Source of the DNA: Kiritimatiellia bacterium
GTDB lineage: Bacteria; Verrucomicrobiota; Kiritimatiellia; CAIVKH01
NCBI GenBank assembly: GCA_025054615.1
Contig: JANWZO010000003.1
Location: 45,627-109,626 of the forward strand
Direction of reading: 5' to 3'
Length of the DNA: 64,000 nt
Shown: positions 1 through 64,000 of the stretch, in pieces
How the letters are laid out: every line of letters begins with the position of its first letter
How positions within the stretch are numbered: position 1 is the first letter of the stretch
Position numbers and translations under genes: made by a program
Notes under the pieces: model-generated
The model's database searches: none
The model's input: only the letters and a program-made list of their open reading frames with translations
What the model was told of the DNA's origin: nothing

Positions 1-1563
1 GATGGTGGGCTGGTCCGGCTCACGGTACACCGACAATACGCGTCGCAGCGAATGTTCCGCCACAAGCAGCAGTGCGAGCAGTGCGCTTCCCGCGCCAAGG
101 ACGATCATTAGCAGACCGGCGGACGAATAAGGGCGATCCATTCCTGCAAGGGCATGTCGCGCTGCGGTCCACTTCAGCCGGCCTGATAAACTCCGCGCAC
201 CGACTCGCAGGGCGCGCGCAACGAGACCAAGCGCGATGCAGCCTGCGGCAGCGGCAGAGGCGATGCCGAGCCCGCGCGCCCAAGAACCTGTTTGCCACAC
301 GGTGAACAGGGCGGCGGCAGCGGCCAGCCCGAGAGCTGTGATGAAACGGGCTGGTGCGGACGCGCGGATGGGCGCCAGTTCGAAGCCGTGTCGCAGGGCT
401 TGGGCAGGTGATAGGCGTCGCACTGAATCGAGCGGCAGGGCAGCGAATCCCATGCAAAAAATCGCGCCGGCTGCCCCGGCCTCTGCGACAGCGCCGGGCC
501 GCAGCGAGGCATTGACCTCGACCGCCAACACGCCTTGCATCCAGGTGGAAATGGCCGGCAGTACCACCAAGGACAGAAAGACGCCCGCAAGCACGCCTGT
601 GGCGCACAGCGCTAGAATCTGGGCCACAAATACCGCCTCCGCGAACCCGACGGGCGCACCGATGCACTTGATCATCGCGAGCGTCTGAATTCGCCGCGTC
701 AGATACAAACGTGCGGCTGCCGCGGAGCCGGCCGATCCTAGTAGCAAGGCCGCAAACCCCACGAGACCAAGATATCGAGCGATCGGATCGGACGCGCCCA
801 ATAGCGCACGCGCGCGTGAGGCTGCCGTTTCCACCTCCGGGCGCTCGGCGGCCAGTTCGTTCCGCAGCCGGTCGGCCCACGCCTCCGGATCCGAGCCGCT
901 CGGAAGCGCGAAGTAGCGGCGGTACGATACAATGCTGCCCGGCTGGAGAAGCCCGGTCTCACCGGTACGGTCGTGCGCGATGTAAATCCGGGGCGCAATT
1001 AGCGCCTCCGACGGCGATTCACCCGGCGCCCGTCGAAGGATGCCTGAGACGATGAATTCGCGGGAACCCACACGGACGCGGCTGCCGATCCCTCCGCCAG
1101 ATTGGATCAATGCATTTTCCTCCACCAGGGCATGGGGCCCTTCGTGGAGAGTATGGGCCGCGTCGGGAGGCTCGGTCTCGATTGCGCCAAAAAATGGATA
1201 TCCGGGACCGATCGCGCGGACCTGCACAAACCTCGCGCGTTCCGATTCGGGAAACCAGGCCATCGTTCGGAACTGGACCTCATCGGCGAATCGCCCGGGA
1301 ACCTGGGCCAGGACGGAGCGAGCGGTTTCTGACAGAGCGCGTCGGGTCCGAATCGCCAGGTCGGCGCCGAGAAGCGCTTTGGCTCGAGCGCGGTATGCGT
1401 CTGCCATGTGATCCCGAAATGAGGAGATCGCCATCATGGCCCCCATGCCGAGCCCCAGCGCCAACGCGTACCACACGAATCCAGACGATTGGGCGCGCAG
1501 ATCGCGACTGGCGACGCGGATCGCAAGGGTGATCAGGCGTATGGTCTCCCTCAGCGGCCTCAT
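1..1563 (-). CDS. ybbP: FtsX-like ABC transporter permease, YbbP type (partial, C-terminus outside window)
   Basis: This open frame runs 521 codons on the minus strand from an ATG at 1561-1563 through the left edge with no stop, so the C-terminal part is missing. It starts MRPLRETIRL. A first membrane segment lies near residues 30-48. A long extracytoplasmic region of about 220 residues follows, then a cluster of hydrophobic segments that includes the FtsX-type stretch TLAMIKCIGAP and further segments out to the edge. This is the layout of large YbbP-type (about 800 aa) permeases in the LolCDE/MacB superfamily. The start overlaps the stop of the ATPase gene in an ATGA arrangement, so the two are translationally coupled. 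The YbbA-YbbP pair next to tesA is also the E. coli arrangement. The substrate is unknown; lipids or hydrophobic envelope compounds are the usual guess. Confidence 0.85.
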   Translation of the reverse strand, partial: MRPLRETIRLITLAIRVASRDLRAQSSGFVWYALALGLGMGAMMAISSFRDHMADAYRARAKALLGADLAIRTRRALSETARSVLAQVPGRFADEVQFRTMAWFPESERARFVQVRAIGPGYPFFGAIETEPPDAAHTLHEGPHALVEENALIQSGGGIGSRVRVGSREFIVSGILRRAPGESPSEALIAPRIYIAHDRTGETGLLQPGSIVSYRRYFALPSGSDPEAWADRLRNELAAERPEVETAASRARALLGASDPIARYLGLVGFAALLLGSAGSAAAARLYLTRRIQTLAMIKCIGAPVGFAEAVFVAQILALCATGVLAGVFLSLVVLPAISTWMQGVLAVEVNASLRPGAVAEAGAAGAIFCMGFAALPLDSVRRLSPAQALRHGFELAPIRASAPARFITALGLAAAAALFTVWQTGSWARGLGIASAAAAGCIALGLVARALRVGARSLSGRLKWTAARHALAGMDRPYSSAGLLMIVLGAGSALLALLLVAEHSLRRVLSVYREPDQPTI

Positions 1564-2246
1564 GCCGTTTCCATAGATTCGATGCGACCTGCCTTCAGTC
1601 GAATTACTCGGCGGCAGCGGGTTGCGATTTCCGGATCATGGGTGACGAGCAGAAGCGTGGCGTGTGCGGAGCTGTTCAGTTCAAACAGAAGGTCGATGAT
1701 CCGTCCGCCGGTCACCGCGTCGAGGTTGCCCGTTGGTTCGTCCGCAAAGAGCAAACGTGGATTTCCGGCGAAGGCGCGCGCTATCGCAACACGTTGCTGT
1801 TCTCCGCCGGACAGCCGCGGCGGCGTATGCCGCATGCGGTCTTTCAGTCCGACGCGCTCCAGCCAGAAAGCGGCGCGATCCTCTGCATCCCGCAGGCCGC
1901 GGATTTCCAGGGGCAGCGCCACGTTCTCGAAAGCGGTGAGCGTGGGAATCAGGTGGAACGATTGGAACACAAAGCCGGTCTGTTCGAGGCGCAGGCGGGC
2001 GCGTTCCTCCTCGCTCAGGGAGAAAAGATCGCGGCCGAGCAACTCGACCCGACCGCTGGTCGGCACATCAAGGCCGGCACAGATGCCGAGCAGCGTCGTT
2101 TTGCCGCTGCCCGACGGTCCGACGAGCGCGCAGGTATCGCCCGCGGCCAGCTCGAGGGATGCGTCGTCCAACACCACCAGTGTCCGGCCGTTGGATGGAA
2201 ATTCCTTACGCAGGCGTTCCGCCCGCAAGACGATGGATGAGTTCAC
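1560..2246 (-). CDS. ybbA: ABC transporter ATP-binding protein, YbbA/LolD family
   Basis: ATPase subunit of the exporter whose permease follows. Walker A is GPSGSGKTT, the Q-loop region is FVFQSFHLIPT, the signature is LSGGEQQR and Walker B is LLFADEP followed by TGNLD, all typical of the LolD/MacB/YbbA group. I choose the GTG at 2244-2246, which gives 228 aa, the same length as E. coli YbbA. The frame stays open to 2339 and could start at an ATG near 2282, but the extra residues do not resemble the family. The 3' end overlaps ybbP by 4 nt. Divergent from it lies a broken tesA remnant, mirroring the tesA/ybbA divergence seen in enterobacteria. Confidence 0.92.
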   Translation of the reverse strand: MNSSIVLRAERLRKEFPSNGRTLVVLDDASLELAAGDTCALVGPSGSGKTTLLGICAGLDVPTSGRVELLGRDLFSLSEEERARLRLEQTGFVFQSFHLIPTLTAFENVALPLEIRGLRDAEDRAAFWLERVGLKDRMRHTPPRLSGGEQQRVAIARAFAGNPRLLFADEPTGNLDAVTGGRIIDLLFELNSSAHATLLLVTHDPEIATRCRRVIRLKAGRIESMETA

Positions 2247-2289
2247 GCGTCCAAACGTACACTGGTACGCTTGGTTTTCCATCAGCCAT

Positions 2290-2530
2290 CGGGAAAGAGT
2301 GCGCGCCGTCACCCGTGGAACCGGACTATACGCTCGCATTTGACGCCGTGTTCCAGCAGGCCGCCGAGCGGAAAGACGTCCGGCTACTGCTATTAGTACT
2401 GGAAGGGGCGGGAGGCTTGCTGGAGTTCAACCTTGAGGATGGAATCACGCCGAACGCGAAAGGTTAGCGCCGTATGGCCGAGATGGCCGCCGGCCTCCTG
2501 CGCGCGATGCTGGAGGCGCCCGGTCCGTAA
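2290..2530 (+). pseudogene. Decayed 3' fragment of tesA
   Basis: The reading frame here is clearly homologous to the C-terminal third of the intact TesA at 6069-6704, with shared stretches such as AFDAVF, NLEDGI and the last eight residues MLEAPGP-stop region. Three lesions show it is dead. About 134 N-terminal residues, including the catalytic Ser block, are absent. The block V His is replaced (DGITPN instead of DGIHPN). The codon matching Gln191 is an amber stop at 2465-2467, after which homology continues in frame to the original stop at 2528-2530. The left limit is approximate, because similarity fades around 2290-2310. It lies divergently next to ybbA, the position tesA has in E. coli. 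Confidence 0.85.
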
Positions 2531-2610
2531 GCATCCGTTGTTTGAAGGCCAAATTCGGCCTCCCGGAGACGCGCTCGCTAAAGTACGCGTGGAAGGTCTC
2601 GAGCCCGAAC
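2527..2610 (+). pseudogene. Decayed 5' fragment of the DUF503 (ylxP-like) gene
   Basis: Directly after the tesA remnant, the sequence matches the start of the DUF503 gene at 6701. The intact protein begins MTIGCLQAKLSIPEARSLK, and the remnant reads SIRCLKAKFGLPETRSLK. The start codon has become GTA and similarity stops after about 28 codons. Remnant and intact copy have the same order and spacing relative to the tesA stop, so this is a truncated duplicate of the whole tesA-ylxP junction. Confidence 0.8.
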
Positions 2611-2761
2611 GACCAACCTCGTAACAGGTGTGAGCCCAATTCCCCGTGCCAGCAGCCCGCTGCAAGATCCAAGATGCAACATGGAGCGCACGACCGTGCG
2701 TCTGGACCTGAACATTTCTATGAGACATTGAACTGGCACATGGCCTGCGGGGCCTGTCTTC

Positions 2762-3571
2762 TTACTGCGGAGCCCAGCGGCAATTAGGACATTCGCCGGG
2801 TCGCCGGCCAGGTTTTATTATACCAACAATCCACTCGTAATCTGTCCCGCAAACCGGGCAATGCATATCACGAATCATGCCCATCGATCGTAACATCTGC
2901 ATTAGATTTTCCGGATGAGCTCCGGGTTGCGGCACGCCCATGAGCTCCGTCAGATCCTCGCTTTCTTCCTGCAGGGGGTTCTCACCTGGCGTAACCATTT
3001 CAGTCGGCAGCTCAAATTCCTCTGCTTCGCTTTGATCGGACGTAACGCCATAAACTCCCTGGATATCGGTTGAATTCAGCTCATTCAACGCTGAAAAAAA
3101 CTGATCTGAACTAAATCGCAGGCACATTATGACCTTTTCCAGATAAGCCGCTAACTCATCTGGGCTATCAACAAACAAGTCGCTACAAACGTGTACACTG
3201 TCCGCAAATGTGAATATTCTTGTTCCCCATGTCCGGGCATTCGCCACATCTGCGGCCCTCAAAACGCGTATACGGTCGTCCTCGTCACTGATAGAGGCAA
3301 TATTTGGCATCACAATGCTAACTGCATTCAAATTTTCTTCATCTCCCATAATTAAATATGTAATACCGTCTCGGTTGAATTGTAGATTGCCAGACTTATC
3401 CACAACGGGTCTGTAACCTGCTCGAGCCAATATATCACTATACAACCGCTGCAACCGCGATTTATTATAACCGTGCGAAAAGTTTGGTTGACTCGCAGTA
3501 CGAATAACTGCGCCGCATGTGATTGACAGAAAGATTAGATAAAAGCTTAGTGTTCTCATATATGAGTTCAT
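2762..3571 (-). CDS. Secreted or periplasmic protein with YbjN-like middle and C-terminal zinc ribbon
   Basis: 269 aa, function unknown. The start ATG at 3569-3571 is preceded by a strong AGGAGG about 8 nt upstream. Residues 1-27 form a signal peptide (hydrophobic core SFYLIFLSI). Residues about 40-165 alternate short strands and helices, with DRIRVLRAADVAN and a Leu/Phe-rich helix, reminiscent of the YbjN/type III chaperone-like fold; this is a weak resemblance from pattern only. An acidic linker follows, with many Glu and Pro near 180-215. The C-terminus carries CPVCG and CPNC, a likely zinc ribbon. Base composition is far more AT-rich than the flanking genes, which suggests acquisition. 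It sits between the tesA remnant and the GH39 gene with no operon partner. Confidence 0.75.
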   Translation of the reverse strand: MNSYMRTLSFYLIFLSITCGAVIRTASQPNFSHGYNKSRLQRLYSDILARAGYRPVVDKSGNLQFNRDGITYLIMGDEENLNAVSIVMPNIASISDEDDRIRVLRAADVANARTWGTRIFTFADSVHVCSDLFVDSPDELAAYLEKVIMCLRFSSDQFFSALNELNSTDIQGVYGVTSDQSEAEEFELPTEMVTPGENPLQEESEDLTELMGVPQPGAHPENLMQMLRSMGMIRDMHCPVCGTDYEWIVGIIKPGRRPGECPNCRWAPQ

Positions 3572-4437
3572 CTGAAGAACCTCCTTTTGTTATTTAGAGG
3601 GTATACAATTCGCGTCCACCCCTTGTTATCTCTGCCCCGCGTATTTAATTTCCCTTCGAGATGATTTTCGAATTCGTCGTACAGAATTACTAGTCAATTA
3701 TATGCAAAAGACTATCATTAGTATGCAGTTCTTAACTCCCACTGTCGCTTTGCTTAGTGTTCATATCTTATTTGATCCATTTGTCGTTTGACACCGAAGA
3801 TCATCTGGATCCGTTGGATCGTCATCAGGCCAAGGCATGTTACGTAGCGGCGCCCATGGAAATGAATATGAGAGAATTTGTATACCGTGCACGTATCTGA
3901 CTATTTACACGCGCGCCCTGAGCGAACGGTCGCATGTGACCCCGCGTTATTTTCCGTCTCTTGTGCTACCAAATTGTTCCCTCGCTAGCAAGATTTTCAG
4001 CGGCATATGCGACTATTGGTACGTCGAACGCCTTCTTTCAGACTAAAGGCGCGTGCATCGACTGATCTGAAAAGCGCGGCGAAGACTTTTTGGTGCACGC
4101 CGCGCGGTATCCATGATCGTCTCAGTGGGTGCTCCACGTCTGAAGTACGGTTGAGCGCCTCACAGTTGAGCGTAGTCTCCCGCGTTGGTCCCTATGAACC
4201 ATTGTGGAATGTTTGATACGGAACGTGGAGAGCCCTCTGTAGATAGGCCCGTCTGGCGGCAAGAGGGCGCCCTCCGTCCCCTCCCGTCTGCTGCACGCGT
4301 CGTGCTATAGGTAAGTTTGTCCTTGTTTATGTTTGGAATCGATCCACGCTTTTTACACAAGCGCCGGGGCCTTTCTGAAAAGAGTGGCGGGGCCCTGTGA
4401 CAGTAGTGAACGTGTGTTTTTGACAGGGAGGTAAACC
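3572..4437. other. 866-bp intergenic stretch, AT-rich at its left end, no convincing gene
   Basis: Positions 3600-4060 are markedly AT-rich compared with the rest of the window. Only short open frames occur (70 codons or fewer), without ribosome sites or family features. One inverted repeat is clear: GCGCGGCG at 4074-4081 pairs with CGCCGCGC at 4098-4105 across a 16-nt loop. A 12-bp palindrome lies at 4263-4274. A 47-codon minus-strand frame around 3760-3905 looks protein-like but matches nothing I can name. The stretch reads as eroded or foreign DNA inside the split tesA region. Confidence 0.6.
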
Positions 4438-5919
4438 TTGAAAGAACTGCGGATAGCACCCGAGTGGCAGAAGCCTGCTCGTCCTCTTCGCCATTCCTGG
4501 GCAGGACTTTTGAATGTGGATCAATTTCGCTGGTTTGTTCGGCGCGACATGCAGGAGCAGCTGGCGATGGCCGTGAAGGAAATCGGCGCCCGCCATGTCC
4601 GCGCCGTTGGCATGTTTGACGACGAACTGCGGTTTTACACTGTAGATCCTGCCAGCTGGCGGGAAAAGGTCCGCCCGCCCGAATTAAATTTTCAAATCAT
4701 CGACTACGTCATGGATTCACTGCTCGACATCGGTCTGCGGCCGATGTTCACCACTACGTTCGTGCCGAGCGCGCTGGCCTCGACCAATGCATCCGTTTTC
4801 GAGACCCGCGGCCGAGTTGGTTTACCCAAGGACTGGGCGCTTTGGCAAAAATTAGTCCGGGAGGCCGTCCAGCACGCGGTGGATCGCTACGGTCTTGAGG
4901 AAGTGCGCCAGTGGTATTTTGAAGTGTGGAACGAGCCGAATTTGCGCGCATTCTTCGACGGCGAGCAGGCGGATTTTTGGAGACTTTGGAAACTGACCTA
5001 CGAAGCAATCAAGTCCGTCGACGGGTCATTAAGGGTCGGCGGGCCGAGCACCGCCCGCGGCGAGTGGATTGAAGAATTTGTGACCTTCGCCAAGGGTGCA
5101 AACTGTCCGCCTGATTACTTGATCACGCATGTGTACAACAACGACGGTGAAAGCGGCGCGCTTTCGCCGTTCGACGGCCCACAGGAAGAACGCTCGGTCA
5201 AAAGCCCTCATTTCTCCTCCCGTGTCATTCGCGGGGTGAGAAAGCTGGTGACGAAGCTCGGCTTCGCGGGAGAGGTTCACTGGAACGAGTGGGGCCGTAC
5301 CTGGCATCCAACAGACCCTTTGCGCGAGTCGCCGGTGGAGGCGGCCTGGTGCATCAAGACGATGGCCGAGGTCTGCGATCAGGCCGATTACTTTGCCTGG
5401 TGGTGTTTGAGCGACATCTACAACCAGCTTGGCTATCAGCGCAGCGAGTTTGCGGGCCACTACGGCATGTTGTCGCTCCACGGCCTACGGAAGCCGGTTT
5501 ACATGGCGCATATGCTGCTTTGCCGATTAGGCGACGAGCGCGTGGCTGTTCAAGGCGATGGCGAGGAGCGCCTCCAGCATGCCATCGTGACGAAGCTGGG
5601 CGCTCGTCGACAGGTGCTGGCCTACGCCTTTGCGGAAGAGACAACGCCGAGCCGCCTTAAAGTGCAGGTTCAACTGGACGCGACGACGACCTCTTCGCCG
5701 CGGCTTACCCGAATCGGATCGGAGGAAAACAATATTCTCGCGTTATATCGAGAAATGGGATCGCCCCCTTATCCTTCTCGCGAACAAATCGCGGAGCTGC
5801 GCTCGGCCAACGACCTGCGATCAGCCCCGGCATCCGACGTGCGCATCGAGCAGTGCGATGGCAATTGGCTGGCCGTCTTCGAAATGGAATCGCCCGGCGC
5901 AGCGCTTCTGGAGTGGTGA
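4438..5919 (+). CDS. Glycoside hydrolase family 39 (beta-xylosidase-like)
   Basis: 493 aa, TTG start with GGAGGT 5 nt upstream. The (beta/alpha)8 glycosidase hallmarks of GH39 are present. WNEPN places the acid/base Glu at residue 166. HWNEWG places the probable nucleophile Glu at residue 284. The Trp-rich FAWWCLSD segment near 325 and the C-terminal beta-domain are also typical. Known GH39 enzymes act on beta-xylosides or on uronic acid-containing oligosaccharides; the exact substrate cannot be read here. No signal peptide is visible, so it probably acts in the cytoplasm on imported sugars. It stands alone between the AT-rich island and tesA, without transporter or regulator. Confidence 0.88.
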   Translation: MKELRIAPEWQKPARPLRHSWAGLLNVDQFRWFVRRDMQEQLAMAVKEIGARHVRAVGMFDDELRFYTVDPASWREKVRPPELNFQIIDYVMDSLLDIGLRPMFTTTFVPSALASTNASVFETRGRVGLPKDWALWQKLVREAVQHAVDRYGLEEVRQWYFEVWNEPNLRAFFDGEQADFWRLWKLTYEAIKSVDGSLRVGGPSTARGEWIEEFVTFAKGANCPPDYLITHVYNNDGESGALSPFDGPQEERSVKSPHFSSRVIRGVRKLVTKLGFAGEVHWNEWGRTWHPTDPLRESPVEAAWCIKTMAEVCDQADYFAWWCLSDIYNQLGYQRSEFAGHYGMLSLHGLRKPVYMAHMLLCRLGDERVAVQGDGEERLQHAIVTKLGARRQVLAYAFAEETTPSRLKVQVQLDATTTSSPRLTRIGSEENNILALYREMGSPPYPSREQIAELRSANDLRSAPASDVRIEQCDGNWLAVFEMESPGAALLEW

Positions 5920-6068
5920 ACTCGGCCTTCTCTGAGAGAGTCGGGTTTGGCCTGCCGCACACTTCGTAGCACAACAGAGGCGTCAACTCTGGAAATCATC
6001 TTTCATCGGCCGCCATGCATGCATGGCCAGCTTCGCTGTAGCATTGCCTTGAATTTCTCCAAGAGGCT

Positions 6069-6704
6069 GTGTTTGTTGAAGCCGTGATTGCTCGCGTCGT
6101 TGCTCTGGCCGCACTGCTTGGGGCGGTGGCGGCTGCCGAACCGATTCGCGTCCTCTGCCTGGGCGACAGTCTGACGGCCGGATACGGCTTGTCTCCGAAC
6201 GAAGCATGGCCTGCGCTTGCGGAAACGATGTTGCGTGCGCAGGGGTTCGACATTGAGCTCGTCAATGCCGGTTTGAGCGGCGACACGACGGCGGGCGGCA
6301 TCCGCCGAATGGAGTGGCTAATGAAGGAGCGCTACGATATTCTGGTTCTGGCGCTGGGCGCCAACGACGCGCTGCGGGGTCTTGCGGTGGGCGAGCTGGA
6401 GCGGAATTTGCAGAGGATCATCGAGCTGGCGCGGCACGCAAATCCGGAGATCCGGATCCTGCTCGCCGGTATGCGCGCGCCGCCCAACATGGGTCCGGAG
6501 TATGCGGCCGCATTCGACGCCGTGTTCCCGCGGGTCGCCGAGCGGAATGGAGTTCGGCTGTGGCCGTTCATGCTGGAAGGAGTGGGCGGCGTGCCGGAAC
6601 TCAACCTTGAGGATGGAATCCACCCTAACGCGGAAGGGCAGCGCCGGATTGCCGAGATGGCCGCCGGCCACTTGCGCGCGATGCTGGAGGCGCCCGGTCC
6701 ATGA
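6069..6704 (+). CDS. tesA: Arylesterase / acyl-CoA thioesterase I, SGNH hydrolase
   Basis: 211 aa with an N-terminal signal peptide (core ARVVALAALLGAVAA), so periplasmic. All SGNH blocks are intact: GDSLTAG with nucleophile Ser34, Gly68 in NAGLSGD, Asn99 in GAND, and Asp182/His185 in DGIHPN. TesA-type enzymes hydrolyse acyl thioesters, aryl esters and lysophospholipids. I give the GTG at 6069; a GTG at 6084 (MIARVV) would also leave a complete signal peptide, and neither has a good ribosome site. The stop overlaps the next gene by 4 nt. A decayed partial copy lies 4 kb upstream. Confidence 0.92.
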   Translation: MFVEAVIARVVALAALLGAVAAAEPIRVLCLGDSLTAGYGLSPNEAWPALAETMLRAQGFDIELVNAGLSGDTTAGGIRRMEWLMKERYDILVLALGANDALRGLAVGELERNLQRIIELARHANPEIRILLAGMRAPPNMGPEYAAAFDAVFPRVAERNGVRLWPFMLEGVGGVPELNLEDGIHPNAEGQRRIAEMAAGHLRAMLEAPGP

Positions 6705-6982
6705 CCATCGGTTGTCTGCAGGCCAAACTTAGTATCCCGGAGGCGCGTTCGCTCAAGGACAAGCGGATGGTCCTGCGGAGCCTTAAGGACCGCATGCTCA
6801 ACAAGATGAATGTGAGCGTGGCGGAGGTGGACCATCAGGACCTTTGGCAATCCTGCGTGCTGGCGGTGGTGACGGTTGCGGCCGAAAAAGAAACCGTCGA
6901 ACAGCGGCTGGCGGATGTGAGCGAATTTATCCGGTCCAATCCGCAGGTCGTGCTGCTGGATGTGATGGTGGAGATTCTTTAG
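6701..6982 (+). CDS. DUF503 family protein (YlxP-like)
   Basis: 93 aa, full family length. It begins MTIGCLQAKLSIPEARSLKDKR, the conserved DUF503 opening, and carries the central VAEVDHQDLWQ motif. Members form a small ferredoxin-like fold and are often placed near translation genes; no biochemical role is firmly established. Here it is coupled to tesA by an ATGA overlap. The same junction is duplicated in degraded form near 2530. Confidence 0.88.
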   Translation: MTIGCLQAKLSIPEARSLKDKRMVLRSLKDRMLNKMNVSVAEVDHQDLWQSCVLAVVTVAAEKETVEQRLADVSEFIRSNPQVVLLDVMVEIL

Positions 6983-7426
6983 CGGTTTACGGAATTGGAC
7001 CGGCTCAGATCACCGGTCGATCATCTCGATTACATCAGCCATCACGCTACGCTCCTCGCGCTCTTCCATCTTGATTCGTTGCTGGAAGCATTCTTTAACC
7101 TGTCATCCGACGTCGACTTGTCGATGCGGCGGACTTGTCTATTGCGCGGAGCCGCACCTCGTTTTTTAGGGTCGGTGGCACCGGTTCGTTGGGTGCGTCG
7201 GCTCCATCGTCATCGCGGATGGGCGAACCCGCCGCGTTCATCGGGCAAACCCCGATGCGAAATTCGGGTTTTGCCCGATAGCGCGGGCTCTTGGATTTTC
7301 GTAAAGGTCAGTCCAGTGAATAACACGCAATGGAGGAGCGCCGCAGGACAGAAAACGATGGATGACATATACGGAGGAGTACGGCGGCTGACGAAGTCGC
7401 GGGGTGAATGGTAAATTTGGCAGTTT
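6983..7426. other. Gene-free stretch upstream of nifJ, with one strong hairpin
   Basis: No frame here has coding character or a ribosome site; a 139-codon open frame (6995-7414) was rejected. The one clear element is a stem of 14 pairs with one mismatch: 7242-7255 against 7264-7277, with an 8-nt loop. It is not followed by a T tract, so it is not a classical terminator. It lies about 260 bp beyond the ylxP-like gene and 290 bp before nifJ. Confidence 0.55.
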
Positions 7427-7550
7427 GGTGCCGGCGTACGCGCGTCCTATAGCGGCGATCCCTCGCCGCTCCCCCCCAGGCACTCCTCCTAGGCGCGCAG
7501 CGCCGGCACCTCATTTTTCAGGGAAATACCCGCGGGCGATACCACCCGCG
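7427..7550. repeat. Large imperfect cruciform plus hairpin in the nifJ leader
   Basis: GGTGCCGGCG at 7427-7436 is the exact inverse of CGCCGGCACC at 7501-7510. Inside it, GCGCGTCCTA and TAGGCGCGC pair with one bulge. At the tip, AGCGGCGA (7451-7458) pairs with TCGCCGCT (7463-7470) over a 4-nt loop. A separate hairpin, CGCGGG (7531-7536) with CCCGCG (7545-7550), ends just before the nifJ ribosome site. A TCATTTTTC tract follows the large structure, so it could work as a terminator or attenuator. The nested symmetry also fits a REP-like intergenic repeat. Confidence 0.6.
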
Positions 7551-7567
7551 TACGAAAGGAGGACCTG

Positions 7568-11137
<3,570 letters not shown>

Positions 11138-11150
11138 AAGGAGGACGACG

Positions 11151-12161
11151 ATGGACCTGCGCACCACGTACATGGGGCTGGAGCTGAAGCATCCGCTGGC
11201 GGCCTCCGCGTCGCCGCTCTCGGAATCACCGGAGAAAATCAAGCGGCTCGAAGACGCCGGCGTGTCCGCCGTGGTAATGTTCTCGATCTTCGAGGAACAA
11301 CTGCGGCAGGAGGCGGCCGTGCTCGATTACGCCCTCCACGCGGGGTCGGACAGTTTTGCCGAGTCGCTTTCATATTTCCCCAAGCTGGACGATTATGCCG
11401 TCAAGCCCGACCGCTACCTGGAGATCATCGCGAAGGCGAAGGCCTCGTGCCAGATTCCGATCATCGGTAGCCTGAACGGCGTCACGAACGAGGGGTGGGT
11501 CCGGTTTGCCAGGGAGATCCAGCAGGCCGGCGCCGACGCTCTTGAGCTCAACATTTACTGGACGCCTACGGATATGAATATGACGGGTGTCGAGGTCGAG
11601 CGCCGCTATCTGGACATCGTCAAGGCGGTCAAGGCCTCAGTGACGATCCCGGTTGCCGTGAAGCTCAGCCCGTTCTTCAGTTCCATGGCAAATTTTGCCA
11701 AGCAGCTTGATGAGGCGGGCGCGGATGCGCTGGTGTTGTTTAACCGGTTTTACCAGCCGGATTTCAACATCGAGGACCTCGAGGTCAAGCCGCAGCTCAG
11801 CCTGAGCAATCCGTATGAGATTCGGCTTCCCCTTCTCTGGATTGCCATCTTGTACGGGAAGCTTCGCGCGTCGCTGGGCGCGACCCGCGGCGTCCACAGC
11901 GCCATTGAGATCGTCAAATACGTGATGGCCGGAGCCGACGCTGTCTTCACGACGTCTGCCCTGCTGCAGCACGGACTGGCGCATGTCGGCCAGATGCTCT
12001 GGGACCTGAAAAATTGGATGGAGGTCCACGAATACGAGTCCATCCAGCAGATGAAGGGCTGCATGAGCCAGCAGCACGTGGAGGATCCGTCCGCGTTCGA
12101 ACGCGCGAACTACATCAAGACGCTGGAGAGCTACAAGGCGGTGTTGCGCGCCGCGAGGTGA
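11151..12161 (+). CDS. Dihydroorotate dehydrogenase-like flavoprotein
   Basis: 336 aa, start ATG behind AAAGGAGG, 13 bp after nifJ. The sequence follows the FMN-binding TIM barrel of class 1 DHODH/PreA proteins, beginning [14 protein letters not shown], with LNGVTNEGW, the PVAVKLSPF strand and a phosphate-binding [13 protein letters not shown] end. The usual substrate loop (NISCPN) is replaced by LNIYWTPTD, so orotate chemistry is doubtful. Members of this group are commonly found beside nifJ. Its real substrate is not known to me. Position suggests a redox partner of PFOR or ferredoxin rather than pyrimidine synthesis. Confidence 0.85.
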
Positions 12162-12208
12162 ATACACTTTGCGCCTCGATACCGGGGCCGATCACGGAGG
12201 AGAACACC

Positions 12209-12400
12209 ATGAAAGTAAAAATTGACGAAAGTGCCTGCACGGGGTGCGCGGTCTGCAGCGACACCTGCCCCGAGGTCTTCAAGCTTGGCGAGGACAATAT
12301 CGCCAAGGTGATTGTGGACGTGGTTCCGGCCGGCAAGGAGGACACCGTCCGCGAATGCGCGGCGAACTGTCCTGTGTCCTGCATTTCCGTTGAGGAATAG
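12209..12400 (+). CDS. Small [4Fe-4S] ferredoxin
   Basis: 63 aa. Cysteines 10, 13 and 16 in CTGCAVC plus Cys54 (CPVSC) are arranged as in single-cluster [4Fe-4S] ferredoxins. Cys20 and Cys50 could form the disulfide that some members keep in place of a second cluster. GGAGG lies about 7 nt before the ATG. Sitting between PFOR and the Rnf genes, it is the obvious carrier of electrons from pyruvate to Rnf. Confidence 0.93.
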   Translation: MKVKIDESACTGCAVCSDTCPEVFKLGEDNIAKVIVDVVPAGKEDTVRECAANCPVSCISVEE

Positions 12401-12415
12401 GCCGGGAGGCCGCGG

Positions 12416-12703
12416 ATGACCGCGCCTTCCGTCAACGCTGCAGGCTGCAGCAACGGTTGTGCGCACTGCGCCGCCCGTTCCACGATCGAAACTGCCCCGG
12501 ATGCGCCGGCGGGAGTTCGGCTGGCGGCCTTGGCCGCGCTGGTCTTCATCGGACCGTTGGTCGGCGCCGCCTTTGGAGCGGTCCGGGCCGGCGGGGGAGG
12601 GGTGCGTCAGGTCATCGGTGCGCTTGCGGGATTTGCCGCGGGCGTGGTAGCCGCGCGAGCCACGCTTTGCCTACTGACGGACCGACGGCGGGGCAACCGA
12701 TGA
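12416..12703 (+). CDS. Small RseC-like cysteine-motif membrane protein of the rnf operon
   Basis: 95 aa. A short Cys cluster, GCSNGCAHC, occupies residues 10-18. Two hydrophobic segments follow: about 35-57 (AALAALVFIGPLVGAAFGAV) and about 63-88. RseC-family proteins (SoxR reducing system) have an N-terminal Cys cluster and two C-terminal membrane helices, but with a soluble domain between them that is missing here. The stop overlaps the rnfC start, so it belongs to the Rnf operon. A role in Rnf assembly or cluster delivery is an inference from position only. Confidence 0.7.
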   Translation: MTAPSVNAAGCSNGCAHCAARSTIETAPDAPAGVRLAALAALVFIGPLVGAAFGAVRAGGGGVRQVIGALAGFAAGVVAARATLCLLTDRRRGNR

Positions 12704-14055
12704 TCGCACCGCTTCCAGAGGCGCCCGCGATTCGGCCATTCGCAGGGGGTGTTCATCCGCCGGAAAACAAGCATCTGGCAGCGGACCACCCGATTGAGGT
12801 GCTGCCGACGCCCGCCGTGGTCCATCTGCCCTTGCATCAGCACGCCGGTGCGCCGTGTGTCAGCAAGGTCCGGTTTCGCCAGGAGGTCAAGTGGGGCGAC
12901 GTAATCGCGGACGCAGAGGCGTTTGTCTCGGCGCCGATCCATTCTCCGGTCAACGGCGTCGCGCAACTTGGCGGCGTGACCACGCTGCCGAACGGTCGGC
13001 ATGTCAAGACGCAACCAATCAAGGCCGGCCCCGACCAGACGGATGCCGCGCAACTTAAGGCGATCCTTCTCAGCGGCCCCTGGCCGTTCGAGCGGATCGG
13101 GCAGCTCGATCCCGCCGAGATAACGCGCAAGTGCCGCGCGTCCGGACTGGTCGGAGAGGGAGGCGCGGCCTTCCCGACCCATGTGAAGTTGACACGCAAC
13201 GAAAAGCGGCCGGTTGACACCCTGCTGGTCAACGGGTGCGAGTGCGAGCCGTACCTGACCTCGGATTACCGGCTGATGGTCGAAGCTCCCGACGCAATTG
13301 TGGCCGGCGCGCTCCTCGCCGCTCGCGCCGCCGGCGCGGCGCGGATCGTGATCGCCGTCGAGGACAATAAACCTCGCGCGATTGAGACGCTCAATCGCGT
13401 TGCCGCCGAACACGGCATCCGCGTTGTGGCGGTACCCACGAAATATCCGATGGGAGGCGAGAAGCAGTTGATCCCGACAGTGCTCGGCCGAGCCGTGCCC
13501 AATGGTGGTCTGCCGCTGGACGTGGGCGTCGTCGTCATCAACGTCGGTACTGCCACCGCGCTGGCTGCGGCCGTTCTGCGCGACCGGCCGCTCACGCACA
13601 GAGTGGTCTCGGTGACGGGCGCGGGCATTGCGTCGCCGAAGAACATTCTCGCCCCGATCGGCACGCCGATTTCAGAGTTGATCGCCTTTTGCGGCGGATT
13701 GAAGCCCGATGCGGCGCGGGTTCTGGCCGGCGGGCCCATGATGGGCTTCGCGCTCCATTCGCTGGATGTGCCCGTTACCAAGGGGACGAGCGGGATCGTC
13801 TGCCTGACCACCCCGGAGGTGCGGCGCGCCGAGGAAACCGCCTGCGTGCGCTGCGGTCGATGTGTGGACGTCTGCCCGCTCCGCCTGGTACCGACCAAGA
13901 TCGCGCTCGCCTCGCGCCACAGGGATTGGGAGACAGCGAAACGCTACCATCTGCGCGTGTGCTGCGAATGCGGCTGCTGCGCCTACGTGTGCCCGGCGGG
14001 AATCCCGCTGGTGCAGCTCATCCGCATGGGCAAGGTGATGGCGGAAGGCGTGTGA
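12700..14055 (+). CDS. rnfC: Electron transport complex subunit RnfC
   Basis: 451 aa from the ATG at 12700, overlapping the preceding stop. RnfC is the peripheral subunit that binds NAD(H) and FMN, with homology to NuoF. The GEGGAAFPTHVK segment corresponds to the Gly-rich nucleotide loop, VNGCECEPYLTSDYRLM to the family signature. Two C-terminal [4Fe-4S] sites are CVRCGRCVDVCP and CCECGCCAYVCP. It starts the rnfCDGEAB set, which moves electrons between ferredoxin and NAD+ while pumping Na+ or H+. Confidence 0.96.
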   Translation: MIAPLPEAPAIRPFAGGVHPPENKHLAADHPIEVLPTPAVVHLPLHQHAGAPCVSKVRFRQEVKWGDVIADAEAFVSAPIHSPVNGVAQLGGVTTLPNGRHVKTQPIKAGPDQTDAAQLKAILLSGPWPFERIGQLDPAEITRKCRASGLVGEGGAAFPTHVKLTRNEKRPVDTLLVNGCECEPYLTSDYRLMVEAPDAIVAGALLAARAAGAARIVIAVEDNKPRAIETLNRVAAEHGIRVVAVPTKYPMGGEKQLIPTVLGRAVPNGGLPLDVGVVVINVGTATALAAAVLRDRPLTHRVVSVTGAGIASPKNILAPIGTPISELIAFCGGLKPDAARVLAGGPMMGFALHSLDVPVTKGTSGIVCLTTPEVRRAEETACVRCGRCVDVCPLRLVPTKIALASRHRDWETAKRYHLRVCCECGCCAYVCPAGIPLVQLIRMGKVMAEGV

Positions 14056-14074
14056 CTCGGGAGATCGGTCAGCG

Positions 14075-15073
14075 ATGAGCGAGCTGGGAACAAACGTGCC
14101 CGTTGGAACGGCGCCGCCGAACCTGGTGGTGGCGCCCGGGCCACATCTACACAGTGGATCGCTGACGACGCAGAGGATGATGTTCGATGTGATCGGCGCG
14201 ATCCTGCCGGTGGCCGTGGTGGAAATCGCGATGAGCGGACACGCCTCGTTTTACAAGCTGCTGTTTGCGGCGGCCTGCTGCATGGGCGCGGAGTGGTTGT
14301 TCCAACGGATGCGGGGGCGGCGCGCGACCCTGCGCGACGGCTCGGCGCTGCTGACGGGATTGATCCTCGGCCTGTCCTTCCCGCCCAATACGCCGTGGCA
14401 CATCGTGTTCAGCGCGTCGCTCGTCGCTATCGGTCTTGGGAAAATGGCCTACGGCGGGCTGGGCCAGAACATTTTCAATCCGGCGATGGTGGGACGCGCC
14501 TTTGCCATCGTCGCGTTCCCGTCGGCGTTGGGCGCATCGGCCTACGTGCCGTCCGTCGATGGCGTGAGCCTGGCGACCCCGCTGTCGGCGTTCAAGGCGG
14601 AGGGGTTCATCGCGCCACTTGTCTCATTGTTCGCCGGGGTGGGGGAGAACGCGTATGGAACCTCGAGCGCCTTGGCGAGCCTCGTAGGCGGTGTGTACCT
14701 ATGCCTTCGCCGATCGGCGTCGTGGGAGATCCCCGCCGCCATGCTCGGCGCGGCGGCGCTAGGCGCGGGCGTTATCCAGGCGCTCGGAGTCAGCGGCGGC
14801 TGGACAGTCCTGCATGAACTCAGTGGGGGCGCCCTCGTGTTTGGCGCGTTCTTTATCGCGACGGACCCGGTGACCAGCCCCCTCACCCCCTTGGGAAAGG
14901 CCATTTTTGGCGCGGGCATTGGGCTGCTGGTGATCGTCATCCGCAAGCTGACGGGCTATCCCGAAGGCGTGATGTTTGCGGTGCTGGTCATGAATGCCTT
15001 CACGCCGCTGATCAACCGCTGGACCGTGCCCACCCCGCTTGGCGGACCCATGCCCGAAAGGAAGTCGTCATGA
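14075..15073 (+). CDS. rnfD: Electron transport complex subunit RnfD
   Basis: 332 aa integral membrane protein with about ten hydrophobic segments, homologous to NqrB. The FMN is covalently attached to a threonine in this family. DGVSLATPL places that residue at Thr168. GGLGQNIFNPA and the C-terminal FFIATDPVTSP blocks are typical. The stop overlaps the rnfG start by 4 nt. Confidence 0.95.
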   Translation: MSELGTNVPVGTAPPNLVVAPGPHLHSGSLTTQRMMFDVIGAILPVAVVEIAMSGHASFYKLLFAAACCMGAEWLFQRMRGRRATLRDGSALLTGLILGLSFPPNTPWHIVFSASLVAIGLGKMAYGGLGQNIFNPAMVGRAFAIVAFPSALGASAYVPSVDGVSLATPLSAFKAEGFIAPLVSLFAGVGENAYGTSSALASLVGGVYLCLRRSASWEIPAAMLGAAALGAGVIQALGVSGGWTVLHELSGGALVFGAFFIATDPVTSPLTPLGKAIFGAGIGLLVIVIRKLTGYPEGVMFAVLVMNAFTPLINRWTVPTPLGGPMPERKSS

Positions 15074-15624
15074 TGCGATATGTCCGCGAGGCCTGGCTGG
15101 TGATCGCGCTGTGCCTGCTGTTCGGAGCGGCGCTGGCCGGTGTCCAGGCGGCCCTCCAGCCGAAGGTGGAGGCAAACAAACTGGCGGACACCCTTGGGCA
15201 AATCCCCGCGCTCGTTCCGGGCGCCGTCTCCGGCGTGGCGGAAACGATCGGCGGGCTTCGCACCTTCCGCGCGCTGGACGCAGAGCGCCGAGAAGTGGGC
15301 CGCGTCCTCGTCGCCTCAGGCCAGGGTTTCGCCGACCGCATCGAGCTGCTGGTGGGCGTGGACGCCGCGGGCGAGCGGATCACCGGCCTCTACATTGTGG
15401 ATCAGAAGGAAACCCCCGGGCTCGGCGATTTCATTACGAAAGAGAAATGGCGAGCGCAATTTGCCGGCAAGCCCGCGCGCGTGCCGTTGCGCGTGACCAA
15501 GTCCGGCGCGACGCGGCCGGAGCAGGTGGACGGGGTTACCGGCGCGACGATCTCGTCCGAAGCGGTGGTTTCGATCGTCAATACCGCCCTGGCGCAATGG
15601 AGAAAGGAGGCGCCGGGACTATGA
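15070..15624 (+). CDS. rnfG: Electron transport complex subunit RnfG
   Basis: 184 aa. One N-terminal membrane anchor ([16 protein letters not shown]) is followed by a periplasmic FMN-binding domain. [10 protein letters not shown] places the flavinylated residue at Thr160. ETPGLGD, at about residues 114-120, is also conserved. Family proteins need an ApbE-type flavin transferase, which is not in this window. Overlaps both neighbours. Confidence 0.95.
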
Positions 15625-16274
15625 GCCGATCCCTGCCCGATCCTCGCGAACGTTTCCTCAACGGCATTCTGCCGGAAAATCCGGTCTATCGCCAGGTGCT
15701 CGGGATGTGTCCGTCCCTCGCGGTGACGAACACCATGGAAGGGGCCATAACCATGGCGGGGGCCGTGCTCTTCGTGCTCGTTTGCTCAAATGTCTTGATC
15801 AGCCTGATCCGGGGGCTCCTGAAGCCGCACCTTCGAATCCTGGTCTTCACGCTGACGATCGCGACGTTCGTCACCATCGCGGACCGCCTCTTGGCCGCCT
15901 ATCTCTACGACATGAGCAAGCAGCTCGGTCCGTACATCCCGTTGATCATCGTCAATTGTGTGATCATCGCGCGGATCGAGGTCTGCGGGTCGAAACAGGG
16001 CCCGCTGGCGGCCGCGGCGGACGCCCTCGGGCAGTCGCTCGGTTTCGGGCTGGGGCTCGCGGGCATTGCGACCGTCCGAGAGATTCTTGGATTCGGTACG
16101 TGGTTCGGTCGATGGCTCGGCTGGCGGGTCATTCCGGACACCTCGCCAGCCCTCTGGGACGAATGGGTGGTGATGATCCTTCCGCCGGGAGCTTTCCTCA
16201 CGCTTGGCGTGCTGATGGGAGCGATAAACTGGATCCAGGCGATCCGAAGGCAAAGGGCGCGGCAGGCGACATGA
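15621..16274 (+). CDS. rnfE: Electron transport complex subunit RnfE
   Basis: 217 aa, start ATG at 15621 overlapping the rnfG stop. Six hydrophobic segments; NqrD homologue. The conserved [10 protein letters not shown] and [10 protein letters not shown] blocks are present; their cysteines coordinate the membrane iron centre shared with RnfA. The gene overlaps rnfA by 4 nt. Confidence 0.95.
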
Positions 16275-17005
16275 GTTATCTTCAGTCCATCTTCATAACG
16301 GCGGTGACGATGGTGCTCATCAACAATATGGTGTTGCACTACTTCGTCGGAATTTGCCCCTTCATCGGCGTCTCGAGGCGCGTCGACACCGCATTTGGGA
16401 TGGGATGCGCAGTGACCTTCGTGGTCTCCATTGCGGCGGCCTTAAGCTGGCTGTTGACCTACTTCGTGTTGTCTCCGGGGGCGCCCCTGGCGACGTGGCT
16501 TGTGAAGCTCGCTAACCCGGCGTTCGCGGGCACGGTGAACCTCAGCGTGCTGAGCTATCTGGTCTATATCTTCGTGATCGCCGCAACGGTTCAGCTGGTC
16601 GAGATGTACGTCCGCAAGTTTTTCCCGGGACTCTACCGGGCCTTTGGGGTCTTCCTGCCACTAATCACGACCAATTGCTTGATCCTGTTTGTATGTCTCG
16701 AGGTGATGAAGAATCTGTCAGTGGACGCGGGAGCGCCCTGGGGGCTCGACCGCACACTGATCCATGCGATTTCGTCCGGCCTGGGCTTCATGCTGGCCAT
16801 TGTGCTCATGGCGGGGATCCGGCAAGAACTGGACACGTGCGACGTGCCGGCTCCGTTGCGGGGCCCGGCCATTACGCTCATTACAGCGGGAATCCTGGCG
16901 CTCGCCTTTCTGGGATTCACAGGCGTCGACCGGAATCTGATCAAGCTGGGCGAGGGCGGGCCTGAGGCGGTGCTGCCGAAGGGCCGCGTGGAGGCTTCGC
17001 CATGA
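16271..17005 (+). CDS. rnfA: Electron transport complex subunit RnfA
   Basis: 244 aa, somewhat longer than the usual 190-200 aa because of a hydrophilic tail of about 35 residues. Six hydrophobic segments; NqrE homologue and topologically inverted partner of RnfE. The blocks [18 protein letters not shown] and LITTNCLI carry the family cysteines. The stop overlaps the rnfB start by 4 nt. Confidence 0.95.
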
Positions 17006-17916
17006 TGGATCTCGCCACCATGGCCCTTGCGGGAGGGACCATGATGGGCCTCGGCGTCGCGGCAGGCTGGGTCCTCGGTTGGGCGAGCCGTATTTTCCAC
17101 GTCGAGGTGGACCCGCGGATTGAACGGGTCAACGCCGTGCTGCCGGGCGCCAACTGCGGAGGATGCGGATGCACGGGCTGCCAGTTGTATGCGGAGGCCG
17201 TGGTGGCCGGCAGGATCGGGCCGGACAAATGCACAGTAGGGGGTCCCAGCGTGGCCCAGGCGATTGCCGAGATTCTCGGCGTCGAGTTAGGGGAGACCTG
17301 GCCTTTCCGACCGATCGTCCACTGCCGCGCGCACACGGGAGACAAACTCCAGATGGGAAACTATAGCGGCGAATCCACCTGCGCAGCGGCCAACCTCGTT
17401 AACGGCGTGCAAGGTTGCACCTATGGCTGTCTCGGCTTCGGCGATTGCGAGCGCGCGTGTGAATACGACGCCATTCACGTGGTCGATGGCCTGGCGACGG
17501 TCGATTACGAAAAATGCACGGGCTGCGGCGCCTGCGCCCGCGTTTGCCCGCGCAACATTATCACAATGGTTCCGTTCAAGCGCGAACGGATGCTCGCGGT
17601 CGCGTGTTCGAACAAGGATTTCGGCAAAGATGTTCGCGCGGTGTGCAAGGTCGGCTGCCTCGGGTGCAAGGCCTGCTCGAAGGCCAGCGGCTTGTTCATC
17701 GTGACTGACAACCTCGCGCGGGTCGACTACGATCACTATGACCCGGAGCATTTCGTCGGGGTCGATGTCGCGATCGAGAAGTGTCCGGCCCAGGGCATTC
17801 TTTATGTGGGCAAACCGGAAAAAAGGGATTTGGAGAAACTGGGCGATATCGAGCCGCCGAAGTTGGTGGAGGCTAATTTCAGGACCACCGTGGACAGGAC
17901 GGACTGGCAGGGATGA
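17002..17916 (+). CDS. rnfB: Electron transport complex subunit RnfB
   Basis: 304 aa. An N-terminal membrane anchor (residues about 7-30) is followed by the Fes-type [4Fe-4S] domain, CGGCGCTGC. The ferredoxin module then holds [27 protein letters not shown] and further Cys groups ([11 protein letters not shown]) near residues 215-225. RnfB is the entry point for electrons from reduced ferredoxin. It closes the rnf set and is followed after 60 bp by the HoxI-like gene. Confidence 0.96.
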
Positions 17917-17976
17917 AACGGAGGGCAGACTAGCGGGCACCTACACCGATAAACCCCATGAGGAGGCTCAACGAAC

Positions 17977-18429
17977 ATGCTGCACATTCGTGAATTCGTG
18001 ATGAAACAACCGCTCTTCGCGGGGCTGGACGCTGAAACCGTAGACTGGATCATCGGGTCCTCCTCCGCGCGCGAGTATGAGCCGGGCCAGTTCCTGCTCC
18101 GTGCAGGCAAACCCGCTGACCACCTGTTTCTGATTGTGCGCGGGCGTGTGGCCATTGAAGTGCCGCCGCAGGGCGAGAAAGGGGCAATCATCATCCAGAC
18201 CCTGGCGGACGGCGACACGGTGGGATGGTCATGGATGCTTCCGCCCTATACGTGGAACCTCGACGCTCGGGCGCTCGAGAAGACCGTGGCCGTCGCGATT
18301 GACGCCGCGAAGCTGCGCGCCCGAATCGAGGGCGACGTCGCCCTTGCGGCGAAAATGTACCGTCGGTTTTCCGAGGTGATGCTGCAGCGCATCCACGGAA
18401 TGCGCAAGCAACTATATGAAACCGTGTGA
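17977..18429 (+). CDS. hoxI: Single-domain cyclic-nucleotide-binding-fold protein, HoxI-like
   Basis: 150 aa consisting only of a CRP-type beta-barrel (residues about 8-130: PLFAGLDAETV, GQFLLRAGKPADHLFLIVRGRV, LADGDTVGWSWM) and a short C-terminal helix. There is no DNA-binding domain, so it is not a CRP-like transcription factor. In Cupriavidus necator the NAD-reducing hydrogenase has a comparable accessory subunit, HoxI, that provides an NADPH site. This gene lies 6 bp before hoxE, which makes that the best hypothesis. The phosphate-binding Arg of cAMP receptors is not evident. GAGGAGG precedes the ATG. Confidence 0.78.
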   Translation: MLHIREFVMKQPLFAGLDAETVDWIIGSSSAREYEPGQFLLRAGKPADHLFLIVRGRVAIEVPPQGEKGAIIIQTLADGDTVGWSWMLPPYTWNLDARALEKTVAVAIDAAKLRARIEGDVALAAKMYRRFSEVMLQRIHGMRKQLYETV

Positions 18430-18435
18430 AGGAGA

Positions 18436-18942
18436 ATGACGATGCCGATCGCCCCTCCAAAAATCGAACCGCCGAGCGCCGACAAGCGATGGCGCCTGGT
18501 CGACAACACGATGCGCAAGCACGGATATCGGCCGGATGCGCTGATCGAAGCGCTGCACACCATGCAGGAGTGTTTTGGCTACCTGGACGAGCCGGGCCTC
18601 AAATTCGTGGCGCGTTCGTTGCGGCTGCCTCTCAGCAAAGTCTTCGGCGTCGCCACGTTCTACCATTTCTTTACGCTGAAGCCGAAGGGGCGCCACACCT
18701 GCGTCGTCTGCATGGGTACGGCATGCTACATCAAAGGCGCTCAAAACATTTTGGATGAGATTGAGAAAACCTACGGCGTCAAACCCGGGGAGACCACGCG
18801 GGACGATGCGCTATCGGTCCTCACGGCCCGCTGCATCGGGTCGTGTGGCCTCGCCGCGGCGGTGGTCGTGGACGGCAATATCCTGGGCAAAGTCACCCCG
18901 GCACAAACCCTCGAGCATCTGGAAAAGGTGGTGAAAACATGA
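18436..18942 (+). CDS. hoxE: Bidirectional [NiFe] hydrogenase diaphorase subunit HoxE
   Basis: 168 aa, thioredoxin-like [2Fe-2S] protein homologous to NuoE. Cysteines in [11 protein letters not shown] and [10 protein letters not shown] supply the four cluster ligands. [13 protein letters not shown] is the family signature. An internal ATG at 18442 is an alternative start. The stop overlaps hoxF by 4 nt. Gene order E-F-U-Y-H identifies a group 3d hydrogenase rather than respiratory complex I. Confidence 0.94.
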
Positions 18943-20585
18943 CCCCGGAAGAACTTCGCGAGTTGGCGGAAAAGCGCCGCGCGCAGCTCAAGCAACCCCG
19001 TTGCCGGTTGAATGTGTGCCTAGCGGCGGGATGCCAGTCCTGTGCCGGCGACAGCGTGTTCAAGGCAATCAAACAACAGATTGAGGCGCGAAAGCTCGAC
19101 GGCGTGCAGGTGCGCGGCGTCGGCTGTCTAGGGCTCTGCGCCGAGGGCCCGCTCGTCCTCGTCGAACCCTCGGGGCTGTTGTACCAGCGGGTGAAGCCGG
19201 AGGACGCGGGCGAGCTGCTGGACGCTTTGGAGGGTGCCCCGCTCAAGCGCCTCGAATGCCCCACCGACGTGCCCTTTTTCAGGGCTCAAAAGAAAATTGT
19301 CCTCGAAAACGCGGGCGTCATCGATCCTGAAAACTTGGAAGATTATCTGGCAGCCAAAGGTTACGAGGGTCTGATTCGTGCGCTGACGGACATGACGCCG
19401 GCCGATGTGATTGCCGAAGTCACCACGAGCGGTTTGCGCGGCCGCGGGGGCGGCGGGTATCCCACGGGCTTGAAATGGAGCACCGTCGCGAAGTCCAAGG
19501 GCGCGAAAAAGTACGTCATTTGCAACGGTGACGAGGGCGACCCGGGTGCGTTTATGGACCGCGCCGTGCTCGAAAGCGATCCGCACCGCGTGATCGAGGG
19601 CATGATCATCGCGGCCTACGCGGTCGGCGCGCAGCACGGCTATGCCTACATCCGCGCCGAATATCCCCTCGCGGTCAAGCGGATGCAAAACGCCATCAAA
19701 CAGGCGCAAAAAGCGGGGCTGCTTGGCGATGGCATCCTCGGCACGAGTTTCTCATTCAACATGGAGGTTCGGTTGGGGGCCGGCGCCTTCGTCTGCGGCG
19801 AGGAAACGGCCCTGATCGCATCCATCGAGGGCAAGCGCGGACAGCCGCGCCCGCGCCCGCCGTTCCCCGCGGAATCCGGGCTTTGGGGATATCCCACGCT
19901 GATCAATAACGTGGAGACCTTCGCGAACATCCCGCCGATCCTGCGGCATGGCGGCGCTTGGTATGCCGCTATCGGCACCGAGAAAAGCAAGGGCACAAAG
20001 GTCTTTGCCCTTGCCGGCCGTGTAAAGAATACGGGCCTCATCGAGGTGCCGATGGGCATCACGTTGCGCGAGATCATCTTCGATATCGGCGGGGGTATCC
20101 CGGACGGGAAAAAATTCAAGGCGGTTCAGACCGGCGGACCGTCTGGCGGCTGTATCCCAGAGCAGTATCTAGACATGCCGGTGGATTATGATTCGCTAGC
20201 CAGGGTCGGATCCATTATGGGGTCAGGCGGCATGATCGTGATGGACGAAACCTCCTGCATGGTCGATGTCGCCAAATTCTTCATGGATTTCTGCAAGGCG
20301 GAATCCTGCGGTAAGTGCGTTCCGTGCCGCGCCGGCACCGACCAGATGCACGGAATCCTGACGAAAATCTGCAACGGAGAGGCGACTCTCGACGACCTGG
20401 CGCTGCTCGAGCGGCTGTGCGATGTCGTAAAAAACACTAGCCTTTGTGGGCTCGGCCAGACGGCGCCCAACCCGGTGCTCTCGACGCTGAAATATTTCCG
20501 AGACGAGTACCTCGCCCACATTGTCGACAAACGGTGCCCGGCCGGCGTCTGCAAAATCAAAGCCCCTGCGGAGGTTCACGCATGA
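18939..20585 (+). CDS. hoxF: Bidirectional hydrogenase diaphorase subunit HoxF
   Basis: 548 aa, NuoF-like catalytic diaphorase. An N-terminal [2Fe-2S] thioredoxin-like domain (CLAAGCQSC and [10 protein letters not shown]) precedes the FMN/NAD(H) domain with [16 protein letters not shown] and [14 protein letters not shown]. The C-terminal [4Fe-4S] site is ESCGKCVPC with a distant Cys in SLCGLGQ. It oxidises NADH, or reduces NAD+, and exchanges electrons with HoxU. Start ATG at 18939 chosen for overlap with the hoxE stop. Confidence 0.95.
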
Positions 20586-21295
20586 GCGAATCTATTCTCA
20601 CCCTGTCAATCGATGGTAAGGACGTCAGCGCGGTGGCCGGGCAGACGATTCTCGAAGTCGCGCGGGAAAATGGTATCGCGATCCCCACGCTATGCTACCT
20701 GCAGGGACTCACCCCCGTGGGCGCCTGCCGGATGTGCCTAGTGGAGGTTAAGGGCGTGCCCAAACTTCTGCCAGCCTGCGTCACCCGGGCTGCCGAGGGC
20801 ATGGAGGTGACGACCCAGACGCCCCGCCTGCAGGAGTATCGACGGACGATCGTGGAGCTCCTGTTTGCTGAGCGCAATCATGTCTGCGCCGTTTGCGTGA
20901 GCAACAACCATTGCGAACTGCAGGACCTGGCGCGCCGAGTCGGAATGAACCATGTCCGCGTCCCGTATCGATATCCCCGACTGGGCGTGGACGCCACGCA
21001 CCCGCGGTTCGCTGTCGACCACAACCGATGCGTGCTGTGCGGGCGATGTGTCCGGGTCTGCGATGAGATTGAGGGCGCGCATACGTGGGATTTCATGGGT
21101 CGCGGCATTGAATGCCGCGTTATCACCGACATGAACCAGCCGTGGGGAAGCTCCGAAACCTGCACCTCGTGCGGCAAGTGCGTCCACGTCTGCCCGACTG
21201 GCACGCTCACCGAAAAGGGCCGCGCGGCCGCCGAGATGAAGAAGCGGCTACAATTTCTGCCGTACCTGACGCTGATGAGGGAGGCCAGACCATGA
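20582..21295 (+). CDS. hoxU: Bidirectional hydrogenase diaphorase subunit HoxU
   Basis: 237 aa, homologous to the N-terminal part of NuoG. An N-terminal [2Fe-2S] ferredoxin domain ([15 protein letters not shown]) is followed by a His/Cys3 cluster segment, [12 protein letters not shown], and two [4Fe-4S] motifs, [11 protein letters not shown] and [12 protein letters not shown]. It wires HoxEF to the hydrogenase dimer. Overlaps both neighbours by 4 nt. Confidence 0.95.
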
Positions 21296-21825
21296 GCAAC
21301 AAGATCCGATTGGCTACGGTGTGGCTCGACGGCTGTTCCGGCTGCCATATGTCATTTTTGGATATGGATGAGCGGCTCCTCGAGCTCGCGGACAAGATCG
21401 AACTGGTGAGCAGCCCGATCATGGATGCGAAAGACGTGCCGCCAAACATCGACCTGACGCTGATCGAGGGAGCCGTGTCCAGCGAAGAGGATCTCCACAA
21501 GGCCCTCGCGTTTCGCAAGAATTCTAAGCTGGTTATGGCCTTCGGCGACTGCGCCGTGACCGGAAATGTCCCATCGATGCGGAATATGTTTGACGTCGAC
21601 GAAGTGTACAATCGGGCCTACGTGGAGACCGCGGATACCCAGAAGCAGGTGCCAAGGAGCGTGGTTCCGGCCCTTCTCGCGCGGGCCCGGCCGGTGCACG
21701 AGGTGATCCATGTAGACGTTCACCTGCCCGGCTGCCCGCCGAACGCGGACATCATCTTCTACGTGCTGTCGGAGTTGATCGCGGGCCGCATGCCCGATCC
21801 GATGAAAATAGGGAAGTTTGGATAA
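21292..21825 (+). CDS. hoxY: [NiFe] hydrogenase small subunit HoxY
   Basis: 177 aa. It carries only the proximal [4Fe-4S] site: CSGC near residue 14, GDCAVTGN and LPGCPP. That is the reduced set typical of soluble group 3d enzymes, and there is no twin-arginine leader, so the complex is cytoplasmic. Start ATG at 21292 overlaps the hoxU stop. Confidence 0.95.
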
Positions 21826-21847
21826 GTTCGGGGAAAGGAGAGCCACC

Positions 21848-23275
21848 ATGGCAAGGACCATCGTTATCGATCCGGTTACTCGGATCGAAGGCCATTCCAA
21901 GATCACGGTGTACCTGGACGACCAGAATCAGGTCGCCGACGCGCATTTCCATGTGACGCAGTTCCGCGGCTTCGAAAAATTCACCGAGGGCCGACCCTAC
22001 ACGGAAATGCCAGCCATCACCGCGCGCATTTGCGGGATCTGCCCTGTCAGCCATCTGCTCGCCGCCTCGAAGGCGTGCGACGACCTGATGGCGGTCAAAA
22101 TTCCGCCGACCGCCGCCAAGCTGCGCCGTCTGCTCAATTACGCCCAGATTACCCAGTCGCATGCGCTGAGTTTCTTCCACCTCAGTTCGCCCGATTTCCT
22201 GCTCGGCTTCGATTCAGACCCGGCTCAGCGGCACATTTTCGGTGTAGCGTCTCGATACCCCGAAATCGCAAAGGACGGGATCTGGCTCCGAAAGTATGGC
22301 CAGCAGATCATCGAATGGCTCGGCGGCAAGCGAATTCATGCAGCGTGGACCGTCCCGGGTGGCGTGAACGCCCCGCTCAAGCCCGAGACCCGCGACAAAA
22401 TCCTCGAAGACTTGCCGAAGGGAATCGAGATCGTGCGCCGCACGCTCGATTTCTGGAAAAATGAGCAGCAAAAGTTCAAAGAAGAGATCGAGCACTTTGC
22501 CAATTTCCCGTCGCTTTTCCTTGGTCTCGTCACCCCCGAGGGCAATCTCGAGCACTACGATGGCTTCCTACGCGTGGTCGATGCAGACCGCAAGATCATC
22601 GCCGACAAGCTCGAGCCTACCGCCTATCATCGCCACATCGGCGAGGCGAGTCTCGGCGACAGCTATCTAAAGGCTCCCTACTTCAAGCCGTTCGGTTTCC
22701 CTGGCGGCATGTACCGCGTGGGGCCGCTCGCGCGTCTGAATATCTGCGATGCGTGCGGGACCCCCCTCGCGGACAGAGAATTACAAGATTTCCGCGCGTT
22801 GAGGCCGGGCGGCGCCGTGCTTAGTTCGTTCTACTATCACCACGCGCGCCTGATCGAGATCCTATTTGCGCTGGAGCGGATCGGCGAGTTGTGCAATTCG
22901 GCAGACATTCTGAACACCCATGTGCGCGCCGTTGCCAACCCCAACAAATTTGAGGGAGTCGGCGTCTCCGAAGCCCCGCGCGGCACGCTGTTCCATCACT
23001 ACAAGATCAACGAACAGGGACTGATCACCTGGGCCAACCTCATCGTCGCAACGGGCAACAACAATCTGGCGATGAACAAGGGCATCACGCAGGCGGCACG
23101 GCATTTCGTCAACGGTTCGGACGTTCGGGAGGGAGCGCTGAATCGTATCGAGGCGGTGATCCGCTGCTATGACCCATGCCTGAGTTGCTCGACGCATGCG
23201 CTCGGCCAAATGCCCATCCGGCTGACGATCGTCAGCGCCAAAGGCGAGATTCTGCGCGAGATCGCGCGCGGATGA
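21848..23275 (+). CDS. hoxH: [NiFe] hydrogenase large subunit HoxH
   Basis: 475 aa; houses the Ni-Fe(CN)2CO centre. Ligands are C62/C65 in [10 protein letters not shown] and C444/C447 in DPCLSCSTH. The protein continues 25 residues beyond His450, the usual cleavage point, so a maturation endopeptidase (HoxW type) is required; none is in the window. GGAAAGGAG precedes the ATG at 21848, chosen over an open frame beginning at 21818. Last gene of the long unit, convergent with the RmlD-like gene. Confidence 0.96.
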
Positions 23276-23321
23276 CGCAGCGGCGGGGCCGCCGGGCGCG
23301 GGGACCATCCCGTCTCGACGG

Positions 23322-24203
23322 TCAGGACACCCGCGATTCCAAGCGCTGGAGCTCGGCGAGCACGACGTCCACCACCGAGGGAAAATCCGTCCGCTCACTA
23401 AAGCCGAGCTCGCGAAGTTTCCGGTCATCCAGCGTGCTGTCCCGCGGGCGCCGGGCTTTGCGGGGAATAACGCGGCTGGAAGGCAGAAAGTGGTCGAAGG
23501 GCAGCCGGAGGTGTCGCGCGATCTCCACTGACCAGGCGTAGCGCGTAGCGCCTCGAGGCCCGCTCAAATGGAAAACGCCCTCGGCGTCTTGTTGGATCAG
23601 GAAACTCATTCCTCGCGCAACATCGCGCGTCCAGGTGGGCACGCGGATGAGCACGTTGTCGAGCTCCACGGGCTGGGCGCGGCGAGCGTCTTCGATGATC
23701 AACCGGATGAATCCGCAATCCTGAAGGGTAGGTCCACCGCCGACCAGCAGGGGAACACGGAGGATGATTGTATTACGACGGTCAGCGAGCGCGTCCTCGG
23801 CTTCGACCTTGCTGCGCCCGTACTCGCTGAGGGGGTTGCGTGGACTGGTCTCCGAATAGGGCGGGGATTCGCCGTCAAACACATAGTCGGTGCTGACAAA
23901 GAGAAGGCGCGTGGAGGTGGGCAGGCTCTCGCGGAGGACGCGGGCGGGCGCCGTGTTGAGTCGCCGCGTTTCCAGCGGATCCTCCTCGCAAAAATCGGGT
24001 TCACGGTAGGCGGCGAGTAGCAGGACGACGTCAGGCCGCTGCTCTCGGACGAGGCGGACGAGCGCATCGGCATCACGGATGTCGACGGGGATGGAGCCGC
24101 GTGCCCCACTCCGGCTGACAGCGATGACATCGCCGAGTCGACTGAATTCGAGCAAAACCTCTCGGCCCAGCAGACCGGTCGACCCCAACAAGAGCGTTTT
24201 CAT
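23322..24203 (-). CDS. RmlD-like NAD(P)-dependent sugar reductase / SDR family protein
   Basis: 293 aa extended short-chain dehydrogenase. LLGSTGLLGREV is the Gly-rich nucleotide loop, STDYVFDGESPPY the RmlD signature, EYGRSKVEAE the Tyr-x3-Lys catalytic pair. Closest type is dTDP-4-dehydrorhamnose reductase. No rmlABC genes are nearby, so the substrate is uncertain; the MAT2B subgroup also shares this pattern. It follows the amino-acid transporter ATPase by 7 bp and is probably cotranscribed with it. Confidence 0.85.
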   Translation of the reverse strand: MKTLLLGSTGLLGREVLLEFSRLGDVIAVSRSGARGSIPVDIRDADALVRLVREQRPDVVLLLAAYREPDFCEEDPLETRRLNTAPARVLRESLPTSTRLLFVSTDYVFDGESPPYSETSPRNPLSEYGRSKVEAEDALADRRNTIILRVPLLVGGGPTLQDCGFIRLIIEDARRAQPVELDNVLIRVPTWTRDVARGMSFLIQQDAEGVFHLSGPRGATRYAWSVEIARHLRLPFDHFLPSSRVIPRKARRPRDSTLDDRKLRELGFSERTDFPSVVDVVLAELQRLESRVS

Positions 24204-24210
24204 CGGATCG

Positions 24211-24942
24211 CTAGTATTTCAATACGCGATCCAGAAAGCGCGCAACCGCAGAATGCGAAGGAGCGGAAAAGAGAGCATCCCCCGGCGCGTGCTCCACGAT
24301 TCGGCCGTCGGCGAGAAAGACAGCGTGGTCGGCGACCGAGCGAGCAAACGCTAGATGATGGGTCACGAGGACCAGATCGCGCCCTTCAGCGCGCAGCTCG
24401 CCGATCATGTCGAGGACCTCCGCAGTCATTTCCGGATCCAGCGCGCTGGTGGGTTCGTCAAACAGCAGAAGCTTCGGACGGATGGCGACGGCTCGGACAA
24501 TCGCCACGCGCTGGCGCTGGCCCCCCGACAGCTCGGCGGGTTTCTTGTGGGCGTGGGTCTCGAGCCTGAATCGCCGCAGATGGGCCATCGCGAGATCGCG
24601 TGCCGCGTCCCTGTCCATGCCGTGGACGTGGACCAACGGGAGCGTGATGTTTTCGAGCGCGGTTAGATGCGGGAAGAGGTTCATCGCCTGAAATACGACG
24701 CCTACCTGCCGGCGGTGCTCGCGCAGCGCGGATTCCTCGAAGGCCAGGATATTGCCCCCGATCGCTAGGCGGCCGCGGTCCGGATATTCAAGCCCGGCCA
24801 GAATGCGGAGCAGGGTGGATTTCCCGCCGCCCGAGGGGCCGATCAGCACCAGCGCCCGAACTCCGTCGACCGCCAGGGATACGTCCCTTAGGGCTACGTG
24901 GTCGCCAAACGATTTGGATATCTGCTCAAGTTCAAGACGCAT
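24211..24942 (-). CDS. Polar amino-acid ABC transporter ATP-binding protein (GlnQ type)
   Basis: 243 aa. Walker A GPSGGGKST, Q-loop VFQAMNLFPHLT, signature LSGGQRQR, Walker B LLLFDEPTSALDPE; the last stretch is diagnostic of the polar amino-acid (PAAT) group. ATG at 24942 chosen over an upstream in-frame TTG at 24951 because families begin MRLELE-like. Middle of an operon with a binding protein and permease. Confidence 0.93.
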   Translation of the reverse strand: MRLELEQISKSFGDHVALRDVSLAVDGVRALVLIGPSGGGKSTLLRILAGLEYPDRGRLAIGGNILAFEESALREHRRQVGVVFQAMNLFPHLTALENITLPLVHVHGMDRDAARDLAMAHLRRFRLETHAHKKPAELSGGQRQRVAIVRAVAIRPKLLLFDEPTSALDPEMTAEVLDMIGELRAEGRDLVLVTHHLAFARSVADHAVFLADGRIVEHAPGDALFSAPSHSAVARFLDRVLKY

Positions 24943-24981
24943 GGCCGGCAACGTGTGTCCGCCATTAGGAAGGGGCGGCTG

Positions 24982-25776
24982 TCATGTCTCAAAGCGGAAA
25001 CGATGCTCGAGGGCCCGACTTAGCGCGGACAGCGGCCAGGTGACCAGCAGATAACCGGCCGCCAGTGGAATGTAGCTCTCGAGTGTGCTGTAGGTCGCGC
25101 TGTTCACCTGTTGCGCTGCGAGGGTGAATTCGTTGATGGAGATGATGCTGAGCAGCGAAGAATCTTTCACAAGAGACACGAATTGGCCGGTCAGCGGCGG
25201 AAGCATTTGGCGAATGGCCTGCGGGAAAATCACATGGCGATAAATCTGCGCCGGAGTTAGGCCAATCGCGCGGGCGCTTTCCAATTGGCTGGCGCCGACG
25301 CTCTCGATCCCGCTGCGAATTATTTCGCTGATATAGGCCCCCGCAAACACGGAGAGGATCAGGACGCCCGCCACAAAGCGATTGTGTACGCCGAAGGCAT
25401 TAGCGACCACGTAAAAGAACACGAGGATCTGCACAAGCAACGGCGTGCCGCGGATCAGCTCCACGTAGACCACACCGGCCTGGCGGATCAGCAGCAGGCG
25501 GGCCCGCCGGGCGAGGGCCGCCGCCAGGCCGATCAGGGTGCTGCAGACGAGCGCGGCGACGGAAATCGCCAGTGTGGCGAGCCAACCGCGAATGAACTGG
25601 CCGCGGTAGACCCAGACGCCGCTCCAGTTCCAGTGGTAGGCGATCTGCGCAAAGGCCGCGTGCAGCCCCGCGGCGAGCGCGATCAGGATGATGACGACGT
25701 GCGCCGCGCGCGCGGCCCACGGCGCCTCGCCGCGGCGATCCGCAACCCACCACGACCGTCGCGCCCTAGAAGACAA
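24982..25776 (-). CDS. Polar amino-acid ABC transporter permease
   Basis: 264 aa with an N-terminal helix (about 27-47) and a five-helix BPD domain. Conserved blocks ELIRGTPLLVQI and the EAA-like SARAIGLTPAQIYRHVIFPQAIR are present. The TTG start at 25776 overlaps the end of the binding-protein gene, which is consistent with coupling, but it is not a strong start. Confidence 0.9.
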   Translation of the reverse strand: MSSRARRSWWVADRRGEAPWAARAAHVVIILIALAAGLHAAFAQIAYHWNWSGVWVYRGQFIRGWLATLAISVAALVCSTLIGLAAALARRARLLLIRQAGVVYVELIRGTPLLVQILVFFYVVANAFGVHNRFVAGVLILSVFAGAYISEIIRSGIESVGASQLESARAIGLTPAQIYRHVIFPQAIRQMLPPLTGQFVSLVKDSSLLSIISINEFTLAAQQVNSATYSTLESYIPLAAGYLLVTWPLSALSRALEHRFRFET

Positions 25777-26557
25777 ACGGAATCCCCTCGCCGATGAAAT
25801 ACGATTTCATATCGGTCAGGTAACGATTGCCCAAATCCTCGAAGCCGCCTTTCGCCCGAAAGTCGGCGAGGAAGGCGTTGACCTTGTCTCGGAGCGCGTC
25901 ATTTCCTTTGCGAATGCCAATAGCCCACGACTCGCGTCGGATCGGTTCGAGATTCGGGCGCGTGGCATCCGGGTTCCGCCGCCAATGGTTGTAGACGGAC
26001 ATCTGGTCATAAATAAACGCGTCGGCCTTGCCTTGGATCACCTCTAGCACGCAGGCGGACTCCTCGCGCAACACGTGCACATCCGCGAGCGGCAGGTGCT
26101 CTTTGGCATACAATTCCCCCGTCGTTCCGAGTTTGACGGCGACGCGCCGACCCGGCGCATTCAGGTCCGAAACGCTTCGGACGTCCGACCCGGCGTGGAT
26201 CAAAAGCGCGAGGCCCACCTGCAAATAGGGGTCCGAGAAATCGATCGAGCGGGCCCGCTCTTCCGTGGCCGTCATCGAGGAGAGGATCAGGTCGATCCTG
26301 CCGGTTTTGAGCGCGGGGATCAGGCCGTCGAACGGGATGTTCTCAATGCGGAGAGGTCGGCCGAGGTACTCGGCCAGCGCGCGCGCGATCTCGACGCTGA
26401 TCCCGGCTGGCTGGCCGTTTGTGTCCGTCATTTCAAATGGAGGATAGGCCAACTCCATCCCCACCACCAGTGGCCGGTCTTTCTCGCTCCGCGCGCATCC
26501 GATCGCGGCGGCGAGAATGGCGACCATGGTCAGCGATAAACCGTTCGGGCAACGCAT
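25766..26557 (-). CDS. Amino-acid ABC transporter substrate-binding lipoprotein
   Basis: 263 aa, SBP family 3. A lipoprotein signal ends in the lipobox AAIGC (Cys21), so the protein is membrane-tethered in the periplasm. LAYPPFEMTDTNGQPAGISVEIA and FDGLIPALKTGRIDLI are the family signature regions. The ligand is probably a polar amino acid, not further resolvable. GAGGAG lies upstream of the ATG. Leads the operon 26557-23322. Confidence 0.93.
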   Translation of the reverse strand: MRCPNGLSLTMVAILAAAIGCARSEKDRPLVVGMELAYPPFEMTDTNGQPAGISVEIARALAEYLGRPLRIENIPFDGLIPALKTGRIDLILSSMTATEERARSIDFSDPYLQVGLALLIHAGSDVRSVSDLNAPGRRVAVKLGTTGELYAKEHLPLADVHVLREESACVLEVIQGKADAFIYDQMSVYNHWRRNPDATRPNLEPIRRESWAIGIRKGNDALRDKVNAFLADFRAKGGFEDLGNRYLTDMKSYFIGEGIPFVF

Positions 26558-26701
26558 AAGAGGTTCTCCTCAAAGCCAGCGCGGGCGCCATCCGGCAACC
26601 TGCCCACTGCATAGCGCAAGGCTACCGCGCATCCGAAAGCTTGCCAAGGCCAGTTCGCGCCGATAGCTTGGGAGTCTTTTCGGACGGAGGTTCAGATTCG
26701 C

Positions 26702-28006
26702 ATGAATATAACCGTCGTGGGCACCGGATATGTCGGCTTGGTGACGGGCGCCTGTTTTTCCGATTGGGGCCACAACGTCCTCTGCGTCGACAACGACGAA
26801 AACAAGATCCGCATGCTCAAGCATCTGCAGATGCCGATCTACGAGGTCGGCCTCGAGGATTTGGTCAAACGGAACGTGGCGGCCGGGCGCCTCCATTTCA
26901 CCACGTCGATCGCCGAGGGCACTCATTTTGCAGAGGTCATTTTCATCGCCGTCGGCACGCCTCCGGGCTATCGCGGCGCGGCGAACCTTTCCTACGTTGA
27001 GCAGGTCGGCCGCCAGGTGGCCGAGCACATGACGGATTACAAGCTCCTTGTCGAAAAGAGCACGGTGCCCGTCAACACGCACGAGCAGCTCAAACGCACG
27101 GTCACCAAATACCTCCGGGCCGACATTCCGTTCGACGTCGCCTCCAACCCGGAATTTTTGAAGGAGGGTACTGCGATCGAGGATGCGTTCCATCCGGACC
27201 GGATCGTCATCGGCGTCGAAAGCGCCCGGGCGGAGAAACTGCTGCGCGAGATTTACCAACCCATCCTCGACCGCACCGGCTGCCCCCTGCTGGTCATGAA
27301 CCCCGCGAGCGCGGAACTGACCAAACACGCGTCGAACTCCTTCCTCGCGATGAAAATTTCGTTCATCAATGCCGTCGCGCGGATCTGCGAACTCGCCGGC
27401 GCGGATGTCGAGCAGGTGGCGCTGGGCATGGGTCTGGACAAGCGGATCGGCCCGCAGTTTCTCAAAGCCGGCGTCGGTTACGGCGGATCCTGTTTCCCGA
27501 AGGACGTCGATGCCTTCGTCCAAATCGCCGACCACTTGGGCTACAATTTTGAGCTGCTCAAGGAGGTCCAGCGGGTCAACAAGACCCAGCGCGAACACGT
27601 CCTGCAAAAAATCCAGCGCGAACTGTGGGTGGTCCAGGACAAGGTCATCGCGATCCTTGGCCTCGCGTTCAAACCCGGAACGGACGATATCCGCGAGGCG
27701 CCCTCCCTCTTCTTCGTCCCTCAGCTCATTGAGATGGGCGCGAAGCTCCGGCTCTGGGATCCAATCGCCCGGGATCGCTTCGCGCAGCTCTTTCCCAGCG
27801 AGGCCTACTTCAAGGACCCCATCGAATGCGCCACTGGCGCGGACCTTCTGCTGATCCTGACCGACTGGCCACAGGTCAAGCAGATCGACCTCGACCAGCT
27901 CAAAGCGGTGATGCGATGCCCGGTGATCGTGGATGGCCGGAATGTATTCGATCCCCGGACGGTGCGCGCGAAGGGATTCACTTACCATTCCGTGGGCCGG
28001 CCGTGA
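26702..28006 (+). CDS. ugd: UDP-glucose 6-dehydrogenase
   Basis: 434 aa. It oxidises UDP-glucose to UDP-glucuronate with two NAD+. The N-terminal Rossmann motif is GTGYVGLVTG, the central helix region STVPVNTHEQ. The catalytic Cys264 lies in GGSCFPKD, and LGLAFKPGTDDIREAP marks the C-terminal domain. Divergent from the transporter operon; 119 bp before rpsU. Likely supplies glucuronate units for surface polysaccharide made by the genes around it. A GGAGG lies rather far (11 nt) from the ATG. Confidence 0.95.
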   Translation: MNITVVGTGYVGLVTGACFSDWGHNVLCVDNDENKIRMLKHLQMPIYEVGLEDLVKRNVAAGRLHFTTSIAEGTHFAEVIFIAVGTPPGYRGAANLSYVEQVGRQVAEHMTDYKLLVEKSTVPVNTHEQLKRTVTKYLRADIPFDVASNPEFLKEGTAIEDAFHPDRIVIGVESARAEKLLREIYQPILDRTGCPLLVMNPASAELTKHASNSFLAMKISFINAVARICELAGADVEQVALGMGLDKRIGPQFLKAGVGYGGSCFPKDVDAFVQIADHLGYNFELLKEVQRVNKTQREHVLQKIQRELWVVQDKVIAILGLAFKPGTDDIREAPSLFFVPQLIEMGAKLRLWDPIARDRFAQLFPSEAYFKDPIECATGADLLLILTDWPQVKQIDLDQLKAVMRCPVIVDGRNVFDPRTVRAKGFTYHSVGRP

Positions 28007-28022
28007 TCCCGACGACAGGGGT

Positions 28023-28051
28023 TTGACAGCGGGCGGCGCGGTCCATATTCT
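28023..28051 (+). promoter_or_regulatory. Sigma70-type promoter of rpsU
   Basis: Perfect -35 TTGACA at 28023-28028, 17-bp spacer, -10 TATTCT at 28046-28051. It lies 75 bp before the rpsU GTG. The leader contains two direct copies of ATTGGGACA (28073-28081 and 28088-28096). Confidence 0.75.
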
Positions 28052-28125
28052 TGGCGGACTTTTTCCCCATGAATTGGGACACAACGGATTGGGACAGAAC
28101 CTGCAGAAGGGAGTGAGGACAAAAC

Positions 28126-28302
28126 GTGACGGAAGTGAAATTGCGAAAAGGCGAGTCGGTCGACAAGGCTCTTCGACGCTTGAAGAAGAAGCTCGATAAA
28201 GAGGGCCTTATGCGTGAGATCCGCTCGCACCGTTACTATGAAAAGCCCAGCGAGCGCCGTCGCCGCAAAGAGGCGCGCGCCCGCATGCGCGCGTCCGCCT
28301 GA
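28126..28302 (+). CDS. rpsU: 30S ribosomal protein S21
   Basis: 58 aa, GTG start with GTGAGG upstream. The protein opens TEVKLRKGESVDKALRRLKK, continues with DKEGLMREIRSHRYYEKPSE and ends in a basic Arg/Lys tail, unmistakable for S21. S21 aids initiation by binding near the anti-Shine-Dalgarno end of 16S rRNA. It is monocistronic here: own promoter upstream, hairpin downstream, embedded among polysaccharide precursor genes. Confidence 0.96.
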   Translation: MTEVKLRKGESVDKALRRLKKKLDKEGLMREIRSHRYYEKPSERRRRKEARARMRASA

Positions 28303-28324
28303 CCCCTTTCGGCTCATTCTCAAC

Positions 28325-28347
28325 CTCCCCAACGGCGGGGAGTTCTG
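28325..28347 (+). terminator. Probable rho-independent terminator of rpsU
   Basis: CTCCCC (28325-28330) pairs with GGGGAG (28337-28342) over a 6-nt loop, followed by TTCTGTT. The T tract is imperfect, but the location 23 bp after the rpsU stop fits. Confidence 0.6.
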
Positions 28348-28525
28348 TTATAAGCGCTGAAGCGATGCGGAGGCGTCAGTCCCGACCGCTTGGAACCTCG
28401 TCCTCCGCCGAATGTCCATGGCGCGGAATTTCCATTTTATGGAAGCCGTTTTGAGAATTTTTACAGAGCATGGAAACCGGCGCCGCGCCCCAATCCGCCT
28501 GCGTCCGCCCGCGCCTGCCGCCTGA

Positions 28526-30435
<1,910 letters not shown>

Positions 30436-30439
30436 CCGC

Positions 30440-31375
30440 ATGCGCATTTTGGTGACCGGCGCGCGGGGATTCGTGGGCCGACATTTGATGGCCGAGTTGG
30501 CGGCAGCCGGCCACGAGCCAGTCGGCCTTTCCCGGCAGGCGGATTGCCCGGCGGCCGACTCATCGGACCGAATTGCCGACATTTGCGACCGCCGGGCCGT
30601 TGCCGAAGTGGTTCGCGATCTGCAACCAGAGGGTTGCGTGCATTTGGCGGGCGTCGCGTTCGTTCCCGCCGGCTGGACGCAGCCGCACCACGTGTTCGAG
30701 GTCAATGTCCTTGGGGCGCTCAATCTCTTGGAAGCGTTGCGAGAACACGCGCCCCGCTGCCGAACCGTCCTGGTGTCGAGCGCGCTGGTCTACGGGGCAG
30801 CCGACCCGGACCGGCCTCGCGACGAGCAGGCGCCGCTTGACCCGCAGTCGATTTACGCCGTCTCGAAGGCGGCCTCGGACCTCAACGGCCTGCTATATGC
30901 CCGGCATTATGATCTGCCCGTGATGGTCGCACGGCCATGCAACCACATTGGCCCCGGCCAGTCCGCCGAGTTCATGGCGCCTTCGTTCGCAAGGCAGTTG
31001 GCGGACATTGCGTCGGGCCGCCAGCCTGCCGTCATCCGCGTGGGCAATCTGGATTGCGTGCGCGAGTTCATGGATGTCCGCGATGTGGCGCGCGCGTATC
31101 GGATGCTGCTGGAGCGGGGGCGAGGCGGAGAAGCGTACAATGTTTCGGCCGGAATCGCCGGGCCGGTCCGATCGATTTTGGAGGAGTTGTGTCGAATTGC
31201 AGGCGTATCGCCCCGCATTGAGATCGATCCGGCGCGCTGGCGCCCCACCGACCGGCAACCTCTCCTCATGGCTGACAAAATTAGGCGCGAAACGGGCTGG
31301 TCTCCCATCTTTCCGCTGCACCAGACGTTGGCCGACATCTACCATTCGATGGCATCGGCCGTGGGCGCGAGCTAG
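30440..31375 (+). CDS. rmd: GDP-6-deoxy-D-mannose reductase (GDP-D-rhamnose forming)
   Basis: 311 aa extended SDR. GARGFVGRHL is the nucleotide loop and YAVSKAASDL holds the catalytic Tyr/Lys. RPCNHIGPGQ and RDVARAY are shared with Rmd proteins. Position 4 bp after gmd supports reduction of the Gmd product to GDP-D-rhamnose; GDP-fucose synthase is less likely because its signature residues are absent. Product probably feeds the surface polysaccharide. Confidence 0.88.
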   Translation: MRILVTGARGFVGRHLMAELAAAGHEPVGLSRQADCPAADSSDRIADICDRRAVAEVVRDLQPEGCVHLAGVAFVPAGWTQPHHVFEVNVLGALNLLEALREHAPRCRTVLVSSALVYGAADPDRPRDEQAPLDPQSIYAVSKAASDLNGLLYARHYDLPVMVARPCNHIGPGQSAEFMAPSFARQLADIASGRQPAVIRVGNLDCVREFMDVRDVARAYRMLLERGRGGEAYNVSAGIAGPVRSILEELCRIAGVSPRIEIDPARWRPTDRQPLLMADKIRRETGWSPIFPLHQTLADIYHSMASAVGAS

Positions 31376-31566
31376 CCCCCGCGCGGGTCAGACAAGGCGA
31401 CATTGGCCGCGCATTGACGCGCGCGGGAACGATGCCGGCCTCGGGCAGACCTTTTATAGATCTCCGGCTCGACCCTAGACGCTCGCGTCGATCGGTAAGG
31501 GATGATCGATCGATTTGACGTCGGGTTGTCGTTGAAAAATCAGATTCGGAGGCTGAGATTGGGCAC

Positions 31567-31908
31567 ATGCACGAGCTGGGCATCGCTCAGGGTATTCTGG
31601 AGGCCGCCCTGGAGGCTGCGGCGCGAGAACGGGCAGAGCGGATTGTTCGACTTCGCGTGAAGGTGGGGGAGCTTTCCGGGGTGGTCGAGGAGGCGCTTCG
31701 ATTTGCCTTCGAGGCGATCTCGGCCGGCACGCGGGCGGAAGGGGCGCGACTTGAGGTGGAGGTCATCGCCGTGCGATGCTATTGTGCTCAATGCCAACGG
31801 GAGTTCGAGGCCGCGCCGCTCCGCTATGAATGCCCCCTGTGCGGGACGCCTTCTGGCGAAGTGCGGGCCGGACGCGAGCTGGCGCTTACGGAAATTGAGG
31901 TGAATTGA
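31567..31908 (+). CDS. hypA: Hydrogenase nickel insertion protein HypA
   Basis: 113 aa, usual length. The N-terminal MHE binds nickel. The zinc site is formed by C73/C76 (CAQC) and C89/C92 (CPLC). It works with HypB to insert nickel into the hydrogenase large subunit, here presumably HoxH encoded 8 kb upstream. It is followed after 1 nt by hypB. No strong ribosome site at the ideal distance. Confidence 0.95.
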   Translation: MHELGIAQGILEAALEAAARERAERIVRLRVKVGELSGVVEEALRFAFEAISAGTRAEGARLEVEVIAVRCYCAQCQREFEAAPLRYECPLCGTPSGEVRAGRELALTEIEVN

Positions 31909-31909
31909 C

Positions 31910-32683
31910 ATGTGCGACCATTGCGGTTGTTCGCAGGCTGTCTCCCACGGTCACCATCACGGCGAGGCCGGCGAAACGGCCGGGCACGGCCACGCTCACG
32001 AACATCACCACGAAGCGGAGACGCGAACGATCGAGTTGCACCGATCGCTCATGGCGCTAAACGAACGACTGGCCGAGCAGAATCGGGGCTATTTCAAGGC
32101 GCGTCACACGCTGGCGCTCAACATCGTCTCCTCGCCCGGCGCGGGCAAGACGTCGCTCATTGAGGCGACGGTGCGCGCGTTGTCGGGGGAATTCCGGATG
32201 GCCGTGATTGTGGGCGATCTGGCAACGGATCGGGATGCTCAGCGGATCCGTGCGGCCGGCGCGCCGGCGGTGCAGGTGACCACTGGCACGGTCTGCCATT
32301 TAGACGCGCACATGGTCCAACACGCGCTTGAAAATTTGGGCGATGCGCCCGTCGATGTGCTGTTCATCGAAAACGTCGGCAACCTCGTGTGTCCGGCGAG
32401 CTTCGACCTCGGGGAGCGCCTGCGCGTCGTGGTGCTCTCAGTTACGGAAGGCGAAGATAAACCGCTCAAATATCCGTCAATTTTTCAAAGCGCGGACGCC
32501 GTCGTTTTGAGCAAGATCGACCTCGCCCTGGCAGCAGGCTTCGACCGCGAGTTCGCGCTGGCCAACATTCGGACCGCTGCGCCCGCGGCTCGGATCTTCG
32601 AGCTCTCCGCAAAGACGGGCGAGGGGCTCGAGCCGTGGTTCAATTTTTTGCGGGCGCACGCGCCTATTCGCAGAGTTTCGTAG
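31910..32683 (+). CDS. hypB: Hydrogenase nickel incorporation GTPase HypB
   Basis: 257 aa. The N-terminus has the high-affinity nickel motif CDHCGC (C2, C5, C7) and a His-rich stretch up to residue 34 that can store nickel. The SIMIBI GTPase domain has P-loop SSPGAGKTS (74-82), VGDLATDRDA, metal-site TVCHLDAH and NKxD-like LSKIDLA. Forms a pair with hypA; hypCDEF are not in the window. Confidence 0.96.
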   Translation: MCDHCGCSQAVSHGHHHGEAGETAGHGHAHEHHHEAETRTIELHRSLMALNERLAEQNRGYFKARHTLALNIVSSPGAGKTSLIEATVRALSGEFRMAVIVGDLATDRDAQRIRAAGAPAVQVTTGTVCHLDAHMVQHALENLGDAPVDVLFIENVGNLVCPASFDLGERLRVVVLSVTEGEDKPLKYPSIFQSADAVVLSKIDLALAAGFDREFALANIRTAAPAARIFELSAKTGEGLEPWFNFLRAHAPIRRVS

Positions 32684-32750
32684 ACGCCGCGAATGTCCCT
32701 CAAGCCGGTCCCCGGCGCGACGCGGACGGCGTGGCCAATCCGTAGGGTTC

Positions 32751-33884
32751 TCAATATTTCGGAACAGAGGGGTCGACCGTCTCGGACCACGCGAGGCAAC
32801 CGCCCCGAAGGTTGAACAGCTCCCCGGGGAATCCTGTCGACATTAGTTGCCGGATGACCATCGCGCTTCGCCCGCCGGACTTGCAGAACACGACGGTGGG
32901 GCGGGACGGGTCCAACTCTGTAATTCGATTGAGGCATTCGCGCATCGGGATTTCATGCGTAGCAGGAAGCCTCGCAATGGCACGCTCGCTGTCCTCGCGG
33001 ACGTCGAGGATGTTCACTGGACGGCCCTCGTCGAGCCACCGTTTCAATTCTCGCGGCTCGATCTCCCGAATTTTTACAGCAGGAAAACAGACGGGTTGCA
33101 TGACCGGTTGGAGGCTGCGGATCGTCGGCGAGTTCCCGCAAAGCGGGCATGCGGGGTCTTTTTTCAGGCGAAGTTCGCGGATGCGCATCCCGAGCGCGTC
33201 AACCATGAGCATCCGGTTCACCAGCGGATCGCCGCGACGAAGGATAAGCTTGATGGCTTCCATCGCCTGTAAGCAGCCCAACAGTCCCGGCAAAACGCCG
33301 AGGACGCCCGCTTCGGCGCATGAAGGTATGGCGCCGGCAGGGGGCGGCTCGGGGTGGAGGCAACGATAGCAGGCGCCATGCGCCGCCCAAAACACGGCGA
33401 CTCGGCCCTCGAATCGCTGGATGGCGGCATGCACGTTCGGTTTGCCCGCCAGCGCACACGCGTCGTTCACCAGATACCGCGTCTCGAAATTGTCGGCGCC
33501 GTCCACCACGATGTCGTAGGCTCGGGCGAGCTCCATCCCGTTTCGCTCGGAGAATCGCTCGGGATGCTCAACGAGTTCGATGTGCGGATTAAGATCGGCG
33601 AGACGATCCCGAGCGGCGGTGACCTTGAGGCGGCCGAGGTCTCGCTCGCCGTAAAGAATTTGCCGATGAAGATTCGACGCGTCGACGGTGTCGGGGTCCA
33701 TGAGGCCGATGCGTCCCACGCCGGCCGCCGCCAGGTAGTATGCGGCCGGGGAACCCAGGCCGCCGAGACCCACCACGAGCACACTCGCCCGCTTGAGCGC
33801 GATCTGGCCTTCCTCGCCGATTTCGGGAAGCCGCATTTGGCGCAGGTATCGCGCGCGCTCGACCTGGTGGAGTGGCGTGACCAT
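32751..33884 (-). CDS. moeB: MoeZ/MoeB-type adenylyltransferase with C-terminal rhodanese domain
   Basis: 377 aa from the ATG at 33884; an in-frame GTG at 33947 would add 21 residues unlike the family. The N-terminal E1-like domain (RQMRLPEIGEEGQ, GLGGLGSPAAYYLAAAGVG, DPDTVDASNLHRQ) adenylates the C-terminal Gly of small sulfur carriers. Two Cys pairs (CYRC, CPLC) bind zinc. The rhodanese domain ends with active-site loop CKSGGRSA. Such fusions make thiocarboxylated ThiS, MoaD or CysO-like carriers. Convergent with hypB and divergent from the cysteine operon, fitting a sulfur role. No carrier gene is adjacent. Confidence 0.9.
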   Translation of the reverse strand: MVTPLHQVERARYLRQMRLPEIGEEGQIALKRASVLVVGLGGLGSPAAYYLAAAGVGRIGLMDPDTVDASNLHRQILYGERDLGRLKVTAARDRLADLNPHIELVEHPERFSERNGMELARAYDIVVDGADNFETRYLVNDACALAGKPNVHAAIQRFEGRVAVFWAAHGACYRCLHPEPPPAGAIPSCAEAGVLGVLPGLLGCLQAMEAIKLILRRGDPLVNRMLMVDALGMRIRELRLKKDPACPLCGNSPTIRSLQPVMQPVCFPAVKIREIEPRELKRWLDEGRPVNILDVREDSERAIARLPATHEIPMRECLNRITELDPSRPTVVFCKSGGRSAMVIRQLMSTGFPGELFNLRGGCLAWSETVDPSVPKY

Positions 33885-34110
33885 GGAGGGGAATATGGCT
33901 TGAACATGGGTAAACCTCAACGGGCTTTGGTCGGGGGTCGAGGGCACCCGCGTGCCGGATGTCGATTAGGTGATTGCGGTAGCCGACAAGGGGCAGGGAT
34001 CGCCATGTCCAAAATCGTTGGTCCAGGTGGAATCGGACGCTCCACAAAGGGCGCGTGAGGAGCCGTCCTACTTTCCAGGTGGCGGGATGTCGTCCTCTGC
34101 GTTCCGATTT

Positions 34111-34163
34111 GGAGGGACAGGTTCCACCCTGTCCGGGAAAGGCCCGCGTGGAAGCGGGCCCTC
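34111..34163. repeat. Twin hairpins with mutually complementary loops
   Basis: Hairpin 1: GGACAGG (34115-34121), loop TTCCAC, CCTGTCC (34128-34134). A GGGAAA spacer follows. Hairpin 2: GGCCCGC (34141-34147), loop GTGGAA, GCGGGCC (34154-34160). Each stem has seven perfect pairs. The two 6-nt loops are exact reverse complements. GAGGG at 34113-34117 and CCCTC at 34159-34163 could also close an outer stem. Looks like an intergenic structured repeat or an RNA that can form a kissing-loop. Confidence 0.65.
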
Positions 34164-34535
34164 GACGGGATCGTCCAGCCGCAGAGGCCTGGCCTAAAAA
34201 TTCACCATCGTTACGCGGTCGTAGAAAAACGGTATCTGACTTGGTATCGGAAATGGTATCTGTGTCGTTCTAAACTCGTTTCCGATCTTCAACCCGATAT
34301 CGAACACGACCTCGTGAGAGATTTTGCGCCGCATTCTCGCAGTACCATCGTCCATCTCATCGGTTTTCCCGCCACCGGAACGGGATCGATGCCTGCCAGT
34401 ATATGAGGAACTATTTTACAGACTCATGACAGCCAGCCGTCTTCCATTCATTGCGACGCTGGAGGGGGCGAAAGATAGCTTGCTGCCATATCTCAAATGC
34501 TGATTATGGCAGTCTGATAAAATTTTGTGGAATGC

Positions 34536-34570
34536 TTGACAATCCCGACTAACTCTATATATTTAGTCGG
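34536..34570 (+). promoter_or_regulatory. cysK promoter with overlapping Rrf2-type operator
   Basis: -35 TTGACA at 34536-34541, 16-bp spacer, -10 TATATT at 34558-34563. An exact inverted repeat, CCGACTAA (34545-34552) and TTAGTCGG (34563-34570), flanks 10 bp and covers the spacer and -10, so a dimer bound here would block RNA polymerase. The second gene of the operon encodes an Rrf2 regulator, the obvious candidate. AGGAG precedes the cysK ATG at 34590. Confidence 0.75.
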
Positions 34571-34589
34571 AAATTCAGGAGATCCAGTC

Positions 34590-35549
34590 ATGGGAAGAAT
34601 TTTTGCAGACAATTCGCTTTCGATTGGGCGCACGCCGTTGGTTCAAATCAATCGCATCACAAAGGGTGCGAAGGCGCGCGTGGTGGCCAAAATCGAGGGC
34701 CGGAATCCCGCGTATTCCGTGAAATGCCGAATCGGCGCATCCATGATTTGGGATGCCGAGGAACGGGGCGTGTTGAAGCCGGGCATGGAAATTGTTGAGC
34801 CCACCAGCGGGAATACGGGAATCGCGCTTGCCTACGTTGCTGCGGCGCGGGGTTACAAGCTGACGCTGACGATGCCCGAGACCATGAGCATCGAGCGACG
34901 GCGCGTGCTGGCGGCGTTTGGGGCGAACCTCGTTTTGACGCCGGGACCGGAAGGCATGCGCGGCGCAGTGAAGCGGGCGGAAGAAATCGCGATGTCCGAT
35001 CCGGAAAAGTATTTCCTTCCTCAGCAATTTAAGAATCCGGCGAATCCGGCCATTCACGAGAAAACGACAGGCCCGGAAATTTGGGAGGACACAGACGGCC
35101 AGATTGACGTGCTGGTGGCTGGGGTCGGTACGGGAGGGACGATCACCGGCGTGTCGCGGTTCATCAAGAAGAAGATGGGCAAGCAAATTTTGTCGGTTGC
35201 GGTGGAGCCGCGGGAAAGTCCGGTCATCACCCAGCGCCTGAACAATCAGGAGCTCAAGCCCGGGCCGCACAAGATTCAGGGGATTGGTGCAGGATTCATT
35301 CCGGACACACTGGACCTGAACATGGTTGATCGGGTTGAGCAGGTCAGCAGCGAGGAGGCGGTGGAGATGGCGCGGCGACTGGCGACTGAAGAAGGTATTC
35401 TCGCAGGGATCTCCTGCGGCGCCGCAATGGCCGTTGCGGACCGGCTCGCCCGACAGGATGAGTTTGCCGGCAAACTGATCGTGGTCGTACTGCCAGATGC
35501 CGGCGAGCGGTATTTGTCGACGGTTCTGTTTCAGGGGATCGGCGTCTAG
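34590..35549 (+). CDS. cysK: Cysteine synthase A (O-acetylserine sulfhydrylase)
   Basis: 319 aa. PLP-dependent formation of L-cysteine from O-acetylserine and sulfide. Lys45 in YSVKCRIGA is the Schiff-base residue, TSGNTG the substrate loop, [10 protein letters not shown] the phosphate loop; SCGAAM is near residue 285. ATG at 34590 is preceded by AGGAG. First gene of the sulfur/siroheme unit, with its own regulated promoter. Confidence 0.96.
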
Positions 35550-35561
35550 CCCATACGCCCG

Positions 35562-36002
35562 ATGATCTCGAATCGATGCCATTATGCGCTTCGCGCGATG
35601 TTGGAGCTGGCGCTGCAGGAAGGGCGGGGTCCGCTGACCATCAGCGAGATCGCGTCGGCGCAAAACATTCCCGTCCGTTTTTTGGAGGCGATCATGCGCC
35701 AATTGAAGCTGGCGGGGCTCGCCGATTCGCTGCGCGGCAAAACGGGCGGCTACTTTCTGGGGAGGCCGGCCGAACAGATCCACATTGGCGAGATCCTGGA
35801 CCTATTTGAGGGGCCGTTTTTTACAAACAGCGAGCAAGTGGGGCCTCACGTCATTCGCGAGGCCGAATCGGATGTCTTTGCCCCGATTTGGCGTGAGGCG
35901 GATGAATCGCTCCGCGCTGTATTTCGGCGTCACACCCTTGCGCGCCTGGCCGAGCTGGAGCAGCAGCGCCGGGATGCAGCGGCGCAGAATTACTCGATAT
36001 GA
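35562..36002 (+). CDS. Rrf2 family transcriptional regulator (CymR-like)
   Basis: 146 aa. A winged-helix N-terminus carries CHYALRAMLELAL, LTISEIASAQNIP and the recognition segment RFLEAIMRQLKLAGL; LRGKTGGYFLGRP is the Rrf2 wing. The three clustered cysteines of IscR are absent (only Cys6), so it is not an Fe-S sensor of that kind. In Gram-positives CymR senses cysteine supply through CysK; here the gene sits directly after cysK, supporting a similar role. Likely binds the palindrome at 34545-34570. Confidence 0.9.
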   Translation: MISNRCHYALRAMLELALQEGRGPLTISEIASAQNIPVRFLEAIMRQLKLAGLADSLRGKTGGYFLGRPAEQIHIGEILDLFEGPFFTNSEQVGPHVIREAESDVFAPIWREADESLRAVFRRHTLARLAELEQQRRDAAAQNYSI

Positions 36003-36712
36003 AGATGGCCGGTTTTCAGGACGCGTGGGCCGGGGTGGACCTCGACGACGCCCGCGCGGTGCTGGAGAGGGCGCTTGAGCTATATCATCCGCGGATCGCC
36101 CTCGCGTGCAGCTTCAGCATCGAGGATGCCGTCGTCCTCGACATGCTCATGGCGATTCGGACCGACGCGCGCGTGTTTGCAATCGACACGGGCCGTCTGA
36201 ACCCCGAGACCTATGAATGCGCAGAAGCGCTCCGCCGCCGATACGGCGTGAAAATCGAGTGGTACTTTCCCCGCCACGAGGCTGTCGAGAAATTGGAGCG
36301 GGAGAAGGGCCTGTTTTCTTTTCGGGAAAGTTTGGAGAACCGCAAGGAGTGTTGCGGCATCCGGAAAGTGGAGCCGCTGCAGCGGGCGCTTGCGGGGCTG
36401 GATGCATGGATCACTGGTTTGCGCCGGGAGCAGAGCGTGACGCGCAGCGGGCTGGAGCCGGTGGAGCGCGACGAGGCGCACGGGGGGATCGCGAAGATCA
36501 ATCCGCTCGCCACATGGACACTGGACAGGGTGTGGGCCTACGTCCGCGAACATTCTATCCCCTACAACGCGCTATACGATGTTGGTTACGCGTCGATCGG
36601 ATGCGCACCTTGCACGCGCGCGATCCGGCCGGGCGAGGATCCGCGCGCCGGACGTTGGTGGTGGGAGAATCCCGAGCACAAAGAGTGCGGATTGCACCTG
36701 CGCCCTCGGTGA
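35999..36712 (+). CDS. cysH: Adenylylsulfate (APS) reductase, CysH family
   Basis: 237 aa. SFSIEDAVVLDM is the nucleotide-binding opening. Cys118-Cys119 (ECCG) and Cys202/Cys205 (CAPC) bind a [4Fe-4S] cluster, the hallmark of assimilatory APS rather than PAPS reductases. Catalytic Cys230 lies in KECGLH. There is no APS kinase (cysC) in the operon, consistent with direct APS reduction. The start overlaps the Rrf2 stop. Confidence 0.95.
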   Translation: MKMAGFQDAWAGVDLDDARAVLERALELYHPRIALACSFSIEDAVVLDMLMAIRTDARVFAIDTGRLNPETYECAEALRRRYGVKIEWYFPRHEAVEKLEREKGLFSFRESLENRKECCGIRKVEPLQRALAGLDAWITGLRREQSVTRSGLEPVERDEAHGGIAKINPLATWTLDRVWAYVREHSIPYNALYDVGYASIGCAPCTRAIRPGEDPRAGRWWWENPEHKECGLHLRPR

Positions 36713-36752
36713 ACCGCAGAGGTTCGCCCGGACGATTACGAGGGGAACAGGG

Positions 36753-37658
36753 ATGACGATGAAATACCGATTGTCACATTTGGATGCGCTTGAGGCCGAG
36801 TCGATCTACATCATGCGGGAGGTTGCTGCCGAGTTCGAGCGGCCTGTGTTGCTGTTTTCCGGCGGCAAGGATTCGATCTGCCTGCTGCGACTGGCGGAAA
36901 AGGCCTTTCGGCCGGCAAAGTTTCCCTTCCCGCTGCTTCACATTGACACGGGTCATAACTTTCCCGAGCTGCTCGAATTCCGCGACCGCCGCGCCACCGA
37001 GCTGGGCGAAAGACTCATCGTGCGCACCGTGGAGGACGCGATCGCGCGCGGGATCGCGCGCCCTACGCCCGGCGAGACGAGCCGCAACCGCCTTCAGACG
37101 CCTACGCTGCTTGCCGCCATCGAGGAGTTCAAATTCGATTGCGCGATCGGCGGAGCTCGGCGCGACGAGGAAAAATCCCGCGCCAAGGAGCGCATTTTTT
37201 CCTTTCGCGACACCTTCGGGCAATGGGACCCTAAGAACCAGCGTCCGGAAGTGTGGAACCTGTACAACACGCGCATTCATCCGGGCGAGCACATGCGCGT
37301 GTTTCCGCTTAGCAACTGGACCGAACTCGATGTCTGGCAGTACATCGACCGTGAGAACCTCGAGATTCCATCGATCTATTTCAGCCATCGCCGGAAAGTG
37401 GTTCGCCGCGACGGGCAGTGGCTGCCGGTCAGCGACCTGATCACGCTGAAGCCGAATGAGGAGGTCTGCGAGCTCGACGTCCGCGTGCGAACGATCGGCG
37501 ACATTTCGTGCACCGGCTGTATTGAGTCGAGGGCATCGAGCGTCAAGGAGATCATTGCCGAGATCGCCGCCGCGCGCGTTACGGAGCGCGGCAGCCGGGC
37601 CGATGACAAGCGCTCCGAAACCTCGATGGAGGACCGGAAGCGCGAGGGCTATTTTTGA
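36753..37658 (+). CDS. cysD: Sulfate adenylyltransferase subunit 2
   Basis: 301 aa ATP-sulfurylase catalytic subunit. PP-loop LLFSGGKDSICLLRLA and the CysD block IGGARRDEEKSRAKERIFSFRD are present, as is the C-terminal TGCIESRA segment. It adenylates sulfate to APS with CysN hydrolysing GTP. ATG at 36753 has an AGGGG upstream; the long 5' open frame overlapping cysH is not used. Confidence 0.96.
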   Translation: MTMKYRLSHLDALEAESIYIMREVAAEFERPVLLFSGGKDSICLLRLAEKAFRPAKFPFPLLHIDTGHNFPELLEFRDRRATELGERLIVRTVEDAIARGIARPTPGETSRNRLQTPTLLAAIEEFKFDCAIGGARRDEEKSRAKERIFSFRDTFGQWDPKNQRPEVWNLYNTRIHPGEHMRVFPLSNWTELDVWQYIDRENLEIPSIYFSHRRKVVRRDGQWLPVSDLITLKPNEEVCELDVRVRTIGDISCTGCIESRASSVKEIIAEIAAARVTERGSRADDKRSETSMEDRKREGYF

Positions 37659-37679
37659 AGCGGAGGGAGCAGGAGCCAG

Positions 37680-38996
37680 ATGTTTACGCATGCGCTGAAC
37701 GAACATTCCGAGCTGCTTCGGTTTTCGACCTCAGGAAGTGTCGACGACGGCAAAAGCACGCTGATCGGCCGTCTGCTCTACGACACAAAGCTGATTTTTG
37801 AGGACACGCTGGAGGCGCTCAAGCGGTCCGCAGACTTGACCGGCGAGGGCACCATCAACCTCGCGAACCTCACCGACGGCCTCCGCGCCGAGCGCGAGCA
37901 AGGCATCACGATTGATGTCGCCTACCGTTATTTCGCGACGCCCCGCCGAAAGTTTATCGTCGCCGACACGCCCGGGCACATCCAGTACACGCGCAACATG
38001 GTCACTGGCGCGTCGACCGCGAACCTCGCGATTATTCTGGTCGATGCGCGTCTTGGGGTCGTCGAGCAGACACGGCGGCACGCCTACATCGCGTCGATGC
38101 TGCGGATCCCGCACCTTGTCGTCTGCGTGAACAAAATGGACCTGGTCGGTTTCTCAGAGGCGACCTTTAATGCGATCCGCGAGGAGTTCATGGATTTCGC
38201 CGCGCGGCTGGAGATCCGAGACATCGCCTTCATCCCGATTTCCGCGCTGCTGGGCGACAATGTGGTGGAGCGTTCGGCGAACATGCCCTGGTATTCGGGC
38301 CCGCCGCTGTTGAGGCACCTTGAAGAAGTTTACATCGGCACAGACTGGGACCTAACCTCGCCCCGGTTTCCCGTGCAGTATGTCGTGCGGCCGCGCGATG
38401 ACCGCTGGCATGATTTCCGCGGGCTGGCGGGCCAGATCATGGGCGGCGTGTTCAAAGTCGGCGACCCGGTCAAGGTGTTGCCCAGCGGAAAGGTCTCGCG
38501 CATCGCGGGGATCCACACCTATGACGGCCCGCGGGACGAGGCGTTCGCCCCGATGTCCGTCCAGATCCTGCTCGCCGACGACCTCGACGTGAGCCGCGGC
38601 GACATGCTCGCACATCCCGACAACCTGCCGTACGTTGCCTCCGACCTGGAGGCCCGAGTCTGCTGGATGCACGAGGAACCGCTGCGCCCGAATCGGAAGT
38701 ACGCCATTCGCCATACCACGCGATTTACCCGGTGCATTGTGCGCGAAATCCGGTCCCGTTTTGATTTTACCACCCTGCAGGCTCAACGTCCCGCCCCCGA
38801 GCTCGGGCTCAATGACGTAGGCCGGATCAGCCTGCGGACAATGTCTCCAATCTGTTTCGACCCCTACGAGCGAAACCGGTACACCGGCAGTTTCATTTTG
38901 ATCGACGAGGCGACGAATGCGACTGTTGCGGCCGGGATGATCCTCGAGCCGCCCAAATCAATGCCCGCCACCGATGAGGCGGAATACATCATCTAA
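37680..38996 (+). CDS. cysN: Sulfate adenylyltransferase subunit 1 (GTPase)
   Basis: 438 aa, EF-Tu-like GTPase without the CysC kinase extension some bacteria carry. G1 GSVDDGKST, switch EREQGITIDVAYRYF, G3 DTPGH, G4 NKMD. Follows cysD by 21 bp, with GGAGGGAGCAGGAG upstream of the ATG. Powers APS synthesis. Confidence 0.96.
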   Translation: MFTHALNEHSELLRFSTSGSVDDGKSTLIGRLLYDTKLIFEDTLEALKRSADLTGEGTINLANLTDGLRAEREQGITIDVAYRYFATPRRKFIVADTPGHIQYTRNMVTGASTANLAIILVDARLGVVEQTRRHAYIASMLRIPHLVVCVNKMDLVGFSEATFNAIREEFMDFAARLEIRDIAFIPISALLGDNVVERSANMPWYSGPPLLRHLEEVYIGTDWDLTSPRFPVQYVVRPRDDRWHDFRGLAGQIMGGVFKVGDPVKVLPSGKVSRIAGIHTYDGPRDEAFAPMSVQILLADDLDVSRGDMLAHPDNLPYVASDLEARVCWMHEEPLRPNRKYAIRHTTRFTRCIVREIRSRFDFTTLQAQRPAPELGLNDVGRISLRTMSPICFDPYERNRYTGSFILIDEATNATVAAGMILEPPKSMPATDEAEYII

Positions 38997-39050
38997 AATG
39001 ATCGGCCCCGATCGACAGGCCTGGCTCGAAGAGACGCGGCTCGAATATCC

Positions 39051-39740
39051 ATGAGCGAAGCGGCAGATGCGTTGGACAGCCGCCCGCCCCGGACGCGCTA
39101 CAAGGCCTTCCCCATCGCGTGGGTGACCACCTGCCGAAAGCTCCTAATCGCTGGTGGAGGTCCGGAAACTCTCACTCGCGTCCGCCACGCCATGGCCTTC
39201 GACTGGCGAGAGATCCACGTCTGCGTCCCGGCGCCGGATGACGACCTGCGCGCCCTGGCGCGCGCCGATCTTCGGATCAGTTTGCACGAGCGACATTGCC
39301 TAGAGCGGGATGTGGAGTATGCCGACTTCGTGCTGGAGGATTGCGGGGACCCGGTGTTCGCCCATCGAATCGCCAACTGGTGCGAGTGCCACCGTAAGCC
39401 CCTTAACGCCTGTGACAAGCCGGATCTGTGCGACGCGTTCTATATGTCCCTGGTTCCGGTGGGTCCCCTGATCGTGGGCATCAGCAGTGGGGGCGACGCT
39501 CCGGCAGTCTCCGCTTCGCTCCGGCGATGGCTGTCCGGTCAACTCGGGGAGGGTTGGGCTATGGCGGGCCGGCTGATGAGCGACCTGCGGAGGTCCCTCC
39601 CGAGTGGACACCGACGGATCCATGTGCTAAAAAGTATCGCTCGGCACCCATCGTTTATGGAGGCGGTGCTGCGAAACGACGAGGCGCTTTTGCGCGCCCT
39701 GATCGAGGATGAACTTCGTCGGTTGCCAGCTCGAGATTGA
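39051..39740 (+). CDS. Precorrin-2 dehydrogenase / sirohydrochlorin ferrochelatase-like (SirC/Met8/CysG-N)
   Basis: 229 aa. LIAGGGPETLTR is the NAD loop (residues 32-43). Asp122 in NACDKPDLC matches the catalytic Asp of CysG/Met8. SSGGDAPAVSASLRRWL matches the conserved second block. The N-terminal PIAWVTTCRKLL parallels the family opening. Converts precorrin-2 to sirohydrochlorin; iron insertion by the same protein is possible but not proven. Its 3' end overlaps the HemA-like gene by 32 nt. Confidence 0.88.
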   Translation: MSEAADALDSRPPRTRYKAFPIAWVTTCRKLLIAGGGPETLTRVRHAMAFDWREIHVCVPAPDDDLRALARADLRISLHERHCLERDVEYADFVLEDCGDPVFAHRIANWCECHRKPLNACDKPDLCDAFYMSLVPVGPLIVGISSGGDAPAVSASLRRWLSGQLGEGWAMAGRLMSDLRRSLPSGHRRIHVLKSIARHPSFMEAVLRNDEALLRALIEDELRRLPARD

Positions 39741-40602
39741 TGCGCCGCATTCGCGGGAGGAGATCGTCAACCGTTTGCAGCGCTGCCCGAATCCGCTGTT
39801 GGTGTTAAATACCTGCCAGCGCCTCGAGACGTTCGGGTTCGGGTTTCCCTGCCTGGAAACGGTGCGCCTCACAAAGATCTGGTCCTCGCGCGACGCGTTT
39901 GAGCGGCTTGCCCGAATCGCGGCCGGGCTGGAGAGCCGAATTCTCGGCGAGCTGGAAATTATCGGGCAGGTGCGATCCGCTTACCGCATCTTCCGCGAAA
40001 ACGGCGGCGCCGAGCTTCGGGTGCTCGATCGAATTTTCCAGGATGCAATTGCCCTTGCCCGCGAGGCGCGGCGCGTCAGCGGGATCGACAGCAACATGAC
40101 CTCGCTGAGCGGACTGGCGGCGCGGACGCTGCTGGACCGTCTCCCGCCGGGCGCGCATGTCGCGGTGGTCGGCGCCGGATCGCTGGCCGGGGCCGTCGCC
40201 CGCTACTTGACGAAGCGAGGAAACTGCCCGATCCGTATTGCCAGCCGCTGTCCGCGGAATGCCATCGAGCTTGCCGTGCGCCTCGGCGGGTTCGGGGTGG
40301 GGCTCGATGAGATTGCCCATCTGTTTCACGGCGTGAGCGGAATCGTGACGGCCACGGCGGCTCCGCATCCGCTGGTATACCCCCATCACTTGGCGGAGGC
40401 GGCGCGTCCGCTAGTGATTGTGGACCTTGGCGCGCCGCCCGATTGCCACCCGGAGGTCGCGGCCCTGCCGGCTGTTACCTACATCGGACTCCAGGAAATC
40501 GAGGCTATGGCCCAGGTCAATACGGAGGATCGCCGGCGGCGGGCCGAGGTCGCAGCCCGCATCATTCGGGACGGAGCCCGGGCGTGGACGCCCCGCGTCT
40601 GA
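39709..40602 (+). CDS. hemA: Short glutamyl-tRNA reductase-like protein
   Basis: 297 aa against about 415-450 in the family. Catalytic Cys36 is kept in NTCQRLE, and AAGLESRILGELEIIGQVR matches the family block with VLGEPQILGQVK. The NADPH loop GAGSLAGAVARYL and VIVDLGAPPD are present. About 25 residues are missing after the catalytic block and the whole C-terminal dimerisation domain (about 100 residues) is absent. It would make glutamate-1-semialdehyde for tetrapyrroles. Location between SirC-like and HemC-CobA-HemD suggests a siroheme-dedicated paralogue. Confidence 0.85.
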   Translation: MNFVGCQLEIDAPHSREEIVNRLQRCPNPLLVLNTCQRLETFGFGFPCLETVRLTKIWSSRDAFERLARIAAGLESRILGELEIIGQVRSAYRIFRENGGAELRVLDRIFQDAIALAREARRVSGIDSNMTSLSGLAARTLLDRLPPGAHVAVVGAGSLAGAVARYLTKRGNCPIRIASRCPRNAIELAVRLGGFGVGLDEIAHLFHGVSGIVTATAAPHPLVYPHHLAEAARPLVIVDLGAPPDCHPEVAALPAVTYIGLQEIEAMAQVNTEDRRRRAEVAARIIRDGARAWTPRV

Positions 40603-42599
40603 TCGTCATCTCGCGTGGCAGCCGGCTGGCCCGGGTGCAGACGGAGGAGGCGCTTCAAGCCATTCGCCCGCTGCTCGACCCGCGGACACATATTGAACGG
40701 GCCACTCTCGACACACCCGGAGACCGCGACCTGCAAACCCCTCTGACCGATCCCCGACTTCCAGACGACTTTTTCACACGTGACCTCGACCGGGCCCTTT
40801 TGGAGGGCCGTGCGGACATCGCAGTCCACTCCGCCAAGGACCTGCCGCAGCGGCCGGTCCCCGGGCTCGCAGTGGCAGCGCTGCTGCCCGCCCGGGACAT
40901 CCGGGAGGCGCTCGTCGTCCGGCACGGCGTGGATCCCGAAAATCCTGCGGTGATCGGCACCAGCAGCCCGCGCCGCGAATCCGAAACGCGCAAACTGTTT
41001 CCTCATGCGGTTCTCAAACCGCTTCGGGGCTCGATTGAGCAGCGCCTCCAGCAACTGGATCGCGGTGAGTTTGACGCCGTCATCATGGCCGCATGCGCCC
41101 TCGAGCGCCTGGGGCTTTCCGCGCGCATTGCCCGCTTCCTTCCATTTGAACCGGTTCCGCAGCAGGGGCGCCTTGCGATTGTCGTCCGCGAGGACCGAAA
41201 GGATCTTCTGAAGCTGTTGCGTGCGGTGGATGTCCGACGCACCGCGGGCTTGGTCGCGATCGTCGGGTGCCCGGCCGCATTCGACCTGATCTCCCACCGC
41301 GCGGAGCGGTATTTGGAGCGGGCGGAAGTGATTTTGCATGACCGGCTCGTCCCGGACGAAATTTTGTCGCGATATGCCGGCCGCCTAGTTTTTGTCGGCA
41401 AAACCGGAGGCGGCCCGTCCACGCCCCAGTTTGAAATTCACCGGCGGATGCTTCACGAGGCGGAAGCCGGGAAGCTGGTTGTGCGGCTTCATGGCGGAGA
41501 TCCAGGGATTTATGGCCACCTCGGCGAGGAAATCGAATTTCTGACCAACTGGAATATCCGGTTTGATGTGGTTCCCGCGCCAACGGCTGCCCAGTTGGCG
41601 GCGGCCCGCGCGCACGCGCCCCTCACGCACCGCGGGCATAATCCCAGGATCACGCTCGCCACGGCCCGCCCGGGGGACGGATTCGAGGACGCCCCTTTCA
41701 CCGGTCCGGAGGTCGGGCCGCTGGCCATTTATATGGGCGTTCTTAGCGCTGCCGAGGTAGCGCAAAAACTTCGGGAGGCCGGCTGGCCGGATCAGACCGA
41801 TGTGCTCGTTGCGGAGCGGATCGGGTACCACGATGAGCGGATTCGGCGACTGGCGTTGTCGGACCTGCCTCAGGAATCCATCGATACGCCGGCGACCTTC
41901 CTTGTTGGGCTCCGCGCGTTTCCCCCGCCGCGGTACACGTTGTTTACCGGCACGGACCCTGACCATTTCCTTGAGCACGGGCCGCTCCTCCACTGGCCGA
42001 TGATCCGGCTTGAGGCACTGTCGCTGGAGGAGCGTGCAGCGCGGCTCACTGAGTCGCTGGCCCGTGTGCGCGGGATTTTGTTTCCCTCGCGCTTCGCGGT
42101 TCGCGCCGTGATGGAGGCGCTGCTATCCGCGTCGGACGTGCGCGCGCTGGCCGGTAAGACGCTGCTGGCAGTAGGCCCGTCGACGGCCGCGGACCTGCGG
42201 GCCTACGGATTGCGGGCGGACGGCGCGGCCGACCATTACGGCGGGATTCGCAGCCTGCGCGACCGGCTGCCCGCTGAGCCGGGCGGTGTTTACCTCTACC
42301 CATGTTCGGATGCAGCCCCACTGCCCGAACGAGAAGAGGCGCTGCGTGAACGGGGCGTTGAACTGCTGCCGGTGATCTTCTACCGTAATGTGCCCGAACC
42401 GCCGCGGCCTCTGCCGCGTCTGCCCTTCACGCGTGTGATCTTCACCAGCACCTCGACTGTCCGAGCCTATTTCGAGCGCTACCCCGACGAGAGGCGGGCG
42501 CGGCGCGAGTGGCTGGCGGTGGGGCCATCGACCCTTCGGGCGCTGCAAGAGCTCGGACTGGACGCCGAGAGCCTGCCCGCCCCGCGCGGCGCGGATTGA
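40584..42599 (+). CDS. HemC-CobA-HemD fusion (porphobilinogen deaminase, uroporphyrinogen III methyltransferase, uroporphyrinogen III synthase)
   Basis: 671 aa from a GTG at 40584 overlapping the hemA-like gene. Residues 1-218: HemC domains 1-2, with SRGSRLARVQ, ADIAVHSAKDLP (catalytic Asp86), GTSSPRRE and LRGSIEQRL. HemC domain 3, which carries the cofactor-binding cysteine, is absent. Residues about 221-445: CobA/SUMT, with RLHGGDPGIYGHLGEE and PLTHRG, but the N-terminal Gly-rich motif is degenerate (VGCPAAFDL instead of VGAGPGDPDL). Residues about 449-671: HemD. The set would take porphobilinogen to precorrin-2 for the SirC-like enzyme upstream. Last gene of the sulfur/siroheme unit. Confidence 0.9.
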   Translation: MDAPRLIVISRGSRLARVQTEEALQAIRPLLDPRTHIERATLDTPGDRDLQTPLTDPRLPDDFFTRDLDRALLEGRADIAVHSAKDLPQRPVPGLAVAALLPARDIREALVVRHGVDPENPAVIGTSSPRRESETRKLFPHAVLKPLRGSIEQRLQQLDRGEFDAVIMAACALERLGLSARIARFLPFEPVPQQGRLAIVVREDRKDLLKLLRAVDVRRTAGLVAIVGCPAAFDLISHRAERYLERAEVILHDRLVPDEILSRYAGRLVFVGKTGGGPSTPQFEIHRRMLHEAEAGKLVVRLHGGDPGIYGHLGEEIEFLTNWNIRFDVVPAPTAAQLAAARAHAPLTHRGHNPRITLATARPGDGFEDAPFTGPEVGPLAIYMGVLSAAEVAQKLREAGWPDQTDVLVAERIGYHDERIRRLALSDLPQESIDTPATFLVGLRAFPPPRYTLFTGTDPDHFLEHGPLLHWPMIRLEALSLEERAARLTESLARVRGILFPSRFAVRAVMEALLSASDVRALAGKTLLAVGPSTAADLRAYGLRADGAADHYGGIRSLRDRLPAEPGGVYLYPCSDAAPLPEREEALRERGVELLPVIFYRNVPEPPRPLPRLPFTRVIFTSTSTVRAYFERYPDERRARREWLAVGPSTLRALQELGLDAESLPAPRGAD

Positions 42600-42694
42600 C
42601 GGGGCTTGGACCAACGGCGTCCACGCCGAACCGAAGCGCGTCCGAGAAACCGCCTTGCGAACCCTTGAACCTCTTTTAGGATCTTCCGCGATGG

Positions 42695-42712
42695 CCGCCC
42701 CTTTCGGGGCGG
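42695..42712. other. GC-rich hairpin upstream of the ExbB-like gene
   Basis: CCGCCCC (42695-42701) pairs with GGGGCGG (42706-42712) around loop TTTC. No T tract follows on the plus strand. A weak promoter-like pair, TTGCGA (42655-42660) and TAGGAT (42677-42682) with 16-bp spacing, lies just before it, so the hairpin may sit in the 5' leader. Confidence 0.4.
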
Positions 42713-42752
42713 AGAAAAAGAGTCGATATTCGTACGTCGCGCCGAGGGGACC

Positions 42753-44348
42753 ATGAGCGAACCGAAAGTTTCATTTCCCAGCGGGGAACGCCCCGGAACC
42801 TCCGTCAACATGGGATTGGTAGTCCTTCTGGCGATTGGGATGGATTTTGCCGTTCTCGGCGCGATCTACACCCTCGAGGACACATTTCTTCGGGACCTGT
42901 TCATGGGGCGGACAGAAATCGATACCTCACGGCTCGTGTTCCAAGGGTTGACGATGTTCATGTTTTGCCTTTCGACGATGACAGTCCTGCTCAAGCGCGT
43001 GAAGATTCGGGCCGAATTCCGAGCATTGCGCGACATTCCGCTGCCGGACGACTTGGATATGACCGATCTGCCGCGACTGGTGGGCGTCTACAACGAGATC
43101 GCCGAAATTCCAAAATGGGAAAAGCGAATGGTCTACACCCGTGTGATGCGGGTCCTGGCCATGTGGATCAACTCCCGCGACCTCGAGCGCACCAGCCAGT
43201 ATGCCCGCGAAAACAGTGAAATGGATGTATTCGCTTCGGACGCGTCATTTCGGGCCAATCGTCTCTTCATCTGGGCCATGCCGCTGCTGGGCTTTCTGGG
43301 CACGGTCTACGGCGTCAGCTATGGCATTGGTGGCTTTGCGGAATTTCTACGCGGCGATGTATCCGCGGAGGACATCAAATTCCAGGTCGGCCTGATCACG
43401 CAGGGTCTCGCGGTGGCGTTTTACACGACCCTGGTGGGATTGTGGACGGCCGGGGCGGCTGCGTTCCCCAGCATGGCAGCCGAGCGCCGCGAGGAGCAGC
43501 TTCTCGGCGAGATCGATGCGCTGATCGAAGAGCGGCTGACCTCGCGGATGCCGTCAATCCGCAAAACGGAGTTTCCCGTCGAGGCGATCACTGCCATGCG
43601 GGAAGACATCGGCCATATGGCGGAGGCGCTCTCCGCGCCGCTGCGCGACCTCATCGCGTCGATCGAGGATGGCTTCCGACGCCTGCCAAGTCCACAACGG
43701 TATGAGGAGGTGTTTGCCCAGGCCATCACCCGGGCAAGCGACATGATCAACGACAAGTACAGCCAGTTCCAGATCCGCTACGAGGTCCGCATCGGCGAGT
43801 TGGGCGAACAGCTCGCCGCCCGGCTTCAGGATGTCTCCGAGCGCTTCCGCCTGGGCGCCGAGATGGTCGCAAATCGGCTTGAAGGCCAGGCGCGGGCCAT
43901 CGAACAGAGTGGAGCGCGTGCGGTCGAACAGCAGGCGGCCGCCGTTCAGAGTTACCTGGCCACGCTCGATCAGGCCAGCGAACGCGAGGCCGCGCGCTGG
44001 AAGGAGGTATCCGACGACCTCCGCAGACAGGTGGGCGACGCATCGGAACAGCTTGGCCGAGCGGTGCAGTCGCTGCGGGAGGCGACGTCGCTCGCGGCGA
44101 AGGGAGCCGACGAGGCCGCACGCGGACTGGCCGAGCAAATGACGAGGTTGATCGACGTCGGCACGCGCATCGAATCGCTGCTCCAGGCAACCCGGGCTGT
44201 CGAAGTTGCCATGGCTGACATCGCGGGAAGCGTGGAATTCCGCGCGGCCCTTGCGGATCTCCGGCGGCACCTGCAGACAACGGACGATCTGATCCGGCGC
44301 CTTTCGAAGCCGCGCCAGATCATCCTGACGGAAGCACGAGCCGGGTAA
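42753..44348 (+). CDS. MotA/TolQ/ExbB-type proton or sodium channel protein with long coiled-coil tail
   Basis: 531 aa. Hydrophobic segments lie near 19-42, 62-82, 168-192 and 213-240. The last two hold the TolQ/ExbB motifs FLGTVYGVSYGIGGF and AFYTTLVGLWTAGAAAF, with pore threonines. Residues about 250-531 are hydrophilic and rich in Ala, Glu, Gln and Arg with heptad-like spacing (for example DASEQLGRAVQSLREA), a long cytoplasmic coiled coil not seen in ordinary ExbB. Followed after 8 bp by two ExbD-like genes. Presumably the stator channel of an ion-driven envelope motor; the driven partner is unknown. Confidence 0.82.
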   Translation: MSEPKVSFPSGERPGTSVNMGLVVLLAIGMDFAVLGAIYTLEDTFLRDLFMGRTEIDTSRLVFQGLTMFMFCLSTMTVLLKRVKIRAEFRALRDIPLPDDLDMTDLPRLVGVYNEIAEIPKWEKRMVYTRVMRVLAMWINSRDLERTSQYARENSEMDVFASDASFRANRLFIWAMPLLGFLGTVYGVSYGIGGFAEFLRGDVSAEDIKFQVGLITQGLAVAFYTTLVGLWTAGAAAFPSMAAERREEQLLGEIDALIEERLTSRMPSIRKTEFPVEAITAMREDIGHMAEALSAPLRDLIASIEDGFRRLPSPQRYEEVFAQAITRASDMINDKYSQFQIRYEVRIGELGEQLAARLQDVSERFRLGAEMVANRLEGQARAIEQSGARAVEQQAAAVQSYLATLDQASEREAARWKEVSDDLRRQVGDASEQLGRAVQSLREATSLAAKGADEAARGLAEQMTRLIDVGTRIESLLQATRAVEVAMADIAGSVEFRAALADLRRHLQTTDDLIRRLSKPRQIILTEARAG

Positions 44349-44356
44349 ACGCCGCC

Positions 44357-44860
44357 ATGCCGAGGCCGCCCAAACGCGAGGTGAAGATCGAGATGACGCC
44401 GTTTCTCGACTCCCTCGTGATCATGATGAGCTTGATCTGTCTGGTTCTGATCACGGTCATGATGCCGATTGTCGAAAACCCCCAGCAGTTCCGCGCACTG
44501 ACCTTCGACTCGCTATTTTCGACCTATCAGCGAAAAAAGCGCCCCGAGGCCAAGCCCGTCTACATCGACTGCCGACCCGATGGGGCGATGATCATCCCCG
44601 GCGGCGAGTGGGTGTCGCTCGATGAGCTTCGGCAGCCCGGAAATCCCATCGAGCGGCTTTTCGCGCGGGTGGCGGGTTCGGACGGTAAGGAATACATCAT
44701 TCTGATGGCGCGGCCTGGCGCGCTTCCGGTGTATCGGCATCTAAAAAAAGAGATCCTTCGCCGTGACCTCGTCTGTGGCGCCGATGTGCTCGACGCGAAT
44801 GCCGTGCTCGACTGGCGCCAGGCCCTTAGGGAGTTGAGGATTTTATCAACGGAGTATTGA
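44357..44860 (+). CDS. ExbD/TolR-like protein 1
   Basis: 167 aa. A single N-terminal membrane helix starts right after KIEMTPFLDSL, where Asp18 matches the essential membrane Asp of ExbD/TolR. The rest (residues about 45-167) is a periplasmic alpha/beta domain containing VYIDCRPDGAMIIPGG. No peptidoglycan-binding OmpA domain. Between the ExbB-like gene and a second ExbD-like gene. Confidence 0.8.
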   Translation: MPRPPKREVKIEMTPFLDSLVIMMSLICLVLITVMMPIVENPQQFRALTFDSLFSTYQRKKRPEAKPVYIDCRPDGAMIIPGGEWVSLDELRQPGNPIERLFARVAGSDGKEYIILMARPGALPVYRHLKKEILRRDLVCGADVLDANAVLDWRQALRELRILSTEY

Positions 44861-44862
44861 CC

Positions 44863-45495
44863 GTGGCGAGCCGGCCTCGCAGGGAAAATCCTGAACTCAA
44901 CGTCACTTCGTTTTGTGACATCATTACAGTGACCATTGTCGCCCTGTTCATGGTCCTCGTAATCGTGATCGACCTTTCGATGCGGACGCCAAAGGTACGG
45001 CCAGTTCCGCTCGCCCTGGCGACAACGAATACGCCGGTCTTCATCGAGTGTCGGGCCAACCAGATTTATCCGATCGACCGGAATGAAATTTCGGAAGTCA
45101 TCCGGACCGCGAGTGTTCAAATCCGGTCGCTGGCACTCAGCGGAGATCCGGAAAAGGTTCAGGAAGCGATGACGATGGATGTCGGCAACAAATTTTACCG
45201 GCTCGACAACAGTTTTATGATGATGGGCATCATCGCCCTGATTCCGCGCGCCGGCGTCCCCGGATTTCCCCCGCCGGAGGATTCCGCGGCCGACCATCCC
45301 TTCCGCCGCCTGCTGAACTCGCTCAACACCAACGCGCACTACCTGGTCTATCTGGTCCGCGATGATTCTTTTGAAGCCTTCCGCAAGGCCCGCGATTTCG
45401 GCGCGCGGCTCGGCTTCCTGACCGGCTGGGAATATATCGCGCGCGATGAACCCCTCACATTCGAGGGCATTTTCAGCCGCGTAAAGGCGGAGTGA
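44863..45495 (+). CDS. ExbD/TolR-like protein 2
   Basis: 210 aa. I use the GTG at 44863, 8 nt after GGAG, rather than a TTG at 44857. ELNVTSFCDIITVTI places the membrane Asp at residue 19, followed by one helix and a periplasmic domain. Shares the VFIECRAN strand with the first copy, so the two are paralogues. Ends 2 nt before the murA GTG, so the trio and murA form one unit. Confidence 0.8.
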   Translation: MASRPRRENPELNVTSFCDIITVTIVALFMVLVIVIDLSMRTPKVRPVPLALATTNTPVFIECRANQIYPIDRNEISEVIRTASVQIRSLALSGDPEKVQEAMTMDVGNKFYRLDNSFMMMGIIALIPRAGVPGFPPPEDSAADHPFRRLLNSLNTNAHYLVYLVRDDSFEAFRKARDFGARLGFLTGWEYIARDEPLTFEGIFSRVKAE

Positions 45496-45497
45496 CC

Positions 45498-46775
45498 GTG
45501 AGCCGATTCGTCATCAGGGGCGGACGCCGCTTGTCCGGTGAACTCGCGCCAGCGGGAAACAAGAATGCCGCGCTGCCGATGCTGACAGCCTGCCTGCTGA
45601 CCGACGAGCCTGTGACCCTGCGGAACGTGCCGATGATTGCCGACGTCCATGTGATGCTGGAACTATTAGAGCTCGTCGGCGTCGATATCCGCGTCGAGGG
45701 CAGGACGGTTGTCCTGTGCGCGAGGCGTGTCCGCCGCACCCGGTTGGACCGCTCGTTGTGCAAGCGGGTTCGCGCGTCCATCCTGTTTGCCGGACCGCTG
45801 CTGGCGCGAGCTGGGCGCGCCACCATTCCGCCGCCGGGCGGTGACGTGATTGGGCGGCGGCGCGTGGATACTCACCTTTCCGCCTTGCGCGCCCTGGGCG
45901 CAAAGTTCGAGGGCGGCGACAGCCTCCGATTTGTGGCAAGGCGTCTGCGCGGGACGCGTGTGCTGCTCGAGGAGGCGAGTGTCACCGCCACAGAAAATCT
46001 GATGATGGCGGCCGCTCTGGCCGAAGGAGAAACGACCGTCCTCAACGCGGCGTGTGAGCCGCACGTGCAGGACCTCGGAATCCTTTTGGCGAAAATGGGG
46101 GCGCGCATCGAAGGTCTGGGCACAAATCGATTGCGCATCGAGGGTGTGGAACGGCTGGGAGGCGCCGAGCACGAAATCGGTCCCGACTACATCGAGGCCG
46201 GGAGTTACCTGGCCGCTGCCGCCGTAACGGGTGGGGAGTTGACGGTTCGACCTTTCGGCGACACGGATGTTCAGGCTGTGATCGGCCGGGTCTTTTCGCG
46301 CCTAGGCATCACCTGGCGAGCCGAAGGCCACGCCGTCCATCAGCCCGCCCAAACCCGCCTCCGCGTAAGGCGGGATTTTGGCGGCGCGGTTCCTAAGGTC
46401 GAAGACGGCGTGTGGCCCATGTTCCCATCCGACTTGATGAGCGTGGCGATCGTCCTCGCCACGCAGGCGCGTGGCAGCATTCTTTTCTTCGAAAAGCTCT
46501 TCGAGAGCCGGATGTATTTTGTGGATCGGCTCATTGAGATGGGCGCCCGCATTGTCCAGTGTGATCCGCACCGCGTCGTCGTGGAGGGTCCGGCTCGCCT
46601 GAACGGAATCCACATGAGTTCGCCGGACATTCGGGCGGGCATGGCGATGCTGATCGCTGCTCTCTGCGCCCGCGGGGAGAGCGTCATCGACAACGCGCAG
46701 GTCATTGATCGCGGTTATGAGCGCGCCGACGAACGACTGCGGGAGCTTGGGGCGGACATTGAGCGGGTCGAATAG
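45498..46775 (+). CDS. murA: UDP-N-acetylglucosamine 1-carboxyvinyltransferase
   Basis: 425 aa. Adds enolpyruvate to UDP-GlcNAc, the first committed step of peptidoglycan synthesis. GNKNAALPML holds the substrate Lys/Asn, and AGMAMLIAALCARG the C-terminal block. The general-acid position, normally Cys115 in GGCAIG, is Asp116 in GGDVIG, the natural variant linked to fosfomycin insensitivity in Mycobacterium and Chlamydia. GTG at 45498 has AGGCGGAG upstream; an in-frame GTG at 45492 is too close to it. Confidence 0.95.
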   Translation: MSRFVIRGGRRLSGELAPAGNKNAALPMLTACLLTDEPVTLRNVPMIADVHVMLELLELVGVDIRVEGRTVVLCARRVRRTRLDRSLCKRVRASILFAGPLLARAGRATIPPPGGDVIGRRRVDTHLSALRALGAKFEGGDSLRFVARRLRGTRVLLEEASVTATENLMMAAALAEGETTVLNAACEPHVQDLGILLAKMGARIEGLGTNRLRIEGVERLGGAEHEIGPDYIEAGSYLAAAAVTGGELTVRPFGDTDVQAVIGRVFSRLGITWRAEGHAVHQPAQTRLRVRRDFGGAVPKVEDGVWPMFPSDLMSVAIVLATQARGSILFFEKLFESRMYFVDRLIEMGARIVQCDPHRVVVEGPARLNGIHMSSPDIRAGMAMLIAALCARGESVIDNAQVIDRGYERADERLRELGADIERVE

Positions 46776-46875
46776 CGGTCCTGAATCCGACAGACAGCCC
46801 CTCTCGCTCTACAATGGATATTTTCACTTGTCTAAGGGAAAAGCAGAAACTCTAATAGAAGTGGGTGGGAACTCT

Positions 46876-47727
46876 ATGAAATGGATTTTCGGTATCCTCC
46901 TCGGAGCGAGCTGCTGCTTAGCAGCGAATCTAGCCTATGACGACGCGTCCGACCCGGCGTATAGCGGGGGATGGACGAACGGGGCGAACGGCGGCTATGG
47001 ATTCGCCCCGTGGGTGATCCCCTATGCGGGCACGAATACGCTCACGTTTGTGCAATCCTCAACGGTCAATGGCGACGGCGATTCGAACGCGGACGGAGAT
47101 ATTGACACGGCCGGCGTGGCGTGGGGACTAGCCTCGGAACTTGGATTGTTCATGGTCGCTTATCGCCCCTTCACGGGCGGGCCCCTTCAGCCGGGCCAAT
47201 CCCTTAATGTTGCGTTTGATACGGGGTTCGACGACCCCTCGGAAGAAACCGGCCAGGGTATTGGGTTGGGCAACTCCGCGCTCGACGAATATTATTTCGT
47301 CTTCTATCGAGCGAGCAATTCGTTGACGTATCTGTTTTCCGACGCTCTCAACGATGGCTCCGATACCGGGATTCCAGTGAGCGATGAAGGGGGCCAATTT
47401 ACCTTCTCCATGGTTGGGCCCACGAATTACCTGGCGACGGTCACGATGATCGGCGGGGGAACCTACTCTTGGAGCGGATCGCTCAGCAATGCACCGGAAT
47501 CCTTTTTAGTCGGGCGAACTTTCGGAACCAATTTTTCATCGTCTGCGGAGTCGTACCGCATTTTCATCAATCGTTTGGAAATCGTGCCCGAAGCGCACAC
47601 GAGCGTGTTGTGCGTTGCGGGGGCTCTTGCCGCCATCATGATGAAACGGCTGACGAGATTTCGAATCGTGACGGGAGGGGTTACCTGCGCGGGGAAGGGT
47701 CGGATTCGACAGACGGCTCATTCGTAA
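46876..47727 (+). CDS. Secreted protein with PEP-CTERM-like C-terminus
   Basis: 283 aa. Signal peptide MKWIFGILLGASCCLAANL, then a beta-rich, Gly/Ser/Asp/Thr-rich body with an acidic NGDGDSNADGDIDT stretch (possible Ca2+ sites) near residues 72-86. The tail is VPEAHTSVL, a hydrophobic helix, then MMKRLTRFR, which is the three-part layout of a PEP-CTERM exosortase signal with PEA in place of PEP. Unusually about 20 residues follow the basic patch. No exosortase gene in the window. The 3' end overlaps the convergent GT2 gene by 47 nt. Confidence 0.7.
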   Translation: MKWIFGILLGASCCLAANLAYDDASDPAYSGGWTNGANGGYGFAPWVIPYAGTNTLTFVQSSTVNGDGDSNADGDIDTAGVAWGLASELGLFMVAYRPFTGGPLQPGQSLNVAFDTGFDDPSEETGQGIGLGNSALDEYYFVFYRASNSLTYLFSDALNDGSDTGIPVSDEGGQFTFSMVGPTNYLATVTMIGGGTYSWSGSLSNAPESFLVGRTFGTNFSSSAESYRIFINRLEIVPEAHTSVLCVAGALAAIMMKRLTRFRIVTGGVTCAGKGRIRQTAHS

Positions 47728-49360
47728 CCGGGATTTGTGTCCCCGCGACCGTCTCCGACGCCGCGCCGCTTTTGCCCGCCACCCAGAATTCCATTCGCTT
47801 GCCGATCATCAGTCTCGTTTGCGCGTCCAGCGCGGGAATGGAACTGAACAGCACGGTGATCACTGGGACCAGGAGCCATTCCAGGGCATGCTGTAGGCGC
47901 ACCAGAATGGGCCGTTTTGACGGCGGCGGGGGAAGCAACAACTGGCTCAGAACGATCGTTGTCAGCAGCGCAATGCCGGCCAGGTTGAAAATCAGGGCGC
48001 TGATTCGCGGCGCCGTGTAATACATCACGGAATGGGAGAATTCGCGACCCGCGGCCACCGCGGGCAGCCAATTGAACACGGTCAGCATGAAGCCCCAGGT
48101 CGTCCATGCAAGGTGGGCCTCGAGCATTTTGACAGTGTGCCAGAAGCGGTCGCGCAGCGGGATCGCGGACTTTTTCAAAAAGCCACGGAGAATCATCGGA
48201 ACGTTTTCGACGCCCCACGCCCATCGGCGCTTCTGTTTATAGAGGCCGTGGAGGGTGCGCGCCCAGCCGGTGTCGGTCACCACGTCCATGGACACCGTGA
48301 TGAACATGGGCACGACGCGGTAATCGCCGTCGAAGTGCAAATAGGCCTTCCAGTAGATGGCGCTGTCGTCCGAGATCATGTCAACCGGCCAGTAGCCGAC
48401 CTCATGAAGCGCCTGAAAGCTCATACTGTGGCTTGAGAACGTCACGAGCGTGTCCGGGTTTGTTGCTTCGATGAGTTGGAAAAAGGACGAGCCGACCTCG
48501 AGCACTCGCGCGAATCCGGGGACGAGCCAGATGTTGTTGTGATACACGGGAATCGGCTGGAAGCTGGCCCGCGAGCGGTTCGGCTCGATGCAGAAATGAT
48601 AGGTCAGGCAGGCAAAATAGTGGGGCGGCACGACCGTGTCGGCATCGAAGCAGGACACGGTCGCGCGGTGGAACGGGATGCCCCGCTCCCGAAGAATCGA
48701 GGCCGCCCGGCGCGCGGCATAGGTGGCATTTGCGCCTTTCACCCGGGCTTCGCCCGGGATCCCGTCCGGATGAATGACTACATGAAGGTCCGGCAGCACG
48801 CCCCGCAAGCGCCTCGCCATCTCCTCGACCTCCTTGCGCACGGATTCGGGCGCGCGCTCTTCCACGGCCAACAGGACGAGGAGTTGGGATGCGCCGATGG
48901 ACTGGGCCGCAAGACTGCGCAGACCAGGTTCCACGACATCTGCGCCCTCCTTGGCAATCGGAATGATAACGACGTGCCGCACGTCCTCCGGATCGAGCGG
49001 ACGTTCTCCACGAGCCTGCCAGTAGCGACGTCGCTCATCGAAAAGCCAACGCGACAGGGGATGCTCCGGAGGAGGCGAGCCGGTCCGAAGAGACCGGAGT
49101 CGCGCTAGCCAGTCGGCCTGCTGTTCAGCGCGCAGCAGCGCGAACGAAAAGAGCAGAAAGATCGTCGAATGTGTGATCCTGAGAAACCAGTAGAAATTGA
49201 ATGCGATGACGATCGCCGCCGCGGTCTGCTGGGCGAAGATCGCAAGACCCGCCATGCCGAGCAGGAGCGTCCAGCTCATTGCCCCCGGCAGAATTTCAAA
49301 AGCGCGCTGGAGGCGCGCGTCCCGCCTGTCGAGGTTGTGCCGGGAGTAAATGATTTTCAT
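47681..49360 (-). CDS. Membrane glycosyltransferase family 2 (cellulose synthase-like, processive)
   Basis: 559 aa. Two N-terminal membrane helices (about 28-75) precede the GT2 domain, with CFDADTVVP (DxD-type), the MISDDSAIYWK acid/base region and KQKRRWAWG (the QxxRW-type motif of processive enzymes). C-terminal membrane segments lie near 415-520. Such proteins polymerise and extrude polysaccharide. Last gene of an operon with a Wzm/Wzt exporter and GspKLM. The sugar is unknown; UDP-glucuronate and GDP-rhamnose can be made by genes in this window. Confidence 0.85.
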   Translation of the reverse strand: MKIIYSRHNLDRRDARLQRAFEILPGAMSWTLLLGMAGLAIFAQQTAAAIVIAFNFYWFLRITHSTIFLLFSFALLRAEQQADWLARLRSLRTGSPPPEHPLSRWLFDERRRYWQARGERPLDPEDVRHVVIIPIAKEGADVVEPGLRSLAAQSIGASQLLVLLAVEERAPESVRKEVEEMARRLRGVLPDLHVVIHPDGIPGEARVKGANATYAARRAASILRERGIPFHRATVSCFDADTVVPPHYFACLTYHFCIEPNRSRASFQPIPVYHNNIWLVPGFARVLEVGSSFFQLIEATNPDTLVTFSSHSMSFQALHEVGYWPVDMISDDSAIYWKAYLHFDGDYRVVPMFITVSMDVVTDTGWARTLHGLYKQKRRWAWGVENVPMILRGFLKKSAIPLRDRFWHTVKMLEAHLAWTTWGFMLTVFNWLPAVAAGREFSHSVMYYTAPRISALIFNLAGIALLTTIVLSQLLLPPPPSKRPILVRLQHALEWLLVPVITVLFSSIPALDAQTRLMIGKRMEFWVAGKSGAASETVAGTQIPVTNEPSVESDPSPRR

Positions 49361-50511
49361 GGGATGTCCTCTCCGCGGACGGGCAGCGGGATCAGCAGGC
49401 GCGGGGGGACCAGGTTGAGTTCCCCGAGCCGGCCACTGGGATCGATGGCAAAGATGCGGCCGGACGCCTCATCAAAATGAAAGGCTCCACTTCGGGAAAT
49501 CTCGCAGACGACTCGCGGGGGCCCCGCTCCGCCTCGATCGAGCGCGAGCAGCCAGAGCGCGCCGCGGGAGGAGAAGAGAACATGGGAATCGTCATGGGCC
49601 CACCCTGCGCGTTGGATCGGAGAGGAGTGTTGGTGCAGGATCCGCTCGTTCCACCGGGGGAGCTCCTCGTCCGCGTCTTCGATGCGCTCGACGATGCCGA
49701 GACGCCGACCATCGGCAAAGAGCCAGCGAGCCTCGTCCGCATCAGGCGCAAGGGGGCTGTGGCCGCGGCCAAAGAAATTCGGCGGAATCGGTGGCTCGGC
49801 AATCGCCTCGCCCCGGCGATTTAGCCGTAACCGGGTGCCATCCGGGGTTTCGATAACGAGACGGCCGCGGTGGGTTCCGATGCGGCGGGCTGGCGGAGCT
49901 ACGTCGGGATAAATCGCGTTTTCCTCAAGATCGATCCGAAAAACGCGCTCTTTGATCCGCACAAAAAACTCCAATCGGTTTTGTCGATCGAGTGCGACTT
50001 CGTCCGGGGGTCCGGGGAGAAGGTTCGTGATTTCGCGTGGCGGGGATGAAGGATCACGCGCGTCGAGCACGAACCACGCCGTGCCCCGACGCAGCAAGAG
50101 GTCCCTGCCCTGAGCTGCGGCGTGCAGGTCGTCCCATGGGCCGTCTGCAACGGCTCGCAGGGCGCGCCGTGAAGGCAGCAGGAGAATTCGGTCCAGCACC
50201 GTCGCGCGTTCCGGACGCACAAGGGCACGAAACCCCCAGTCCTCATAGCCTGGATGGGACAGTCTGATCTCATAGGCGCCGGGAAGGAGGTCACGGATCG
50301 TGGCCGGCGTTGGCCGCGTGTACCGCCTGCCGCCGAGAAAAATCGTCGCGTCTTCCGGAGTGGATGCGAGCGCAATAAGCCCCGTCTTTACGAGTCCCAC
50401 ATCCGAGCCAGGCTTCCAAATGTATCCCAGCGCATACAGGATCGCGACCGGCGTGGCCGCCACGTAGGCGATCACAAACAGCCAGAAGACAATTCGCCGC
50501 AGCGGTCTCAT
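49357..50511 (-). CDS. PEGA-domain membrane-anchored protein
   Basis: 384 aa. One N-terminal membrane helix (about 5-28). A PEGA domain follows at about 47-95 (ASTPEDATIFLGGRRY, LLPGAYEIRLSHPGYEDW). The remainder is repeated beta-strands resembling a propeller, for example RLGELNLVPPR at the end. PEGA domains occur in surface and S-layer-associated proteins. Overlaps the GT2 start by 4 nt, so likely helps handle or export the polymer. No enzymatic motif seen. Confidence 0.75.
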   Translation of the reverse strand: MRPLRRIVFWLFVIAYVAATPVAILYALGYIWKPGSDVGLVKTGLIALASTPEDATIFLGGRRYTRPTPATIRDLLPGAYEIRLSHPGYEDWGFRALVRPERATVLDRILLLPSRRALRAVADGPWDDLHAAAQGRDLLLRRGTAWFVLDARDPSSPPREITNLLPGPPDEVALDRQNRLEFFVRIKERVFRIDLEENAIYPDVAPPARRIGTHRGRLVIETPDGTRLRLNRRGEAIAEPPIPPNFFGRGHSPLAPDADEARWLFADGRRLGIVERIEDADEELPRWNERILHQHSSPIQRAGWAHDDSHVLFSSRGALWLLALDRGGAGPPRVVCEISRSGAFHFDEASGRIFAIDPSGRLGELNLVPPRLLIPLPVRGEDIP

Positions 50512-50541
50512 CCGGCGCGCCGTTCAAGATACGGTTTCATG

Positions 50542-51735
50542 TCAGTAGGAGGGCTTGATGGTCCACTCACACGGCAACTGGAAAATGCCATGGGCCGAAG
50601 ACTCATTCTGCACCGCGAAGGGATACCAATCCTCACGGCGGTGGTACTGAACGGCATGGTCCCACGAATGCACAGCCAGCGACAGGAAGTACTTGCCTGC
50701 CATCAAGGAGAGCGGCTTCAACGTGAGCCACACCGTGCCCTCGCCCTCGAGCGGCGGCACGGCGACGTTCATAATTTGCGTGTTCGTCCCGTAGAGGAAA
50801 AACCCATTGCCGGTCTTCAGCGAAAAGCCGAAGACCGCATTTTCGACCCGCCGCTTCGCATGGTAGGTGATCTCGACCCGCATCGCGCGGCCGGTCGTGA
50901 ACGTTGAGGTTTCGACGCCCTCCTCGTTGAGCAGGCGCACGCGCACAAATTCCACCTCGCGCGTGCCGTGCTCCTCAACGTTCAGGTGTCCGATTCGCGC
51001 CATGTAGGTCTTGAGGTAGGAGAGGATCACCTCGTTTGGATTGCCTTGGGCGACGAGACGGCCCTGGTGGATCAGCTTCACGTCATCGCAAAAATTTTCG
51101 ACAGCGACGAGGTCGTGTGAGACCAGCAGGATCGTCTTGCCGCGTCGTTGGAAGTCTCTGATCCGGTCAAAACACTTCATCTGGAAGGCGAGGTCGCCGA
51201 CCGCGAGGACCTCGTCCACCAGTAGGATGTCGGGATCCGTTTCCACGGCGACGGCAAAGCCGAGACGCACGTACATCCCGCTCGAGTAGTTTTTGACGGG
51301 CATGTCGATGAAATCGCGCAAGCCCGCGAACTCGATAATGTGGTCCATCCGCCGTGCGATGTCCTCCCGCGGGATGCCCAGGACGGCTGCGTTCAGGAAG
51401 ACGTTTTCCCGTCCCGTGAGGTCGGGGTGGAAACCGGCGCCCAATTCGAGTAGTGACGAAAGGGTCCCACGAGTTCGGACCGTGCCGGTGGTCGGCGTGA
51501 TCGTCCCTGCGATGAGCCCGAGCAGCGAACTTTTTCCCGAGCCGTTCGGCCCCACGACGCCGATGCTTGCCCCCTTCGGAACGGAAAAGGTGACGTCGCG
51601 CAACGCCCAAAATCCCTCGGGCCCCGCCTGGCGCCAGCCCCTCACCAGCAGGTCGCGGATCGAGGCGCGCGCCACGCCGCGCATGCGGTAGCGCTTTCCT
51701 AGGTTCTCCACTTCGATGGCGGGAGGCGCGTTCAC
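50542..51735 (-). CDS. wzt: Polysaccharide ABC exporter ATP-binding protein (Wzt type)
   Basis: 397 aa. ATPase domain with Walker A GPNGSGKSS, the ABC exporter signature NYSSGMYVRLGFA and Walker B DILLVDEVLAVGD. A C-terminal domain from about 250 resembles the carbohydrate-binding Wzt-C fold that recognises the finished glycan end. Overlaps wzm by 4 nt. Exports a lipid-linked O-antigen-like or other polysaccharide across the inner membrane. Confidence 0.92.
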   Translation of the reverse strand: MNAPPAIEVENLGKRYRMRGVARASIRDLLVRGWRQAGPEGFWALRDVTFSVPKGASIGVVGPNGSGKSSLLGLIAGTITPTTGTVRTRGTLSSLLELGAGFHPDLTGRENVFLNAAVLGIPREDIARRMDHIIEFAGLRDFIDMPVKNYSSGMYVRLGFAVAVETDPDILLVDEVLAVGDLAFQMKCFDRIRDFQRRGKTILLVSHDLVAVENFCDDVKLIHQGRLVAQGNPNEVILSYLKTYMARIGHLNVEEHGTREVEFVRVRLLNEEGVETSTFTTGRAMRVEITYHAKRRVENAVFGFSLKTGNGFFLYGTNTQIMNVAVPPLEGEGTVWLTLKPLSLMAGKYFLSLAVHSWDHAVQYHRREDWYPFAVQNESSAHGIFQLPCEWTIKPSY

Positions 51736-52532
51736 AACAGGTCGGCGAAGTCCTTTTGAAGTTTCTGAAAGGCTCGGTACGAGACGGCAAACAGCAGCAG
51801 CACTAAAAGCAGCGAGGCAGAGCTAGAAAGCGACCAGGGGAAATCGACGCCGCCGAACAAGCACGCGCGATAACCCGTCAAAATGACCGCCATCGGGTTT
51901 AGCATAAAGAGCTGCGGGATCCACGGATGCTCGCCCGCGTGGCGAAGGACAAGGTCGAGGTTGTACATCACCGGACTTACAAAGAACCACGCGCTCAGGG
52001 CAAGGCCGACCAGATGCTGGATGTCGCGCATGTATACATTGAGCGCCGACAGCAAAAACGCCAGCGAAAGGTTGAACAGCAGATGGATGCCGAAGACTGC
52101 GGGCCAGAACACGACGGCAGCGTCGAACGTCTTGCCGTCGATATGGGAAAGAATGGCGACAAGCGGGATCTGCACGGCCAGGCCGATTAGATAGCTGGCC
52201 GCGTTGGCGAGAGTCGATGAAACGGGAAGAATCAACCGCGGGAAGGCGACCTTTTTGACGAGATTCGCATTCCCCGTGATGCTGGTGAGCCCAGAGTTGA
52301 CGCATTGGACGGTAAACTGCCAGGCAAATACGCCGATGATCACATCCGCCAGCGGAACGCCGCGCCCGCCGAGTAGGCGGAGGAACACCACGTAAATGAG
52401 CGCCATGAACAGCGGAATCAACAGACTCCAGAACACGCCAAGAGCGGATCCTCGGTATCGTAACTTCAGTTCGCGCGCGGTGAGGTTCGCCAGGAGCTCG
52501 CGCCGCTTCAATAACTCAGCCAGACCGCTCAT
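51732..52532 (-). CDS. wzm: Polysaccharide ABC exporter permease (Wzm, ABC-2 type)
   Basis: 266 aa, six membrane helices. Opening MSGLAELLKRRELLANLTARELKLRYRGSALGVFWSLLIPL is typical ABC-2/Wzm (written here as landmarks: RELLANLT, LKLRYRGS, GVFWSLL). The LNVYMRDIQHL and FFVSPVMY blocks are also conserved. Start ATG at 52532 overlaps the gspM stop; a much longer 5' open frame is not used. Confidence 0.92.
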   Translation of the reverse strand: MSGLAELLKRRELLANLTARELKLRYRGSALGVFWSLLIPLFMALIYVVFLRLLGGRGVPLADVIIGVFAWQFTVQCVNSGLTSITGNANLVKKVAFPRLILPVSSTLANAASYLIGLAVQIPLVAILSHIDGKTFDAAVVFWPAVFGIHLLFNLSLAFLLSALNVYMRDIQHLVGLALSAWFFVSPVMYNLDLVLRHAGEHPWIPQLFMLNPMAVILTGYRACLFGGVDFPWSLSSSASLLLVLLLFAVSYRAFQKLQKDFADLL

Positions 52533-53029
52533 GGCGTCGTCTGCGCCGACCGCGCCGGCGCCTCCCATGTGATTGACGCGCGTCCCCGACCGGGGGCATC
52601 CGAAGCGGCCACCTCGATCTCCACCGCGCGCCAGCTCGAAGTTTCCCCCTGCAACGCGGCGAGAGCTTCGGCGAGCTCCGCAAGCGGCACCGCTTGGAAC
52701 ACGCCCCGAATCCGTCGCAAAACCTTGTCGCCCTCGATTCGCACGGGGTCGAGTTCCTGCCATTCCGCCCGCCAGGACGGATATCGATCGCGGAACCATT
52801 CCGGCAGCGGCGGGGCCGGTCCTCGCCGGATGATTTCCTCGCAGGCGGCCCGCTCCGATTCTCTCCGGGCGGCGAATTCCCGCAGGCGGAGCCAGTCCTG
52901 TTGACGGCGCTCGGTTTGCTGGACGAGTGCCCGCATCTGAACAAGGGAGCGCGCCCCGTAGCCTGTGAGTAGAATCGCGAATGCCGCCACGATGGCGGCC
53001 AGCAGTACCGGTTGACGATGGATCTTCAC
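52529..53029 (-). CDS. gspM: Type II secretion system GspM-like protein
   Basis: 166 aa. One N-terminal membrane helix (about 8-28), a charged coiled region (residues 30-70, rich in Arg, Gln and Glu), then a small alpha/beta domain with LAEALAALQGE. The sequence alone is weakly diagnostic; the call rests on topology, size and its place directly after gspL and gspK. Overlaps both neighbours by 4 nt. Confidence 0.7.
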   Translation of the reverse strand: MKIHRQPVLLAAIVAAFAILLTGYGARSLVQMRALVQQTERRQQDWLRLREFAARRESERAACEEIIRRGPAPPLPEWFRDRYPSWRAEWQELDPVRIEGDKVLRRIRGVFQAVPLAELAEALAALQGETSSWRAVEIEVAASDAPGRGRASITWEAPARSAQTTP

Positions 53030-54357
53030 GGCTCGGCGCGCAGGATGAAATGGATCCGTTCATCGGCGCCGGCATCGCGACGCTCGAGGCTTGGACGAAG
53101 GCCCATATTGGCAAGGGCAGCAGCGAGTCGATCGCCGTCATTCCAATCCGCGAGGCTGCCCCGAAGAGTGATTGCCCGACCGGCGGCTGCGGCATCTTCC
53201 AAGTGGATGCCGAGGGATGCTGCCGCCGTAACGGCTCGAAACAGGATGGCTGATGCGCTGGCCTCCCGATACCGAGCGAAGGCCGCCCATCCGGCTGCAT
53301 CGCGTTCGGCTGCTCGCAGCGCGGCGAAGGCCTCCTGGCCTCGGGGGAGCCGGTCCGTTCCGGCGAGCTGGCGGGCCTCCGCCAGCAGGCGGGTTTGCCA
53401 GGCGTCGCGTTCGCGAGCGACCGCCCATGAGCCGGCATGACCCACGGCGGCAAATAAGAACGCCGATGCAGCGAACGCCGCGGCTGCGCGCAGCCCGGCG
53501 ACTCGCTCCCGTCGCTGCCATTCCGGATGCGCCAGCGAGCCGCGCCGCAAATTGGTCACCGATGAGGACCCCCTCCGCCAACCTTCGGCCAACGCACGCG
53601 CCAGAAACGACTCGGGTTCCGGCGCGCAGATTTCCCTCGGGGCGATTCCCGGAAACAAAGCTGCACGAATGGCCGCCCGGGCCGACTCCGTAGCAGCGGC
53701 GGGCCCGCACCAGATGATATGAGGCGTACCTCCCTCGCCTGCGGCGCCTTGCTCACCACGCCAAACGGCCAGTCGATGGATCGCGGGCGAGTTCGGCGCG
53801 AGGTCTTCCGCACCCATACGAAGACCGGTTGCGGCCGCCAATCCGGCCCTATTTCCGCGAGCCAACGCAATGCGGTCGGCGCCCAGATAAACAATAAATC
53901 GGTCCTGACGGGCGCTCGGCGGGAAGAGGTCCTCGCTGGCGCGCCAAAGCGCGACTCCCTCATGCTCCAAGACAATCGGGTCGATCCCCGCCGCCCGACA
54001 CCGCTCAAGCCAGGCGGCGAGGTCTTCATTCCGCGCGGCAACCGCGAGTGCCGACTGGCCTCCGTCCTCCGTCCGCTGCCAGTCAAAAAACACGCAGGTG
54101 CAGGTCTCGATCGGGAAAGGCAGCTCCACATCCAGCACCGAAGGCATCACGGCGCGCGCCTTCCGTCGCGATGGCATTCGAACAGAGAGGCGCTGGACAA
54201 TACCCGCATAGGCGGGAAGCGGCGCGGCTAACAGGGCGTTTGGCGGCAGATCCGAAGAGCGGCCCGACCGAACGCCCGCCGCCTGCACGGCAATTAGCCG
54301 TCCACCCGACAGATCAACGCCCCATTCGCGCCGGCAGCGGGGCATCAAATCGCCCAT
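53026..54357 (-). CDS. gspL: Type II secretion system GspL-like protein
   Basis: 443 aa from an ATG at 54357 with GGAGG 4 nt upstream; an in-frame ATG at 54372 is less likely. The N-terminal 250 residues have an actin-like pattern (GVDLSGGRLIAVQA, FIVYLGADRIALAR). A membrane helix lies near 305-325 (AAAAFAASAFLFAAV), then a periplasmic ferredoxin-like domain. GspL links the secretion ATPase to the pseudopilus platform. The PilM/PilN-like alternative is less likely because both halves are in one chain. Confidence 0.78.
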   Translation of the reverse strand: MGDLMPRCRREWGVDLSGGRLIAVQAAGVRSGRSSDLPPNALLAAPLPAYAGIVQRLSVRMPSRRKARAVMPSVLDVELPFPIETCTCVFFDWQRTEDGGQSALAVAARNEDLAAWLERCRAAGIDPIVLEHEGVALWRASEDLFPPSARQDRFIVYLGADRIALARGNRAGLAAATGLRMGAEDLAPNSPAIHRLAVWRGEQGAAGEGGTPHIIWCGPAAATESARAAIRAALFPGIAPREICAPEPESFLARALAEGWRRGSSSVTNLRRGSLAHPEWQRRERVAGLRAAAAFAASAFLFAAVGHAGSWAVARERDAWQTRLLAEARQLAGTDRLPRGQEAFAALRAAERDAAGWAAFARYREASASAILFRAVTAAASLGIHLEDAAAAGRAITLRGSLADWNDGDRLAAALANMGLRPSLERRDAGADERIHFILRAEP

Positions 54358-55640
54358 TCGTCCTCCACCCATTGCGCAATACGAATGTGCCCCTCGTCGC
54401 CGCGGATGGCCAGTGCCTCCACATCGTGACGGCGTCCAGCCTTTTCGGCTCGCACGCGGATTCGAAAGTATCGGCTGCGAACGTCCAGGTGCGGCTGCAG
54501 GCGGTCAAACGTCTCGGGGCTCGCGGCCACCATAAGCGAATCGGTCGACCGAATGGGCCGAATCGATCGCAGCGTCATAATCAGATCCGCGAGATGATCC
54601 TGCTCGAAACCGAGCACGGCGCGCAAGGCTTCACGGGTCGCCGTGTTGATGTTGATCGGAATCGGACGGTCGCGAGGAACAGCAATCACGGTCACATGGT
54701 CGGCCAGAAGGGCATCGAAGCTGCGCCCGACCGAGACCCTTGCGGCGGGCGCAACAAAGTCTTCTGTCCATCCGACGACATGAAGGAGTTCTCGGAAGCC
54801 GTATAAAACCCGATCGGGATTGGACCAGGATTCTTCAGACCGGCGGTAAAAAGAGGTTTCCCGCGGCCCGTCTCGATCTTCGTCGACAAAGTCGCGCAGG
54901 GCACCCACGCGGAGCGATGGCGAAAAATCACCGCACTGCATCAGCAGGTCGGCGAGGATGTCAGAGGGCGACCGGTGGCCCGGCGCAAAGGGCGCAGCCG
55001 CATTGTTGAGATCGATCCTCGATTGTTCATCTCGAATCACGCACCGAATGGAGACGCCGAGCGGCGTCTCGTATTCGGTGGGAAGGGCCCACGGTTCGGA
55101 CGGGTGGTCGGCCGCGAGGTCTTCGTCGTCGGCGAGGCGCTGGACCGCCAGCCGGACGGCTTCCGCAGCGGCCTGCCGGAGCGCGGTCCGATCGAGGGCG
55201 GCCCGGGTGCGCGCCGCCTGTTCACGGGCAGCCGCGTGGGCCTGGATCAGCAGCGCAGAAAGGATTCCGGTGAGCGCCAGGGCCCAAAGCAGAGCGGCTC
55301 CTGCACGGGCTGTTTTCCTGGCCGAATCGGGAGCGGGTCGAGGGCCCTGTCGTGCGTACATTTCGCGGCGCCGGCGATAGCTTGGCGAATTTCGCCGCCG
55401 GATCCAGTCCGGCAGAATGAACAGCGTGAAACGCGCGGCCAGAAAGAGGACGCCCGCGGATGCCATCCATCCACCATAGGCGATGAGCCCGCTGCGCTGG
55501 GACGGCTGAGTCAGCGGGGAAATGCCGAGGAAGAAGAGCCCGAAAATGAGCGCCATCGATCCGACAATCAGCAGCAGCAGGCTCATGCGGCGCCGCATCC
55601 CGCGGAATGGCCCGCGCGAATGAACGCGAGAGGAAAACAT
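54345..55640 (-). CDS. gspK: Type II secretion minor pseudopilin GspK, with N-terminal two-helix extension
   Basis: 431 aa. From about residue 95 the protein looks like GspK: basic stretch ARKTARAG, a hydrophobic prepilin-like helix (AALLWALALTGILSALL), then the large globular domain with DEQSRIDLNNAA, a helix-hairpin-helix-like region and PININTATREALRAVLG. Residues 1-90 add two more membrane helices (about 19-42 and 50-75), which normal GspK lacks. No ribosome site precedes an internal start at the MYARQG position, so I treat it as a fusion. First gene of the operon 55640-47681. Confidence 0.78.
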   Translation of the reverse strand: MFSSRVHSRGPFRGMRRRMSLLLLIVGSMALIFGLFFLGISPLTQPSQRSGLIAYGGWMASAGVLFLAARFTLFILPDWIRRRNSPSYRRRREMYARQGPRPAPDSARKTARAGAALLWALALTGILSALLIQAHAAAREQAARTRAALDRTALRQAAAEAVRLAVQRLADDEDLAADHPSEPWALPTEYETPLGVSIRCVIRDEQSRIDLNNAAAPFAPGHRSPSDILADLLMQCGDFSPSLRVGALRDFVDEDRDGPRETSFYRRSEESWSNPDRVLYGFRELLHVVGWTEDFVAPAARVSVGRSFDALLADHVTVIAVPRDRPIPININTATREALRAVLGFEQDHLADLIMTLRSIRPIRSTDSLMVAASPETFDRLQPHLDVRSRYFRIRVRAEKAGRRHDVEALAIRGDEGHIRIAQWVEDEWAI

Positions 55641-55841
55641 GTAACCAAGGTAATCGAAAAGGACTCATCTTGAAAAGCTGTTGCATCGAAGCGGATTGGG
55701 TCGGATATGCGGCAGTGCGATCCCGATCAAAGAATTCCACGTTGAATCTATGGGGAAATTGGGATAGTTTTTGATCTGGTATTTTCCGACGGATACCGCG
55801 CCCGGACGGCTGGCGCTGTGATCGCGGTTCGCGAGGCGGAC

Positions 55842-56495
55842 ATGGCGGAAGAACTTCAACACCTACTTGAGCGAATCCAGAAGGAAGCTGTCGACGCCGG
55901 CGAAAAGCAGGCGTCGGAACTTATCGCCCGGGCACGGCAGCAAGCGGCCCAAATCGTCTCGGAGGCCGAGGCAAAGGCCCGAGCCCGACTTGAACAGGCG
56001 GAAAAGGATGCGCGTCAGTTCACCGAGCGGTCGATCCAGACCCTGCGCCAAGCCGCCCGCGATTTGCTGATTGCCGTGGGGCAGGGCGTGGAAAACATCA
56101 TTTCCAATCTCGCGGCCGAAGCAGCCGAGCAGGCGCTGACCTATGAGACCGTCCAGGAAATGCTCGTGAAGCTCGCCGAGGCCTACGTGGGGCGGACAGA
56201 TCGCGAGCGGCGCATCGAGCTGATGCTGAACCCGACCGATCAAGCGCGGCTGATCCATTTTTTCCGCGCCCGGTATAACGAAATGTTGAAACAAGGCCTT
56301 GTTATCCGGGGCGATGAGCGGATCTTCCGCGGATTTAAGGTACAACTGGCCGATGGGCGGGTAACTCACAACTTTACACAGGAGGCGATCGCGGAGGCAC
56401 TCGCGAACTTCCTGCGCCCCCATCTGGCCGACATCGTGTACAGCGTGGCGAAAGAAGGGACCGCCCAAAGGGGCCAGGGATCCAGCGCGGCATGA
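55842..56495 (+). CDS. atpE: V-type ATP synthase subunit E
   Basis: 217 aa. An N-terminal coiled coil (residues 1-75, rich in Ala, Gln, Glu and Arg) is followed by a compact C-terminal domain, the peripheral-stalk E subunit layout. ATG at 55842 has GAGG upstream; a GTG at 55818 is possible. First gene of the V-ATPase operon; overlaps the DUF2764 gene by 4 nt. Confidence 0.9.
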   Translation: MAEELQHLLERIQKEAVDAGEKQASELIARARQQAAQIVSEAEAKARARLEQAEKDARQFTERSIQTLRQAARDLLIAVGQGVENIISNLAAEAAEQALTYETVQEMLVKLAEAYVGRTDRERRIELMLNPTDQARLIHFFRARYNEMLKQGLVIRGDERIFRGFKVQLADGRVTHNFTQEAIAEALANFLRPHLADIVYSVAKEGTAQRGQGSSAA

Positions 56496-57031
56496 GCTTC
56501 TACTATTTCGTCGCCAGCCTGCCCGCGCTGACGCTTTCGGCGGCGCCGCCCTGGACGTTTAGCCAGTTTCTTGGGGAGGCGCGGCGACTGCTTGAGCCGC
56601 GAGTCGTGCGCGAGATCGAGGCCGTGGTCGAAGGGCGCTGGGATGAGGCGCGTTCGGAGTTGGCGGCCCGGTGGCGCTCCGCGGAGACGCAGTTGCGGAA
56701 CGCGCTCGCTCGGGCGCGAGCGGCGCGGCTGGAGACGGATCCCGCTCCGCATCTTCGTCCGCATGAGGGCTTTAGCGTGTATGTAGAGCAGGCGGTCATC
56801 GAAGCGTACGCCAAGCCCAATCCGCTCGAGCGCGAGTTGTCGCTGGACCGTTTCCGGTGGTCACTCCTCGACGAATGGGCGCGGGAGGAGCCGTTCGGCC
56901 TTTCCACCGTTCTGGCGTATGCTCTCAAGCTCAAATTATCGGAGCGCTGGGGATGTTACTCGGATGAAGACGGCCGGAAGCGGTTCGACGACGCCACGGC
57001 GGCCGTCCGCGCGGCGAGGGCATCGAGGTGA
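56492..57031 (+). CDS. DUF2764 family protein of the V-ATPase operon
   Basis: 179 aa. Begins MSFYYFVASLPAL, the DUF2764 hallmark, and remains helical and Arg/Glu-rich. The family is found at this position in chlamydial, spirochaetal and Bacteroidetes V-ATPase operons. It may fill the role of the missing subunit C (central-stalk adaptor), which is inference from position. Confidence 0.85.
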   Translation: MSFYYFVASLPALTLSAAPPWTFSQFLGEARRLLEPRVVREIEAVVEGRWDEARSELAARWRSAETQLRNALARARAARLETDPAPHLRPHEGFSVYVEQAVIEAYAKPNPLERELSLDRFRWSLLDEWAREEPFGLSTVLAYALKLKLSERWGCYSDEDGRKRFDDATAAVRAARASR

Positions 57032-57129
57032 GAGCGCGAAATCAGCCATCTAGCGAGGCGCCGAGACGTAGTGTAATCGGGATCCGTTAGAAACCCGTCG
57101 CGGCGCGCGGCATCCACGGAGTTGACGGC

Positions 57130-58866
57130 ATGAGCACGACGCACATCGGCAAGATCACGGGGGTTAATGGAAATCTCATCAAGGTGGAATTCCAGTCGCC
57201 GGTGGCGCAGAACGAAGTGGCGTATGCGCGCACCGGCCACTTGCGGTTGAAATCAGAGGTGATCCGAATCCGGGGCAACATCGCCGAGCTGCAGGTATTC
57301 GAGGATACGAGCGACCTGCGCGTGGGCGACCCCGTCGAATTCACCGGGGAGTTGCTCAGCGCGGAGCTCGGCCCGGGGCTGCTCGCGCGCATCTACGACG
57401 GCCTCCAGAACCCACTGCCCGAGCTGGCGGTTGAGAGCGGCTTTTTCCTGCAACGCGGGAAGTATCTACCGGCGCTGGACCGTCAGAAAACCTGGCCTTT
57501 CACCCCGATCGCCAGGCCGGGCGACATCGTCGAGGCAGGGGATGCGCTAGGGTGGGTGCCCGAGGGGATTTTCAAGCATCGAATCATGGTTCCGTTCCGA
57601 CTCGCCGGTCGGTGGACGGTCAAATCCGTCGCGCCGGCCGGCGAATATCCGGTCGAGCACGTCGTGGCCATCCTGCAGGACGAACGGGGTCGGGACCAGG
57701 AGGTGCGGATGGTTCAGCGATGGCCGGTCAAACTCCCCATTCGCGCATATGTCGAAAGGCTCCGCCCCACGGAGCCGCTGGTGACAAAGGTCCGCATTGT
57801 GGACACCTTTTTTCCGGTCGCGCGGGGCGGCACCTATTGCATTCCCGGGCCGTTTGGAGCGGGCAAGACCGTACTTCAGCAGATCACCAGCCGTTATGCC
57901 GAGGTGGACATCGTGATCATCGCGGCCTGCGGCGAGCGGGCGGGGGAGGTTGTGGAAACACTTCGCGAGTTTCCGCACCTGCAGGACCCCCGGACGGGCC
58001 GCAGCCTGATGGAGCGCACGCTGATCATTTGCAACACGAGTTCCATGCCCGTGGCGGCGCGCGAAGCCTCGGTGTACACGGCCGTCACCCTCGCGGAATA
58101 CTATCGCCAGATGGGTCTCGACGTGCTGTTGCTGGCCGACTCGACCTCCCGCTGGGCGCAGGCGCTACGCGAAATGTCGGGCCGGCTCGAGGAGATCCCC
58201 GGCGAGGAGGCCTTCCCGGCCTATCTGGAGTCTGTGATCGCGGCCTTTTATGAGCGCGGCGGCGTTGTGCGGCTGCGCGACGGCAGCATCGGCTCGGTCA
58301 CGATTGGCGGAACCGTCAGTCCGGCCGGCGGCAACTTCGAGGAGCCGGTCACGCAGAGCACGCTCAAGGTGGTCGGGGCGTTTCACGGCCTTTCGCGCGA
58401 GCGGTCAGACGCGCGACGCTTTCCGGCCATCCAGCCGCTGGATTCGTGGAGCAAGTATGAAAGTGTGGTCCCGGCCGAGCAGGTCGCCTACGCCCGAAGC
58501 ATCCTTCGCCGCGGCAACGACGTGAACCAGATGATGAAGGTCGTCGGCGAGGAGGGGACGTCCATCGACGACTTTGTGGTCTATCTCAAGGCTGAGTATC
58601 TGGATGCAGTGTACCTGCAACAGGACGCCTTCCATCCCGTGGACGCAGCGACCTCGGCCGACCGCCAAAAATACGTCTTCAGTCGTATCTACAAGATTTT
58701 GAAGACGCCGATGAATTTCACCGAGAAGGATGCGGCTCGGCAGTTTTTCCAGCGCCTCACGCAGGTGACCAAAGATTGGAACCGTGCGCCGATGGACTCT
58801 CCGGAATTTAGCGAAGCGGAAACCCGCATCGAACAGATGACCGCGGAGGTGACCGCGTATGTATAA
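57130..58866 (+). CDS. atpA: V-type ATP synthase catalytic subunit A
   Basis: 578 aa. Walker [13 protein letters not shown], then [47 protein letters not shown]-type catalytic region (landmarks DSTSRWAQ and RLEEIPGEE), and the insertion domain near 110-190 that distinguishes V/A-type A from F-type beta. Hydrolyses or makes ATP in alternation with subunit B. Overlaps atpB by 8 nt. Confidence 0.97.
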
Positions 58867-60154
58867 AACCTTTCAGAAGATCGACCAGATTTCCGGGAAT
58901 GTTATCGTGGTTCGGGCCGAGGGCGTTGGCTACCGCGAACTGGCCCAAGTGCAGTCCGCTCATGGCACCTCGCTGGCACAGGTTATCCGACTCGAGGGCG
59001 ACCGGGTCTACTTGCAGGTGTTTGCGGGAAGCCGCGGCATTACCACCGATGCGACTGTGCGCTTCCTCGGCCATCCGATGCGGGTCCCGTTCTCTGAAAC
59101 TCTGCTGGGTCGCGTCTTCAACGGCAGCGGGATGCCCCGGGACCGAGGTCCCGCGATCACCGAAAACATGACGCCGATCGGCGGCCCCTCGGTCAATCCC
59201 GCCAAGCGCATTATCCCCCGCAATATGGTCCGGACGGGCATCCCGATGATCGACGTGTTCAACACGCTGGTCGAGTCACAGAAACTGCCCATCTTCTCCG
59301 TCGCGGGCGAGCCCTACAATCCGCTGCTCGCGCGCATTGCGCTGCAGGCGGAAGTGGACGTGATCATTCTCGGCGGCATGGGGCTCAAGCACGACGACTA
59401 CCTGTTTTTTCGCGACATTCTTGAAGAGAAGGGCGCGCTGTCGCGTTCCGTGCTGTTCGTGCACACGGCTGCGGACCCAACCGTCGAGTGCCTCATGGTG
59501 CCGGACATTTCCCTGGCCGTCGCCGAGCAATTCGCGCTGCAGAACAAACGCGTGCTGGTTTTGCTGACGGACATGACGAATTTTGCTGATGCTCTCAAGG
59601 AAATCGCGATCACGATGGAGCAGATTCCCTCGAATCGCGGATATCCCGGCGACCTCTATAGCCAACTCGCCGCTCGCTACGAAAAGGCTGTCGACTTCGA
59701 ATCAGCGGGGTCGATCACGATCCTGGCCGTAACGACGATGCCCGGCGATGACGTCACCCATCCGGTGCCCGACAATACCGGCTACATCACGGAGGGCCAG
59801 TTTTACCTCCGCAACGGCCGCATTGAGCCGTTCGGATCGCTCAGCCGGCTCAAACAGCTCGTGAATGACAAAACGCGGCCCGACCACCGCACCATCATGA
59901 ACTCGATGATCCAGCTCTACGCAGCTTACAAGGAGACGTTGGAAAAGCAGGCCATGGGGTTTCGCATGAGCGCGTGGGACCGGAAACTGCTCAAATACGG
60001 CGAGCGGTTTGAACGGGAAATGATGGACCTAAGCGTCAATATCCCGCTGGAAAAGGCGCTGGATCTCGGCTGGCAAATCCTCGCCGACTGTTTTGAGCCC
60101 GCGGAGACAGGGATCCCGACCAAGATGATCGAGAAATATTGGCCCACGAAGTAG
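58859..60154 (+). CDS. atpB: V-type ATP synthase subunit B
   Basis: 431 aa. Non-catalytic partner of subunit A: lacks a P-loop ([18 protein letters not shown] in its place) and keeps [15 protein letters not shown] and [15 protein letters not shown]. Full length. Ends 27 bp before atpD. Confidence 0.97.
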
Positions 60155-60181
60155 AGGGGGACCATCGTTTCACGGATCCCG

Positions 60182-60787
60182 ATGGCGAAGATCAAACACA
60201 CCAAGAACGAATTGAAGGCGCAGCGCGACGCCCTGCGGCGGTTCAAGCGCTATTTGCCCACCCTGCAGTTGAAAAAACAGCAATTGCAGATGGAGATGCG
60301 CCGGCTGGAGCAGAGGATCGACGAGGTGCGCGAAGAGGAGGATCGCCTTATGTCGTCGATCGCTCCGTGGATCCGGCTCTTTGCGCTGCCTGTGGACCTC
60401 GCGTCGATGGTCGTGCTCAAGGAGGTTCGCACGACAATCGGAAACATCGCCGGGGTCAATATTCCGGTCCTCCAGGGGATCGAATTTGAGCCTGTTGAGA
60501 TTGACCTTCACGCCACCGATCCGTGGATCGATGACGCTCGCGCGGCGATCGAACAGCGTATCCGGCTGCAGATCGAACGCGAAATCCTGGCGGAACAACA
60601 CCGGCTGCTCGGAGAGGAACTCCGCATCACCACCCAGCGCGTGAACCTGTTTGAAAAGGTGAAAATCCCTGAGGCACAGGCAAACATCCGAATCATCCGC
60701 ATTTTCCTCGGCGACCAGCAGACGGCCGAGGTCGCGCGCGCGAAAATCGCCAAATCCAAGACCGCAGCCGCGGAGGCGATGCCGTGA
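60182..60787 (+). CDS. atpD: V-type ATP synthase subunit D
   Basis: 201 aa, mostly two long helices at either end (HTKNELKAQRDALRRFKRYLP near the start, NLFEKVKIPEAQANIRII near 160), the central rotor shaft design. Overlaps atpI by 4 nt. Confidence 0.93.
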   Translation: MAKIKHTKNELKAQRDALRRFKRYLPTLQLKKQQLQMEMRRLEQRIDEVREEEDRLMSSIAPWIRLFALPVDLASMVVLKEVRTTIGNIAGVNIPVLQGIEFEPVEIDLHATDPWIDDARAAIEQRIRLQIEREILAEQHRLLGEELRITTQRVNLFEKVKIPEAQANIRIIRIFLGDQQTAEVARAKIAKSKTAAAEAMP

Positions 60788-62556
60788 TCGTCCCGATGAA
60801 GAGCGTTACGCTGCTCTGTCTTGCGAAGGACCGCGAGGCCACCCTGGCCGCCCTACGCGATCTCGGCATTCTCCACTTGCACCCGGTCCGCACCCCTGAA
60901 AGCCGAGACCTCGACCAAGCGCGCGCGCGTCTTGCGCACATCACGCGCGCGCTCGAGGTCCTGCCGCCGAAAGGCGATCGCCCGCCGAGCGGGGCGCCGC
61001 CGGAGCAGGTCGTCGAAAAAATCTGGTCGCTGGTGGGATCCCTTCGCGATATGGCGGAGGAGCTAGAGGAGCTGCGTCAGGAGCGTCGCCGGATCGAGCC
61101 GTTCGGCTCGTTCGATCCCTCGGTGGTTATCGAGCTTGGCCGCCGCAATATTTTCATCCGCCTCTACCAGATGCAGCCCGACCGCGAGCCGCCAGACCTG
61201 CCGAACGCGGTGGTGCGAGTGTTGCATCGCGACAAGTCCGGCGTCTACTTTGCCGTGATCAGCCGGGAACCCGTCGCCGTCGATGCGCAAGAGGTACGGC
61301 TTCCTGAACTGTCGCTGAACGAAATCGACCGCCGCATCCGCGACCTCGAAGGGCGGCTGGCCTCGTTGCAGGAGGCGCTCAAGGAACATGCCGCCGATGC
61401 GCGCGCCGTGCGCGAGCTGGCGGAAGAGGCGGAAGACCTGGTCCGGTTTCTCGAGGCGCGCGAGGGGATGGGCTCCGCAGAGCCCATTGCATTTCTTCGG
61501 GGTTACTGTCCGGCAGACCAGGTGGAGGCGCTGCGGGCGGCGGCTGCCCGACACGGCTGGGGCCTTCGGATTCGGGATCCGGAACCGGATGAGCCGGTTC
61601 CGACCCTGATCCGCAACCCGGCGTGGGTGCGGCCGATTCAGACCGTTTTCAAAGCCATCGGGATTATGCCGGGCTATCGGGAAATCGACATCAGCGCGCC
61701 GTTCCTGCTGTTCTTCAGCCTGTTTTTCGCAATGCTGGTGGGCGATGCGGGGTACGGCGCGCTATTCCTGGCCCTGACCTGGCTCGCGCGACGCAAGCTC
61801 CCCTCCGCGCCGCCTGAGCCGTTTCGCCTGCTGGCTGTCCTGGGCTCGGCGACGATTCTGTGGGGCGTTTTGACGGGAACCTATTTCGGCATCGCCGACG
61901 TCCCCGCCCCCCTCGCGCGGCTGCGGGTTGCCTGGCTGACGGACGAGGATAATATCAAGCATCTCTGTTTCCTGATCGGCGCCATTCATCTCACGCTGGC
62001 TCACCTGTGGAATGCCGTCCGTTTGCGCAACAGCCCCCAGGCAATCGCCCAGATCGGGTGGACCTGCACGACGTGGACGATGTATTTCGCGGCCCGGAAC
62101 ATGGTCCTGGGCGACCCCTTTCCCGGATGGGTGCTCTGGATGTTTCTCGCCGGTGTGGCCCTGATCGTCCTGTTTATGACGCCGGTGGCCTCGTTCAAAC
62201 AGGAGTGGTTCAACCACGTTATGCTGCCGCTGAATCTTGTTAGCAATTTTGTCGACGTCGTTTCCTATCTCCGTCTCTTTGCTGTCGGCTTCGCCTCCTA
62301 TGCGGTGGCGTCGTCCTTCAACGAAATGGGGACGGCCGGTAGCGGATTCCTTTCGGGGATCGTTGGAGCGTTCATCATCTTTTTCGGGCATGCCCTGAAC
62401 ATTACGCTGGCGGCCATGGGCGTATTGGTGCATGGAATCCGTTTGAATACATTGGAATTTTCGTCGCACATGGGCATGCAATGGACAGGCCGACCGTATG
62501 CGCCGTTTCAACGGCGCAGGCGGGCGCCCGTGGTGTCTGGCGACGCGAACAACTGA
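60784..62556 (+). CDS. atpI: V-type ATP synthase subunit I (a subunit)
   Basis: 590 aa. The soluble N-terminal half (to about 300) opens with MKSVTLLCLAKDREATLAALRDLGILHL, written as landmarks MKSVTLLCLAKDRE and LRDLGILHL. The membrane half has about seven helices, including FSLFFAMLVGDAGYGALFL and NLVSNFVDVVSYLRLFAVGFAS with the conserved Arg of the ion path (YLRLFAVG). Forms the ion channel with the K ring. Confidence 0.94.
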   Translation: MIVPMKSVTLLCLAKDREATLAALRDLGILHLHPVRTPESRDLDQARARLAHITRALEVLPPKGDRPPSGAPPEQVVEKIWSLVGSLRDMAEELEELRQERRRIEPFGSFDPSVVIELGRRNIFIRLYQMQPDREPPDLPNAVVRVLHRDKSGVYFAVISREPVAVDAQEVRLPELSLNEIDRRIRDLEGRLASLQEALKEHAADARAVRELAEEAEDLVRFLEAREGMGSAEPIAFLRGYCPADQVEALRAAAARHGWGLRIRDPEPDEPVPTLIRNPAWVRPIQTVFKAIGIMPGYREIDISAPFLLFFSLFFAMLVGDAGYGALFLALTWLARRKLPSAPPEPFRLLAVLGSATILWGVLTGTYFGIADVPAPLARLRVAWLTDEDNIKHLCFLIGAIHLTLAHLWNAVRLRNSPQAIAQIGWTCTTWTMYFAARNMVLGDPFPGWVLWMFLAGVALIVLFMTPVASFKQEWFNHVMLPLNLVSNFVDVVSYLRLFAVGFASYAVASSFNEMGTAGSGFLSGIVGAFIIFFGHALNITLAAMGVLVHGIRLNTLEFSSHMGMQWTGRPYAPFQRRRRAPVVSGDANN

Positions 62557-62579
62557 TCGAATGTGAAAGGAGCACGCAG

Positions 62580-63035
62580 ATGGAAGCCGAAGTAATGGCG
62601 GGACTGGGTCGGTTAGGAGCGGCGGCGTCCGTCGCCATGGCGGCGGTGGGCTCGGCGCTCGGCGCCGGAGTGGCGGGCATGGCGGCGGTCGGCGCCTGGA
62701 AGAAGTGTTTCGCGCAGAGCCGGGCCGCTCCTTTCATACTCGTCACGTTTGTCGGGGCGCCACTGTCGCAGACAATTTACGGGATGATTCTGATGAACAA
62801 CATCCTCCGGGCCGCGGCGGAGTCGCCCGCGCAGTTTTGGGGAATGATCGGGACTGGACTCTTTGGCGGTATCGCGATGGGCGTGTCCGCCTGGTACCAG
62901 GGAAAGGTCGGCGCGGGCGCGGCGGACGCCATGGCCGAAACCGGCAAGGGATTCGGCAACTACCTGATGGCCCTCGGGATCGTTGAAACAGTCGCCCTCT
63001 TTGTGATGGTCTTCATCGGCGCCGCTGTACGGTAA
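62580..63035 (+). CDS. atpK: V-type ATP synthase subunit K (rotor proteolipid)
   Basis: 151 aa, four helices in two hairpins. Ion-binding Glu136 is in GIVETVALF. Ser63-Gln64 (APLSQTIYG) and Gln107 (WYQGKVGAG) align with Thr64, Gln65 and Gln110 that help bind Na+ in Enterococcus hirae NtpK, so Na+ coupling is likely. GAAAGGAG precedes the ATG. Last gene of the operon; convergent with gpsA 42 bp downstream. Confidence 0.94.
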   Translation: MEAEVMAGLGRLGAAASVAMAAVGSALGAGVAGMAAVGAWKKCFAQSRAAPFILVTFVGAPLSQTIYGMILMNNILRAAAESPAQFWGMIGTGLFGGIAMGVSAWYQGKVGAGAADAMAETGKGFGNYLMALGIVETVALFVMVFIGAAVR

Positions 63036-63077
63036 GGTGGCTCGGCGGTTCGGAGGGTTCGACGCCGGCCGGGCCGG

Positions 63078-64000
63078 CTAGCCGACGCCGAAATTTTCCG
63101 ATTCGCGGCGGGGAGGCCGCGACATGAGCGCGTGCACGGCCTCGCGCGGATCCCGTCTGTCGTGCACCACCGCTACAACCTGTTCGATGATGGGCGTTTC
63201 GACACCCATTTCCTGCGCCAGCTCCCACGCCGCACGGCAGGTCCAGATCCCCTCGGCGACCTGTTCCATACCCGTAAGAATGCTCGAGAGGGGCTCGCCA
63301 CGGCCGAGCCGTTCGCCGACAGCCCGATTCCGGCTGAGCCGGCTGGTGCACGTCACGATCAGGTCGCCGATGCCGCTGAGGCCCGCAAACGTCTCGGCGC
63401 GAGCGCCCCGCGCCACGCCCAGCCGCGTCATTTCTGCCAGCCCGCGTGTGATAAGCGCCGCCTTCGTGTTGTCGCCGTAACCGATGCCATCGCTGATCCC
63501 GGCCGCCAGCGCGATCACATTCTTGAGCGCGCCGCCTAGTTCGACGCCCACAATGTCTTCGCTGGTGTAAACGCGGAACGCCGAGTTGTTGAAAAGTCGC
63601 TGAACAGCGGCGGCGACCTCGTGGTCGGGGCAAGCCGCCACGACGGCCGTCGGAATGCCGCGGGCGACCTCCTCGGCGTGGCTTGGCCCAGATAGGGCAG
63701 CAACCGGGCCCCGGCCTAGTCGGCGTTCGGCGATTTCCGTCAGGCGCAGGCGGGTTTCCTGGTCGAGACCCTTGGAGACGCTGATGAGAAGGGCCTGCGG
63801 CGGGAGAAACGGCGCGAAGTCCGACGCGACCCGGCCATAGAACCTTGAGGGAACCGCGAGGACGATCGAATCGGCGCCGGCGACAGCCAGTTCGCGGTCT
63901 GAGGTCCACAGTAGGTCGGGTGGAAGCGCCACGCCCGGGAGGAATTTGGGATTTTCGCGGCGCGTGGCGACCTCGTGCACATAGTCCGGAAAAGGACCCC
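63078..64000 (-). CDS. gpsA: Glycerol-3-phosphate dehydrogenase [NAD(P)+] (partial, N-terminus outside window)
   Basis: 307 codons are present; the frame continues upstream through the right edge (an in-frame GTG at 63980 is internal, as homology precedes it). The N-terminal nucleotide loop is outside. RRENPKFLPG, SVSKGLD, ALSGPSHAEEVARG, the catalytic GGALKNVIALAAGISDGIG region (landmark ELGGALKN) and GLSGIGDLIVTCTS identify GpsA. It makes sn-glycerol-3-phosphate for phospholipids. Convergent with the V-ATPase operon. Confidence 0.95.
   Translation of the reverse strand, partial: GPFPDYVHEVATRRENPKFLPGVALPPDLLWTSDRELAVAGADSIVLAVPSRFYGRVASDFAPFLPPQALLISVSKGLDQETRLRLTEIAERRLGRGPVAALSGPSHAEEVARGIPTAVVAACPDHEVAAAVQRLFNNSAFRVYTSEDIVGVELGGALKNVIALAAGISDGIGYGDNTKAALITRGLAEMTRLGVARGARAETFAGLSGIGDLIVTCTSRLSRNRAVGERLGRGEPLSSILTGMEQVAEGIWTCRAAWELAQEMGVETPIIEQVVAVVHDRRDPREAVHALMSRPPRRESENFGVG

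Follow-up and report, generated by a model that had tools for sequence, protein, structure and literature searches.

Twin hairpins between divergent genes of a Kiritimatiellia genome as a probable REP doublet with a TGGAG tag and differing stems

Two perfect hairpins that stand a few bases apart and bear loops complementary to each other raise the question of whether those loops were selected to pair or were brought together by some other process. The window analyzed here, a stretch of 64,000 nucleotides from a contig of a Kiritimatiellia bacterium, holds such a pair in an array between two divergent genes that are given for context only: a gene on the minus strand (32751..33947) coding for a ThiF domain and a rhodanese domain and a gene on the plus strand (34590..35549) coding for a PLP-dependent, cysteine-synthase-like enzyme. 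As an earlier note on this DNA had described, twin hairpins with 7-bp stems are separated by the spacer GGGAAA (34135..34140) and carry exactly complementary hexaloops; the whole feature spans 34110-34165 and reaches a tag on each side beyond these hairpins. Unit 1, on the plus strand (34110..34134; E 2.6e-9 with model R1), is made up of the tag TGGAG (34110-34114) and a hairpin with the stem GGACAGG (34115-34121), the loop TTCCAC (34122-34127), and the closing stem CCTGTCC (34128-34134). Unit 2 is inverted (34141..34165, minus strand; covariance-model match with E 2.0e-8) and, in letters of the plus strand, presents the stem GGCCCGC (34141-34147), the loop GTGGAA (34148-34153), which is the exact reverse complement of TTCCAC, and the stem GCGGGCC (34154-34160), beyond which lies its own tag on the minus strand, TCGAG (34161-34165), with one change from TGGAG. 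The array also contains a third unit in decay (34015..34046, minus strand; E 8.8e-4), which has the TGGAG tag and the TTCCAC loop with incomplete stem pairing.

That such a pair would seldom form by chance is confirmed by a search for perfect hairpins with 7-bp stems and complementary 6-nt loops lying 20-60 nt apart, which recovers exactly one instance in the window and none in 300 dinucleotide-preserving shuffles of it. When the strand is folded as DNA, the two hairpins come out as the structure of lowest energy (z -2.4), with a stability equaled or exceeded in 6 of 200 shuffles, and both are likewise predicted in the RNA fold (z -1.95; 10/200). The idea that the pair is a small RNA fares poorly: the window hairpins have no match in Rfam and no terminator-like site, and stems of the family show no excess of G.T over A.C mismatches (43 vs 37, P 0.58). 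Apart from the hairpins, a perfect inverted repeat, CCGACTAA-N10-TTAGTCGG, lies at 34545-34570 upstream of the cysteine synthase-like gene and overlaps the -10 element of a good sigma-70-like promoter (34536-34563). Because an Rrf2-type regulator is encoded downstream of this gene (35562-36002), the inverted repeat looks like its operator.

A DNA search of the organism's own assembly (2.48 Mb in 51 contigs) returned further copies, the alignment of which reveals that both window hairpins are one and the same unit in opposite orientations. The consensus of this unit comprises the TGGAG tag, a 7-bp stem of GG plus five free bases, and the TTCCAC loop. The exact pattern TGGAGGGN{4,10}TTCCAC has 40 matches in this genome, 20 per strand, against none for the reversed control, and every match has exactly five free bases, although four to ten were permitted. 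A covariance model built from 50 units finds 62 matches, and a count by arrays, from which one weak long-insert match was excluded, gives 64 units in 18 arrays; among these, 53 have the loop TTCCAC and 50 the tag TGGAG, while the stems run to 21 different words. These stems covary, with 95.6% of pair cells standard and 87 double-change cells versus 26.6 in shuffled data. All 18 arrays lie between likely genes by a crude gene call, and they are mosaics built from common segments; of the 45 neighbor pairs in them, 29 stand in inverted orientation (P 0.07) and 16 in tandem. The proposal that the hairpins belong to a mobile intergenic repeat is thus upheld, and the genome-wide motif search that had been suggested as its check finds the unit dispersed, in about 62 copies. 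No gene family is common to many arrays among 234 open frames around them, where only groups of two to three recur. Several flanks (L046, L049, L051, L055, L056, and L057) also share a second repeat of ~100 bp outside the hairpin arrays.

The unit extends well beyond this organism. A set of 77 related genomes, the own genome among them, contains 36 with matches to the covariance model, and at the level of the phylum, 24 of 387 genomes have the exact tag-loop pattern (one control hit). With a pattern that leaves ten stem bases free, 77 of the matches listed are from outside the own genome; 68 of these pair at four or five of the five free positions, and the 77 comprise 32 different 5-mers. Such pairing at unconstrained positions confirms the stem independently of the covariance model. 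A scan of named genomes yielded at least 104 stretches with a unit, which, among the matches listed, come from Kiritimatiellae, Lentisphaerae, Opitutia, other Verrucomicrobia, Sumerlaeia, and others; further hosts among the matches listed are a deltaproteobacterial MAG, Thermogutta, and an Anaerolineales MAG. The loop varies by lineage, as TTCCAC, CTCCGT/CTCCGC, TGCCAC with a GGGAG tag, or TTACAC. Two loci are worth recording for their own sake: an array that repeats every 88-89 bp (L282 on G059:C107), in which TTCCAC and TGCCAC units with the tag GGGAG alternate in opposite orientation, and a pair of viral-collection contigs (L193 and L194) that have one identical unit and the same flank in common. 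Literature searches (full-text repeat words, Kiritimatiellia with palindromic repeats, and REPs with Verrucomicrobia) brought up no published description of the TGGAG/TTCCAC unit bar the general REP paper PMC3733652, judging by titles and the opening of abstracts; Figure 1 of that paper gives family consensuses for O. terrae and R. baltica, and one for the present class may already have been printed there.

The free part of the unit itself appears subject to a rule that emerges when neighbors are compared. For this comparison, we used loci L001-L286 and the window, a non-random sample with 179 distinct neighbor pairs within 60 nt of each other under 51 genome or record labels, some of which denote one genome; 130 of the pairs are inverted and 49 tandem. 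The two members never have the same stem in the 71 head-to-head pairs (~9.9 expected by within-genome shuffling) or in the 59 tail-to-tail pairs (~12.2 expected), whereas tandem neighbors share it in 12 of 49 cases (13.4 expected). After collapsing repeated types, stems at most one mismatch apart are seen in 1 of 92 inverted versus 21 of 38 tandem pairs (Fisher 6e-13); within-genome shuffling of the collapsed types alone is not significant (head-to-head, P 0.12; tail-to-tail, P 0.26). Position-specific partner rules, as at positions 3 and 7 in head-to-head pairs, give a weak signal at most. As inverted neighbors have no common stem, a doublet cannot form one long duplex through its stems, and the switch to such a duplex that had been proposed for the window falls away. 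The best explanation for the differing stems of inverted neighbors is that long perfect palindromes are lost or fail to propagate. Since short-read assemblies may also drop perfect palindromes, the rule calls for long reads. A preference for hetero-dimers is known from many REP families, for which the consulted part of Di Nocera et al. (2013; PMC3733652) gives no obvious explanation and tentatively relates the preference to protection from SbcCD.

Evidence of mobility comes from insertions into genes. The aconitase gene of one relative (G022), an 895-aa open frame, contains a head-to-head doublet in frame, which is absent from the aconitase alleles of two congeneric genomes (G045 and G173). 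Their empty site reads TAT/TAC, CTG/TTA, CCG ACN GGC GA(A/G), against TAT CT, the element, and GAA in the occupied allele. The element measures 52 nt, its first base being the T of TGGAG and its last the A of CTCCA, and its insertion replaced ~10 nt of the target, with no target duplication and no inverted repeats at the ends. The occupied and empty alleles together indicate that the element ends at its tags. A second in-frame doublet resides in an N-6 DNA methylase gene (L136), and doublets are also found alone, with unrelated flanks. At other loci (L247-L256 in G057 and L257-L261 in G012), paired units lie within MITE-like elements of ~130-150 bp with terminal inverted repeats. The elements of these two genomes are mutually unrelated, with distinct terminal inverted repeats and what look like target duplications of 9 bp and 4 bp; hence, hitch-hiking does occur, and other transposases spread the units too.

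Which enzyme might move the stand-alone doublets? At loci defined by the Pfam Y1_Tnp domain (PF01797; 30 genes and one own-genome fragment), units at E<=0.05 are found in none of 31, and across 77 genomes the numbers of Y1_Tnp genes and of units are uncorrelated (Spearman -0.09, P 0.44). The first verdict of no RAYT link, which had been reached by PF01797, was overturned by a unit pair in frame inside a RAYT gene that this Pfam model does not score, and by a wider survey of RAYT loci. The gene in question (L122, 3449-4048, on the same contig as G022:C41) matches the NCBIfam model for REP-associated tyrosine transposases (NF047646, E 1.2e-24), and its protein has relatives in 47 of the 77 genomes. 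Units at E<=0.05 occur at 11 of the best 30 RAYT loci, some of them as weak matches with other loops, versus none of the 31 Pfam-defined loci (Fisher 1.3e-4; 2.7e-4 minus the discovery locus); when the count is restricted to strong matches (E<1e-3), the contrast is 4 of 29 versus 0 of 31 (P 0.049). Seven of the 11 have a RAYT with a readable open frame, and in the alignment of these seven, five (from G022, G051, G037, G012, and G059) have in-frame units at a common position that falls between the HUH and Y motifs; the remaining two (G063 and G060) have flanking units and no insert. The subfamily with in-frame units is represented by loci L122, L292, L299, L303, L296, and L293, and a Pfam Y1_Tnp search overlooks RAYTs of this NF047646 kind, as seen for the one member tested.

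The own assembly has no match in a search with the RAYT of G022, and NF047646 detects no more than a fragment of another RAYT (E 4.9e-8), which lies at the end of a contig and has no unit nearby. The RAYT link therefore holds for the family and not for the window's own genome. A relative with 55 units (G028, 96% complete) has no match to any RAYT probe used; it has either lost the transposase or relies on a different enzyme. With this scope, the earlier note's suggestion of a recognition site for a RAYT-like protein gains ground, as relatives of the unit adjoin or sit within RAYT genes of other species, which makes the unit a candidate for such a site.

These features invite comparison with the described REP systems, here as far as the consulted portions of the respective papers go. 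Like the REPINs and RAYTs of Bertels and Rainey (2011; PMC3116915), the present family has short palindromic units that are inverted around a spacer, dispersed, and extragenic, with compensatory stem changes, and related units lie near a RAYT, here in relatives. It departs from REPINs in that the stems of a doublet always differ, making the long REPIN hairpin impossible through the stems, and in that the constant parts are the tag and the loop, not a whole 16-mer. Likeness to the GTAG- and CGTC-tagged REPs (PMC3733652) extends to tagged stem-loops, subfamilies with alternative complementary stems, head-to-head, tail-to-tail, and head-to-tail dimers, a preference for hetero-dimers, in-frame gene insertions, and presence in Verrucomicrobia; what sets the present unit apart is the TGGAG tag, the 6-nt TTCCAC loop or its lineage variants, and the GG stem base. 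The GTAG or GT[AG]G foot is not a regular part of it, with GTGG found across columns 2-5 in nine of 50 aligned units and GTAG in one of 50, and it also falls outside the CGTC superfamily, which is defined by a CGTC tag, a stem starting with AT, and no transposase, as its tag is TGGAG and its stem starts with GG. Two marks of a REP are nevertheless present, namely, a short palindrome in many intergenic copies (the 62 model matches and 18 arrays described above) and a repeat-flanked RAYT, the latter in relatives and not in the own assembly.

In-frame REPs within the RAYT gene are reported in PMC6006769 as unique to TnpAREP subclass 2.4, which equals RAYT group 4; the five RAYTs with units between HUH and Y are likened to this subclass by the habit of the insert. 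The paper differs in giving GT[AG]G feet, and the consulted part of it does not name Kiritimatiellia or Opitutus-type hosts. The enterobacterial BIMEs, as outlined in the same paper, are similar as intergenic mosaic arrays of inverted and tandem units and dissimilar in that the present family has a constant tag and loop, many stem words, and stems that differ by rule between inverted neighbors. The unit is best read as an orderly new member of the known REP class, with hetero-stem doublets and a TGGAG tag in the place of GT[AG]G.

We can now return to the loops. A selected kissing loop or a hairpin/long-duplex switch, in RNA or DNA, would require that the loops pair, and the loops of the window are indeed exact complements, as are those of 23 of the 29 inverted neighbor pairs of the own genome. 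However, the loop word is nearly constant, and inverted copies of it are complementary anyway. Where the loop does vary, as in the other six of these pairs, the neighbor compensates in none (0/6), the very outcome that the earlier note had named as refuting its kissing loop, albeit in small numbers; across all loci, the two loops differ in 48 of 130 inverted pairs. Moreover, tandem neighbors, whose loops are unable to pair, are common (16/45 in the own genome and 49/179 overall), and none of the 130 inverted neighbors has the shared stem that a duplex would demand. On this comparison of loop words, the complementarity seen in the window is a by-product of inversion and not a selected contact, and a selected contact or switch appears the most improbable of the explanations considered. 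A conserved pairing of tag to loop (TGGAG with TTCCA) was likewise rejected, as lineages alter one and keep the other; mixes among 489 units include TGGAG with TTACAC (10), GGGAG with TGCCAC (14), and GGGAG with TTCCAC (15).

Two other explanations would dispense with a RAYT. The units could be cargo of DDE-type MITEs or of array recombination, the link to RAYTs being incidental, and the paired units inside the MITE-like elements of G057 and G012, the mosaic make-up of the own-genome arrays, and the unit-rich genomes without a RAYT (G028 and G000) all fit such an account. It is at odds with the stand-alone doublets in unrelated flanks and with the aconitase insertion, which stops at the tags and shows neither inverted repeats nor target duplication; further, families and phyla alike keep the tag, loop, and pairing, a conservation for which passive cargo would have no use. 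We consider it unlikely. Less likely again, if somewhat ahead of the selected loop contact, is a non-mobile site retained by the host for a protein or as an mRNA 3'-end element (gyrase, IHF, or an exonuclease barrier). The placement of all 18 own-genome arrays between likely genes and the functions that REPs generally have in DNA and mRNA, as outlined in part of PMC6006769, speak for it; against it stand the patchy occurrence of the exact pattern within the phylum, the insertions inside coding genes, the lack of a terminator-like site and of strand-specific wobble pairs, and the position of the window array between divergent genes.

The feature is thus very probably a REP doublet, that is, a REPIN-like, head-to-head pair with its tags outside, and a dispersed non-autonomous palindromic repeat of a RAYT. 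Its unit anatomy, stem covariation, and dispersal, the occupied and empty alleles in a relative, and the RAYT adjacency in relatives are all directly observed; binding and mobilization of the unit by a RAYT we infer. Against this reading count the own genome, in which no intact RAYT of the associated kind is found, G028, with no match to any RAYT probe used, the missing correlation of Y1_Tnp genes with units, the spread of paired units inside longer elements of other transposases, and the tag, which is TGGAG and not GT[AG]G. Each unit would fold into its own hairpin in a single-stranded state, as during replication or transcription, and a RAYT-type HUH/Y1 transposase would recognize the loop and the 5' tag and sense that the stem is paired, whatever its sequence, before cutting the doublet and then copying or moving it. 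In vitro, a group 3 TnpAREP is reported to need loop bases and the tag and to be harmed by stem mismatches (PMC8266576, as partly consulted), and the same source has it little affected by swaps of the stem sequence. Because the present unit has a fixed tag and loop and a stem that is paired yet free, matching these constraints, the units most likely serve, by analogy, as RAYT substrates and move as doublets, with binding and cutting as predicted activities.

Beyond this, we tentatively put forward a broader picture, which we regard as a serious possibility short of a probable one: these repeats may form a cross-phylum REP class with its own code of TGGAG tag and loop (TTCCAC, CTCCGT, TGCCAC, or TTACAC, depending on the lineage) and with a stem that serves as a free "spacer" and is rewritten time and again. 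Inverted partners would be obliged to differ in stem and could hence adopt only the two-hairpin "clover" fold, which, in the part of PMC3116915 consulted, is the form proposed to be recognized by the RAYT; such doublets would escape palindrome-cutting nucleases and at the same time present a RAYT-readable form. The family renders testable a point that the consulted text of PMC3733652 states as open, the reason for the frequency of hetero-dimers among REP pairs. It is suited to this purpose, with a stem separable from the recognized parts, tandem neighbors as an internal control, and occupied and empty alleles at hand. More generally, these findings add Kiritimatiellia and their neighbors to the hosts of RAYT-REP pairs whose RAYT gene carries REPs in frame.
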